The translations under genes were made by a program, and so were the position numbers. From positions 12,901,001-12,965,000 of the forward strand of contig NC_134025.1 in assembly GCF_964204645.1 (NCBI RefSeq): DNA of 64,000 nt, in the 5' to 3' direction. A model generated the notes under the pieces. The model had not been told where the DNA came from and did not search any database. It worked only from the letters and a program-made list of their open reading frames with translations. Source of the stretch: Tubulanus polymorphus (taxonomy: Eukaryota > Nemertea > Palaeonemertea > Tubulaniformes > Tubulanidae). Shown here one piece after another: positions 1-64,000 of the stretch (positions within the stretch are counted from its first letter, which is position 1; each line of letters begins with the position of its first letter).

Positions 1-670
1 GAAAGCACTCAGGTATGTCATGTTCATACTGGAAATACTTGAGAAATTGAAATAGGAGGATGTTGATTTCTGTTTGGTGTTTCGAGGACTTAGGTGTTTA
101 GTTTATCATAAGCTATTGGAATCGAATCCCACTACAACCGTTTCTGTGCAGAATACAAAAAGTGCCGGGCGGATTTGTGTGGCTTTAGTGCTTATGGGTT
201 AATGTTGGCCTACAGTCCACAGGTTTCTCTGATTCGGAATATTCATCGGGTCAATCCCTGATACATAAAACAACTCCCAAAATATGGAAGAGATATTTAG
301 AATCATCTAGGCCTACTTACTAAAAATTTTGGAAAACTAAGTCACAGGAAATGTGATTCACTAATTTGCATTTGTGATAAAATGATGTCTTGGTTATGCA
401 ACATTATGTAATACATAATATACAGGAGATTGGCTGGAATGAATTTTCATTGTCTTGAGCATGAGCTACAATCCAGTGTGGCGGTGGTTTGCATCTATGT
501 GGTTTTGAGCAATGGTTCATCAACATTCAATTGAAAATAATCAACAGCTGCAGCCAAGGTATTCACATCTAGGGCATACATCAAGAATGAGAAATGTGCT
601 CTAAAACTTTTAAGAAAATATTTCACATCTTACAATTTACTCATCGAAATGAATCCATCAATATTTTCAG

Positions 671-793
671 GCCAGTGTCATCACACCTACTGGTCCAGTT
701 TCTCAACTGGCTAAGGTATCCTCAGCTGCCTCCATGGTCATTCCTGTAAAGCTGAAAGAGAGTAAACGTATGGAATTCAGAGTTGGCCCATAA
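671..793 (+). CDS. possible 3'-terminal exon of an unidentified plus-strand gene
   Basis: A tttcag acceptor ends at 670 and is followed by an open frame of about 40 codons (begins ASVITPTGPV, ends MEFRVGP) to TAA at 791-793. An AATAAA lies at 808-813, which would give a very short 3' UTR. The first 12 bases of the window (GAAAGCACTCAG followed by gtatgt) look like the end of an upstream exon with a near-perfect donor in a compatible frame, so the gene would enter from the left. An alternative donor inside the frame (AAG|gtatcc at about 715) would make it a 45-nt internal exon. The peptide matches no family I recognise. It could be chance; splice signals are the only support. Confidence 0.28.
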   Translation, partial: ASVITPTGPVSQLAKVSSAASMVIPVKLKESKRMEFRVGP

Positions 794-1100
794 TAACTGA
801 ATAGCTAAATAAAGTGGATAGAAGAAATCAATGAGTAATGAACAGAAGTATACACAAATGCATGTAGTGGTATACATTGTAAAATCAGTTTTCATGCACT
901 AAATGTTTGAACAGGAATTGTTATTACAGCTAACCAGTGGTAGGGTTGATTTTAACAGAGTGAAAATATAGGAATCCAGGTAATTATGCCAGAGGTAAAA
1001 AGGTAGCCACTTAAAGATACTATCAATACTCAGATTTCAGCTCGCTCTGATTTATGTATGAATGAATGATAGATTCAGGCAGCAAAATCGCATAAGGTAT

Positions 1101-2357
1101 CCAAACTAGGGGTCCAGGGACACCATGCCCACTTGGGAAGTGGTTTCCAATGCTCAACAATCTAACAATTTCAACGTTCAACGCCAACTGGTGACCATAT
1201 ACAAAAACCAATGACCTTGAACCTCACCACAATCATAGAACATGTCAGCAGCTATGATTTTGTAATTGATTGTGATAACAAAATATGTCTCATTACCAAT
1301 TTAATATGGAAATACTAAGTATTCTACTATTCAACGCCCCCTGGTGACCATATTCAAAACCCAATGACCTTAAAACTCACCATAATCATAGAACATGTCA
1401 TAAACTACAACTTTGCAATTGATCATGATAACAAAATATGTCTCGTTACCAATTTAATATGGAAATACTAAGTATTCTACTATTCAACGCCCCCTGGTGA
1501 CCATATTCAAAACCCAATGACCTTAAAACTCACCATAATCATAGAACATGTCATAAACTACAACTTTGCAATTGATCATGGTAACAAAATATGCCTAGGT
1601 ACCAATCTAATAAGGAGATACTAAGTTATTCTACTATTCAACGCCCCCTGGTGACCATATAGAATAACTAATGTCCTTAAAACTCACCACAATCATAGAT
1701 GATGTCATGAGCAACAACTTTGCAATTAATTATGGTAACAAAATATGCTTAGGTATCAATATAATGTGGAAAAACTTTTTCCCACCTTCCAATGAGTACT
1801 GATACCAAGATGGCCGCCAATTGCGTCACAAATGGCCGATCAAAAATACCTGGCTCAGGTATAAAACAACCCTTTCCAAGGAATACCCATCAAAAATTGC
1901 AATGAGAAATGGCAAACCAGTAGGAAGCTACAGGACTCAGAATTTGGGCCAAAATTTTTGGGCACTAAAAAGGTCATAGGACGGCCATCTTGCGTCCGAT
2001 CGACCCAATTTTTCTTATGGTGATGGGCCCTGGGGGGATTCAAATATATATGAAAGATCAAGGTAATTGATTTAAGCGTCTTCAAAATTTCCCTCAAAAA
2101 GTTCAAAAATGTGTAAAAAGTGCTGATTTTGACGAACAATGGCTGCCAGTCGGCCATCTTGAATCTGAGAGGGCCAGTTTTTGGGCTGAAGATGTGTCTA
2201 GGGTAGACACATGTATAAACCAAATATCAAGACATTACCTTGAAGCGTCTTCAAAACTTCCCAAAATAACTGGATTCCGTCTACGGACGGACGAACGCTA
2301 CGACGGACGAAAAGTGAACGCAATAGCCCGCTGGGACTAGTCCCAAGTGGGCTAAAA
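1101..2357 (-). mobile_element. non-autonomous TIR element, copy A, with four internal ~152-bp tandem units
   Basis: An inverted, diverged copy of this whole segment lies at 21846-23246. The ends carry a 12-bp inverted repeat, GCCCACTTGGGA at 1127-1138 and its complement at 2341-2352. About 26 bp outside the left TIR is also shared by both copies, so the true edge may be near 1101. Inside, a unit of 150-157 bp containing the CCCCTGGTGACCAT motif repeats four times (starts near 1177, 1334, 1484, 1637); copy B has five. The other half (about 1800-2340) is single-copy within the element. It has no coding capacity beyond chance ORFs, so it must have been mobilised in trans. Superfamily not assigned: I see no clear target-site duplication. 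Confidence 0.75.
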
Positions 2358-2369
2358 AATAGACTGGTT

Positions 2370-3060
2370 TAGAGCAGATAGACTCACATTGAATATCCCA
2401 AAAACAGCAAGCCTTTTGATTAAACCAAAACAATCTAATCTTAAATACCCAGTCTTATCCTTTGAAAATAATCCAATGGAGTTTTTCAAATCACAAGTTC
2501 TTGGGTGCAATTGTAGATGAAAAACTAACATTTGAACACCACACCACATCAAATCGATTTGCTCAAAACTCAACAAGAATATATATCTTTTGAAGTGTGT
2601 CCGAAATTTATTACCAAGTTGGTCTAAACGCTTACTCTATTATAGCTACATAGATTCACACCTAAACTATTGACTTTCTCTTTGGGGGCCCATGATTTCT
2701 AAACAACAAATCAATACGATAACAAAATTACCAAAAAAAAAGCTGTTCGGGTTAGGCCTATAACCAACTCAAAATACAACGTCCCAACCTCATCCCTTTT
2801 AAAAAACTTGAGAATCTTGAAATTTGATGACATGATAAGACTGGAACTTATCAAACTTGTATATTCCTTTATTCATAATATACTCCCAATGACAATAAGT
2901 AACCATGAGTTCAACCCCATAAATCATCAACCATGAATAGATCATTTCTTTGTAAAGGACCCACAATATGGCAGAATACACCCTCATTCATTCAATCCGC
3001 ATGTTATCTTGATATTCTTAGAACAAGATATAGGCCTAACAAGAGCCCCAAGGGGCACTA
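2370..3060 (+). pseudogene. decayed LINE (CR1/Jockey-like) reverse transcriptase C-terminal fragment
   Basis: Translating across frames recovers the order of motifs at the end of a non-LTR retrotransposon ORF2: FLGAIVDEKLTFEHH at about 2493-2537, then KKAVRV...ITNSKYN and LLKNLRILKFDDMIRLELI at about 2735-2850, then GPTIWQNTPSFIQSACYLDI at about 2958-3017. These correspond to the region after the polymerase palm (the FLG...DE.L.F..H and GP.IWN.LP..I patterns). Stops and at least two frame changes break it, and only this C-terminal piece is present, as expected for a 5'-truncated insertion. It abuts the right end of the TIR element at 2357. Clade assignment is by motif style only. Confidence 0.7.
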
Positions 3061-3183
3061 TGGCCAGCCAGCCTGTCAGCTTTTCATAAAATGGCAAATG
3101 ATGCATTCTGTGGGTTAAATTTGTATGAAAGTACAGAGCACAACAGCAATTTTTACTAGCCTACTTGCCTATTGCCAACATAC

Positions 3184-3236
3184 CTTATAAGCTCTTTTTT
3201 CTGTGTAGAGTTCAATGCCTCAATTTCTCGTTTTTT
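3184..3236 (-). CDS. candidate small exon on the minus strand
   Basis: On the minus strand, ttttaaag is followed by 53 open bases (KKREIEALNSTQKKELI) ending ATAAG|gtatgt. The phase (0 in, 2 out) is compatible with the exon at 3970-4434, so it could be the next exon of the zinc-finger gene. Length and composition are weak evidence and no family match was recognised. Confidence 0.2.
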
Positions 3237-3239
3237 CTT

Positions 3240-3965
3240 TAAAATACAATTACTCGATACACTCAGCCCCATATGATTACACATTGTAATAGCCTAGAAA
3301 TAAATTTCAATCGTGTAGTCTACATCCAAATAATATCACCATTTTGTCAAAAATAACACTGAAATATAAATGAATGTAGAAATTTAATTGAATACAGTCA
3401 ACTTGCTTTAATTTTCTTGGGATGGTGGTTTTTTCTATGAATTAGACATTATACGTAATTTGAATTTTCTATAAATTATGTATAATTCATAGAATTAATG
3501 ATTTATCTAAATAGATAAACGTATAAATTTGTATAAACTACAAATAAAAACCTGGTAAAAATTATTTCCACTGGCGTTGAAACAAATACTGCATGCCACG
3601 GCCATTCATTGTTTAAGATGTAACTGGCGGGAAGATACGTCGCGTGGCCGCGGCACGCTCAGTGGCAATGACTGATGAGTAGTTGATAAGCTTACCAATC
3701 AAGCAGGCAGAATTACGGGATACAAATTACACGTCGCATTTTCAATTGTTTTTAAGAAAAGGGACCGTGGATATAGCTACGATTTAAGAATTACAAAGTA
3801 CGAATTATCCGATGGAAATTAAAGGGTGTAACGAAGGGAAAATCAGTAGATTTCATTTTTATACGAATAAGGTAGTTATACGAATTAACTGACGACTAAT
3901 TAAGCGAGGTTGACTGTATAATCAATTTTCAACAACATTGAAACACTAAATACCAGTAAACGCCT
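3240..3965. other. AT-rich stretch, no gene seen
   Basis: Between the small candidate exon and the LHNGG exon I see only AT-rich sequence, with a GC-richer patch around 3590-3660 (CGCGTGGCCGCGGCACGC) that does not extend into an open frame. On the model given here it is intron of the minus-strand gene. Confidence 0.5.
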
Positions 3966-3969
3966 TTAC

Positions 3970-6900
3970 CTTATCTGACGTACCACCATTATGAAGAGCT
4001 AAGCCAACAAAACGCTGCATGGCTGACAACTTCCGATTGCGACTGAACAGCATAATTGAGCCAGCCATTGCCATTTCCTTCTCCTTCTGGTAAGAAGTTG
4101 TGTTCCCATAGACTACGGTTCGTAAAATGTTAACAAATAGCTTCGCCCTTTCTTCCCATTCATTTATGATAATATCTGGTTTGAAGTCCAGTAGATTAGT
4201 CACATCAGGTGATTGTAAAACCGATGGTGGATCCATCGCACAAAGTGAAATTATATCCTGGTTCAAATGACGTAACATTAATTCGAATATCTCTGACTTG
4301 TACATATTTACGATGGAAGCAACCAGCACATGCCTTGGCTTTCTGGCAACTAAGTTCATCAAAAATGTCTTCAGCTCTTTTTCGACAGGCACGAAACGTC
4401 TGGTCTGTGATGGATATGCAACCGTTACTGTGACCTATAATTGCATAACAAAAGAAAATGATTTTCATTTTAAGGAACGATTTTCATTTTAAGGACTGGT
4501 TGTACAAACTTACTTAGGCACTTCCAATGAATCCAATCCTAGACTAAGCTCATGCCTTCAGGGGTGGACCCAGGGCACACTTTGACAGGAGGGCTCAACT
4601 CGTTTTCTGGTTAAGTAGTTCAGTTGGCGAATAACAGTTTAGATTAATACGCCAAGGGCATTGTCGAAGAAATTTCCTTTGACAATCCGGCAATCAGAAA
4701 CATTATCGAGGATATTTCTTTCGACGATCCGACAATCGGAAGTATTGTCGAAGAAATATCCTTCGAATATCCGACACCAAGCAATGAAACCAGGGGCCGT
4801 GTGTGTGCGTGGAATACCCTTATATTCTCAGCCATTTTATTTGGTGGTATTACGGATGGCGGTATAATGAGCTTTGACCATATTTTTTTAAAACTCCCCC
4901 AATTGGCCAATCGATTATCATCATGAACTGGCTTACCTGACTCGGAGTCATAGAAGTTTCCCATGTATCTCGCAAAGTCGTCCCTAATCAAGTCAAATGA
5001 TGCTTGAGCATCTCGGGATTATATAAATATGGTAAGCCCACCGCCGTCTTTGTACTTTGTATACAAATCTCTAATAAATCTGTTGAAATCTTGAACTTTT
5101 GCTTCTTTTAGGGATGCGACTTTTATTCGAGCCTCTTCTGATAAAGGTATCTTGGGATTTGACACCAGAAATAGTAATCGGTCGATAAATCTGTCCCCAT
5201 AAATCTGTTGCCAGCATAAGCATAGCATTTAAAAGCGGTTCAGGTTGCATCATCACAGCCATGCTCGAACTCGCTCAAACTCATTAAAAATCCTCTTTCC
5301 CAAGTTCCGAGGGATACAGAATCACCTTTTCCGCCCCAGGTGATATTCAAAAATGCTCTCTCTGTTTCACCAGTTTTCTGTTTACTTTGAATGTCACCTA
5401 TTATCTTAGAACCCTCGTCTTCACTAGTGAGTCCGTAACCTCTAGCCATCTTCTGGTGCACTTGAATGCTGGCTACTGTGGTATACGCTTCTATAATTAG
5501 AGGTGCATTTGCGATCTTCCTAAATTCTTCTGATGCCGGCAAGAGAACTTTGGCATAGACTCTTGATTTCCCTCATCCCGTCTCGCACACACTAAACAAA
5601 CAATTATTCAAAGGAACTTCGTATTCGTTGTTGTCAGCCGCCATCCTAACTTTAGGCCCAGCTGATTGTCGAAGGAAATTTCATGGGACAAAAAATGCAT
5701 TACGCAGTTTGTCCCTACGACCTTGGCACTTTTCAACCAGAATATGGAGTTGAACCAACAGGAGCACGAAGAAATGAAAAGGGCGTATTTTTTAAGCGCA
5801 CCTATTTCCCATCTCACTATAAATTGTGCCTTTTTTAAAAACTTTTCAATACTTCTGTATTGTCGTAATTCTATTGTGAACATTGTAAAGCGCGGTGATT
5901 AATTCATAGCACTGCGTTATGAAATAAAATAAATTACTGTTATTATTATCATTATCATTATCATATTGAAAAAGGGGCCACAAAGAAATGAAAAGGGTAT
6001 ACCGGTATATACCGAAAAAGGGCAATTCCCCAACACCAAAATAAGAAACTGGAAAATTCTTTCGAAATTTCAGTGCATTTTCTTACAATTTCCAGGCAAT
6101 TGAGGGACATTAGAGAAATCTTGTGCAGCTGCTATCTTATCAGTTGCAGGTGGAAAAGTTCATTGAAAAACATTGCCATTGTGTAACCAGTTATTACTAT
6201 AGATCTGTTATTTCTTATCACTACAATATGTTTGCACACTATGAGGCTGGCTTTACTGTAGAAATATGAAATCTATGAATCACACAGTCAGTGTGCCTCG
6301 GGCAGGTCTGTAACCGCAGCTTGCAATGCAGTTCCGGTGAACTCTCCATCGCTTAAAGGAAATTCTTGCAGGGCCCAGTGATCAATTATTCTTATTTGAC
6401 ACTTTCTGAGAAAATTCAACTCTACGTGGGCTGTGCGGGGTTAACTTGAGTGATCAGCCGTGAATTGAAATTATCTAATAGTTTCATTTAATTCAGACTG
6501 TGTGTGCGTGTGTGTGCGTGTGTGTGTGTGTGTGCGTGTGTGTCTTTTTCTTATTAATAATAAACTGTATAATATTCTCACTCCCTGTTGTGCGGACATA
6601 CTACAGAAATATATAGCACACAAGCACGTCCGACAGCGAGGAAAACCAATGACAAACTGATTTCTTCCGCCTGTCCGCAGCGCCACGTAGTGAGAATAGT
6701 ATAGTATTTTATTCCAGAGTTTGTGTTTTGTATTTTGTTGTCGATATCGGGGATTGAGGAAATTTGATTTGGAGGACCCTACCTGGTCAATAACATCTCG
6801 CAAGTGTGGGTTACAATTGTATCTTCAAAAGGGCACAGGAAAATTGCAACGGGAGCACGTGCTCCTTGTGTTCCCATCTGGATTCACCCCTGGCTTTGTA

Positions 6901-7963
6901 GCAGGCCTAACATGTTAACAAGAAAATACGACCATTCCAGGACCAGTAATCATACCTTAGTATTTTTCTCAGCGTAATCCTTTTCATTTAACGCTAGCTT
7001 CTTCTTGGCTATAGATGGAGAGCCACTCTATAAAAGTAAATTTGCATTTAGAATGGACAACCGTTAATCTTTATGAAGGAGATGGCATTATTCTCAACAA
7101 TTAATAATTGCTACCACAATGGGATAAAGATAGCCTACTAAAATTAACCATATATATTTTGTGCCAAGGCCCGTGCCGAGTGGGGCTTCGGAGGTAACAA
7201 ACGAATCCCCTAAAATTTTGAAGTGCCCTTCTGTCAGTGTAAAAAAAATTGAGTCAAGATCTTTCAAATTTAGATACAATTTTCCTGTTTTTTTTAGAAG
7301 ATGAAAAGCAATCGATTCTCAAATGATTTATTCAGGTACACAGGCACTTCATATCTGTCGTTTTTCAATTGGAAAGTTCCCCTTTACCAAAGGGGCCATT
7401 TCTTGGAATGAAACTGCCCTCAAAAAAGCTTGGCACCGGCCTGCACCCGAGATTCAAATGCTACCTACCGGCGGCAATCCAAATGTTACGGTTTGTTCAC
7501 ACTTTTTAGATGATCGCTGTCCTGGTGATAGTACCGAAGTCTCTTCAATTTTTGACAGGGATGTGGAAATCTTCCGCACTTTAACACGAGGTACTGGTGT
7601 CTCCCCACTGGGAATACAACGTTTTATCGGTTTGGTGTCCTCAGAGTCAGACTTGTACTCAATCGGCAGATCAAATACATTAGTCTCCACTGATTCAGTC
7701 ATGCCTGGTAAAACCTTCGGCGTCTGTAATAGGCTCACAATATCTCGTTGCACGTTTTTCAGTTTGTTCGCGGCATTTGAAAATTTTCTTAATTTCGATA
7801 CGCATTCACGACACAAGATGTCACTAACTCGTTCTCGGTTATTGGTGTCCAAAAACGACATGTACACCGATAATAACGCCGGTGGGAACGTGACTGAGTT
7901 TATATTCGCACGAGACCGAGAGTCATCAACAGACTTTTTGCACAGATCACAAATCTTTGACAT
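3970..7963 (-). CDS. unnamed ZAD-like zinc-finger protein, 5' three exons (partial)
   Basis: Three exons join in phase 0 on the minus strand: 7963-7469 (start codon, 165 aa), 7027-6956 (24 aa) and 4434-3970 (155 aa). Donors are CCG|gtaggt, AAG|gtatg and AAG|gtaaag; acceptors are ttatag and attatag. The N-terminus carries CxxC (Cys5, Cys8) and CxxC (Cys51, Cys54), a ZAD-like treble-clef spacing, followed by a basic Ser-rich linker. The third exon encodes a helical, conserved-looking block ending ALHNGGTSDK. I recognise the combination (N-terminal C2-C2 finger plus an '(L/R)HNGG' or '(L/R)HGG' helical block) as a large family of uncharacterised genes in cnidarians, amphioxus and other marine invertebrates, often multicopy; its function is unknown. 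Downstream exons expected in that family were not found, so the gene may be truncated or its 3' part replaced by repeats. Confidence 0.6.
4660..4785. repeat. three tandem 42-bp units
   Basis: Units start at 4660, 4702 and 4744, each built on ATTRTCGARGAWATHTCCTT-like sequence followed by a CGAC(A/G)ATCCG-like half. They diverge by roughly 15-25%. They lie inside the intron of the zinc-finger gene, next to the decayed ORF, and on the minus strand encode a repeated SSKEISS-type peptide that is probably meaningless. Confidence 0.75.
4880..5600 (-). pseudogene. frameshifted coding remnant, possibly DUF3987-like
   Basis: Long minus-strand segments in different frames read as one broken protein: ...EFRKIANAPLIIEAYTT...GTWERGFLMSL (5542 to about 5260), then MQPEPLLNAMLMLATDLWGQ (about 5235 to 5175), then DRFIDRLLFLVSNPKIPLSE (about 5190 to 5130), an in-frame stop near 5020, then ASFDLIRDDFARYMGNFYDS (about 5005 to 4945) ending at GAGTCAG|gtaagc. 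The order 'QPEPLL...(D)RFLF...PK.P.S.E...A...F' resembles DUF3987 primase/helicase-associated proteins, but this is from memory of the pattern and weak. At least two frameshifts and one stop make it non-functional. It is nested in an intron of the zinc-finger gene on the same strand. Confidence 0.45.
5601..6955. other. intronic stretch without recognised gene
   Basis: It contains a short (ATT/CAT)n run near 5935-5966, an antisense ORF with no recognised similarity at 5608-5883, and a (TG)n microsatellite (separate entry). On the model given it is intron 2 of the zinc-finger gene. Confidence 0.5.
6499..6544. repeat. (TG)n/(CG) microsatellite
   Basis: About 46 bp of alternating TG with regularly spaced TGCG interruptions, a Z-DNA-prone purine-pyrimidine run. 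Confidence 0.95.
7469..7963 (-). CDS. exon 1 of the ZAD-like gene (zinc finger)
   Basis: It starts MSKICDLCKKSV at 7963. CxxC-x42-CxxC spans residues 5-54, and a Lys/Arg- and Ser-rich segment follows. The ORF runs past the donor to a stop at 7454, but CCG|gtaggt at 7469/7468 is a strong donor and joins in phase to the next exon. The 228-aa plus-strand ORF at 7323-8009 is the antisense shadow of this exon. Confidence 0.6.
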
Positions 7964-8343
7964 TATTGTGACAGTAACGACACGTAGGCCTAAATTTACC
8001 TATCAGTAATTTAAGAAACGAGGTCCAGCACCTGCACTGGAGATAGGAACGACCACTTCTTAACTGAAAAATAATTCAATTGAGCGCGCGACAACCGGAT
8101 AGGGCCTAGGCCCTATTGGCTATACTGGCTATAGGCCCAACTGGGGAAAACCAGAAAATGAAAATCATATAGGCCTACACATTGAGGAGGTCATCGTAAA
8201 CCAGTGCGTAGTTAAGTTGCCTTTCTCAACATTTTTTGTAAACATTTTGGAACCGTCACGGTCTTATTTTAGAATGACGACGACGCACTGTTGTGTATCA
8301 ATACCGCGTCAATACATATGAGTCATTCTGCAGATTTTCCAGA
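7964..8343. other. 5' flank of the zinc-finger gene, nothing else seen
   Basis: This is the stretch between the start codon at 7963 and the foldback-like element. It should hold the promoter and 5' UTR of the minus-strand gene; I see no TATA box I would defend. It ends in the 13-mer TCATTCTGCAGAT (8323-8335), which also precedes a second inverted-repeat element at 14749. Confidence 0.4.
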
Positions 8344-10840
8344 ACCTGCCCTGAGAGGCCACATGGCTTCTCAGGGCAGGAACCTGCCCTGAGAGGCCAG
8401 TCGTTTGAATCAATAGAAAATGAAAACCCATTCAACAGAGTGAGCTGAAATGGTGGCAAGGTGATCGGGATATTCAGATTCAAACTAAAGTTTTCGATCA
8501 TACAATTGAAGACTACGCTGTATTCTATAGAAATAAATTGAGAAATACAAATGCTTTTAATCATATTAAGCTAAAACAGTTAAAAAGTCAAGACGATAGG
8601 GAAACAAAAGTTACCTAAAATCAAAATATGAATTTTTGTTGAAATATATAAGAAAAAAGAATTAGAATTGGTATTTTTCAGAAACAAATTAAAAAATACT
8701 AATATTTTTCATAGAAATAAAGAAATGAAAAAAAACTTTTCTCTGTGGGAACATTTCTTATCAAAACATCATAAAAAATTTCATCTATAACTTAATGAAG
8801 AAGAAAAATCACAATTATTCTCAGGAATAGAATTTTGCTGCTATGTTAGGTAATTAATGATAACGATGATACAAGTTTTTGTAAAAATTAAATTAAATGA
8901 TTCCAAGCGGCGCTGTTTTTATTTGTAATCTATAATTTATTACGATTAACGTGCTATATGTTTCTTCTAATTTCTTTGCACTTCACTTTCTTGTGTTACA
9001 TTTGCATACGTATTTCTATACATTGTTTGCATCAATAAATATGAATGCACTTGTGTTAAATAACAAGTCCTTATCGCATCGTAATTAAACTGGCTATCGG
9101 CTTGCTCACACATAAATGGGAGGTGACGAAGAGATGAGGAGAGCACGCCGCAATTGCTCATTACGTCAATATAAAACATTCGACACATTTTCTAAACTCA
9201 TTTTGGTAACATGCGTGAGGCCTAGCCTAGATTGCAGCAGTTGAACAGGCCTCTCAGGGCAGGTGATAGGCAGAAGTCAAACTGCAGCAGTTGAACTGGC
9301 CTCTCAGGGCAGGTTGATTTCTGCAGAATGAAACTGGCCTCTCAGGGCAGGTGATATCAGAACTCAAACAGCAGCAGTTAAACTGGCCTCTCAGGGCAGG
9401 TTGATAAGTCAAACTGCAGCATTGGAACAGGCCTCTCAGGGCAGGTGATATCAGAAGTCAAACTGCAGCAGTTGAACTGGCCTCTTAGGGCAGGTTGATA
9501 TCTGCAAAAATGAAAGTGGCCTCTCAGGGCAGGTTGATATCGGAAGTCAAACTGCAGCAGTTGAACTGGCCTCTCAGGGCAGGTGATCTGCAGAACTCAA
9601 ACTGCAGCAGTTAAACTGGCCTCTCAGGGCAGGTGATATCTGCAGAATGAAACTGGCCTCTCAGGGCAGGTTGATTTCTGCAGAATGAATTTAGCCTCGC
9701 AGGGCAGGTTGATTTCTGCAGAATGAAACTGGCCTCTCAGGGCAGGTTGATATCGGAAGTCAAACTGCAGCAGTTGAACTAGACTCTCAGGGCAAGTTGA
9801 TATCTGCAAAATGAAAGTGGCCTCTCAGGGCAGGTTTAATCAGAACTCAAACAGCAGCAGTTGAACTGGCCTCTCAGGGCAGGTGATATCTGCAGAATGA
9901 AACTGGCCTCTCAGGGCAGGTTATATCAGAACTCAAACAGCAGCAGTAAAACTGGCCTCTCAGGGCAGGTTGATTTCTGCAGAATGAAAGTGGCCTCTCA
10001 GGGCAGGTTGATATCTGCAAAAATGAAAGTGGCCTCTCGTTGATTACAGAAGTCAAACTGCAGCAGTTGAACAGGCCTCTCAGGGCAGGTGATATCAGAA
10101 GTCAAACTGCAGCAGTTGAACTGGCCTCTCAGGGCAGGTTGACGACAGTAGACTACGTATATAATTGCACCCACAGGGCTGATCAGATTAGATTCAATTG
10201 CGTATGCCTTATTGCATGTGGCAACTATAATTATGCCATTGTCATTAGATAAAGTATAAAACTGATTAAAGTTGGCCTGCGCTCAGGTAATTAACCTAAC
10301 GAAAAATAATATGACATATGATCAACCAACCCTTACCCCGGAGAAGAAAAATATGATCAGCAGAATTACAATAGAGTTTCTGCGAAAGCAGTAGACAACC
10401 CCGAAAAATTCACTGTTGAATTAGAATATACAGCATATTGAAACGCACTAATATCAGTGGACGACACAAATTGTTTATGTAGGCCTATAGGATATTTGAA
10501 TAATTAAATTAATGCTTTGAAATTTATATAATCACCATAACTTTTCGTCGTCGGTTAACTACATAACTTTTTAAAAATACATTTCTTATTATGAATGAAT
10601 TTTAATTGAAATATTACTTTCGTTTTATTTGTTAAGTGTCGATATATCAATACGTTTAATTTATTTCATTTTAATCCATTTAATTTCATGACTCGATAAT
10701 GTGCATGTCAAACATCGGCGAGATAATTCGCCGTTTCATCAGAATTATAGCAGAGTTTTCCATTTATACTGCTTAATTGCGCCAATGGCCTCTCAGGGCA
10801 GGTTCCTGCCCTGAGAAGCCACATGGCCTCTCAGGGCAGG
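8344..10840. mobile_element. foldback-like element with 55-bp TIRs made of a repeated 16-bp core
   Basis: The left end (8344-8398) and right end (10786-10840) are inverted copies differing only in CACATGG/CATGTGG. Each end is three copies of the core GGCCTCTCAGGGCAGG in alternating orientation (minus, plus, minus from the outside), so each end can fold on itself as well as pair with the other. The interior contains an array of 21 further direct cores (separate entry) flanked by AT-rich filler (8400-9230, 10150-10780) with no significant ORF. It is therefore non-autonomous. The design recalls Foldback/Galileo-type elements, in which TIR subrepeats expand internally, but I do not recognise the family. 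CTGCAGATT lies 8 bp outside the left TIR and CTGCGGATT lies 1 bp outside the right TIR. Confidence 0.75.
9244..10141 (+). repeat. array of 21 GGCCTCTCAGGGCAGG cores with two spacer classes
   Basis: Twenty-one cores in direct orientation (two are degenerate and one is truncated to GGCCTCTCG near 10030) are separated by two spacer types. The short spacer (TTGATTTCTGCAGAATGAAA-like) gives a unit of about 38 bp; the long spacer (TGATATCAGAAGTCAAACTG followed by CAGCAGTTGAACT) gives about 49 bp. The order of the two types is irregular. Spacers are repeated rather than unique and the context is eukaryotic, so this is not a CRISPR array. The core is identical to the building block of the element's TIRs. 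Confidence 0.9.
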
Positions 10841-11234
10841 TCTGCGGATTCTTAAGAATGACCCTTCTCCGTATTTCGATTCCGAATCCGCGTTTTACTC
10901 TTTACCCCATTTACTGCGGTATATCGTAACAACGTAAGGAAACCATGCAGCAAGATTCATTCAAAGTCACATCTGGCCGAGACGGATCTAGACAGTTTAA
11001 TCGTACGTAAACACCCGAGCCACATTCGTTGTGATATAAGAGAACGGGAGAAAATCTAGAAACTATTCTTAGTCCGATTAGATCAGACTTAATTTTCTTG
11101 TCAATCAATTCAATTCTTTTTATTGATTTTGAGTTCTATGATTTTAGGAAGTGGATATTTTGCCAATGCTGCATTATTTTAGTAAATGCTATTTTGGGTA
11201 AAAGTGCAGATCCGCACCTCTCCGCGCAAACGGT
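10841..11234. other. non-coding flank, nothing recognised
   Basis: Includes an imperfect palindrome, GTGCAGATCCGCAC, near 11203-11216 that recurs near 15205-15218. No coding or RNA signal seen. Confidence 0.4.
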
Positions 11235-11610
11235 TCAATCAATTACATTGAATAATATGTCAAAGTCGAAACTTTTGGTTGGTGAAGCGCACAGCCAGTC
11301 TTAAGTTTTAAAGAATAAATAGAGGCGAGTGCCCTTCCCAACTCATATAGAAATCTACATTGTAAAAAAAACATAGGTTTTGCGGGGCACCTGTGTTCGG
11401 CGTGGTGCGTGGCCAAAGAAAATCACCCAAAATATCGAAGATCTATTCGAGCGATGATTCGCCGTGATCATATACGTGTATAGAAAAGGAATTCATTTTT
11501 GCGAAAAAAAACCTGCTTTGGGAGTGTTAATTACAAATTGAAAGCCTTGTTTGTTTTATCTTTCATACGACGATAAATCTTATAGAAGGTGCCCGGAGGA
11601 CGTCCCTTTG
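11235..11610. repeat. dispersed repeat R1 (copy of 15240-15600)
   Basis: Shares GGTGAAGCGCACAGCC, ATAAATAGAGGCGAG, TCTACATTGTAAAAAAAACA, GTGGCCAAAGAAAAT and ATTACAAATTGAAAGCC with 15240-15600 in the same order and orientation, with an estimated 80-85% identity by eye. A shorter relative begins at 13235. Confidence 0.7.
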
Positions 11611-13234
11611 GTAAACGCGTATATGTGGATACTACGAAGTGTCTTCTTAACCGATTCTGACTAGCTGACAAAGTCAGAAAAAAATGACGTCACTTGACGT
11701 CCAGTTTGAAGTTCATGGGGAAATCGGAAGTAGAATTACGTCACGCTAAAATCCGGCAGCCCATTAACTAAAATAAGGCAATTTATGGATCGGGTTATTT
11801 CAGAATTTATTTATTTCATGAAATTTCGAACAAGTTTGGGTCGATGAATAGTTTGACAATGAACCGCGTTGATCGAACGAGTTCGAAAATAGCTGAAATC
11901 CCCTTAGCAACGGGAGCGAATTCATTATAAACAAACCACGCGCCGGCGCCCGGTTCAGCCATCGCAGGTTCGAATCCCGGAGAATTACGCTCTCGCGCGC
12001 GCGTGCGACAGTCAACCCCAGCCGCAGCGCTGAATAATGTAATCATTTATCAAGTTTAATGACCCTAAAACTGCGATGTGTCGCGTTGTCACGATTTGCT
12101 TAACATTTCAAGGCATCGCTGCGGATCGGCGGCACGGTCTCGCTCCGAGGAGCAGCGACATCGCGGTCGGCAAAAACATTAGTCTCCGCCCCTTCTTTCA
12201 CCAAATAAGGAATTCAGTACCGCTGGCCACGTGCACTATTTATTTTGAGCCGTAGATTCCCGGTACTCTACATTCCCCCGAGAATTAGAGACAAATAAAT
12301 ATTTTTCGCGAGAGAAATCAATTTTTGTATTGACATTTGAATTTTACTGCTGATGATTTATTCGATTTTTTTTCTGGCAGAAAAAAATGCGATCGATTCT
12401 TTTCAACGTGTCTTTCATTTTTTCGTGTCTTCCTTTACTTTTCAAATGGAGCTAATCTCTAAATTAACACCAGGTCAAATTCTTCAATCTTGCAAACCGT
12501 CTCAGTTTCACCATAATGTCGGTTTTCACATTTCGGGGTTTACAAAGTGGTTTATAAACCATTGAAAAATTCCTGATACAAATCGAAATAGTAATCTTTT
12601 TAGCAGTGGTAAACCGACCTACCCCGGGTAGCCAAAGACCAGTTTATATTTAGTTAAGAAATGGGTCAAGTTATTTTCATAGAAAATTGAATTTCATTAG
12701 ATCTACAGATGAAATGAACAGGTTCGTCATAATTTTCCTAATCAAAATATAAGCCAAAATTTTTAATAACCAGAAATTAATCGAACCTTAAAGTTGAAGT
12801 TTCATCTTTCTTTCCCCCACCACTTAACTATATGGCATTAGTTTTCATTTTTCCAAGCTTAACAATAAGAATTGATTTAATTTCTTCAATAATTTAATGC
12901 TTGGGGCCCAAATCTACAGAACAATTTCAACATCGAAATATAATTGATAGACTTTAAGAGTTATAGTAAGAGTTTCTTGGCAGTTTCATTGACAACAATT
13001 AATTTTCTCGGTGTTCCTTTAGTCACTGACTTTATATTGAGTGCTTTTGTTACACTCCGTGAACGAGGTTGTTTTTGAATCGTTATGATTTCTTAATCTT
13101 AGTCGTAAAAATTAAATCAAGCTGCAGTGACAAAGCGTCCGTCACTTAGATTTCATCTATTACATATTATGATATTATATACGCACTTATCTGATATTTT
13201 TTACGAACGGCTTTAATAGTTTTATATGTTTTAC
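11611..13234. other. repeat-rich non-coding DNA, no gene seen
   Basis: A GC-rich patch at about 11930-12170 contains GCAGGTTCGAATCCCGG, a perfect tRNA B-box on the plus strand without a matching A-box or cloverleaf, so I call it a tRNA-like relic at most. The rest (12200-13234) is AT-rich without usable open frames. This whole block is absent between the two equivalent segments at 15600/15608. Confidence 0.45.
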
Positions 13235-14300
13235 ACAAGAACTGTGTTCCCAAGTTCTACATTGTAAAAAATGTAGGTTATGCTGAAGGAAGGCACCCGG
13301 TGGCGGGACCACCACCCAAAATATGCTAGATCTTCGAGCGAATCAAGGGACCCGTGATGAAAAAAGAAAAAAAATCATTTTCTGCGAAAAACAACGTGGG
13401 AGTTTGGGAATGTTGATTACATATTGAGAGCCTATTGTTTTATCGATTACACGAAAACAAAATTTTCTGTAGTTAAAGAACGTCAGATTTCTACATTAAA
13501 TCTCATGGCTTCAATAGTTTTATATGTTTTACACTAACGATTTGTTCCTAAGTATTACAACGGGTCGCATGGGTACAGAATTTATGGAACAACGGTATTT
13601 TAAGCACGGATTATTGCATATACGTATTTTACTCGAAGTGGAAAAGGTGAATAACGTTTGAAAAACGGGAGTAAAAAACACATAAAGATACGGTAGGCCT
13701 ATGTTAAAAAACGCACGGCATTTTATTCCCAGGGATTGGCAAAATTTTGAGTTGATTATGCAAAATTTTGAGTTGTTTATTTAGTACTTGTGTGGAGCGG
13801 GACGGTCATTTTGTAACACGCGGACCGCGCGCGCGTGTTATTCTCCGGGACTCGACCCTTAGTGATGCTGTGAAACCGGCGCGCTTGTTATTCTAAAAAA
13901 TTCGACCCGTTGCTAAGGGACTGTGCTTTTTGTGGGATTCAAATCCAGTCTTCCAATCGGTTTCTACGGAGAAATACGAACTAAAAATAACATTTTTTGA
14001 CAATATTTTGAGGATATTCTTTGTAAATATTCTGAAAATTACACAAAATCTTTTTGTTATCCTTCATTCACGTATTTAAACTACCCGCGCGACGCGGCCC
14101 GCAAGTTTCGCCGAAAGTCCGTCCGTGACCGTCATTTTCGTTGCCGCGATTTAGCCAATGCCCATGTGTCCCGGATGTAAACTACACTTTTTGAGAAGGA
14201 CGGTATGGAGAAATATAGAAAATTTGAATTTGCCTCATACGCGCGATTAACTTAAGGAGTTTCCAGCTCGCGCCTTCGGCGCTCGCTGTGCGCTTATCAT
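13235..14300 (+). repeat. direct duplication R2 (paired with 15608-16615)
   Basis: About 1.05 kb matches 15608-16615 along its length, from CCCAAGTTCTACATTGTAAA to GGCGCTCGCTGTGCGCTTAT, with small indels and an estimated 85-90% identity. It includes a CpG-rich patch (13810-13860) and an internal B-box-like TGGGATTCAAATCCAGTC at about 13936. No TIR or open frame found. The nature of the element is unknown. Confidence 0.8.
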
Positions 14301-14362
14301 TGTTTCAGATTCAAAATGTCATCAGTAATTCGGTACATTTCCATTGACATTGGTTAATTTTA

Positions 14363-14704
14363 ACAAAGTGGCTATTTTTACGTCGCCCGTAAGAATTAAC
14401 TTCCAGCTATATTTACGTCCGGGAAGGGATAGGGTTAGGGTAAGGTGAGGCTATATGTAGTTAAAACATTCGGCTGACTGTGAGCGAGCTCGGTGGTCTA
14501 GTGGTATGATACTGCGCTAGTAATATACTGGCCCGGGTTCTAGTCTCTCGATCCGCTCTATTTTTCTCTAACTCTGTTCTCCACACTTTCCTTGAATTTT
14601 CTAAGTCGTGCACCTCTGTACGCATGCGCGTCAATAATTTGCGTACAGACGTAAATATAGCCGGAAGTTAATTCTTACGGGCGACGTAAGAATAGCCACT
14701 TTGT
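14363..14704 (+). mobile_element. 342-bp MITE with ~55-bp TIRs enclosing a tRNA-like sequence
   Basis: TIRs ACAAAGTGGCTATTTTTACG... and ...CCACTTTGT extend about 55 bp with only two or three differences. The element is flanked by a 7-bp repeat, AATTTTA (14356-14362 and 14705-14711), a likely target-site duplication. Inside, near 14489-14565, are a pol III A-box match (TGGTCTAGTGG) and, after the expected distance, CCCGGGTTCTAGTCT, one or two changes from a B-box, followed by TATTTTTC that could act as a terminator. I cannot fold a full cloverleaf. It is a DNA-type MITE by its ends but a SINE by its core. Confidence 0.75.
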
Positions 14705-14761
14705 AATTTTAATATATCTTCAGTAGAAAGATTTTAGCCTGGATTCTGTCATTCTGCAGAT

Positions 14762-15183
14762 GGGTCATCCTTATTACCGAGATGACATATTTTACCGAGA
14801 TGAAATGAAATTTAGCATATTTATCTATTCCTTATCGATTTTAACACTTCAAATCATGTTATATCAGTAATAAATACCTTCTAGAGTCATATTTTACATA
14901 TTTTTTTATTTGAAAAAATTTTGACTTCAAATACGTAAACTCGGTTAGCAATAAAATTTCATTGAATTTGATTGATCGACGATCTCATCTCGGTAAAGTT
15001 AAAAGTTATTTTTCTACAAAAATATCCGACAAAATATGTAAAATATGACTCCAGCAGGCATTCATTACTAATATAATATGATATCAATTGTTAAAATCGA
15101 TAAGGAATAAATAAATATGTTATATTTGATTTCATCTCGGTTGATCTCGGTAAAATACGTCATCTCGGTAATATGGATGACCG
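14762..15183. mobile_element. long inverted-repeat element, arms about 150 bp
   Basis: The left arm beginning GGTCATCCTTATTACCGAGA is complementary to the right arm ending ...GGATGACC over about 150 bp, including the shared blocks TTCCTTATCGATTTTAACA and GAGTCATATTTTACATATTT. The loop is about 100 bp. No coding capacity. It sits between TCATTCTGCAGAT (14749-14761) and CTGCGGATT (15184-15192), the same border motifs as the unrelated element at 8344-10840. Confidence 0.7.
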
Positions 15184-15239
15184 CTGCGGATTGTCAATCA
15201 CGAGAGGTGCGGATCTGCACTTTTACCCTATTTTGCCAA

Positions 15240-16615
15240 TGGCTATATACAAGGCGCCATATATAATATGTCAAAGCCAAAGAACTTGGTGAAGCGCACA
15301 GCCAGATTTAAGTTTTAATGAATAAATAGAGGCGAGCCAGTGCCTCTTCAGTCATAGAATTCTACATTGTAAAAAAAACATAGACGTTTTGTTGAAGGCA
15401 CCTGTATTTGGCGTGGCCTGTGGCCAAAGAAAATTGCCCAAAATATCAAAGATCTATGAGCGATGGTTCGCCGTGATCACTAGAAAAGAATTTCATTTTT
15501 GCGAAAAAACATACTTTGGGAATGTTGATTACAAATTGAAAGCCCGTTTTTGTTATCGTTCTTACGAGATGAATCTTTCTGTGTCGTCAGTACGCCTACA
15601 ATAAATCTTCATGGCTTCCCAAGTTCTACATTGTAAAAAACGTAGCTTGCAACTGGATGGTACCCGGTGTTTGGCGTGACAAAGAAAATCACACAAAATA
15701 TCGTAGATCTTCGAGCGAATTAAGGAACCCGTGATCAAATAAAAAAAAGGAAATTCATTTTCTGCAAAATATGGGAGTTTGGGAATGTCGATTACAAATT
15801 GAGAGCCTATTGTTTTATCGATGATACGATAAAAAATTTTCTGTAGTTAAAAATCGTCAGATTTCTACATTAAATCTCATGGCTTCAATAGTTTTATATG
15901 TTTTACACTAAAAATTTGTTCCTTACTAGTACAACGGGTTGCATGGGTACGGAATTAATGGAACAATGGTATTTTAAATACGGATTGTAGCGTCATGTAG
16001 GCCTATACGAATACTCAACACAGAAAAGGGGAATAACGTTTGAAAAACGGGAGTAAAAGACGCATAAAAAGATAAGATATGTTAAAAACGCACGGCATTT
16101 TACTCCAGGGATTGGCAAAATTTTGAGTTAATCATTCAGTACTTATATTGTAGCGGGACGGTCATTTTGTAACACGCAGTCCGCGCGCGTTATTCTCCGG
16201 GACTCGACCCTAAGCGATGCTTATTATTCTAAAAAATTTGACCTGTTGCTTAGGGACTGTGCTTTTTGTGGGGTTCGAATCCAGTCTTCCAATCGGTTTC
16301 TACGGAGAAATACGAACTGAAAATAAAATTTTTGACATTGTTTTGTGAATATTCTTTGTAAATATTTTGAAGATTTAACAAAATTATCTTGTCATCCTTC
16401 ATTTGTGTATTTAAACTATCCTACGCGGCTCGCAAATTTCGACAGAAAGTCCGTAATTTCCAATTTAGCCAATGCCCATGTGTCCCGGATGTAAACTACA
16501 CTTTTGGAGAAGGGCGGTATGGAGAAATATAGAAAATTTGAATTTGCCTCATACGCACGATTAACTTAAGAAGCTTTCAGCTCGCAGCTCCGGCGCTCGC
16601 TGTGCGCTTATTAAG
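15240..16615 (+). repeat. repeats R3+R4: R1-like (15240-15600) fused to R2-like (15608-16615)
   Basis: The first part matches 11235-11610 and the second matches 13235-14300, but here they are contiguous, whereas in the other copy 1.6 kb separates them. Either the 11.6-13.2 kb block was inserted or it was deleted here. An internal GGGGTTCGAATCCAGTC (about 16276) is a B-box-like motif shared with the other copy. The 71-aa ORF at 15389-15604 is not convincing. Confidence 0.75.
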
Positions 16616-16694
16616 AATTTCGTTTCTTGTTGATGATTTGAAAATGATATTAAATGGTAGGCATGGAAACATATTGTTCAAGTTGATTAAGTCC

Positions 16695-16990
16695 ATGAAA
16701 TGGAGTCTCTTTTCTCTGATTCAAATGAGTTAAAGAAGACTTTGGCAATCCTTCAATATAGTGTGAAAATGATGGTTTATTCAGACTGCACAGTTTCACT
16801 GGTCGTATTGAGACCTATAAGAGGGGTCAACTGTGGTATGTAGTTCCTAATTCCTCAGATGAATACCAAGCAATGAGTAATTCGGGCATTCTGATTGATC
16901 AGACATTCAGGATTTGACAGGTCGACAATGATTCAACAGTCAGGCCCTATACATTGCCCACGATCCCGGCACATCTACATAGGTGAAGAT
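16695..16990 (+). pseudogene. decayed coding fragment, unidentified
   Basis: One frame reads MESLFSDSNELKKTLAILQY...SDCTVSLVVLRPIRG (ATG at about 16699) and, after a one-base shift near 16818, continues YKRGQLWYVVPNSSDEYQAM...ILIDQTFRI, stop, VDNDSTVRPYTLPTIPAH. The continuity of plausible protein text across a frameshift and a stop suggests a pseudogene or inactivated transposon protein. I do not recognise the family. Confidence 0.4.
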
Positions 16991-17900
16991 CCTCACATCT
17001 ATATAGCCTATGGGCCTAGGGGAATATTTTGGAAGCCGTACATTGCCCACGATCCCAGCACCTACATATAGGGTAATGTTAGCCTATATCAGATCAATAA
17101 TGAATCCCTTTATTTAAGACTTATGCATTTAGAGAAGACTATATTGTTATCAACTAACTGATTTCCGACGACAGAGGCAAAATTATTTTCAAAATTTGAC
17201 AAATATTTCTTTGAAACCCAAGCCGTTGTGCCATCGATCCCGCACGCGAGCTTTTGCTGAACATGCCAGATGCCAGTACTGGGTGAATAAGATATGCGAG
17301 TAATCAAGACTTCTATATAATTTGTAAATATGTAAATATGATAAAAATGTAAATACGTCAACTTTTGGGGCCCCATTTTTATCGCAGATACACATCATCA
17401 GTGGCAGTGATTTACTCGCGGATCGGTGATTGCGCATGGTACATTCGCGTCAGCAACGCAGCTACATATGAATGCAATTCGCGGTGTAGGCCTACGCCAG
17501 TGATCAAGCTGATCGTCTCTACCGCACGCTGATAAAATGCACTACCTCGGGCGGTCGCTTAAAGATTTATCATTCAGCAAGTACGGGAATCAACAAATAA
17601 TAATGATTTGTCTGTTTAAAAGCAATATGTTCCAATTATGCCCAGGATACCTCTTCGCTCTGTGATCCGCTACTGAGAATATTTTAGCCAATGTTTGATT
17701 GATTCATTGTAAGTTACTCTGGGAATAGGTAGCTATAGCGCAAACTTGATAACCAGCCAGTACTAATACTTAATTAACTACCCTATTACACCTATGACCC
17801 CTTGATTTCAACCAATGGAGACTGCGGATTTCTTTGAATGCTTTCTTTATTCTATTGTTCTATAAGCTTATCCTAAAACATTCTGCATTTTTCCAAGTCA
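16991..17900. other. non-coding, short duplicated phrase only
   Basis: TACATTGCCCACGATCCC occurs twice (about 16957 and 17037), marking a small local duplication. Two overlapping minus-strand ORFs (17110-17437) have no recognisable features and no splice context. No gene supported. Confidence 0.45.
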
Positions 17901-17912
17901 TCAAATAATTCA

Positions 17913-18075
17913 TAAGGGTTTTCTGTTTCTTCACAGAAAACCCTATTGAAATTCGCGTGATTATTAGGGTTTTCTGTTACATCACAGAAAACCCTATTGA
18001 GATTCGCGTGTTTCTTATTATTATTAGGGTTTTCTGTTATTTCACAGAAAACCCTATTGATATCCGCGTGATTAT
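17913..18075. repeat. three tandem hairpin units (AGGGTTTTCTGT...ACAGAAAACCCT)
   Basis: Three units of about 50-65 bp. Each is a 12-bp inverted repeat around a 4-7 base loop (AGGGTTTTCTGT ... ACAGAAAACCCT) followed by ATTGARATTCGCGTG and an (ATT)n spacer. Each unit can form a stable stem-loop on either strand. Related CAGAAAACC sequence recurs at 23737 and 26659. Probably a MITE end or tandemised foldback repeat. Confidence 0.8.
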
Positions 18076-18084
18076 TATTATTAT

Positions 18085-18640
18085 TATTTTCTTCCACACT
18101 ATTTTTACCAAAAGAACATAGGCTTTGTTACCTTACCGCTGTTTCATATACAATCCATATAATATCGTTCAGCTCGCTGAGATCTACAAATAGCCCGCGT
18201 TTTTTTTCACGAATCATCGTTACAAAAGTGCTGTCGGGCTGTAAACATCGAAAATTTAGCCCCATTCACTGGGGCGACATGTTTTTCGAGTCGTCATCCC
18301 GAAATCAACCCGCAGGCCGACTGTCACTTCGATTATCAATTCAAGTATAAATGAACTTATTTATTGCCGCAGACTTCCTATTCAGTCGCGGTCTTCAAAC
18401 AGTGATTTTAACAATAGCCCATTTTCCTCATCAAATCATATTACCGATACACTGGAAATTTACTACTTTAGATTTTAAAAGCACTGTGGAGCCGTAAACA
18501 TCGACGAATCGACGTGTGTTACTACATCGACGTTCCGGGGATGAGCTGCGAGTTTCTCCTCATCATGAGAATCAAATCGAGTACAAATTAATTTATTACT
18601 ACCAGTGATTTTGCTGCGGGTTTCAAGGAGTTAGTTTAAC
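18085..18640 (+). repeat. dispersed repeat, partner of 23770-24110
   Basis: Blocks shared in order with 23770-24110: GGCTTTGTTACCTTACCGCT (TTCCTTACC in the partner), CAATCC(G/A)TATGATAT(C)-like sequence, GT(C/G)(G/A)AGCCGTAAACATCG and AATCAA(A)T(T)TC-like sequence. The AGCCGTAAACATCGA module also recurs within this block (about 18239 and 18490). Non-coding. Confidence 0.55.
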
Positions 18641-19117
18641 AATACCTATTTTTCTTTACCGAATTAACCGTGTATTTACTAAGATAAATCTTTAGTGTAC
18701 CGGGGAATCGTAGGCCTAAACTAAACAGGCCGAAGAGATATGGCGGAGAAAAGCTGTTATGTCGACGAGGTATCAAAATAAAAGAATATATTACTTTATT
18801 CGGCCGCGGGCTTCAACCATTTATCAATACTCTATATTTCCTACAGTACATACCGATCATTGTCAAATGCACAAGGTATTTACTAAATACAAGTATATAA
18901 CACACTCCTATCCGTATGCTGGACTCACCCTTGACATTCGGAGTAAGCGTTCGTTGTGGGGGAAAGGAGATCGTTCGCTGTGTCGCTTGAAGTGTTTATC
19001 GAGTTTTACGCGACCTTAAGGCTTTAGTATGGTGGCTGATAAGATAAAAAAACACGAATATGCAAATGAGGGCGACATTACGACAAAACGACAAAACTAA
19101 AATAACGCGAGAAAACA
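18641..19117. other. non-coding lead-in to the minisatellite
   Basis: AT-rich sequence with an 86-codon chance ORF (18759-19019). CGACAAAACGACAAAACTAA at 19082-19101 reads like the reverse complement of the array's TTTTGTCG core, so the array may have started from such a seed. Confidence 0.4.
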
Positions 19118-21845
19118 ATGATTTTGATTTTGTCGCCCGCGACAATTCATTATTTTGGTTTTGTCACACGCGACAATTCAATATTTTGGTTTTATCGCCC
19201 GCGACAATTCATTATTTTGGTTTTATCGCTTGAGACAATTCATTATTTTGGTTTTGTCGCCCGCGAAAATTCAATATTTTGGTTTTATCGCCCACGACAA
19301 TTCACTACTTTGGTTTTATCGCCAGCGACAATTCATTATTTTGGTTTTGTCGCCCGCGACAATTCTTCTTTTTGGTTTTGTCGCCCGCGACAATTCATTA
19401 TTTTGGTTTTATATTTTGTTTTTGTCGACAATTTTTTTTTGGTTTTCTCGCCCGCGACAATTCAATATTTAGGTTTTATCGCCTGCGACAATTCAATATT
19501 TTGGTTTTATCGCCTGCGATAATTCATTATTTTGGTTTTGTTGCCCGAGACAATTCATTATTTTGGTTTTATCGCCGGCGACAATTCATTATTACGGTTT
19601 TATCGCCCGCGACAATTCATTATTTTGGTTTTATATTTTGTTTTTGTCGCCTGCGACAATTTTTTTTTGGTTTTGTCGCCCGCGACAATTCAATATTTTG
19701 GTTTTATCGCCTGCAACAATTCAATATTTTGGTTTTGTAGCCCGCGGCAGTTCAATATTTTGGTTTTGTCGCCCGCGACAATTCAATATTTTGGTTTTAT
19801 CGCCCGCGACAATTCGTTACTTTGGTTTTATCTCCAGCGACAATTCGTTATTTTGGTTTTGTCGCCCGCGACAATTCTTCTTTTTGGTTTTGTCGCCCGA
19901 GACAATTCATTATTTTTTCTTAATATTTTGTTTTTGTCGTCCGCGACAATTTTTTTTTGGTTTTGTTGCCCGCGACAATTCAATATTTTGGTTTTGTTGC
20001 CCGCGACAATTCAATATTTTGGTTTTGTCGCCCGCGATAATTCATTATTTTGGTTTTATCGCCCGCGACAATTCAATATTTTGGTTTTGTCGCCCGCGAA
20101 AAATTCAATATTTTGGTTTTATCGCCCACGACAATTCATTACTTTGGTTTTATCGCCAGCGACAATTCATTGTTTTGGTTTTGTCGTCGTGACAATTCAT
20201 TATTTTGGTTTTATATTTTGTTTTTGTCACCCGCGACAATTTTTTTTTGGTTTTCTCGCCCGTGACAATTCAATATTTTGGTTTTATCGCCTGCGACAAT
20301 TCAATATTTTGGTTTAGTCGCACGAGACAATTCATTATTTTGGTTTTATCGCCCGCAACAATTCATTATTTTGGTTTTGTCGCCCGCGACAATTCATTAT
20401 TTTGGTTTTGTCGCACGTGACAATTCAATATTTTGTTTTTGTCGCCCGAGACAATTCATTATTTTGGTTTTATCGCCCACGACAATTCATTACTTTGGTT
20501 TTATCGCCAGCAACAATTCATTATTTTGGTTTTATATTTTGTTTTTGTCGCCCGCGACAATTTTTTTTTGGTTTTGTCGCCCGCGACAATTCAATATTTT
20601 GGTTTTATCGCCCACGATAATTCATTATTTTGGTTTTGTCGCCCGAGACAATTCATTATTTTGGTTTTATCGCCCGCGACAATTTTTTTTTTGGTTTTGT
20701 CGCCCGCGACAATTCAATATTTTGGTTTTATCGCCCGCGATTATTCATTATTTTGGTTTTGTCGCCCGCAACAATTCACCATTTTGGTTTTGTCGCCCGC
20801 AACAATTCATTTTTTTGGTTATGTCGCCCGACAATTCTTATTTTGGTTTTTTCGCCCGCGACAATTCATAAGTTCGGTTTTGTCGCCCGCGACAATTCAA
20901 TATTTTGGTTTTGTCGCCCGCGACAATTCAATATTTTGGTTTTATCGCCCACGACAATTCATTACTTTGGTTTTATCTCCAGCGACAATTCATTATTTTG
21001 TATTTGTCGCCCGCGACAATTTTTTTTTGGTTTTGTTGCCCGCGACAATTCATTATTTTGGTTTAATCGCCCGCGACAATTCAATATTTTGGTTTTATCG
21101 CCCGCGATAATTCATTATTTTGGTTTTATCGCCCGCGACAATTCATTATTTTGGTTGTGTCGCCCGAGACAATTCATTATTTTGGTTTTATCACCAGCGA
21201 CAATTCATTATTTTGGTTTTATCGCCCGCGACAATTCATTATTTTGGTTTTGTCGCCCACGAAAATTCACCATTTTGGTTTTGTCCCCTGGACAATTCAC
21301 CATTTTGGTTTTGTCGCCCGCGACAATTCATTATTTTGGTTTTGTCGCCCCGACAATTCTTTTTTTGGTTTTGTCGCCCGCGACAATTCATTAGTTTGGT
21401 TTTATCTCCCGCGACAATTCAATATTTTGGTTTTATTGCCCGCGACAATTCATTACTTTGGTTTTATCTCCAGCGACAATTCATTATTTTGGTTTTGTCG
21501 CCCGCGACAATTCTTCTTTTGGTTTTGTCGCCCGCGACAAATCATTATTTTGGTTTTATCGCCCGCGACAATTCAATATTTTGGTTTTATCGTCCGCGAT
21601 AATTTTGTCCCACGAGACAATTCATTATTTTGGTTTTATCGCCCGCAACAATTCATTATTTTGGTTTTGTCGCCCGCGACAATTCGTTATTTTGGTTTTG
21701 TCGCACGTGACAATTCAATTTTTTTGTTTTTGTCGCCCGAGACAATTCATTATTTTGGTTTTATCGCCCGTGACAATTCATAGTTTGGTTTTATCGCCCC
21801 CGACAATTCATTAGTTTGGTTTTGTCGCCCGCGACAATTCTTTTT
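19118..21845 (+). repeat. 31-bp minisatellite, ~88 units, open in all three plus-strand frames
   Basis: The consensus unit is GGTTTTGTCGCCCGCGAC plus AATTCATTATTTT (31 bp). Variants alternate TCATT/TCAAT and GTCGCC/ATCGCC. The GTCGCCCGCGAC part is self-complementary. A variant containing TATATTTTGTTTTTGTCG recurs near 19405, 19628, 19918, 20208 and 20530, suggesting a higher-order period near 290 bp in the middle of the array. Because 31 is not a multiple of 3 and the unit has no stop, each frame cycles through the same 31 residues, giving overlapping ORFs of up to 261 codons. These are artefacts of the repeat, not genes. Confidence 0.95.
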
Positions 21846-23246
21846 CAGTCCACTTGGCACTTAAGTCCCAGCGGGCTATTGCGTTCACTTTGCGTCCGTC
21901 CGTCCATAGACGGAATCCAGTTATTTCGGGAAGTTTTGAAGACGCTTCAAGGTAATGTCTTGATATTTGGTTTATACATGTATCTACCCTAGACACATCG
22001 TCAGCCCAAAAACTGGCCCTGTCAGATTCAAGATGGTCGACTGGCAGCCATTGTTGTTTGCCATAATCAGCACTTTTTAAACATTTTCGAAGTTTTCGTG
22101 GGAAATTTTGAAGATGCTTTGATTAATTACCTTGATCTTTTGTTTATATTTGAATCTACCAAAGGCCCATCAGCATAAGAAAATTGGGTCGATCTGACTC
22201 AAGATGGCCGTCCTATGACCTTTTTAGTGCCCAAAAATGTCAATTTTGGCCAGAATTCTAGGTCCTGTAGCTTCCTACTGGTTTGCCATTTCTCATTGCA
22301 ATTGCTGATGGGTACTCTTTAGAGAGGGATGTTTTATACCTGGGACAGGTATTTTGATCAGCCAATTATAACGCAATTGGCGGCCATCTTGTGTCATCAG
22401 TACTCATTCGTAGGTGGGAAAAAGTTTTTCCACATTAAATTGATACCTAAGCATATTGTGTTACTATATTCAATTGGAAAGTTGTAGCCCATAACGTGTT
22501 CTATGATTTTGGTGAGTTTCAAGGTCATTGGTTTTTGTATGTGGCCATCAGGGGGCGTTGAATAATACAATAACTTAGTATCGCTATATTATATTTGTAC
22601 CAAGGCATATTTTGTTGCCATGATCAATTGCAAAGTTGTAGTTCATGACATCGTCTATGATTGTGGTGAGTTTTTAAGGACATTAGTTATTCCATATAGT
22701 CACCAGGGGGCGTTGAATATTAGAAAAGCTTAGTTTTTCCTTATTAGACTGGTACCTAAGCATAGTTTGTTACCATGATCCATTGCAAAGTTGTAGATCA
22801 TGACATCGTCTATGATTGTGGTGAGTTTTTAAGGACATTAGTTATTACATATAGTCACCAGGGGCGTTGAATAGTAGAATGGCTTAGTATTTCCTTATTA
22901 GATTGGTACCTAGGCATATTTTGTTACTATGATCAATTGCAAAGTTGTATTTCATGACATGTACTACAATTGTGGTGAGTTTTAAGGTCATTGGGTTTTG
23001 CATATGGTCACCAGGGGCGTTGAATAGTAGAATAACTTAGTATTTCCATATTAAATTGGTAACGAGGCATATTTTGTTATCACAATCAATTACAAAATCA
23101 TAGCTGCTCACATGTTCTATGATTGTGGTGGGTTTCAAGGTCATTGGTTTTTGTATATGGTCACTAGAGGGCGTTATGTATTGAAATTGTTAGATTGTTG
23201 AGCATTTGAAACCACTTCCCAAGTGAGCATGGTGTCCCTGGACCCC
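21846..23246 (+). mobile_element. TIR element copy B, inserted in the minisatellite
   Basis: Reverse complement of 1101-2357, with five rather than four internal ~152-bp units (CACCAGGGGGCGTTGAAT phrases near 22545, 22702, 22853, 23005; a degenerate fifth near 23160). Left end: TCCACTTGGCACTTAAGTCCC; right end: CACTTCCCAAGTGAGCATGG followed by TGTCCCTGGACCCC. Minisatellite units stop exactly at its left edge and resume at 23247, so the element landed in a pre-existing array. Confidence 0.85.
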
Positions 23247-23400
23247 TAGTTTGGTTTTGTCGCCCGCGACAATTCATTATTCTGGTTTTGTCGCACGCAA
23301 CAATTCAATATTTTGTTTTTGTCGTCCGCGACAATTCATAGTTTTGTTTTATGGCCCCCGACAATTCATTAGTTTGGTTTTGTCCCCGTGGTTTTGTCGG
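23247..23400 (+). repeat. distal remnant of the 31-bp minisatellite
   Basis: About five degenerate units (TTTTGTCGCCCGCGACAATT and variants) continue the array interrupted by the element at 21846-23246. The last units lose the GCGAC half. Confidence 0.9.
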
Positions 23401-23735
23401 AACATTAAGTTTTTTGGTCGAACAGTGTGTTAAGGTCGTTTTGGAAATTTACTCGGTCTGGAATATTTTGGATTACTGTGTATGTCATTTGTCAGGACAT
23501 TAAACAGAAGACGACTTAGGATACTACCATGCGTGACTCCACTAGTTAGACCGTCTCATTCCAAGATGAGGCGTTCGGTTGATTTCGGTTACAAGTTTTG
23601 TCAGAGATAACTGCTGAGCCATTTGGGCGACCTATCATTGATACTGTTTCCTAATAGCCTATTTAGTAATGGCTGACGTTGAGCCTTATCAAATGCTTTG
23701 TTGAAATCCACCGTTGAACAGGATTCTAAGACTGT

Positions 23736-24120
23736 GCAGAAAACCTGTTATCGCTGCTTCGCAGCTATATTTATTTTTTTTTCCCTTTTCCACACAGTTT
23801 TTGTTAAAAGTGTAAAGGCTTCCTTACCTTACCGCTGTCGCCGATACAATCCGTATGATATCCTTCAGCTCACTTCAATCTCCAGATACTGCATGGGAAT
23901 TTTGATAAATCCACGTTATGAAGGCACTGTCGAGCCGTAAACATCGGAAATTTTGCTCCGTTCAATTAGTAGCCATGTTGTGTTTTCTTTCCGAAATTTC
24001 TTTCTTCTTTATGAGGAAGAGCTATCGAATTATTCCCTCTCTTCTCCACAATCAATTTCAAAGTCAATTTTATGAATTTATTGCTCAGCGGGCCGAGTCA
24101 AAGGGTTTACGAGTCCGGGG
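23736..24120 (+). repeat. dispersed repeat, partner of 18085-18640, with CGCTGCTTCGCAGC hairpin
   Basis: Begins GCAGAAAACCTGTTATCGCT and a GCTGCTTCGCAGC stem, then the CCTTACCTTACCGCTG and GAGCCGTAAACATCG blocks shared with 18.1-18.6 kb. The leading hairpin module (CAGAAAA...GCTGC-TT-GCAGCTA) also occurs alone at 26658-26694 and 37205-37239, so it is probably one end of a dispersed family. Confidence 0.6.
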
Positions 24121-24520
24121 TTCGCGTGTCTGACAGGTTTACAGGCATTTGTTTGTTACCTCTTTAATATTTTTGATTTCTTGTTATTCCGGTTATTTCA
24201 TTTAAGTATATTGCTGATCAGTTCATGTAACCAAAAGCGTCAATAAACAGATTTTGTATTGATCAAGTTTAGATCAAGGTCGTTGAGTCGCGTAGGGCTA
24301 CTAGAATTATGTTCGTCTCAGAGAGAAAACAAACGACAGAAAAGTATCAGGTGATTATCGATAGCCTACTACGGTACACACAGTTGACAGTGTTAGGCCT
24401 GTGCCGGTTGGTGCGCACTGGGACTAAATATACTGGTTGGTCAGTTGGTTCAGTTGTGAAGTGTGGAAGCTAAGAAAGCCTACCAGTATTTATTTTTCTA
24501 TAGGCCTATTATAGTAGCCA
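24121..24520. other. no gene seen
   Basis: AT-rich non-coding sequence with scattered AGGCCTA motifs. Nothing I can name. Confidence 0.4.
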
Positions 24521-25082
24521 ATACCATTTTGAATACGAAGTTGTAACCCGTATGTGACTGTACGGTGATCTCCACAGGTTAACCGTACGTGAGTTCCCTA
24601 CTAACGCCGTACGTGAGTTCCTAGGCCTAGTACCCAATACCATTTTAATTACGAAGTTGTTACCGTACGTGACTGTACGGTGATATCCACAGCTTAACCC
24701 TACTAACGCCGTACGTGAGTTCCTAGTTCCAAATACTATTTTAATTACGAAGTTGTTACCGTACGTGACTGTACGGTAATATCCACAGGTTAACCGTTCG
24801 TGAGTTCCCTAAAAACGCTGTACTTGAGTTCCTATAATCTGCAAACACGCATGTTTGAAAGAATAGAGTTTGGGTTAGGTGAGGCTAGGCTATTTCTAAA
24901 TCATATTTCATCCACCCTGCAGTTACGTTCCGTGGCACAGTGGGTAAATCACTGGACTACTACTGGATTTTTTTTCGTTTGGTTTCGAATCCCTATATTG
25001 CAAGTCTGAGCATAGCGTCAACATACTCACATATGGCTAACCTGTAGAAATCACCGTACAGTCACGTACAGGTTACAACAGC
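24521..25082 (+). mobile_element. composite MITE: three tandem ~100-115-bp units, tRNA-like core, inverted end copy
   Basis: Three direct units (starting ATACCATTTT near 24521 and 24637, and AATACTATTTT near 24731) each contain GTACGTGACTGTACGGT and GCCGTACGTGAGTTCCTA. At the far end (about 25043-25082), TCACCGTACAGTCACGTAC and GTTACAAC are the inverted copy of the unit start, so the whole can fold back. Between lie GGGTTAGGTGAGGCTA (nearly the same phrase as in the 14363-14704 MITE) and a tRNA-like segment at about 24930-24995 with an A-box-like TGGCACAGTGGG and a B-box TGGTTTCGAATCCC. No cloverleaf intact enough to call a gene. Confidence 0.65.
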
Positions 25083-25620
25083 GTTTTAAGTATAAAGTGA
25101 GTACGACAAGCCTACCATGCCTATGTACTACAAACGCAACTTTTTCCCTCTCGTCGGCCCTACAGTGATGTTACTATAACTGGTGCCATTATAACATGGA
25201 TAGGATTAGGTCAGGACTAGCCTAAAGTCTAATTCAGTCTATGTACTAATTCACTCGATAGGCCTATTTCTAAAACAATACAGTGAAGTAACATGCAGAA
25301 AGGCTAATTGATTTGAGCCATGTGATTAAATTTGGCCAGGCCTTCTCTGACCTGCTGACATTAATAGTCAAACCAAAATGTTCATGTGGTCACGGCTTGT
25401 ATACCAAAAATCATTGTAGGCCTGTACATTTTGCTGTTTATAGGTTTGGTATACCGATTTCTCCATTCTTGACTGATAAGTGTACGGTACAGCTGTACAC
25501 ATTATACAATTGTTCCAATGGGAATAGGGCCTAACGTTCATTCAAATATCCAACATTGGTGAAAGTTTGATTACAGTATACGTGTACTGTAGGTTTTCAT
25601 GTTGTATGAATATTTTGCAG
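25083..25620. other. intron-like sequence before the orphan exon
   Basis: No ORF with coding character. A polypyrimidine-poor acceptor (TGAATATTTTGCAG) ends at 25620 and leads into the exon below. Confidence 0.35.
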
Positions 25621-25759
25621 TTCAAATGGGAATGATGCTGATTCCAATGTCAAACGCAAGAAGTTAGATGGTCAAGGACAGTCAACACCAATGAAGATAT
25701 CTCTCTTCGACCGATGTTGCACCATAGAAGATCTGATTCTTTCAACTCAAGGAAAGTGA
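25621..25759 (+). CDS. 3'-terminal exon of an unidentified plus-strand gene
   Basis: After the acceptor tattttgcag, one base completes a codon. Then 45 residues follow (SNGNDADSNVKRKKLDGQGQ, then STPMKISLFDRC, ending STQGK) before TGA at 25757-25759. The basic KRKK stretch and balanced codon use look like genuine coding sequence. Candidate poly(A) signals AATAAA lie near 26005 and 26473. Upstream exons are not visible in the 17 kb of repeats to the left, so the intron may be very long or the upstream part lost. Protein family not recognised. Confidence 0.45.
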
Positions 25760-27140
25760 TTCAACACGATCGACATAACACTGGAATAGGTTTGCAGTAA
25801 CTAACTGTTCATTTCATTTAGTCCTATGTACTTCTTAGCCAATTTGGATTTGATTGTTATTGAAACTCTGGAACTGTTAACAAAAGACAAGTAAGACAAG
25901 TTGAAAAAACACAAGTTATGCTTGATTCTCATGTTCAAATTTAATTCAAATTCAAATTTATTTTATTACATCATATTTACAAAGCATATCATTGGTTCAT
26001 ACAGTAATAAAAATTAGGACAGAACAAATATTATTACAGAATTTCCAAAAAGGCAATGAATTTCTATAACTAAATGAACATTATTTTTCTAATAACTCAG
26101 ATCAAGAGTGACTCTCCCGTTTATTAGGAAACACACACAACTAGTGGAATAGGTTTGATTTACACACATGTTGCAGGTATCAATTGTTTATCACTATAGA
26201 ATTTGTAATCCATAAAAGCCAAAATCAACATCAGGTGGAAACTCAGACCAAATCAATTCATAATTTATTGATTGAATCTACACTACAATATGTATTTATT
26301 CAAATATTTCAATAAAAACATTAACTTCTTAAATCTATTCTAAATCATAATACGTTCTTATCTGTAAATTTACTCAATCTATCGACTCAGCAGGTGCTTA
26401 AGATGAGTTCTTAATAGGACAGATCCATTTTTAAGCATGGTGATAATACAGTATCATGATGTTTGAATGCCAAAATAAATGCCTGGTCAAATAAATTAAT
26501 ATTTGTTGATTGTACGTCCGCGTATGTTCGGTTTCAAAGCTGTATCATATTTGACGTTTACACAGTGGTTGCATATTAGGTTCGAATCTGTCAATGCATT
26601 TTATTCTATGTATCGATATTTCAATTTACTACAATTCCCATCATTCTGAATGGCTTTGCAGAAAACCCGTCATCACTGCTTAGCAGCTATATTTTATAAT
26701 TCATTTTCTTGTTAGGCTAATATACACTTCCATACACCATGCATTTCAAAGCACCAATGGGTTCCAGTTCATTGTCCATTGTTATTCTGGATTCTGCTTA
26801 AAGAAAACTGGGCTACATACTTCGAACAAGGGAAGCTATTTCAACACCTTTCCGCTCTGATTTTTATGTAATAGCCTATGTACTTCTAAAGACATACACC
26901 TAACTTTACTTCAACATATAAATCCTTGCTCACTAGGAATAGTTGTGTACTAGACCTAATGCAGACAAGTTTTTTTCTTGGATGGAGCTGGGCTTAACTC
27001 GATATTCCTGATATATTTCTGATTAATCAAGCCAGTGCTTAATTTGATGAAAGCACCAATAATGAAAATGTTATTGCTTTTTGCCATTTTAATTGGATTG
27101 AAGTCTGATTAATCAGAAATAGATCTCCGTAGACGTTTTC
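25760..27140. other. putative 3' UTR and intergenic sequence before NXF1
   Basis: AT-rich. It contains the second copy of the CAGAAAACCC...CTGCTTAGCAGCTATATTT hairpin module (26658-26694) and two AATAAA signals. No open frames of interest. Confidence 0.4.
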
Positions 27141-27512
27141 ATTAAAGCTTGATAGTGAGGAGCGCTCTGCGAATGAAATGTACTTCGTTCAGCAATCAAC
27201 TCATTTGTGCCATTATGATCGGTTGCAGACATTTAAAGGACAGACTCCTTATCGATTCTGCCGTCAGGGTCTGCCTAGTTCCGATAGTCGGCACGATTAT
27301 TCATCACGGTTCATCGTTGATGCGGACAGGTTTTTGGTCACGTCACACGGCTCGATTGACCGCTTCCATTGGCGGAGGCCGGTCCATAGAGAATATGGAA
27401 ATATTCCATTCCATACGATGAGGCATAATCCGTTTCCAGTCAATGTCTATGATGGAACTCATCATGATAGAGAGCAATATTTTAGAGAAGCGTGTTTTTT
27501 AGAATACACCGC
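27139..27512 (+). CDS. candidate 5' coding exon joined in phase to NXF1
   Basis: An open frame of about 120 codons contains MYFVQQSTHLCHYDRLQTFK at 27178 and ends ...REACFLEYTAG G|gtattc. It is rich in Tyr, Arg, His and Phe and has coding-like codon use. Its end phase (one base, G) is exactly what the first firmly identified NXF1 exon (starting AA CAC GAT at 28164) needs to make the Glu of '(S)EHD'. It may start at the internal ATG or be an internal exon from a cattaaag acceptor at about 27138. Vertebrate NXF1 has only about 10 residues encoded here, so this would be a lineage-specific N-terminal extension, an alternative first exon, or an unrelated small gene. Sequence family not recognised. 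Confidence 0.4.
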
Positions 27513-28163
27513 AGGAGGTATTCCTAACAATATTTTTTTTTTGTTCTTTTGTATTTTTGCATTCTATAAAAAGAACTGTGGTTGGCAATCCTATACCAAC
27601 TAATATCTGTTTTGCGTATATAGAGCGACTTGTAAGTCCACCTTTCGGCTGGGTGCAGGTTAATGTAATTGACCCGCATTATATGTATTTATATTGCACG
27701 TGTCTCTAACTATAAAGATGTAGGTTCAAAATGCGTAGCAAAAAAGTAAGAATATCATTTGATTCATATGACACAATTTTTCAGTCAGGCCTGAAAACTA
27801 AGGCTATGTACGCATGTATTCGGATTGCGAACTCCAGGGGACCAGAAAATATGTTCCTTTTAGCCCATAATTTGTTATACACGGTATGAAATGATTTAAA
27901 TTTGGGATGAAATTTTTGGTTTGTAATAACTGATGAATGATTATATCTGAGGTGGTTATAACTAGGTTCAATTGCAGTAGTCCCTTATGTTTTGGTGACC
28001 CAAGTCTACTCTTTCAACTCATTCTGTTATTTCGATTAAGACTTGATTATTATTCCGTCGAGATCACGAACCGAAGCATTGGCAAACAGCTTGGCAAAAT
28101 AACATTATATATGCCAAATTAGTATCAATATGTTAAGGACCTAAATGGTTCTCATCTTTTCAG

Positions 28164-30035
28164 AACACGATGTCCGTGATGAAGATTTCGGAAATTATAG
28201 CTATAACAGAGGTGGTAGCTGGAGTTCATGGAGAGGAACAGGACGTAAGAGCCAAGGTTATCGTGGAGGCAACCGCCGAAGCAGCGGGGGATACCGGGGT
28301 GGAGCCAGAGGCGGCTACAAGAAAGATAAAGGTAAGCTTAGGATCAAGAAGTCTTCTGATAAAAAGTGATGTTCATTTTGTTGGTAGTTTTTGTATCTAA
28401 TCTACATACAATGCGTTTAAACATAGGCCGATTTGTCATAATTTCATTTAAAAAGACTTTAAAAAAAAGATTTTCAACAATTGACGCAAACGAAATTCAG
28501 GGATCAGTTTCAAATTAGTTAGGTGCAGATTGTGGAGGTAGTACATTTTGAAATAAACTTATGAATAGTGAGCTTGAATGAATTCGTGTGATTTTTACCA
28601 AAAAAAATTATATTCTTTGTTATGGACTTTCGATTTTCATAAAAACTTCTTGATTCAATCAAGGGGGGACATCTTAGGCTTTTTTGATTACTTGGAGCAA
28701 GGATTCTCTGAAATTCTGCCAAAAACTTCGTGCCGAAGATAGGTATGCGTTTCCATTCATAATTTGAAAAAAGAAATTAAAAAAAAAATATTTTCGTCCA
28801 TATTTTCGATCTGATTGTCTGTAAAAGGTCAGTTTTCTCCCATCATTTGAATTCAATCCAATAGAGTTTTCTCTCTTTTTGATTTGTTCTACTTAATCTC
28901 TAGAGTATCAATGCTGGATTAAACATACACTTGTGTAAATTTAGGAAAGTCCATATAAGAATTATATTTCATGTTTTTTTTCATAAGTTACTATAGCCAA
29001 AAATAACTATAGAGTCAAAACTAATACTTAAGTATACGGCTTGAAAGCTCAAAACAAACATGATGAATATGTTTATGTACAGTTTTACTTGGCTTTATTC
29101 TATCAATTTATGGAGTAAAATGGTCTTTGTAGTCAGGGATGAGCATTCCCCGTGGATTTCGGTATTGAAAAATATCAATTTTCCAAATAGTCCAAAAATG
29201 ATGTAAAAGTATGGGGGGGTGGTGATCATCTCATTCAATTGGTCTGGCGCGATCGGTAATCAGGTGAACCGTAAAAGCGTTCAGAGCCTGTTTTACTTAT
29301 CGTTACGTAAAAGCATTTCAATGCATATTCACTGCAACACAGTGATTTTGTATCTACATATGTACTACGATGAGTGTGTATGTATTTTATCGATCGGTTG
29401 CAGACACGCGCGTGCGGCTACAGTAGTAATGTACATAGGCCTACTTACTGTTGCCGCGCGTGTGTGGCGAACGCCTTCAGAAATTATACACTACTGGGTG
29501 ATGATTTTTAGTGAGCATTCATCGACGCATTTTTACTGCAATAATTCAGGGCTTGACCCGTAATGCATGAGATGCTGAATGTCATCGAATGAGGATGTAC
29601 CACATTGGAACTGGCCATTACCTTCCAAAATATAATAGTCGTTTATGGGTTCAAGATCGCTCTAAGTGCTCGGAAAACGCATTTAATTTCTAAAATTTTC
29701 TTGGGGGAGGGCCCTAACCCCCCGAAATAGCTTCGCGCCTTCGGCGCTCGCTAGTGCTGACGGCTATGCCGTCAGCTGGTTCGCGTGTGCAACTCAAGAA
29801 AAAAAAACCCGCGGATTTTACAGGTCGGCGTTCTCATCCCTGGTAGTACCTCTTGAAATTCCACTGACAGGTTTTCAAATTGCAGGAGTGAATCCTCTGT
29901 CGAGACTAGATGACGATGAAGATGTTGATATGGTTGGAACCGGAGGGCCTGAAACATCGCGTCAACGTTATAACCCTTACAGTAAAGGGGGACGTCGTGG
30001 TACCAGTTCTAATCGAGGCAGAATTAATGATTCAG
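28164..30035 (+). CDS. NXF1: NXF1 N-terminal RGG exons
   Basis: Exons 28164-28331 and 29886-30035 encode [18 protein letters not shown], many RG/RGG/GYRGG repeats, an acidic DDDEDVDM patch and the RYNPY element that precedes the RRM in vertebrate NXF1. In the family this region binds RNA and the export adaptor ALYREF and contains the nuclear import signal. Both exons end in phase 1. Confidence 0.93.
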
Positions 30036-33000
30036 GTATGGAATGTCTACATTTTAAACAAAGCTTTGCTTCCTGTAAACGGTATTTTACTTGCTCCGTT
30101 GAATGATATTTTTCAATGTATAAAAACAGTATGATATTCTCACCATCCGTTATGGGAACATGCAAATATATATATATAGAGGTAGCCTACGGCCCAGGGT
30201 GCTGTGCATCAAGCATGCACTAGAGGGACAGAATCTTTTTCCCACTACAACCAAGCTTTTCGTATCTAGACCTTTCCACAATCATACCAAGGCCGCACTA
30301 AATATACTTACCGAATATTTGCAGGGTGAGAATAGCATAAAAAAGGGTTATGCATTAATTTTCTTCCACCATCTGTAGACATAATCAAGTTTATTTTTGG
30401 GAGATTATTGAAAACAACTGGAGATAAAAATTTGGTCTGATCGGAATCAAATTGGCCGCCATCGATATATGCCAAAATTAGTACTATTTACACATTGTTG
30501 GTATCGGAAATATTGCAGGCACATCAACTATTTCTTGAGGTTTTTATATGTAGGCCTATATTAATCACCCTAGGGTCCATAAGCTAAGATAAATCGAGTA
30601 GATAGCTATCATCGTGCTGTAGTATTCTTGCACACATCGCAATGATATTATAATATTGTAGTCAAGTAATTCACTCTGATAAATTTGACACACTTCTCAG
30701 AAGCCATGTGTGAAGCTGAAAAAAATCCATTTTAGGCCCGAAGCTTCTTTATGTTTTCCATAAATAACATTGAAATTTAAGAAGATACATTTTGAAAAGA
30801 CATCTTAAAAATATCAGATTTGTTTTTTTTTTTCAATTAGTTAAATTTTGTGCATATATGTCCCTGGAACCCTTAAATGTTTCATGTACAGTTACCGTGT
30901 TAATTTTGCTTGGATTTTCAGTTACTAAAAGATTAGGAATGCCATTTCGAGATACTAGAGGTGGGAGGCGGGGCGGGCGCGGCAGCAGGTCTGGAGGCAA
31001 CTACAACAGTGGACCCAATGCGTGGTACAGAATTGTGGTAAGTAACTGGTGAATCAACATATTTGAGTTGTATAATTAAGGTCATGCATGGGCGTCCCCA
31101 GGATTTTTTTTCGGGCAGTTCGATTTTAGGAGGTCTGAGGTCCTCCCACAGAAAATTTTTGAAAATTCCTGCAAGCAGGCACATTCTGGTGCAATCAGAG
31201 GCCGAAAGGTAGGTAGGCTACCATTTACTTTGCATGTATCGATTCTATTTTCCTAATTTAGCAAATGCAGAACATGTGCCCACATTCGTCGTCGTTTGAA
31301 AATTCAAACTACTGAACCCCCCTAGGGACGTCCATGATATGTTCTAGTTTAATATTGTTATGGTAGTGTTCTGGAATAAGATTGAGGTTAATCGCTCGGT
31401 GCCCCAGTGACATACATGTATGTCTCAATTTCGGTAAATTCTATGATGACACTGGATGTACACCTAATATCATGTATTAACTGTGCCTTATTTCCAGTTG
31501 CGATCTGGGATAAAAAAAGGAAAAATACGGCAGGCTTTACCTCCCTCATAGGGCATGGGTAGTAATGCCAATGTCAGGATATAACCATTGTGACTGCTGT
31601 TTATACCCTTGAGAAATAATGACATGTAATTCATGGATATCTGAATATAGATTACAAGTTGATATGTTCTAATTAAAGATACCATATGGACGAAAAGCTG
31701 ACAAGGATTTCATCCTCAAAAACATCACTAAGCTTTCAGATTTGCCATTTGTTCCACACCAGGTAACCATATAATTGAATTTTCAATCGACTTTTTGTTG
31801 TTAATAATCAATCGGAAATTGTTTCTCTAATGATGATCATCTATCTATTACAGTTTCACTTCGAAAACAATAATGCAGTTTTCTTAGTTCAAGATACTCG
31901 GGTCGCACAAGCTATCCGCTCAGTCAATAAACGCATCACCATGCCTAATGGTTTTAAGGTATTGATTTGAGATATTATACCTTGTTTTCTGTAGAATTAG
32001 GGCCTGTACTAGTATTTATTTTTCGACATCTTATAAAGTACTGTTTGATATAGCGGCATGGCAGGTGTCATGCTAGGGCTGGATTGCAACTGGTAAACGG
32101 ACATCGTTCAAATCAGGGATAATCCGACCCAAAGAAATTTTACAAATTAAATACATTCCAAGTGATTGTGAAATCCAACTGAGATATAATATATAATATA
32201 TTTTATTTCCACTAAATATTATAATATATCATTATACATTATAAAAATGAAGTGAAATGAAATATTTTAATATTAAGCAGGGGAGACTTGAAGAAGCCGG
32301 TTAATGTCAAACGAGCAACTTATGTCAAACGAACAGTCAGTCCCCCAACAACGGGGACTATATATATATATCAGTCCATATATAATTGAATAATTTATTG
32401 GATGGGGCATTGGATGCCTAGTTAGTTTGAGAGCAAGTTAGAGCAAAATATGCATATTGAATAAGGTTCTTAATTTCATTTTAGAAAAGCTAATAGCAAT
32501 TTACCTCTGGTATCCAAAAATTCAACATTCAATAGGTGTTAAATGTTTATACATTATCAGATTATTCAACACCTAGAGATGGTGATAAGTTTTAGTCTAC
32601 TTATCTTGTGATGATTATAGCAGAATTTGACAGTGACATCAGATTACGTTTTTGTTTGTTTGCAGATGATAATTACAATGCAGGAAACTTCACCTCCAAA
32701 CCCGCCACTGGATGATGACACAGTAGAGAAATTAAAGGTACGTAATCTATTTTGAATGCGACACCTTTTCACTGAAACTGAACAAAGATATTTTACCTCA
32801 CACTCTGTCATTGTCAAATGGACCAGGCATTCTGTAGCCTACTCATTTAAAAATGTTCTTGGTACAATTGCTGAGATTTATTTGAATACTCAATATTGAT
32901 TTGGATTAACTTCAACAGATTTCCTCGTGAATATATGTATATCTTATCGTAACTGATTCATTGGCCTTATGAATGTGGAAACAATCGTATATATCCATAA

Positions 33001-36000
33001 TATATATTTTGTATATAAGAGAAAGTGCACACTCTGTCTCATGTCCGTTTGAATATTCCTGTTATTATTATCATTGAGGTATTCATTGTCGACTGTTAGC
33101 TTCCAAGTAGGATGAATGTTCTTCTACAATTTGAAAGTTTATTCATCTTTTGTTGTAGCTCTGCATGAGTAATCGTTATGATCCACAAACTAAGTCACTT
33201 AACTTATCAAGTCTGGCCACTGATGAAGGTAAGCGACGAAATTTTCATCATTTCAGGGGTTAACGATCTCTACTCATAGCACTGAAAGAGTTGTATGAAT
33301 AATATTTTCAGAGTTGTCGAAGGAAAAGATTTTCCTGCCATTGTCTCGAGTAACTGTGTTCGATAAAGTTGTGGCCATAGTCGAGGAGTTTATTCCAGAA
33401 GTATGTGAAATAACTTTTTTAGAATTTCATTTTCAGCTCCAGCAAGCAATTGCCATTTCTATTTAATAACTAAATGTAAAGGAGCTTGCTTATATAGATA
33501 ACTGCATAAAACGTTTGAAAGTTTGTGTTGCAACCTACGCTGTCTGTAAATTATAGATCATATGCTCTCAAGATTTTACTTTCTGAGAATAGTCATCCAA
33601 ATGATACTTTAGTATAGGCATATAGCTGCATTATGTGACAACCTATGATTGGCCTGATAGGAAAAATATCACTGATTAGCCTCAAATTTATTTAGCCACT
33701 CAATCCTGCTTCATTTTACAGCAGTGCCATGTTTTATGACATGGTAGCAAGAGTATACAATAGTGAAAATTCAGACATTCTCTAAAGCTGCAAAAGGATG
33801 AGATACCTTGAAAAGTGTGAAGTGATAAGAAAGTAACTCCTTCTACTGTATAAAGATTTAGCTTACATAAATTTCACATTAATGTACCACTTATGTTCCC
33901 TTTGTTTGTAGTGTTCTATGCTATGATTTTAATCATCCCAAATGATTAATTTTTTTCATTGAATTTTTCAATTGTTTTTAAGGTGGAGTCGATTGACCTG
34001 TCTGAAAACAAATTGTACAATCTACTGTCGGCATCAAAATTAAGCAAAATGAAGAATTTGAAGAAACTCAATCTGTCAAAAAATGTGGTATGTAGCTAGT
34101 ATTCACGGATAAGTGAATTAGTACTCACGGTCTGAGATGTTGTTGATAATTTCAATGTTGTCATGATAAAATTTTAGCTGCGAACTGAACGAGAATTGGA
34201 TAAGATTAAAGAACTTAAACTGGATGATTTGACGCTCGATGGTAATCCGATGTGCGACGAGTTCAAGGAAAGATCGGCCTATATTAGGTAACTCCTGTTA
34301 TTACTCCAATCACAGTGCAGTGATGGTAGTACCAGTTACAGATGCTGTCAAAACAAAATTAAATCTCTCGTACAGTCACTGCAGAAACCTGATTGTTGAA
34401 TAGCTTTTTTGGGCTCTGCACAGCAGCGTAAATTTTGCTTTCTTCAGCGTTAAATAGTAGTCAAATTTTTTTTAAGCCAAAAATAACGATGGTTACTCGA
34501 TTCACTGAAAAGATTCATTCCCTCCTTTTGAACCTATAAGGCAGTCTTTTGAATTGGTAAAATTGGTGTGAAATCTGAGAAATGTTTATAATTATTTATT
34601 CATAGATCAATAGATGATTGAGAAGAAAATCAAGTGTAATTTTGCGGCACCAGTCAATCACCAGGTTGTCTTGTCCACTGATCATGTCACTAATGATGTT
34701 CTGCAGTCAGCACTGAATTTATTCATTATTGGCCATTATTGCACACATTCTGTATCATATATGATTATTTAAGCCACTACTACCCTTCACTCATATATTT
34801 ACTGATCAAAGGAAAACTTAGTTCACACCGTATCTAGGAAGCTGAATAAAACCTTTCCCAATACATCCTTGAGCGATGGGAATCGAACCCAATGGAAAAT
34901 GCTTTCAGAGAATAACCACACCAAAACTCACGATACACAGATTTAAAGAAAAAGAACGTGGAAATTTTGTTCAAGTTTAGATTTGTATATGCTAGATTTT
35001 TAAATTCATGTATAGAAATTTCCTATTTGTATTGCCATAATTCATGCTTGCTCTGTCAGTGGCGTTTGTTTCGTCGTGTTCTCGAGGCATTAATCAAGAA
35101 TGATGAACATGGCACAGATTCGTGACACGTGCCGATGACGGGTAAGTCTTCCAGAAGGGGAGCAACCTAAGACAGACACGTGATCAGATCTGTTCGTAGT
35201 ATCTCAATCCCTGCCACTTTCATATCATAAGATAATGAGGTACTAGACGGCGCAGGTGAGATTAATTGGATTGAACGATGCCCACGCAGCAGCAAGTTTT
35301 TAATTCCTCATCAGTTTAGGATCAAATTTGTTTTAAAAGCTTTTTTGGGGTCAAATTGCTTTGGATGATGAGATTTCAGAGAATTATAAACCATTACACC
35401 ATTAACCTAAAAACATTTGGATATTTCAAAATTCCTTGGTAGTGTAAATTTCACAAACTAGAGCTTTGTGATAATTGTGGACATCTATCCTGTGTGTTTT
35501 CCTTGGTCTACAGGATGCATCTGATAAAACTTTTCATCATGATCTATTATATTTCTCTGGTTATTATCGAAATGAAGTAATTTCATAGATATCTGTTTAT
35601 TTGTTTTTCGTGGGAAACAAGACAGCTTTATTATCATAATGAGGAATGAAATATTAATTTCAGAAAGAAATCGAGTTCTATTGCCAAAATCTATAAACAT
35701 TTTTGAGCCTATTTTTGTCATAATGGCTTTTGCAAAGTAGATTTTTTGGGTTACATACACGTGATATGTCTGTACAATATAGCAATGTATTGTTCTGCTC
35801 TTGGGAGTCAAGAAGGTAATTCTTAGGACTGTCAGTTCATTGATGGTTTCAAAGAACTGACTTATTCAATTTGCAGACTCCTAGCAGAGGTGAGTAAATG
35901 TCCTATGATGTTTATACTAATTTAGCATATCACCTCATTGCTGATGTAATCTCTTTGATGCTGTATCGTGATGTATTTAGCTTAGCATTTTCTGTGCATC

Positions 36001-39000
36001 AAAATGTTTTCTTTTTCAGTGCTGTTCGAAGCAGGTTTCCCAAAGTCTTGAAATTGGTATGTTTCTTCCTTTTTAAATACATGTATACTTATTGAAATGA
36101 ATTTATTGTATTATTGAACCGTATATGATTGATATACCAATTCTGCTATGATTCGTTTTTAGGATGGACTTGATTTGCCACCGCCTATTAAATTTGATAT
36201 TCCTACGTCGACTGAGTTACCTAAAACGCTTGGCAGCCATTTTCCAAATGATGAAGTTAAGAATTTGCTCATACAGTTCATGGAACAGTACGTTTTTGCA
36301 CATGCTCAGCCTTTTACCTTGCGCATACCTTAGGCCATCCCAAAATAATGGTCTGTTTGCCGTAACCCGACCGACCCAACTTCAAAGGTACCGAGTGAAA
36401 GGTTCTATCTACCTACCGACACCCTGAAAACTTGAGTCGGTGGTATGGCAAACAGACAATTGAGCTTGGGATGGCCTTAGCAAAAATTGTCTTAAAAGAT
36501 TTGATTCATTATCTATAAGTGCAAGTGAATATCACGTCATTCATGCAGTGGACTATCTTTGTTTGACAGCTGAAATATTTCCCTGCAATTTTTTAGTCAC
36601 GATTACCATTCAGGCTTAAAGAATTACTTAGGTTTCAGGGCAATTAAATTTCTTTTGATTCAAAATTCAACTGCTTTTTAACTTCCTGAGAATCCACAAA
36701 TGCAGCTCACGTTTATAGTGATCTCTTTGTAATGTTAAGCTGAAAAGAATTTAATATATGTAACTTCTATGATGTAGTAAAATTCCCATTGCAACAAAAC
36801 CTACATTTCAACTTATAATTGTTGTTGAATTTCAGATATTACCAGCTTTATGATTCAGATGATCGACAGGGACTCCTCGAGGCCTATCATGACCAGGCTA
36901 TGTTCAGCTTGAATGCATCATACCATAGTCTCGATAGTAAAGATTCTTCAAGGTAAACACTACATCGCTTAATCCACAAAATGGCAGAACCTCATTTTTA
37001 GGAAATCTTTTAGGACCACGAGAAAGGGATCTTTAGAATATTATACTTTTTGACCACTCAATTTTTACTAAAGCCTTAAACTCATCTGTCCTAATACATA
37101 GGTGTCGCTCCATAGATGTCCTAATGTCATAAACTCATGAAGCTGATTTCAATGAAATTTTTGTATGTTTCCTTGTACACCATTTAGACCAGAAAATGTT
37201 AAAGGCAGAAAATGTTATCGCTGCTTTGCAGCTACATTTGAAAAGTACTGATTAAAGCCATTAATTTGAATCGTCCATCACCGATTCATACGCAGCACTG
37301 CAGTGTCGACACACTGAAAGGGTTTATAGTGGATTTCTTTCCAACTTCATTAGGGCTTGTTTAAGATATCTTACACCCTGAAACTGGCATTGCAGTGGAG
37401 TTTGCATTACATAGGTGGTACAGCCAGGGCTTTCAAAATGATTTGAAATACCAGTGGCAGACAAAGAAATAGCACTTGCAAATTTTTTCCCGACCACTGG
37501 CACATTGCTTGTTCTCACGGAAATATTTAATTATCTTGAGGTTACGAAAGCTTATTCATTGAAAATTTCATGGACATTCTTAAAACAGATTCTCTGTCTA
37601 TAAAAGCACAATAATAGTGATAAAAGCCAGGAATCAGGAATAGCGTATACATGAAATTGCATATTTTCATTTTTAGAAATATCAAATTAATTGATTTGCT
37701 AGTGTAAGTGACTGCAGTAATGGCAATGAGTAACTGTTGATTGGTTAAGCAGCCAGCTTAAAGGGCAAATGCCATCAAAATTGTACTTTCCGCGATTTCT
37801 TAACCAGAAGAAACTTTAGTATACTTATAACGACCTTAGATGTGACTTATTGAAAAAGGAGCACGAATTAGCCGTAATAGTTATCTATTTATCCTTCACT
37901 CCATGCGTATAGTTCATATTCAACCCGCGGGTGGCGCTATTTATGATGTTAACGATGACAATCAACACAAGCACATGTGCCCGCTATTACGCGTAGCCTA
38001 TGTATAATCGATAAAATAAACACCATTTGTTCACCGTATTCACTGACCTACAGTGCTACTCACTTATATATGATTATCATGGCATATACAACAGTAGCAA
38101 CACTTACAATGGCAAGAGTTTATTTATTCAAATCACTCCTAAAACGATAAAATACCGCATGAAATGTCTAGTGAAATGACTGGAAGCGGCGAGCGTTTGT
38201 CAGAGATGATGTCAGAAACACGCACCTGCGAACATAAACAATAACAGTGACCACGTGCTGAAATTGTTGATTTGAAAGTGATATTTCTCAGTAATGGCTG
38301 AACTAAAATTCAAACCAGTTCCATATTTGATATTTGTGAATACATCACATTTGAAAATGAATTTTACACAATATTCTATTTTGATGGCATTTGCCCTTTA
38401 AGAACACATTAATGCTACTGGCTACCCAAACTAATTGTCTCTGCGAGTGTCTTTGTGAGTTCACCGAACAAAGTTTTCACCTTGTGCATATGAAATAGGC
38501 CTATGTCTAATAGTCTTGATAATAAGATCCTGAGCATCAACGATGTGTTCAAAATTAAACAATTCATCTAATATACACTACTCCTTAAACACCGGCAGTT
38601 GTTTAGAAGGCAGCCAATTTTTCCTGGAAACTTAAACTAGGCCACGCGTCTGAGGCACATTTTCACACGATGCACACTGACTACAGTACATTTAAATATA
38701 ACCACTGATCACAGCTATTATACTATCATTGACATCAGACGAGATATTTCATAGCTGTCACAGGATTCTTACTAACAGTCAGATGCGACGGCCGACAGCT
38801 TATTTTGAAAGCCCAGACAGTGTCTTAAGTTGTTGGAACTTCCTCAGTGTATTAGTTATAGAAATCAGATTTAACTTAAAAGCTAATGAGCGCACTCAGA
38901 AAGTGATAGTCCCCAGTAGTATTTAAGGTAGAAATGTATTGAGTTTATCAAGCTGTATGCACTTTCAATCACGTGTATGAGTAGAAAACCAGCATTTTCA

Positions 39001-41917
39001 TGGTGTGAAAAAAATGTTGAGCAAAGTTCTGCATTACTCCTTGTTGCAAAACTTGTTACTACATCTCTACGCAATAGTTACATCTATGATATTGATTTTT
39101 GTATGTTTTTTTTTGCAGACGCTCGACAGTATTAAATGACTACATGCCAGAAAGCCGGAATTTACTTAAAATTACCGATGGTGGTAAGTTTGTTACTTTC
39201 CTGTCAATGCATAATCTATATGACTAGCAATTGGTCTAATGTTGCCTGACTCGACAACAACTCAACAATGACCTGTTGCCGCCAAAACACCAAACGCCAT
39301 CGAGCAAAGTGGCAGCACTCAATGGGTTGACTAACCCGGTTACATATATCCATCGCAGATACCAAAAAAGCTATCCAAAAAAGCTGGTTGATCAAATTCA
39401 AGATTGACTGACGCTATGATCAATTTTCTCTATATTTCGTATGTAGGGCCTATATGTATCCCCTGGGCCTACCATCATCTGGTGACTTAACTAACTGTAG
39501 ATGGTCTAATGATCAATGAAAATGGCTTACCATCAAGCATCGAGACATTGGACGAGACTCTTTGAAGATAGCTCAATTCATTGGGTAATTTAATTAGCAT
39601 TTAGTTTGTATTTGAAAATAAAGTATAAATGTTTGTTTTTAAATTTTGCAGCACGACGACAAAAGTCATTACGTATCGGCAAATTGAATGTTGTTGCGTT
39701 GATGTGTCAGCTTCCAAAAACACAACATGATCCAAATACGATTAATGTGGATGTTAGTGTTGTCACTGTAAGTGAATTGTCATACATAGAAATCTTCTCT
39801 GATAAATGGGGAAAAGGTGATGTGGTTATCTGACGAACTTGGGAGGGGTGAAATGGGAATAAATGGGTTTGTCGAATGGCTGAGGACTAAGTTCAGTAAA
39901 TGTAATACCAATTTGGTTCAGTATAGCAGTGCGAATAGTGGCACAGTAAAGAGCCAGTCAGATTACAGTTTAGTTAATTTACGCTTACACTCATAATTTG
40001 GCCTGTTCCCATTTATGCACTTTTCCAAACCATTCTTGTGGTTGTTTCAAGGACAAAGGTCAAAGGGGCAAAATTGAATTGGAGCTCTACTAAAGGGTGG
40101 TGATGTGATGAATAGTAAAAAATTGGTAATATGACGAATAGAAAAGAAGTGGGGGAAAGGGGTGCCAAAATGAGAAGATACCAACTGGTGTCTTGACCTT
40201 TATTCACCTTTTTATCTTGAAAAGTAGTGTTTGTTGTGCTGAATTCAAATTGTATTGCAAAGTTATTGTACATTAATTTGTTCATGCAGCTTTAGCTTAT
40301 TTTTCATATTACCAGTACAGTACCTTATATGTTTTTACATTTTTAGTCTACCATGATGGTATTTACAATAACTGGTGTTTTCAAAGAAAGTAAGTGCCGA
40401 TTTTTCATTTCCAGTATTATTTTGCATGCATTAACAAATGTTCAGTTTAGCCTACATGTATTACCAAAAATACATAAAGAGGAATCAAATCCTCTTAATG
40501 TATTTTTGGTATTACTTAGCTATTATCATACCTTTCAGCTACTTTTAGAAGTTTTATTTGGTACAATCCTTTACATCATCACAGAATATAAATGAAATAT
40601 ATATAGATATTTCATATATTGCATTTTTTTCCATGGAGTCTTGGCAGGAATTCCTTAATTGTCTTGTGGGTGACCTCTTAGAAAAGCGAATGATAAATGA
40701 TGATAGAACTTTTCTGGTATAAAGAAAGCTTTCAAAGATTTGGCAGTGCCTGGAAATGAATGGCATTTTCAAATAAATTAATTTTTTTTTAAATTTGGGG
40801 GACCCCTAGTAAGGGCGTCATCCCTCAAGTGTTTGCATCATTGAACTGATTATCATTGTCAATAAGAACCCAACATTTTTGAGGCGCCCTATTAGTAGAG
40901 CACTTACCATTTTAAGAGTCTAAGCCATGAATCGAGGAGGCCATCACCAAAAATGCTAATATTCATCGCAAAATTCATGTATTTAGGAATTCAAAAAATC
41001 TTGGCAGTCAACAATTATATTTGTTTTTTATTTTTTAATGTTACACACTTAAGCATTTTGAAATATATTCATGTAAACCATATTAATGAATTAATGTTTT
41101 TTATGGTACATTGCAGCTGAAAATCCTGACAGAATCCGTGCATTTAGTAGGACCTTTGTTACAGTTCCGCAAGGAAGTGGGTATGTCAAAGATTTTCAGC
41201 CTTTTACTTGTTTTAAAACATAGCTTTAAGCAAAGATGGCTTAAGTGGTCTGTCATATAGAATATGGTTGTGTGCAATAGGTGATGATAGTGGTATTGCT
41301 AGTATTTGGATTGGGGTTTAGGAGCATAAATGCTTAACTCAAGATGTGTCTCGACTGAAAAGCAAATTTTGGTAATCACATTTGATAGACTACCAGTTTG
41401 TGTGGACTAAGTGAAATTTAATGCAAGCTATAAGCCGCAATCACACGATTTGGCCCGGGCCAAATTGGCACGGATCAGGCTCGGGCCAAATTTGCAATCC
41501 AGTTATTGATAATCTTAGTTTGCAATTTTTTAACACCTTGGTGCATGCACATATTGAAACTGAGTAGTCGATTGCTGCTTAGTTATGTAATTTCACAAAA
41601 CTCTTTGTAAATTATTGAAGGACCAGTTATTGCTGACCCTGGTTGAACTTTGTCGTTTCAGGATTGTTATCATCAATGAACAGTTATCCATCTTTAATGC
41701 GAGCATCGGATTAAAAAAAGTGAGTTATTTCACATTTTTGTGTACAGATACATAGAGAATAGACTGATACATAGAGAATAGACTAATGCCTGATGCGCTG
41801 AAGTTGGAACTTGAGAAATTAAAATGTCAAAATAAATTGAATAGATATTGTGTAAATGTTAAAACCTTTGAAGAACAGATTGATGTCAACCAAGACATTA
41901 TTATATTATTATTATTA

Positions 41918-41984
<67 letters not shown>

Positions 41985-43877
41985 AAAATAAAATATTATT
42001 AAAAAGAAATAGATATTATTATATTAAGACATGCATTTGATTAGCTGCACCTACTAAGTAGCTGCAGCGATTAATATACCATATTGGAAAAACACATGAC
42101 TGAAAAAATCTAATACATGTATACACATTTGACTAGTTTTCAGCCATTAAGTACATGCATGAATCGTAGAGGAGCGGTGTGGTAAGAGCGTCCGGCTCTG
42201 GGAAGCCAGGTCTTGGGTTCGAACCCCGTACATTACCGTAGTGTCCCCGGGCAAGACACTTATCCTCATTACCTCTCTCCACCTAGGAGTAAATGGGTAC
42301 CTGGCCTGATAGATGAGTGCTTGTTAGTAGCTCATATGTTCTACTCCCCATGGAGAGATGACTGATACATGTTAGTGTATTTAACAGCTGGGGTGATAAT
42401 ACCGAATGTAAAGCGATCTGAGCAGCTTCGCTGCATTTAGCGCTTTATTAGACAATTGTCGTGACAAGATTTTTCATTTGCGAAAATTGCAAATTCTCAA
42501 AATTACAAACATCTTACCAAAGCCCTGGTGGAAAAAACTGCCATTTTATTTTTTGAATAGCACACCTCTAGACCCCATCTAAGAAATAGAAATAACACCA
42601 TATTTAGTTAGGGGTTAATCACTCATGCAATTTTCAGTTGATAACAATTCTTGCAAATCTGCAGTTGTTCTTTGGGTTTGCGTAACAGAAGGTTTGTTCT
42701 TTTTTGAGTTGATAATCCATTGATTTTGAAAACGGCAAAAAGGGGTTCAAAGGATGTGTTAGCATTGAAATAAAATAATACTAACTCATTTCTCTGCTTA
42801 TTTTTGTAGAAATCATTCCAAACGAACACAGCGCCGACCCCATCACCCAGTCCACAGCCATCTCCAACCGTAGTATCATCACAAACTACTGACCAGCAGG
42901 CTGAAATGGTGCGATCGTTTTCACAACAGTCTGGTATGAATGCAGACTTCTCCATGAAGTAAGTTCATCAATCATCACAGTTCATCTTAATCATGAATGA
43001 ATCAGTAAATCATGAAAGAAAGAATTGCTTGCAAATACTTCCTAATGAAGGTCTAGTCCCTAAATCAGTAGAAGGCTGTGTTGTGTAGTTATTGGATGGA
43101 CGTTATGATAAGTCCACACTTATAGTTTTTCCAGATAAGGAATATCTGGCTTAACCGCTTCATTTGATAAACCTGTCCCAAGAATTTTGCACTCAATTTG
43201 TGTTACTGACCTACAATATTTGAATTCTTTGCAGATGTTTGATGCAGAATGACTGGGATTATGAAAAATCGGCAAAAGTGTTTTCTGATTTACATGTAAG
43301 TTCTGGTTATATGTGCATTGTCTGTGGCTCTACCTCAGATAAGTTTTTTCCCTTTGTGCTTTTGTACTACCAGTAGATCTAGGAGGGGGTTTTCGGCTGC
43401 CCATTGATTTGAAAAAGTAATCATCAAAAGCTACAAATTTGACACCCATTCTCTCACAAATTTTATTTTTGAATTTGTAGCACAGAGGGGAACCCCCTTC
43501 GGCGTCATTGTTTTACTCAAGGAATCCCCCTTCCTTTTCTTATGGACAGCTCGGCCTCTTTTCCAATTGTATAAGATATCCCCCGAAGTCAAAACCTTAT
43601 GATAGAACAAGTAGCAAACCTTGACAGAACAGACAGAAGCATTGCCATTCCCTTGTTTTTCTCACACGTGATGTCATAGTTCGTATGCCCGTCAGTGTTG
43701 TAGACTTGCCATACATAACAACAAAAGATAATATGGTCATTTACAAATTTCGGATATATAAAAGCGCATGTCTGCACGGTGTCCATATATAAATCCCAAG
43801 TAGTTAAGCGATGTCTTTTTTTATCGTCAATTTTGCAGAGTAAAGGTGCCATACCTCCGGAAGCATTCGTCAAGTGA
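28164..43877 (+). CDS. NXF1: nuclear RNA export factor 1 (NXF1/TAP), 21 coding exons
   Basis: NXF1 with its partner NXT1/p15 carries mRNPs through nuclear pores. Exons in order: 28164-28331, 29886-30035, 30922-31037, 31679-31762, 31854-31958, 32666-32737, 33159-33228, 33312-33400, 33983-34087, 34178-34287, 36020-36056, 36163-36287, 36836-36952, 39119-39183, 39652-39767, 40347-40389, 41117-41180, 41662-41719, 42810-42958, 43235-43295, 43839-43877. All boundaries are GT/AG and every phase matches, giving about 646 residues (human NXF1 is 619) plus the unproven 5' exon. Domains follow the family order: Arg/Gly-rich N-terminus, non-canonical RRM, LRRs, NTF2-like, Pro-rich linker, TAP-C UBA-like. 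Stop is TGA at 43875-43877; AATAAA at 44420-44425. The protein is collinear with vertebrate NXF1 throughout, so the call is firm; only the first exon is uncertain. Confidence 0.95.
30922..32737 (+). CDS. NXF1: NXF1 RNA-recognition-motif exons
   Basis: Exons 30922-31037, 31679-31762, 31854-31958 and 32666-32737. They encode [52 protein letters not shown] and [15 protein letters not shown], matching the RRM fold of TAP (W(F/Y)(K/R)I.IPYGRK). This domain binds RNA non-specifically and constitutive transport elements specifically. Confidence 0.93.
31087..31336 (+). mobile_element. small MITE in NXF1 intron (family shared with 48073-48339)
   Basis: The ends CATGGGCGTCC and GGACGTCCATG are inverted. 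The internal blocks GGTGCAATCAGAGGCC, CTTTGCATG(T/C)ATCGAT and TAGCAAATGCAGA occur in reverse orientation at 48073-48339. No coding capacity. Confidence 0.75.
33159..36056 (+). CDS. NXF1: NXF1 leucine-rich-repeat exons
   Basis: Exons 33159-33228, 33312-33400, 33983-34087, 34178-34287 and 36020-36056 encode four LRRs ([61 protein letters not shown]) and the LRR cap FPKVLKLDG. The intron at 34288-36019 (1.73 kb) splits YIR|SAV, the same place as human intron 10. Confidence 0.93.
36163..41719 (+). CDS. NXF1: NXF1 NTF2-like exons
   Basis: Exons 36163-36287, 36836-36952, 39119-39183, 39652-39767, 40347-40389, 41117-41180 and 41662-41719. Motifs: [68 protein letters not shown] and [15 protein letters not shown]. 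This half-NTF2 heterodimerises with NXT1/p15 and contributes one FG-nucleoporin pocket. Confidence 0.93.
36333..36476. mobile_element. 144-bp MITE with TTA target duplication (PIF/Harbinger-like)
   Basis: GGCCATCCCAA...TGTCTGTTTGCC at the left is inverted at the right (GGCAAACAGACA...TTGGGATGGCC), about 45 bp each. It is flanked by TTA on both sides (36330-36332, 36477-36479). A 3-bp TTA duplication and GG-starting TIRs fit PIF/Harbinger MITEs. It lies in the NXF1 intron after exon 36163-36287. Confidence 0.8.
37762..38397. mobile_element. 636-bp TTAA-flanked inverted-repeat element
   Basis: AGGGCAAATGCCATCAAAAT (37762-37781) is inverted at the right end as ATTTTGATGGCATTTGCCCT (38378-38397). 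TTAA flanks both ends, as expected for TTAA-specific (piggyBac-type) insertion. The interior is AT-rich without a transposase ORF. In the same NXF1 intron as the solo hairpin module at 37205. Confidence 0.85.
41897..41985 (+). repeat. (ATT)n microsatellite
   Basis: A nearly pure run of about 89 bp in an NXF1 intron. The poly-Leu ORF (41786-42040) on this strand is its translation artefact. Confidence 0.97.
42165..42455 (+). mobile_element. tRNA-derived SINE
   Basis: A tRNA-like head (about 42170-42237) contains GGTGTGGTAAGAGCG (A-box region) and a perfect B-box GGTTCGAACCCC. A body with GTGTCCCCGGGCAAGACACT follows, then a tail ending AAAGCGATCTGAGCAGC...TAGCGCTTTATTAG. The head-body phrase 'B-box then GTGTCCCCGGGCAAGACACTT' is typical of SINE families spread across marine invertebrates. 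Inserted in an NXF1 intron in sense orientation. Confidence 0.85.
42810..43877 (+). CDS. NXF1: NXF1 linker and TAP-C (UBA-like) exons
   Basis: Exons 42810-42958, 43235-43295 and 43839-43877. A Pro/Ser/Thr linker ([13 protein letters not shown]) leads to [20 protein letters not shown] and [16 protein letters not shown], the four-helix TAP-C fold whose NWD-type loop binds FG repeats. The last exon encodes [12 protein letters not shown] and the stop. Confidence 0.93.
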
Positions 43878-44419
43878 TGACGGTATGAATATATGGATAG
43901 ATGGGATATTCAACAACCAACATCGCATTTGACAGTACGAAAATAACATTCCAAATCCGGATGAGATTAATTGAAATATCTTGAATTGGAAGGATGTGGG
44001 TTTTCAAAATCAGTAGGAAAGCATACATGAGTGAGGTCATGCCAAAATGTATATACTGGGGGAGGGGTTGAAGTAACTTATACCTACTTTGTATACAGTA
44101 CGGAGTGATCTTTCGTAAAAGTGGTATGTTTTCCGTTTAACTTTCGTTTATTTTAAGATAAAAACTTTTAAACATCACATCAATATACATTAATTCATTC
44201 CTCCTTACGTTATCATTTAGGGGGTTATCACAAAGTGCGTACGCAAAGAGGGTTCTAGAAATATGTATTAAAGGAGTATGGATTGGGAGGGTAAGGGTTA
44301 TTAAGAATTTTTTAGCGTTCATACTTTATGCACGGCCCCAAATCTTCTGTGCATGACACTCCTGCATATATATTGTGTAGATACCAAAGAATCAATAATT
44401 TTGTTGTACACTCCAAATC

Positions 44420-44425
44420 AATAAA
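44420..44425 (+). terminator. NXF1: NXF1 poly(A) signal AATAAA
   Basis: First canonical hexamer downstream of the NXF1 stop (43877), implying a 3' UTR of about 0.56 kb. It lies about 110 bp before the MITE at 44536. Confidence 0.5.
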
Positions 44426-44535
44426 TCTGTTATTCTTGAGTGCTGGATATTCGATAACGATTTACAAGAATGCCCATCTGGTAGTACTGTCTTGAGTGTA
44501 AAGACGTGTCAGGTTATGAGCACAGACCGGTCTTA

Positions 44536-44949
44536 TGCACTAGTCAATGAAAGTTCCTGCCCTACGGGGGCCGGGAAATGAAATTTAGTGATCCATAGCG
44601 CCGGGACAGAGGCGATCCAGCGAAAAAATGAGTGGATCACATACCGGTAACAGCGCAGCTTTAGCTACTAGTCCTTTTGTACGTACCCGATCCACAGCAT
44701 CAAGTAGCGCTGACGTCCTAGCCCGCAACGTCGATCCATAGCCCATCTTCAACAACAAATTTCTTATTCCCATAAATTTGTATTTTTACCATTTTTAAGA
44801 GCTCATAGATCACTTTTTAAAACATTGGTTTGTAATATTTTTCTTTTTTCGAAGAAAGTTCCGATTGAGCGATCCTAGCGCCGGCGCTAATTTGCGCTAA
44901 TTTTCGTTTCCCGGCTCCCGTAGGGCGGGGACTTTCATTGACTAGTGCA
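44536..44949. mobile_element. 414-bp MITE with ~48-bp TIRs and TTA duplication
   Basis: TGCACTAGTCAATGAAAGT at the left end is inverted as ACTTTCATTGACTAGTGCA at the right. The match extends through CCTGCCCTACGGG...CCGGGAAA with a few changes. TTA flanks both sides (44533-44535, 44950-44952). The interior has a second inverted pair around GCGATCC/GGATCGCT-like sequence. No coding capacity. Confidence 0.85.
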
Positions 44950-44952
44950 TTA

Positions 44953-47900
44953 TTTTAAGTTTGAACTGTTTAGTGGATTACGGTACCAGTATATGTGTTC
45001 AATGTTAATGGGCAGTTTTTAACACGGTGCTCATTACATATACACATGTATATTGTACATACATGAATTATATCTAGATAACAGTGATTTATCTTGCTTA
45101 CTCTGTATTATACATGAAGATGTATTTATATTGTCTAAATGAATTTCGCTTGTATTATTTTACCAAATAATTGCCCATTCGATGTGTTCTAAATTTTGTA
45201 AACAGTCAGATACCTCGGAGTAGGGTAATCGAGATATTAGTACTGAAAAATTTATTTGATCTCTGAATTACAGGTAGCTTGATTTTCCTGTGAGATAGCT
45301 CAAACTAGTTCAATATACCATATACAAATATGCCGATAAGATAGGTTTATCTGTATAATTTTAAAGAAGCATGTAAACCAGAAGAATTGGTCATGAAATT
45401 TTTTATTTTAATGATTTATGCATGTGGTGAAATCAGAATTTTGATTATTTTTAACTTGAAGTATCACTATGAACAAAATAATTTTCGTCAGCTAGCTTTT
45501 TTGATGATGAATCATGGAACGAACCAACTTTATGTACGCCAGACTTTGAAAATATGCGTTTATATGCGAAGCCTCTAAAACTTAGGCTGCAGTTCATTTC
45601 AACCATGGTAGAAGCTGTTGTTACCAAGCATTAAGTCATCAAATTCAGTCCGTTAATGGTAGCGATTTCAGACATAAGTATATTTTAGTGAAAAGTTTAG
45701 ACGCTTCAATCATACTTTATTTTTTATTTCGTGTTATATTATAATTAAAACGAGGTTTCTGAGGGATGTCTCAAAAAAACATTTCGCTTATAAATTTGAA
45801 AGTAGGCCTGATTTTTCTATGAAGTTGATGGCAGAGTTAAGGCTAGGAAATAGCTGGCTGTTTTTATTTGTAAATAAATAATATGTGTTTAGATGCCGTG
45901 TTGAGTTTTATTTCTAGTTAGTCCTCATGCCGCTCGAGCGGTACTCAGGAGTTTTTCAGCTGCGTTTTTGTTTTTTGAGAGCACTGCTGATTGTTAGCGG
46001 TAAAGGCAGGCGAAATGCCCACAAATCGCTTCTGAGGACGTTAAATTTTCAGATTTTTCCTCAGATCCCCTTATTGTGCCTGGCGCTAGGACTGGGCAGC
46101 AGTCTAGGACTGATACTTGATGGTCCAACTTAACACTGGACAAACACGTTGGAAGGTTGAAAATTAAGTGATTAGTTTTCATTTTAACGACGCAAAAATG
46201 TTTGAGATCCTTTTTTGAATCGGCCAATATTTCCCGTTCATAGTATTAACTGGATTATAGCTCAAGGTTTTTTTGAGGAACGTTCGCATCAGCCGTCATT
46301 TTTTTTAAACTGATCTTAACGTCAAATTAAGTTCATATACCCATACGTTACACTGGAGAGACCGATGTAGACATTCTGCTGTGCGCTAAAAATTACATCA
46401 AACATTCAAATATACGGATGCTTGAACATAAGACTATTTTTTCATATCCAATTGATACTCTGAGATTCGGTTTTATCCCAGAATTTGACTCGTAAATTGA
46501 AATCATCAATGGGCCGCACCTGTTTTGCGGTACATATAATTTGTTGTTCGATCGTTTGATCGCGGATTTGAAATCATTTTGTGAGCCGCGTAACAAGACA
46601 TGTAATTTATGATGCAGTTATTTCTGTCAGTATTTATGTTAATTAGAGACAATTGCCAGGGTCAGTTTTCAGTGTTCTCTTTTTGTGTAGATAGGTCGCT
46701 GGAAATTTCACGTACCGTAAGTATCCAGTTTATTTCTTTTAGATTTGAATATCGGTGCAATTAATTGAGATATTAGATGGGTTAATTCATCAAAAGATTG
46801 AAGATCGAGAATCGTAGCTTGCATTGTTTTACCTTTTTCTATAGATAATTGATGATGGTTTTAGGTTAACCAAATCGCCCCATTGAATATCTGATATTTT
46901 CACAAAGAAAATCGATGAATCCGATCTTTGTCAACGAATTCAAAGACAATATTCTAGAAAATGAATTGACAACATTCTGAAAAATAAATTGAAGTTAGGT
47001 AAGATAAAATAGGACAACCCTTGACTATGCGATTGAACTGGTTCTCATTAGAGTCACCTTATCACAGTTGAGGATTTGTAATTTTGATACGCAGTCTGTG
47101 GTATCTGGGTGGTAGTCTATGAATCGGGCCTCGTGTTGGAATATGAAATGTTAGTGTTATATGGTCGGTTGACATCAAGTAGGAGTGACATTCTAAAAAC
47201 AGCTGCGTTTAATGCGTTATTTTCACACGAACATCTATACGTACTCGGTCTACGCAACACTACAATTTTTCACGACAATCTAATTACACTCTGTAATGAA
47301 GTTGATAAAACATGATACAACATGAAGCTGATAAAAAAATGAGTTGCACAGTCCATTGCTTTGTTAATCGGTAAGTTTTTGCTGCGTCTGGTTTAATTTG
47401 TCGGATTCTTTCTCATAAATTCAAAATCTTGGTGTGAAATGATTTCTCAAATTATTTCATCATAACTTTAATTACAAAATACCACAATCTAAAAAGCCTT
47501 GTGAACAAAGCAACTGTTCGTGTCATCATAAAAAGGACATTTGGCTTAGTTATTTGCTCTAGAACGACACAGAGTTGTGATAGTAAATCTCATCTCGCAT
47601 ATAGGTACGTCGGAATTTTTTGTCGAAGATTTCTAAAATGAGGAGTGCATTATAAAGAATGCCAGGTTTATGTTGTCATTATCAAGTTCATACAAATCTG
47701 GATATGATCATGTGTTGTGATTACTTTGACAGCAATTATGATGGTGGTAGCATTCCTTGGCAGTATTTCGACGACAGTTTGCCTTCTTTGGTGGTTCCTT
47801 TTTCCCGTATCGATGGTAGATGGTCGACCTCGCTATACAGAGGCGGTAAGACGGCATATCGAGCACCGCGATTAAGTTCTTTATTACAGTAGACTCGGCT

Positions 47901-48072
47901 CAAGTTGGACCTTTTGGGACCGTAAAAGATGTTTCCGACTCGAGTGATATTCGAGTTGGATATTAGGCCTATGTTGTTCATAAATGAATAGTGTCACAAT
48001 GATATTTTGACAAACAACTGAGTTGAACTATCCGAGTCGATCGGTTCCGACTCGAGCGGACTCTAATGTATG
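44953..48072. other. intergenic, 5' region of the protease gene; no exon I can defend
   Basis: The signal-peptide exon of the astacin gene must lie here or be missed. ORFs at 45387-45578, 45927-46133, 47109-47315 and 47659-47892 have no reliable splice phase. Near 47890-48065, CGACTCGAG...GAGTCGG-type phrases recur in both orientations, probably an old repeat. Confidence 0.4.
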
Positions 48073-48339
48073 CATGGGCGTCCCTAGGGAGGTTCGGTAG
48101 TTTCAACGAACCCTTTTTTGAAATTTCAAACGTCGACGAACGTCCGTACATGGTCTGCATTTGCTAAATTTAGCAAAATAAAATCGATGCATGCAAAGTA
48201 AAGGGAAACCAGTCTACCTATATTGGCCTCTGATTGCACCAGAACGCACCCGCTTGCACGAAATTTTCTGGGGGAGGACCACCAGACCCCCTTCTATTCC
48301 TAAAAATGAACTACCCAAAAAACGCTGGGGACGCCCATG
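48073..48339 (-). mobile_element. MITE, inverted relative of 31087-31336
   Basis: TIRs CATGGGCGTCCC...GGGACGCCCATG. The internal blocks are in reverse order relative to the copy in the NXF1 intron. About 267 bp, non-coding, located just upstream of the first identified protease exon. Confidence 0.75.
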
Positions 48340-48428
48340 TGTATGTTATTTCTCTCATTCGCAATTCTTAACTATAAGCGCACGAATTCCACATGCAAGT
48401 ATGCTATTCCTTTGAATTCTAAATTTAG

Positions 48429-49766
48429 CCTGCAGTTGTCCATAATCCAGAAGAAAGGCAATCTCCAGGAGCTTTCGAGTCGGACATGATACTGTCTCCA
48501 AAGCAGTTGGCAGCAATCCGCGAAGGCCAAAAGCTGGCCAAACTCGAGGAGGATACCACCGCCGCAAATAATGGAAAGCAAATTTACCGCCGAAGAAAAA
48601 GAAAGGCAACAACCGAAGTAGCGTCTTTATGGCACAGTGGCGTTGTTCCTTATGAATTCAGCTCCAATTTAGGTATGCAATACATCACATATAGGCCTAC
48701 ACGAGTTCCGGCGGTGACAACCGGTAGTTTTCTTTCATTGGGGAACACTTGAGATAAAACAATTTTCTAAAAATTTTCATATTTTTGTTAATATCTCAGG
48801 ATGTTTTCCTACTTTTAATCAAAACGATTTTCAAAACTAAAAATTCGACCTGTTTTGAAATTAAGCATATATACTTTGTTTTTGTGAAGACGAGCGCATC
48901 ATTACAGTTGCTATCAGAAGCATGCAACTTTGGGAAAAGAGTACTTGCGTGCAATTTCGGAACAAAACTAATTCGGACACTGATTACGTGTTGTTTGAGA
49001 AGGGAAATGGGTAAGCCTTGTTTGTGTAGCTTCTTGCTGCTAAACAGAGTGTTGTAGAAATATTGATCAGATTATTAAGTCCAATTTCTCAGGACTATCG
49101 ATTTCATATCATTGTCGTTTATACAGGTGCACATCGGCAGTTGGGCGTCAGATTGGGGAGCAGAGAATCTCGATTGGACAAGGTTGTGACATGGTTAGTA
49201 AGCCCACAAGCGTTCAAACGGGCAAAATACCGTTCCAAATTACTTTAGACCGTGCCAAATTAGACCGGTCTAAACATTTGGCACGGTCTAACAAAAATTA
49301 TTATCATGTAAAGTATTATCATTCCGAAGATTCACTTTGAAAATTGAGAGAGTAAGCCATTGTTTATCAACAGCGCGACGGACCATGATGCACACTGATA
49401 TCTAGGCAATCGATACCCTCGAAATTTAAAATGCCAGAAAATTCCCTATGCATCATCAAACTTTATTCATCATCAAAGTGATACATATGATCTCCCAGAT
49501 TTCCCAGATCAAAATTCCTCTTAAACCGACTGTTAGATATCGCATCGTTACTTCATATATAGGTTGGAGTTCTGGCTCATGAGCTCGGTCACACCCTAGG
49601 ACTTTTTCACGAACAAACCAGACCCGACCGGGACGATTTTGTCACCGTATTTTCGAAAAACATTCAAAAAGGTGGACTAGATAATTTCGTGAAATATGAT
49701 TTAGATAGCGTGCAGGACCACGGCGTTCCTTATGATCTTGGATCTATCATGCATTACGCGGGATGG
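48429..49766 (+). CDS. protease: propeptide and catalytic exons
   Basis: Exons 48429-48672 (propeptide, furin site, start of catalytic domain), 48890-49010 (ERIITVAIRSMQLWEKSTCV), 49127-49193 (GCTSAVGRQIGEQRISIGQG) and 49563-49766 (HExxHxxGxxHE zinc ligands, catalytic Glu, Met-turn). All astacin active-site residues are present, so a functional enzyme is predicted. Confidence 0.93.
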
Positions 49767-52411
49767 GTAAGTCCATTAAGAAATCTAAAACCTTTATCAT
49801 GTCGTGAATTGCTGGCAGAATGAGGCGTTAATACGGTATATTTTTAAACTTTTAAACTAGCCGATGGTCAGTCACACAGACGTACCATTCTATCAATGAG
49901 ATAAACAACTGTTTGTCTACATTAATGAACATATTTTTCCAAAAGTACTTTAGTAAAAACAAAAAGCCAACGATCCTGGCTAAAAAAAGTGACATGCAGT
50001 CCGTTATGGGTCAGCGACGAGCACTCAGTCTTTACGACACTCAAATAGTTAACATCATGTACAAATGTGCAGGTGAGAATCCTCCTACTTGGAAACGAAA
50101 AAGAATTTTTGCTCAGATTCAATTCTGAAAATTCTCTTACTCTTATTCAAAGTCCATTGCAAGTCAGATATTGTCTGCCAGAACCACGGATATGTCGGCA
50201 AAGATTGCTCGTGTGTTTGCCCAGAAGGTTTGACGGGTGTTACGTGCGAAGATGTAACGGGTGTCATTCAGCAGTCAATGAATACTGAAAACTTTTCAAC
50301 TAAAGGTAAAATCTGAAGTCAAGGGTTCGCTTAAATATATTAATATTCAAACGGGAAATTTAATATTGATGCGTTCGGATTTTTATCAGGCTTTGGTTAC
50401 GCTGAAATGTCCACTTCTTTGCGAATTGCAGACGAATCTAAGACCTGCGGTGGAATTCTTTCAAACGATTCGGGAATAATAACTACTCCCAATTATCCTG
50501 CTGATTATAACAATAACATGGACTGTATTTGGTTAATCAAGGTAGGCCTATTGTGGTTTCATTGCACTTGATATTTTGAAACTAAGCTCGCCACAAATGA
50601 ATGTCAATTCGATTTCAGAATAAACCCGGTGGAATCATCCATTTCGAATTCGAAGATTTTGAAATGGAACACGAGTATGGCTGCGCATACGATTACGTCG
50701 AAATACGTCACAATGGACCTCAGATATTTGGACCAAGGTATCCAACCAGGACCGAGTTCCACAACATAGTCGTTTACGACTTGAATCGTAAATCGTTTTA
50801 GGGCCTATATTTCATCTATCGCGTCAAATACCGGTCCAAAACCATGATATATATACTGACCGATCCCGACTTCCGATAATAATGTTATTTCAAACCAGGC
50901 CTATTCATTCTTATACAGACCAATTTGAAGGTATTAAGATAAAGTATCCCCCTTATATATCTGGTTGAGTGATTTGATTTAAACATTAGTCATGCCTCTT
51001 ACAAACACACGCCTTCCGGGAGCGAAATGTATCTTAACCCTTTGAGGTCAAACGGGACTTTTGGGTCTGAACCCCTTTAACCCACAATAAGTTGATTATC
51101 AAAAGAATAAATTCCAACCTACTACTTTAAATAATGCATAACTATGTTTTCTAACATTTCCAATTCATCAAATTGTTTTCTGATGATTGACTAGGATGTG
51201 GTCACCATGGAAACATGATGAGACAAAACCTGTGAAAAAAATCCTGTCGGGACTTTTAAGTCCAACCACGTATAACTCCTATATAAGCAATGGGACCTAA
51301 AAGTCCCTACAGGGGTTTGAAGATACTGTTATTTGCAGATGATTTCAGGTGGTTTTGGCAAGATATCTGTCTTGACCTTGTCAGGAAGTAAGGGTGAATT
51401 TTCAGATTTTTCGACTTCCGGTTGCCATAGCAACCATGGGATTTGATGAATTCAATTTTTTTCACCCGAAATGTTTAAGTTGCTATATAACCAAGTTCAT
51501 AATAGCATAAATACAAAGTTTCTCCATAGTTAGAGTTACTCGGACCTCAAAGGGTTAAATCTAACAACGTACATTTTTTTCTTGTTTTGCTTGGTACCGT
51601 ACTCGGCATACAACCCTAGCCCTCCTGCTTGGAGAAACACCTCTCCAGTACTAAGACAAAACAGACCCAACTTCTACTGGTAAGACGAAACCCTTCATAT
51701 TGATCATGACGAATCCTGTGCACCTTGATACTGACTCTTATCTTCAGATATTGCGGATGGGGACCGAAAAAAACATTTCAGCTTCTCAACGACGGTCTAT
51801 TGATACAGTTCCACAGTGATGAACAGGACACCGCCAAGGGATTTCAAGCGTCCTACAAACTCGAACAAACTAGCAAAACTCCTGGTAATAATTTTTATCA
51901 ACAAAACATAATATCTTTATTAAACTGTATCGCACTTCATACAAAACCAACAGCTTTGATTACAAATCAGTCTCGTTTCTTGCCAATGGGACAAGAGGAA
52001 TTCTAGTCAATTATAATATACAATCTTTGTCCATAATTGCAGATGTAGTTCCAGAGTCAGACAAACAAACCTTAAAGTTCACTGGGAGAGTTTAGAATGC
52101 TATCTCATCTAATGTCTCTAAATATGTAATACATGTACATGTAGTTAGTATGAAAATCAGCAGAGGGCGGGAAATGGGGGTCTGTTATGAATAAAATACC
52201 TCTCAGCTGATTTTAACTTTAAATCTTTTGAATTCAAACAGTTGATGGTGGATGGTCGCAGTGGGGAATGTGGTCAGGGTGTGCATCCCAGTGCGGTATG
52301 TCATCAAAAATAAGAAAGCGGTCATGCACGCATCCAAAACCAAATCACGGAGGCAAGAACTGCGCCGGCCTGAAAGTTTCCATCGGCCAGTGCAAACTGA
52401 AACCATGCTGA
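48429..52411 (+). CDS. astacin metalloprotease with EGF, CUB and TSP1 domains (5' partial)
   Basis: Secreted or extracellular zinc endopeptidase of the astacin family. Exons: 48429-48672, 48890-49010, 49127-49193, 49563-49766, 49946-50072, 50153-50305, 50390-50541, 50619-50737, 51748-51884, 52242-52411, all GT/AG and in phase, 497 residues plus a missing signal-peptide exon (entry phase 0). The propeptide carries FESDMILS, resembling the FxGD aspartate switch; a furin-type RRRKRK site precedes the catalytic domain (ATTEVASLWHSGVVPYEF). The zinc site is HELGHTLGLFHEQTRPDRD and the Met-turn SIMHY. EGF, one CUB and a C-terminal TSP1 follow. This order equals the nematode nas-33 to nas-38 subgroup (cuticle/collagen processing and moulting); orthology here is not implied. 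AATAAA at 52830-52835. Convergent with FANCM. Confidence 0.92.
49242..49288. other. 47-bp nested palindrome in a protease intron
   Basis: TTAGACCGTGCCAAA and its complement TTTGGCACGGTCTAA enclose a second perfect palindrome, TTAGACCGGTCTAA. It could form a stable hairpin or cruciform. A tiny MITE or the fused ends of an excised element are possible. Confidence 0.8.
49946..50305 (+). CDS. protease: end of catalytic domain and EGF exon
   Basis: 49946-50072 closes the astacin domain (ALSLYDTQIVNIMYKC). 50153-50305 encodes a six-cysteine EGF-like module (HCKSDIVCQNHGYVGKDCSC, then CPEGLTGVTCE). Confidence 0.9.
50390..51884 (+). CDS. protease: CUB domain exons
   Basis: Exons 50390-50541 (CGGILSNDSGIITTPNYPA), 50619-50737 (FEDFEMEHEYGCAYDYVEIR) and 51748-51884 (LLIQFHSDEQDTAKGFQASY) make one complete CUB domain including the acidic residues (E...D...D) that form the Ca-binding site in many CUBs. 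Confidence 0.92.
51038..51554. mobile_element. piggyBac-like MITE (TTAA, CCC...GGG ends)
   Basis: TTAA|CCCTTTGAGGTC at 51034-51049 and GACCTCAAAGGG|TTAA at 51543-51558: perfect 12-bp TIRs with TTAA duplications, the piggyBac signature. Subterminal pairs (GGGACTTTTRRG/CYYAAAAGTCCC) add inner inverted repeats. 517 bp, no transposase. It sits in the intron between CUB exons 50619-50737 and 51748-51884. Confidence 0.88.
52242..52411 (+). CDS. protease: C-terminal thrombospondin type 1 exon
   Basis: The exon reads GGWSQWGMWSGCASQCGMSS, RKRSC, and four further cysteines to the last residue before TGA. The WSxW and CSxTC-like (CASQC) motifs and RxRxC spacing define TSP1. Entry phase 1 matches the CUB exon at 51884. 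Confidence 0.93.
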
Positions 52412-54866
52412 AAAACCGTGCATTATCATTATTATTATAAATATTATTATGATTATTATTACTATCATTATCATTAAGGAAAGTATCTTGAATCTCAAAT
52501 TTGTGTTGTGAAAGCTTGATAAACCAATCATAATCTTACAAACTTAATCAAACAAAATGCACTGCCAAATCCATGACAAATCTACGGCAAAATTTCATGC
52601 CTAATAAAGGCAAGTGTAGGGCGATTGGTTGCAGCTGGTCACAAAATGGGTGCTTAGGTCGACCACACAGTGATTGTCAACCAATATGCGACTATTTTCT
52701 GCCATTCGCAAGAAAAACGCACATTGCTGGCAGTCACAAGGTTTAGTCAAGTCACTATGTTAGGTTTAAGAATCATTGTTGTTCTTGCTATGGAAACATA
52801 TGTAAAGTGTTTACACAAAACTGTGTAAAAATAAACGAAAGAACTAAATTTCATAACATGGGCTTGCTGACATTCTAGCATATGATCACCGATGATAAGG
52901 ATTTCAATAACAGCCTTAAAGAGTTGGTTGGCCCGTAAATGGACTATGTGCGTAGCATCCCTGACGAATGAGGACCCTGTCTACCACCAATAAACTTGAG
53001 ACTTCATCAGAAAAAAATAGGAGGTTCCAAATAGTAGAAAAAGAGCCTCAGGCTGGAGGAAATGTAGCGAAAGGTATCATGTATAGTTGCCCAAATATAT
53101 GATATGGCAAATCACACATTTCTACTGAAATGTAATTTAGAATTATTGCAGATGATGTTTTTTTGTAACATAGAAATAAATATCTACTTCGGATTTTTCC
53201 TTCAGTCACAATCATTTGGATTGTGTAATTTCTCAATGAAATTGAACTTTTATTTTTGACTGAATGAAATTAAATTGAATTTGTGACAAGCGCCAATAGA
53301 TTTCAACAATTACACAATTTTGTGATGTTGTGACAATTGATAGTTCATTAATGATATAAATGATACCTGGCAGGTATGAGTAAAATAAATCCAATCATTA
53401 ATTTATGTTTGTGTAACAGCAATGTCCAGATGAGAGGGAAACATTACATTGTTTACAACAATCCGAATACATTGCTAATCAGCATAATACAGGATACTGC
53501 GTGAACGAAATTTGGGCCCAGTCAGGGTGACCACAATCCATCCACTTCCAAATTCAGTGTTTTCTTGTGTTTTCCTGGGTTCTTTTGCAGACATAAAGGG
53601 TTGCTATCTTGACAGATCTAAGTAGTAAGCTAGCCCAGTAAATATTCTGACTTCCAGCTATCATATCTTAATAGGAATTTTAAAATTTACCATATGATAT
53701 GAAGATTTTTAAGTTACACAGTTGTTGATGACATGCAGATGCATCGGGACCATGAAACCATTGACCATAATTTTCTTTTTTTGGCCCTTATTATCTATTC
53801 TTATATTCACCCTTGCATATAATGCCCCTTAGGCGCTTTGCTTGGTTAATCCAGGATTTGTGCTCGCTTTTCTTTTTTTCTAAAATAAAGATGAATGGTA
53901 AAAAAAACCATGAAACACAATTCGTGGGTAAAAGGCGCAAGCAAAATAAACACCATTTCCCTGTGTTTTATCAATTCCTTGTGTTTTCCCTGAGAGAAAT
54001 TAGTTCCTTGTCTTTTTCCTGGGTTCCAGAATTGTGGTCTCACGTACTGAAAAAAGACCATCAACTGGGGCAGTAAAAATTGAGATTTTTTTCTAATTTA
54101 CATACCCCTTTTTTTCCATACCAATTTGATAACTATATGAAAGGAAGTTTGCTTCAACTGCATAAAATCTGTGAAAGTTTGAGCAACCTAATAGTTTCTT
54201 TCCTAGCTAAAAGGTCAAGCTGGTGATAGCAATAATGGCCTTGCAAGCAAGCCCATGATAAAACCTTTACTTTACCTTTCTGTTTGTTGCTATTAATATA
54301 ACCTGATGATGCACATGCTAGATATATCATTTCAGTAAACCCTTTCCCCAAGTTAGGTGATAACAACCATAACAATGAAATAAAAATTGAAATAACTGTA
54401 CCAATTTTCAAGTTTCACTGAAACCTAACCATCATCATACAATGCACCAAATACAAATGAAACCTAATTACCGACGCCTAACGGCAAATTCATTTCTCAA
54501 AACATAGTTTTTTGAACACATCAAATCGAATTACAGTAGACTTTTCGTCATACATTTCTAAATTCGGTATATGTATAAACATTTATATTATTCAATTATG
54601 CAGGTGATACAATCTGGACAACGGTTTGCAGTCCATACCAGTATACTGAATACCGCAAAAAAATGATGTAGGAATCTCAATCTGAAATAGTCTTTCTTAC
54701 AGAAGATTATTCCATGTCCGATATGTACCAGTTTAGCAGTCTTTCCAAAACTGTGAAACATTACTCGAAGGAATCAGATCAGGGAACCGTAAAATTTCAA
54801 CCAATGCAACTCTGTTGTAATGCCCAGTAACTCATCACGGTTTCACTGCAGCACAGCAGTTACGTT
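52412..54866. other. convergent intergenic region (protease 3' UTR / FANCM 3' flank)
   Basis: Contains the protease poly(A) signal (52830-52835), an (ATT/CAT)n run at about 52424-52478, and two similar TTTTCCTGGGTTC-type phrases near 53570 and 54015, probably a short dispersed repeat. No coding exon recognised on either strand. Confidence 0.5.
52830..52835 (+). terminator. protease poly(A) signal AATAAA
   Basis: First canonical hexamer after the TSP1 exon stop at 52411, giving a 3' UTR of about 0.43 kb. Confidence 0.5.
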
Positions 54867-55269
54867 TTACGTTGATTTGTACAAAGTTCGGATGTATTTA
54901 TATATATTTCCGGCTCTGCTACGGCTAACACAACCTCTTGATTGAAGAAGTTCAACAGGACTGAAATAAACAGTGATCATAAATTCAATGACATAATTCA
55001 ATACATAGAATTTTCACAATTTTTACTGCAGGTTCTATAATTCAATTAATCATGTGCTTTTCGCAAAAGCAATTGCTCATCATTTATGTTCTTATCTTAA
55101 ACTGGTTACATAATCATCGCATCTTCGAGAGCGCGACAGTTAAATTCAAGGATGAATCAGTGTGTCTATTTCGTAAAATGGAATAGCATAGTTGAAATAA
55201 TTACCCCTTGATGAAATCCTGCAGTGATCGAAAATTTTGACAGAAGTTTAAGGCTGTCACGTAGCTGAC
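54867..55269 (-). CDS. FANCM: FANCM tandem helix-hairpin-helix exons and C-terminus
   Basis: Exons 55269-55205 (VSYVTALNFCQNFRSLQDFI) and 54960-54867 (PVELLQSRGCVSRSRAGNIY, KYIRTLYKST, stop) align with human SYITALNMCHQF and KAEEIYRYI. In human FANCM this HhH2 module pairs with FAAP24 and binds DNA. The protein ends about 16 residues after the equivalent of IYRYI. Confidence 0.85.
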
Positions 55270-58200
55270 CTGCGGTATGGAAAGATAAAATCGGAAAACC
55301 TGAAACCAAGAAAAACCGGGTCGTATAGAAAAACCATTGGCGATCAATCCAAATTTAGAAAACATTGGCAAAAACCATAGGAAAGGGTACAGTACTTGGA
55401 TGGAAATACCGGGTGATCTTTAGAAAAAGGACAAGAGATGCTAATATATAGAATCCCACACTAATGATGAACTAGAAAGTTTGAAATGTTTCCTATGAGC
55501 TAATAATTTACTCAACATTTTAATTTTATCCCAATAGTCATCTTCAGGAATACTTCACGTATTCGTGAACGATCCCCTAAGATGGCTATCAGGATATAAT
55601 CGAAACATTTAATCGAATAAAACTATTAGCTCATAGGAAACACTTTGGACTTTATTTTTCATCATTAATGTGGGATTTTATATATCAATTTCACGACACA
55701 GATATAGCATTTCATCAATGGTTAAGATAAGAGGCTAACTGTGTCACCGAAATAGTGTCTAGTACACTGGGACAATCCTAAATATTTGAGAATCATTGAG
55801 AGTATCGAAACATTTGATCTGGACAATATGATTATCCATGCATAGTGATAAAATGTTTCCAGACATATGGTGAGGTATATTTTTTTATTCATTTTCAAAT
55901 GAAAATTCCTTGGGTCCAGACAGCTTTTGTAGCGATAGCTGATATGAGTTGAGGTGGGTACAGACTGCTTTAGATTAGTAGAATCTTAATTCAAAGCTGT
56001 GATTTCCTTCTGGCGTAAATTTACCTGTTCTCTACCTTCAGTTAATGATGTCGGTACAGAAATTGCCATTTCTTTTCGCTGTTCTATATGACAAAGATCA
56101 GCTAATAATTCAGCTGTCATTACTGAAATATCAAACAGATCACAAGATCACAAATCAATTGCACAATTATGCATATCTTTCATGAAATGCGAACATACCT
56201 TGAGAATCACTGAATAAGACCTTTATATGAGTCAGGGAAAGAGAAGCCAGCGTTGATTCCACATATTTCGACTTGATGCTATAAGACATTTTCAACAATT
56301 TGATTTTACATTCAATTTAGTACGCGATCACAGTTCAAATAATCTTGATAAGCTTAAATAATAAGTTTGAAGAAAAATACATACAACTTCCAATTTCAAT
56401 AACCTAAAACCTAGTTTGTAATTACCTCAAATCTATGGCTGTGCAGCAATTTTCAGTAAGTATTGTGAACGTAGCCAAAATAAGAGGTCAATAGAGAAAA
56501 TTTCATAATCTTAATTGCCATAAGTCAGGGGGGACAATAGGGGATATGAATCCATGTTTTCACGCAAGAAAATTTCAGATATTCACAATTCACAAGTTTA
56601 AATAATGAAAATGGTTAGTTTTTATGAAAAAACGATGCGTTAAAGTTGTAACAACCCAACTATGGCACTCAAAACCATTACAAACAGGCAAATGAATGTC
56701 TATTACATAGCCTCACTTGCCATATGTCAATAAACCATTCAATTCTGACGAAATTAGATCCGAATCCCCATCCCAAGTACCAATCAGATTCGAATTTTCA
56801 TGGGAAATGTTTCATTGATTTCACAAAATATGATATATGTCAAATTAACGGTTCACAAAAAATTGAGTTACTAAGTGGTTTTGGTCTTAATGACAAGCTT
56901 AAATGTACTTATAAAGGATAATGTGAGAAAATGCTACTTACAGAGGTTTTTCAGGTATTTTTTCATCACCGGGTTTGACACGATCTTTCTCCAGTACCAA
57001 ACACGGTCGGTCGTAAAGTTCACACATATGTCGCAATCGGTCGAGCAGTTTACCTTTATTAGCACCATTCATAAAATCTATGTGGATGAAAATAACCTTA
57101 ATTATTGAAATGCAAAAATTGTTACTCAAGTGATATAAAACTGTCCAAAAAAAACTTGCAAACAAAATATGAATTTCATTCCAAAGGCAAATATTTTTTT
57201 CAAAGCGTCCACTATCAGATTAGTCAAATCACCATTCAGTTCATGTTCGACTACTGTTCAATTCAGGACACTTCCTGAATGAACTGAGATCAAATAAATA
57301 AAGGATCCAAGTTGACTATATCCTTGTTCTATTGTTCATAGCCAAGTGTACAATTTCTGGTTGTACAAAACCCTGAACATCTCTAATGATAAAATACCCA
57401 GTAGGTAAATCTGATTCATCATAGGTTAACCTTCCATCTAAAATACCAAAATATTCAAGCACTAAATGTCTTCTAGCACTAAACCAGAGCCATGTTAAGC
57501 CAGTTTCCAGCTACCTCATTCCTACTGCTCGCCAAAACGCTGAAAAACTGGTCCCGAGTTGGAAATTGAGCTAGGAAATATACTCGGCAGGAAATTTCTG
57601 GCGGGAAACCAAACATGAAAATGCTTACTGCAGCAGTTTTCAGACTGGTTAGATATGTTGGCGAAGAGTACTTTTTACTACTGAAGAGATTTTACTACTG
57701 AAATGAAAAGAAGCGTTGAAGTATTACCGGAAAAGTTTTTGCGTTCAACAGCCATCCGATTGCTGACGATAAAATCACACCCTGTCAACTGACAAACAAC
57801 TGGATTTAAGTTGTGTTCAAGTCTTAAAGCTGATACAAGATCCTGGATAGAAAAAAAAAACAACACCAAAATTAAATCAAGAAGCACAGACAAATGCCAT
57901 TACCAGTATTCTACAACAGTGGAGAGATAATCATTATTTATATTGTTCATTATTCGCAGGTTGGTTCAGGAAGGAAACAAATTTATGTACCTGTGCACCA
58001 TTGATTTCGCGTGAATCCACTAGAATCACTAGCTTATCCTTACGAGACAATTTCTGGAAATAATTTCAATAACAGATCATACATGTGCACGTGTAAATTG
58101 TATGCAATGCTGAAGACCTATTTCCACAGTTGTCGGTTTACGCAAGACACTTGTTAGAAAAAAATTATCAGTTCATTTCAAATTGTTTTCCACTAATAGC

Positions 58201-61200
58201 CAAAATTTGAACCGGAAACTGTGGAAGTGGGCGCTGGTATTCACATACTGGGACATATACATACTGTAGTATAAATAGTGACAAATCAGGGGTTGTTTTC
58301 TAAAAAAAATTTTATATTCAACCTAAATTCAAATGACTTGAGTTAACCCCTAGACCAGTATTGACTTAAACCCGGAAGGTAAAACAATCAATATTGAATT
58401 GAGATAACCCTGGGTTTAAGTTACCAGACCCTAGGTTAAAGGTAAAACTAATCTATACTATAGGACCTAAGGTCCTGAGCTCCTGATGTCCTGATTCATA
58501 ATCGAAATGAAAATAATTTTCATTGATGCAAATTGGTTCATTTTCTACAAGTGTCAAGGGGCACTGGCCACTATTGTCATTATAAAATTTCCTAGCTTCC
58601 CGAGAAAACTGGCAGTGACTAGAACCCAACTAAAATAGTGGCAGTACTGAGACAACAATATACGATTTATAAGACATCAGGTTTTGTGTAGACTGAAATA
58701 TTTTTTCTACAGTTATTGTAAAAGGCATTGGCAAGGAGAGCAGATCCAACTGCTAAGCAATTGACAACGAATGTGTCGTATAATCGAATTTCGAATATGA
58801 CCGTAGAGTCTCAATTTTTACCGAGAGATTCAAAACTATTCTTACCGGTGAAGATGTAAGAGAGTGTAGAACTGGACTAGAAATCTTAGAAAAATTCCCT
58901 GTTTGACGAGAGGACGATCCATTATTGACAACTTGAGAATCTAAACAACTGATCGCCGAAACATTGTTTATACTAGAAGTCTGTTGTTGTTTGTTGCTCA
59001 TTTTCCTGCGAAACTCTTCCTGTTTCTGTTGTTGACGTTTTAACCTTTCCTCGCGCTGTTTATCACCGTTTCTGCTTGGAATGTTGGAAGTAGTCTGACT
59101 ATCACCCAACTGAGTTTGAATACGATTATCTACAACTGGTTTCGCGGATAAATCCTGACTATTATGACGAATATTCGAAATGTTCCTCTGCGAACTTTTA
59201 ACAGCAGCAAATGATACCAATCCATCATTTTCTGTCGTCGGTGGTTCGGACGGCGTCACAAAAGTATTCATTTCAGGAATTTGTATACCCTGAAATTCAC
59301 TATCGCTTAGATCGTCCAAATCGTCTAGTCCTAAATTAAACTGCGGTTCATCATTGATATGATTTACCTCATCAGCTTTTGGATCAAAATCTAACCCTAA
59401 ATCAAATAACGGTCTATCATTTTGAACCACATTCGATAACTGACAATTGTCTTGACTATTTTTTTTCATTTGACAACGTTCGTAGAACGTCGGTGTCCCA
59501 GTTTTTGAAGCAGCGCAATTCCGACTAATTGGCTCGGCCAAAATGTTGCGAGTTTGCGTGCTGTATATATTTCTGATCACTTGATGACTTGATTGTTTTA
59601 AGTCTATTTTCGGTGACTGAACGAGAGATGTGTCACTGTCATCAAGAATTCGCCTATTTTTTGTTTTCAACTTCACCTTGTTTACTGCAGGAGAATTTTT
59701 TGTCGCCTGGGTCGCACATACGCCATTAAGAATATCCTCCTGGTCACTGTCGGATGATCCCTGGATACTTTTGATACGGTGCTTGCCCTGAATAAGACCA
59801 ATTACTTTCTTCTTCTTTGATTTATTCTTTTTCTCCGCTTTTGCAATAGGACTGTCCTCATCACCTAGATGTGGGAAAAGTTACTATGTAAACCATAAGT
59901 CTTTACTCAACACATTAACCTGAGAGCTTGAGAAAGTTCAAGATAATATACTTTAATTGTCGAGTTGTGATTGAAATAAGTATTCATTACCTGTATTGTA
60001 TTGTTATTTTCAAAATTCTAAACATAATGTCGTGGAAATAAACACATTTCACTCAAACTTCCCTTGTAGTATACAGTTGTAAGCAAAGTTTACTGACTTA
60101 AATGGACCACCCTCGCTTGTGTACAAAGGAATAAACGCTTTTTATAGATGCAGAGTAGACTCCTCCAAGAAGTTTGAATTAATTGGAACCAGTAATTTTT
60201 GTTTGCGTAAGGGGATAATTTGAATCAGACAATGAAATTTCCATTGCAATGGTTCTAAGATTTGTGTTCGAGTTTATGAGATATTTTGACTCAACGACAT
60301 TTGAGTTTAGAAGAGTCTACTGCTTATTTCCGAAGGAAAACTCTTACCAGAATTCTCGTAGTCACTTCCAACACAGAAGCTGTCCATTTCATAGTCATCT
60401 AGATCTTCCTCTTGAATTGCCTGAGAATAGACATTCATACTATGGTGTTGGTTGTACTGTAATTTGAATCGTCCAGGCATTCTGTTAGCAGCCGAATCCA
60501 TTATTGATCGCATATACACTGCCTGCATATCCATTGAAGTATCTGCAGTTAAAAGAAATATACTCTGTACTACAGTAGACTCCACCTAAAACCGTACAGT
60601 TGGGGCCTTCATTTCATGTAACTATTTTACCGGATAGTGTGGTATTACCAAATAGAGCGCTACCAGACTAGGTGATATTCATGTATGGAAACAGTTTGAT
60701 ACATATACATAGAAGGAAACTGTTTGATTTCATGTGCAATCTTGCAATGTCAACAATTTTCCCTGACTTTTCCCTGATATTTAGTTTAAAAAAAATAAAA
60801 TTCCCTGATTATTCCCCAACCTTTTCGAAGAGAAGGAAATTCCCTGACTTTTTCCGGATTTCCAGTAAGAAGCCACCCTGTTATTACAGGCGCTATCAGG
60901 ATGCAATTTATGATCACCAGTCATCAGAATACGGTATTATTTTCAAGTTTGAGAGGAATATGATAAAATACCGCGGTATTGATAATCAGCAGGTATGCAA
61001 CAGTTGTTGGTGAATGCAGGAGCAAAATTTCCCTACAAAACTTCGAAAATTGCTGATTTTGGTGAGTTCAAGTTACACATTTACAACACTCGCTTTAGTG
61101 AATCCAGTTTGGTAAATCGTTTATGGACACAGTTTAGTAACCAGTTTGTCAAATCAACTATAGTTGGTGAGCAAGTTAGTTGCAATTTAGTAACCAAAAT

Positions 61201-64000
61201 CCAACATGGCGTCCTCTTCAATCATGGCTTAAGACACCTATTACAGACCATCATCTATCAATGATTTTGTCACCACTACGCACATTTTCTTTTCAAGTCG
61301 CCACCTTAAATTGATTCGACTCATTGAAGAGAAATGATTAGATTTACAATTCCTTTTCGATTTCCGACGTAAAATCGGATTCAGCTATAAACTGAACCAG
61401 ATTAAACTAAACTGAATCAGATTCAATTTCATAGAAAGCCTCTCGATTCACCAATGGAAGGATGAACAGACGCTCTATCGGATAGAGTGAATGCAATATC
61501 CGTCTAGAGCTTTGCCCCTAGCAACCTAAAAATATTCCATGCCCATTAATTGCACTTTTATGAAGTCTTTAGTTATTGTTAATGGGTATTTCTTAATGAA
61601 ATTTACCATTATGTACTTTTGCAATTACAGTACTCATTAACAATACAGCAGTGGGTTTAGATTCCTAATAGAGTGCTTACCTTCTTGAGTCATCCGAGAG
61701 TGGTCGTTGATAAAACTTGCTTCGAGACGGTCCAGGTGGCTTTCGTCTTCATCCGAAGAACAATTATTGTATTCATCTGATAATTCTGCTTCTTCGTCCA
61801 AAAAATGACATTTTTTCTTCTTAGGTTTATTTTTGGTTACCTGGTTTTCTTTCAGTGACCCTTTTAGAAAGAAATACATAAAATGAATTGTGCATTATAC
61901 AATTCTGTTGACAGCAATTTCTTTCCCTCATGTAACCTTTGCTAGTAATTGTTGGAACTTTCACTTCAGAGCACTCAAAATCTTCATCACTTGAGCCCTG
62001 TTCAAATAAAAAAACTGTAACAATGAATAAATGTAAACATATTATGAATAGGTCAAAAAATAAATAAATAGATTTTCTTCATTTCTAAAAATGATCTTTA
62101 TTCTCAAATCAAATTCTTCTTGATGTGATAGAACAGCGGCTCTCCCAGTAACATCATCATCATGAAAACTAGGTCAAGCATCGATTAGTAGAACACAGCT
62201 GATCCAAAAAATCAAACTACAAACCTCTAGTAAGCTCTTTTTCACCCTCGAATGGTCTTTCATACCAGTAAGTGGCCCGAGAGGAGTTTTGAATTCTGTA
62301 GCCATTTGTTCTTCTGCTTAAATTTCAAACAGACACACGTGTACATGAGAAAATAAAGTACCTATAAATTCAATAGCAATAGTCATATACATCAAAGTAA
62401 AATTAACCAAATTGAGAGGCATGGGGTGCATGGCGAGACCAGAGAGGGATGAACTTGAGAATATTTCATGCTGTGGAAATACCTGTAAATTCTGGCGATT
62501 CCACAATAACAGCCTTTTTCTTTTTTTTCATGACAATTTCATTTTCAGATTCCAGAGAACATGGTGACTTCTTAGGTTCCAAAATTGTACGCCGTTGAGG
62601 CAGTTGAAATCCTTGGCTAGCGCCCGAGAAAGCTCCTGCTTGCTGGACAGCCCCATCTAAATCAGCCCATGTTTTTTCCCCTAAGCCATTCAAAAAGTCA
62701 TCATCCTCATCACTGAACAGTTCGCAGCTGGAAACCTGCATTTTTTGTACATCGGTCTGTTTCGAATCGAGAATGTTAGCCTCATCCACAGTTTGAAAAC
62801 CTTCGAGATTTGGCTTTTTAGCGTCTTTCTGTAGAGAACTATCATTTATCGAATGTGCCCGTTTTCGATTCAGCTTCAAGGAAAACAAATTTTTTGATAC
62901 ATCTCCTCCCGAAAAATTCCTGGCCACCGATTTTGGCGTCTTTATAATTGAGGGAGAATATCTCTGATATTCTTTTATTTCCTTCTCTGTTTCAATTGTA
63001 TCTACCGCATCAGCATTTTTCAAATTATCGGCATACAGTGGTGGGGTTCTAATCTGACTAGAGGTTAACATCGACGGTTTCAGATGCAGGTTATCTTGAG
63101 ATGGGGGGATTATGTCATTATCTTCGTCAAAATCATCAAATTCAAATCCTAAATCAAACAGAGGCGGACTCCCACCATTATCCCTGACAGCTTCCAACAC
63201 AACATCACTGGATTTAGAAGCACGAGCAGCATCTTTGTTTGTTTTCTGTGCAGTACCAATAGTTGTAATCTTATCAGCATTGCAAGGTATTTCACCGAGA
63301 CTTTCTAAAGCTTGAGTAAATGTCAACTGACTTGTCGAATGAGATTTTACAAATTTCCCATCTTCTTTCATTATCAATTGTGGCGGCTGCATGGCTGCTA
63401 ACAATAAATCATCATTATCATCGAACAAAGAATCACAGTTTGAACCAAACTTCTTCCTATCAGCAATAAGTGGTGTACTGCAAATCTTGTTCATGTGTGA
63501 AGCAGAATTTTGGGTCACATTGCCCATATGTTTCAATTCTAGATGTACTGGGCTTTGGGCACTTTTTCCATGAGGGGTGTTTCCAGCAAGTACCTTAATT
63601 GGTGTAATGGTAATAGGTGAGCACGTTTTCTTCAAAATGATATTGTTATTATTACGATTCACCTGTTCTGGTTCCAAGTACTGTTTGAACAAGTGATTTT
63701 GTATATTTTCCGGATTCAAATCCATCTTTCCGAGAGCATCCTGAAAATCTTCATCAGAATCATCAAAAAGATCATCAGATACATTATTGACAATTGCAAA
63801 ATCTGGAGAGACAGCAGCGACTTTCCTCAAGGTCTTCTCAGTGATAGGCTTTTCAATTACCTCAAAATCGGGTTTTAGCACATTTTTTCCAGACATAGGA
63901 TGAACATCACTAAATGGATCTATTTTCACTGTGTCTCGAACAACTGAAACCTTTGCTCCAGGCTTATCTCCCTTCTTGACTGGTTTTGGAGGTTGGTACA
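54867..64000 (-). CDS. FANCM: FANCM, C-terminal part (5' end beyond window)
   Basis: Fanconi anaemia group M translocase, which remodels stalled forks and recruits the FA core and BLM-TOP3A-RMI complexes. Minus-strand exons: >64000-62483, 62313-62225, 61997-61937, 61860-61681, 60542-60348, 59864-58846, 58053-57991, 57842-57728, 57077-56942, 56278-56199, 56122-56025, 55269-55205, 54960-54867 (TAA). Phases agree; one short segment (about 11 residues, equivalent of ALQFYLSIPN) between 56025 and 55269 was not found. Collinear with human FANCM: acidic middle region, FLDDEAELS block, (M)(Q/R)A(V/I)YM(R/K)S block, DSFCV block, then ERCC4/XPF nuclease and HhH domains. The helicase exons lie to the right. 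The nuclease signature is unusually complete (see findings). Confidence 0.93.
55441..55686. mobile_element. 246-bp foldback/MITE in a FANCM intron
   Basis: ATCCCACACTAATGATGAA...TTTCCTATGAGCTAATA at the left is inverted at the right (TATTAGCTCATAGGAAA...TTCATCATTAATGTGGGAT). Complementarity continues, with gaps, to a central ACGTATTCGT palindrome. Nearly the whole element is one long imperfect hairpin. It occupies the intron where the expected short FANCM exon was not found. Confidence 0.8.
56025..58053 (-). CDS. FANCM: FANCM ERCC4/XPF-type nuclease exons
   Basis: Exons 58053-57991 (KLVILVDSREINGAQ), 57842-57728 (LTGCDFIVSNRMAVERKNFS), 57077-56942 (D...FMNGANKGKLLDRLRHMC, CLVLEKDR), 56278-56199 (KYVESTLASLSLTHIKVLFS) and 56122-56025 (MTAELLADLCHIEQRKEMAI). 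The Asp after ERKNFS is encoded by G (57728) plus AT (57077-57076). The ERKxxxD signature is therefore intact, whereas human FANCM has ERRxxxE and no DSRE. Confidence 0.92.
58846..59864 (-). CDS. FANCM: FANCM 1-kb linker exon with two further FDLG-like motifs
   Basis: 339 codons, phase 1 in, phase 0 out (TTCACCG|gtaag). Lys-rich start (KKNKSKKKKVIGLIQG), then RPLFDLGLDFDPKADE (about 59415-59368) and EPQFNLGLDDLDDLSD (about 59346-59299), and a charged coiled-coil-like KQREERLKRQQQKQEEFRRK. Corresponds to the variable linker before the nuclease domain. Confidence 0.9.
60348..62313 (-). CDS. FANCM: FANCM exons 62313-62225, 61997-61937, 61860-61681, 60542-60348
   Basis: They encode MATEFKTPLGPLTGMKDH; GSSDEDFECSEVKVPTI; KKKKCHFLDEEAELSDEYNN...SSDEDE; and SMDMQAVYMRSIMDSAANRM...DSFCVGSDYE. 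The last two blocks align with human FANCM around KFLDDEAELSEED and MRAIYMKSL...EDSFCV, which fixes the identity. Introns carry decayed TTCCCTGACTTTTTCC-type repeats (60750-60860). Confidence 0.9.
62483..64000 (-). CDS. FANCM: FANCM large middle exon (runs off the right edge)
   Basis: Open from the window edge to ACA G|gtattt at 62483. The protein is disordered and acidic, with repeated LFDD-type motifs (DLFDDSDEDF, SLFDDNDDLL, ELFSDEDDDFL) and PPLFDLGFEFDDFDED at about 63164-63117, which resembles the human MM2 (RMI-binding) core FDLGF. The GTG at 63929 is not a start; the frame continues upstream (YQPPKPVKKGDKPGAKVSVV). Confidence 0.9.

Follow-up and report, generated by a model that had tools for sequence, protein, structure and literature searches.

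The window, the 64,000-nucleotide stretch of DNA analysed here, carries on its minus strand the linker and ERCC4-(HhH)2 exons of a FANCM orthologue whose nuclease domain retains the whole set of XPF-family catalytic residues. The residues at eight catalytic columns are D R E D E R K D in the window (D13, R15, E16, D44, E54, R55, K56 and D60; 8/8) and G H E D E R R E in human FANCM (4/8). Judging from these residues, it is plausible that the protein may be an active Hef-like translocase-nuclease, and we place the chances for and against activity at about even.

The nuclease motif had been assigned in a preliminary description to three exons, 58053-57991, 57842-57728 and 57077-56942. These coordinates proved exact: the exons lie on the minus strand, are flanked by AG and GT in the window sequence and join in an open frame that translates to LVILVDSREI and GCDFIVSNRMAVERKNFSDFMNG, as had been reported. 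The genomic sequence also bore out the statement that the final catalytic Asp is split (G|AT) by an intron, at 57727-57078. Altogether, seven minus-strand exons from 58053 to 54867 join into a single open frame of 226 amino acids that ends in the stop codon TAA, and the remaining two frames of the same join contain many stops (Table 1). Chance occurrence of the motif was ruled out by this seven-exon open frame together with the E-value of the domain match (about 1e-48). At the other end of the gene, the large central frame (62466..63998) continues beyond the end of the window into L003 (C1:12965001 on), which holds the FANCM helicase and MHF-region exons.

Table 1. Exons and associated features of the FANCM gene within the window, in window positions.
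Feature	Position	Strand	Remarks
ERCC4 exon 1	57991..58053	-	KLSRKDKLVILVDSREINGAQ; DSRE codons 58017-58006
ERCC4 exon 2	57728..57842	-	DLVSALRLEHNLNPVVCQLTGCDFIVSNRMAVERKNFS and the first base of the Asp60 codon
Catalytic codons of exon 2	D44 codon start 57776; ERK 57746-57738	-	
Intron splitting the catalytic Asp60 codon (G|AT)	57078..57727	-	donor GTAATACT, acceptor CCACATAG
ERCC4 exon 3	56942..57077	-	remainder of Asp60, then FMNGANKGKLLDRLRHMCELYDRPCLVLEKDRVKPGDEKIPEKP and two bases
ERCC4 exon 4, end of the nuclease fold	56199..56278	-	Pfam ERCC4 match covers residues 12-140
Exon 5, ERCC4 end and linker	56025..56122	-	
Exon 6, first part of (HhH)2	55205..55299	-	weak HHH_5 match
Last exon, remainder of (HhH)2	54867..54960	-	stop codon TAA
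Linker exon	58846..59864	-	in phase with 58053-57991
Linker exon	60348..60542	-	in phase
Linker exon	61681..61860	-	in phase
Linker exon	61937..61997	-	in phase
Linker exon	62225..62313	-	in phase
Open frame with the large central exon	62466..63998	-	3' end approximate

The gene is a FANCM orthologue, with an SF2 translocase, an MHF-binding region, an ERCC4-(HhH)2 domain and a FAAP24 gene all present. The FANCM identity proposed earlier was upheld by the PDB ranking, by the tree and by the helicase upstream. The best PDB matches of the domain were three chains of human FANCM (4m6w, 4bxo and 9hjo; residues 9-222), which aligned without gaps through the nuclease motif and extended through the (HhH)2 part; the next matches were XPF (2.5e-9 to 6e-9) and Hef (1j22, 1.6e-6). 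The HHH_5 match itself (residues 166-220, E 0.0057) scored 17.5 bits, below the cut-off of 27. A 20-row tree placed the window together with human FANCM in one clade (support 100/99), the end branch of the window measuring 0.73. Two warnings accompanied this tree: long branches meet at the deeper join of FANCM and XPF, which we did not use, and human FANCM and L040 have an unlike letter make-up. Upstream in the gene, an N-terminal exon with GLGKT (Walker A) matched the human FANCM helicase 9el5 (E 4e-44), followed by a DEAH exon and a Helicase_C stretch with QRMGRTGR. After the helicase, exons joined at the protein level matched the MHF-binding family PF16783 with 49.5 bits (cut-off 25).

A search of the genome with the window domain returned eight matches, of which seven were its own exons and the eighth was XPF; we therefore take FANCM to be present as a single copy. 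The same genome contains a FAAP24 gene that lacks the ERK motif, as well as FANCD2 and one short match to FANCF (positions 3-44 of 346, E 8.9e-8). The exon-by-exon genome search found no PF16783 match, and no control responded in it; likewise, the genome search with the ERCC4 family listed XPF and MUS81 and did not list the split ERCC4 domain of the window. Because these searches missed an MHF region and an ERCC4 domain that are there, we do not read their misses as absences. Among viral contigs, we obtained 4 pattern stretches with the window domain and 18 with the window-human alignment (A1), none of which was a relative.

We considered whether the gene might instead be XPF or MUS81 or an archaeal Hef acquired by horizontal transfer, and whether the gene model might be at fault. 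Regarding the former, ERCC4 and Hef models do match the window domain, but human FANCM is its best match by far and its clade partner, a FANCM helicase lies upstream, the gene is rich in introns, and the genome has a separate XPF (C2:1575962) and a separate MUS81 (C1:7375537). We give this reading a nearly negligible probability, and a mistaken XPF or MUS81 assignment and a transfer of archaeal Hef were both ruled out by the PDB ranking, the clade, the helicase and the separate genes. Regarding the latter, the main transcript would lack the last Asp if exon 3 were skipped or were to start at 57053, where an in-frame alternative acceptor lies 24 nt downstream; its use would delete the eight residues Asp60-Lys67 and cause no frameshift. 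However, this stretch aligns gap-free with EMLNSVNK of human FANCM, the first acceptor (57077) is in frame with all exons, and skipping of the 136 nt of 57077-56942 would shift the frame. A gene-model artefact is thus quite improbable, and the gapless match to human FANCM leads us to favour 57077 as the main acceptor. As a separate observation, alternative splicing at the 57077-57053 pair (minus strand) could yield a catalytically dead isoform lacking Asp60.

To compare catalytic residues, eight columns were fixed before counting, namely those of the published motif GDXnERKX3D (PMC3905867) and those of DxRE, the latter having been proposed by a reader who had already seen the window sequence. 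From 45 archaeal loci we left out L013, L027 and L048 (partial), L049-L054 (HhH only) and L036 and L037 (a stop in the translation); the remaining 34 loci, including L032, whose record carries a bacterial label, and two PDB chains made up 36 archaeal rows. The window shares its D R E D E R K D with all 36 of these rows and with the XPFs of human and of this animal. With DxRE left out, the count over the published motif alone (D, E, R, K and D) was 5/5 for the window and 3/5 for human FANCM. The alignment with archaeal Hef and XPF that had been called for therefore superposes the acidic and Lys residues of the window on the XPF catalytic positions, as the preliminary description had it, and the Arg positions align with them. 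Its further statements that human FANCM has GGHE and ERRxxxE in their place and that the Gly of GD is a Cys in the window (Cys43) were also correct, by PDB match and alignment; human FANCM likewise has CD. The motif of the window is accordingly CDX9ERKX3D and not the vertebrate-type CDXnERRX3E. The animal's XPF has GD and ERKxxxD, and its MUS81 has GD and ERKxxDD. Not every family member needs the R of DxRE: both the PDB Mus81 2ziu and the MUS81 of this animal have Cys there.

We next asked whether the retention is specific to the active site. The 36 archaeal rows and two XPFs (38 rows) were thinned at 80% identity to a reference set of 18. At the 34 non-catalytic columns conserved in at least 60% of these rows, the window matched 17 and human FANCM matched 18. 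Comparing catalytic with non-catalytic columns, Fisher's one-sided test gave values of 0.009 (window) and 0.71 (human FANCM), this being a small test on only two FANCMs. At a cut-off of 80%, the window matched 5/12 and human FANCM 7/12 non-catalytic columns (Fisher value for the window, 0.010); at 90%, the counts were 2/6 and 4/6 (0.015); and at 100% a single non-catalytic column remained (0.11). A rough calculation that assumes an intact ancestor gives a probability of about 0.003 that all eight sites would survive at the branch average of 0.73 changes per column. Since both FANCMs drifted alike elsewhere, general conservation does not seem to account for the retention, which in this comparison of two FANCMs appears particular to the active site. 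Whole-domain scores were rejected as a sign of activity, as human FANCM scores similarly or higher: 60 bits for the window and 60.1 for human FANCM with Pfam ERCC4, 85.3 and 87.4 with the Hef model, 66.3 and 86.1 with the archaeal Xpf model, and 54.8 and 53 with the RAD1 model. Save for its active site, the window domain thus appears to be as far from Hef and XPF as that of human FANCM, or further.

Several features of the domain count against catalysis. The residue before the first motif Asp is neither Gly nor Ala but Cys43, as in human FANCM. In the archaeal rows this residue is Gly in 24 and Ala in 12 of 36 (L046 among the latter), so the published GD motif is not strict. The S..(D/N)GR...Q patch that follows the motif, which the animal's XPF and MUS81 both keep, is altered in the window (G64, K67, K69 and R73, with G68 kept). 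At position 64, the window has Gly where the references have Ser (18/18); at position 67, Lys where they have Asp (16) or Asn (2); at position 69, Lys where they have Arg (17) or Gly (1); and at position 73, Arg where they have Gln (17) or Glu (1). The Hef of Pyrococcus furiosus has Gly at the third of these positions, which therefore seems dispensable. The window is worse than human FANCM at the Ser and Gln, both of which human FANCM retains, and their loss would be harder to square with full catalysis. The literature passages at hand assign no role to this Ser or Gln. The net charges of the ERCC4 and HhH parts are +3 and +5 in the window, -1 and +2 in human FANCM and -4 and -5 in the animal's XPF; net charge is no guide to activity, because the animal's XPF lies lower still than human FANCM. 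As the window has neither Gly nor Ala before the motif Asp and has an altered patch, we filed it as FANCM and not as a catalytic XPF-family nuclease, although its action may resemble that of one. The preliminary description had suggested an ancestral, still active Hef-like translocase-nuclease; the FANCM identity, the catalytic columns and, by parsimony, the ancestral state held up, and 'still active' did not fare as well, with the change of Gly to Cys and the loss of the patch counting against full competence.

Among the known systems closest to the window, human FANCM-FAAP24 (4m6w, 4bxo and 9hjo; helicase 9el5) has the same domain order, CD in place of GD and a FAAP24 gene, with 39% identity to the window across the ERCC4-(HhH)2 domain. 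It differs in having GGHE and ERRxxxE where the window has DSRE and ERKxxxD. Archaeal Hef of P. furiosus (1j22 and 1x2i) has the same eight catalytic residues as the window at about 22% identity across the domain, with GD where the window has CD. We take 1j22 and the helicase 1wp9 to be parts of Hef. FAAP24, the long linker and the altered patch further set the animal system apart from Hef. Like the window FANCM, Hef joins a helicase and ERCC4-(HhH)2 on one protein (PMC7776575); it forms homodimers (PMC6320978). XPF-ERCC1 and MUS81-EME1 likewise pair an ERCC4 catalytic subunit carrying the ERK-and-Asp motif with a non-catalytic partner, and the helicase-like domain of XPF lacks the ATP-binding residues (PMC6320978). 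A cautionary case is human SHOC1, an ERCC4-(HhH)2 protein with a near-canonical ERKxxxE and GE in place of GD, which showed no nuclease activity in vitro, although its authors concede that the use of recombinant protein may have produced an artefact (PMC5962103).

The inactivity of vertebrate FANCM has been ascribed in part to the motif. Yang et al. (2013) described the vertebrate motif as CDXnERRX3E and proposed that the changes of Lys to Arg and of Asp to Glu may contribute, and they also blamed a hydrophobic surface by the active site (PMC3905867); the change of Lys to Arg is held partly responsible in PMC5962103 as well. The window has the canonical residue, Lys or Asp, at both of these motif positions that changed in vertebrates. 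FANCM is termed non-catalytic or a pseudonuclease in PMC6320978, PMC7048804 (XPF-ERCC1 cryo-EM) and PMC5962103, and in the passages on FANCM-FAAP24 that name the sequences behind this label, these were human or vertebrate. Our search covered open PMC papers; none of the matches listed there describes an invertebrate FANCM with a retained motif, nor do the passages considered from PMC2730050, PMC11061109, PMC7776575, PMC11377751, PMC4519697 and PMC6409899.

If the domain is active, we envisage that the FANCM motor would remodel stalled forks or other branched DNA, while the C-terminal ERCC4-(HhH)2 domain would pair with the non-catalytic FAAP24, as XPF does with ERCC1. The predicted ERCC4-(HhH)2-FAAP24 pair would then nick one strand near the branch in the presence of Mg2+ or Mn2+, the metal binding, the incision and the substrate all being anticipated from the residues. 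FANCM would thus work in the manner of archaeal Hef, as a translocase and a nuclease in a single protein. Extending this further, FANCM-FAAP24 of this spiralian and, by inheritance, of the protostome-deuterostome ancestor may function as a eukaryotic counterpart of Hef, travelling along stalled forks or crosslinks and then cutting them. Its nuclease would have been lost toward vertebrates, and the choice of acceptor could switch Asp60 in or out; this wider proposal is tentative, and we hold it to be possible rather than probable.

The main competing interpretation is that the domain is a silent pseudonuclease, in which the intact residues would serve a structural metal, duplex DNA binding or docking on the translocase and would make no incision. 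Human FANCM, in which no activity has been detected, retains four of the eight residues (E, D, E and R), and a 2025 study describes its ERCC4 domain as binding duplex DNA and docking on the translocase, with no known cutting; it reports calcium at the active site in 4BXO and a site for 5 bp of duplex in the pseudonuclease domain, and mutation of the docking residues I1827 and V1847 impaired FANCD2 foci (PMC12263834). Both docking residues are identical in the window, as I17 and V37 (by numbering counted from R1866/E1870), and the loss of the S/D/R/Q patch fits the same interpretation. However, a structural role poorly explains D13, R15, K56 and D60, all of which the human FANCM scaffold dispenses with, and the retention is concentrated at catalytic columns. 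We consider silence a serious prospect, with a likelihood somewhat short of even. Another possibility is that animal FANCM descends from an already degenerate ancestor and that the canonical residues were regained in this lineage. Nothing speaks for it directly, and the comparison includes one animal besides human; however, four independent returns would be needed to the exact state that is invariant in 36/36 archaeal rows, and both FANCMs fall in one clade, making such a reversion very improbable.

With one spiralian and human compared, and with archaeal and XPF outgroups, parsimony suggests that FANCM of the protostome-deuterostome ancestor had the intact catalytic set. The dead site of vertebrates looks derived, because the host, which its Hox genes suggest is a spiralian, keeps that set. 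The dead site would then be the state of the vertebrate line and not a property of animal FANCM in general. This raises the questions of whether FANCM cuts DNA in some animals and whether early animals used a fused motor and nuclease at stalled forks, as archaea do. If FANCM does cut, it would change the view of how the division of labour between FANCM, XPF and MUS81 arose.

A COX1 search meant to place the host found nothing in the assembly, and the Hox genes served this purpose instead. The Hox genes of this genome (G000) number ten and lie on one strand in a single cluster of about 316 kb (C6:5318228-5634756). Two of them encode the peptide AIKELN or QIKELN after the homeodomain and one encodes KLNGPNG, peptides that we take to be the Lox2, Lox4 and Lox5 marks of spiralians.

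Additional features were observed in and around the FANCM gene. Upstream of it, L006:7134-7682 (minus strand) contains an open frame that by eye resembles the GIY-YIG end of a retroelement. A 31-bp tandem array occupies 19121-21840 of the window, with 78.9 copies of the unit ATTTTGGTTTTGTCGCCCGCGACAATTCATT across 19121-21604, and gives rise to spurious long open frames. A satellite of 153/154 bp forms two arrays, at 1177-1776 and 22423-23175 of the window, and satellite-like sequence was seen by eye within FANCM introns, at about 8200-8560 and 6640-6880 of L003. Lastly, the FANCM linker (minus strand) contains, by eye, three copies of an FDLG(F/L)(E/D)FDD-like motif, at about 63158, 59408 and 59336; these read LFDLGFEFDD, LFDLGLDFDP and FNLGLDDLDD and might be docking motifs for partners.
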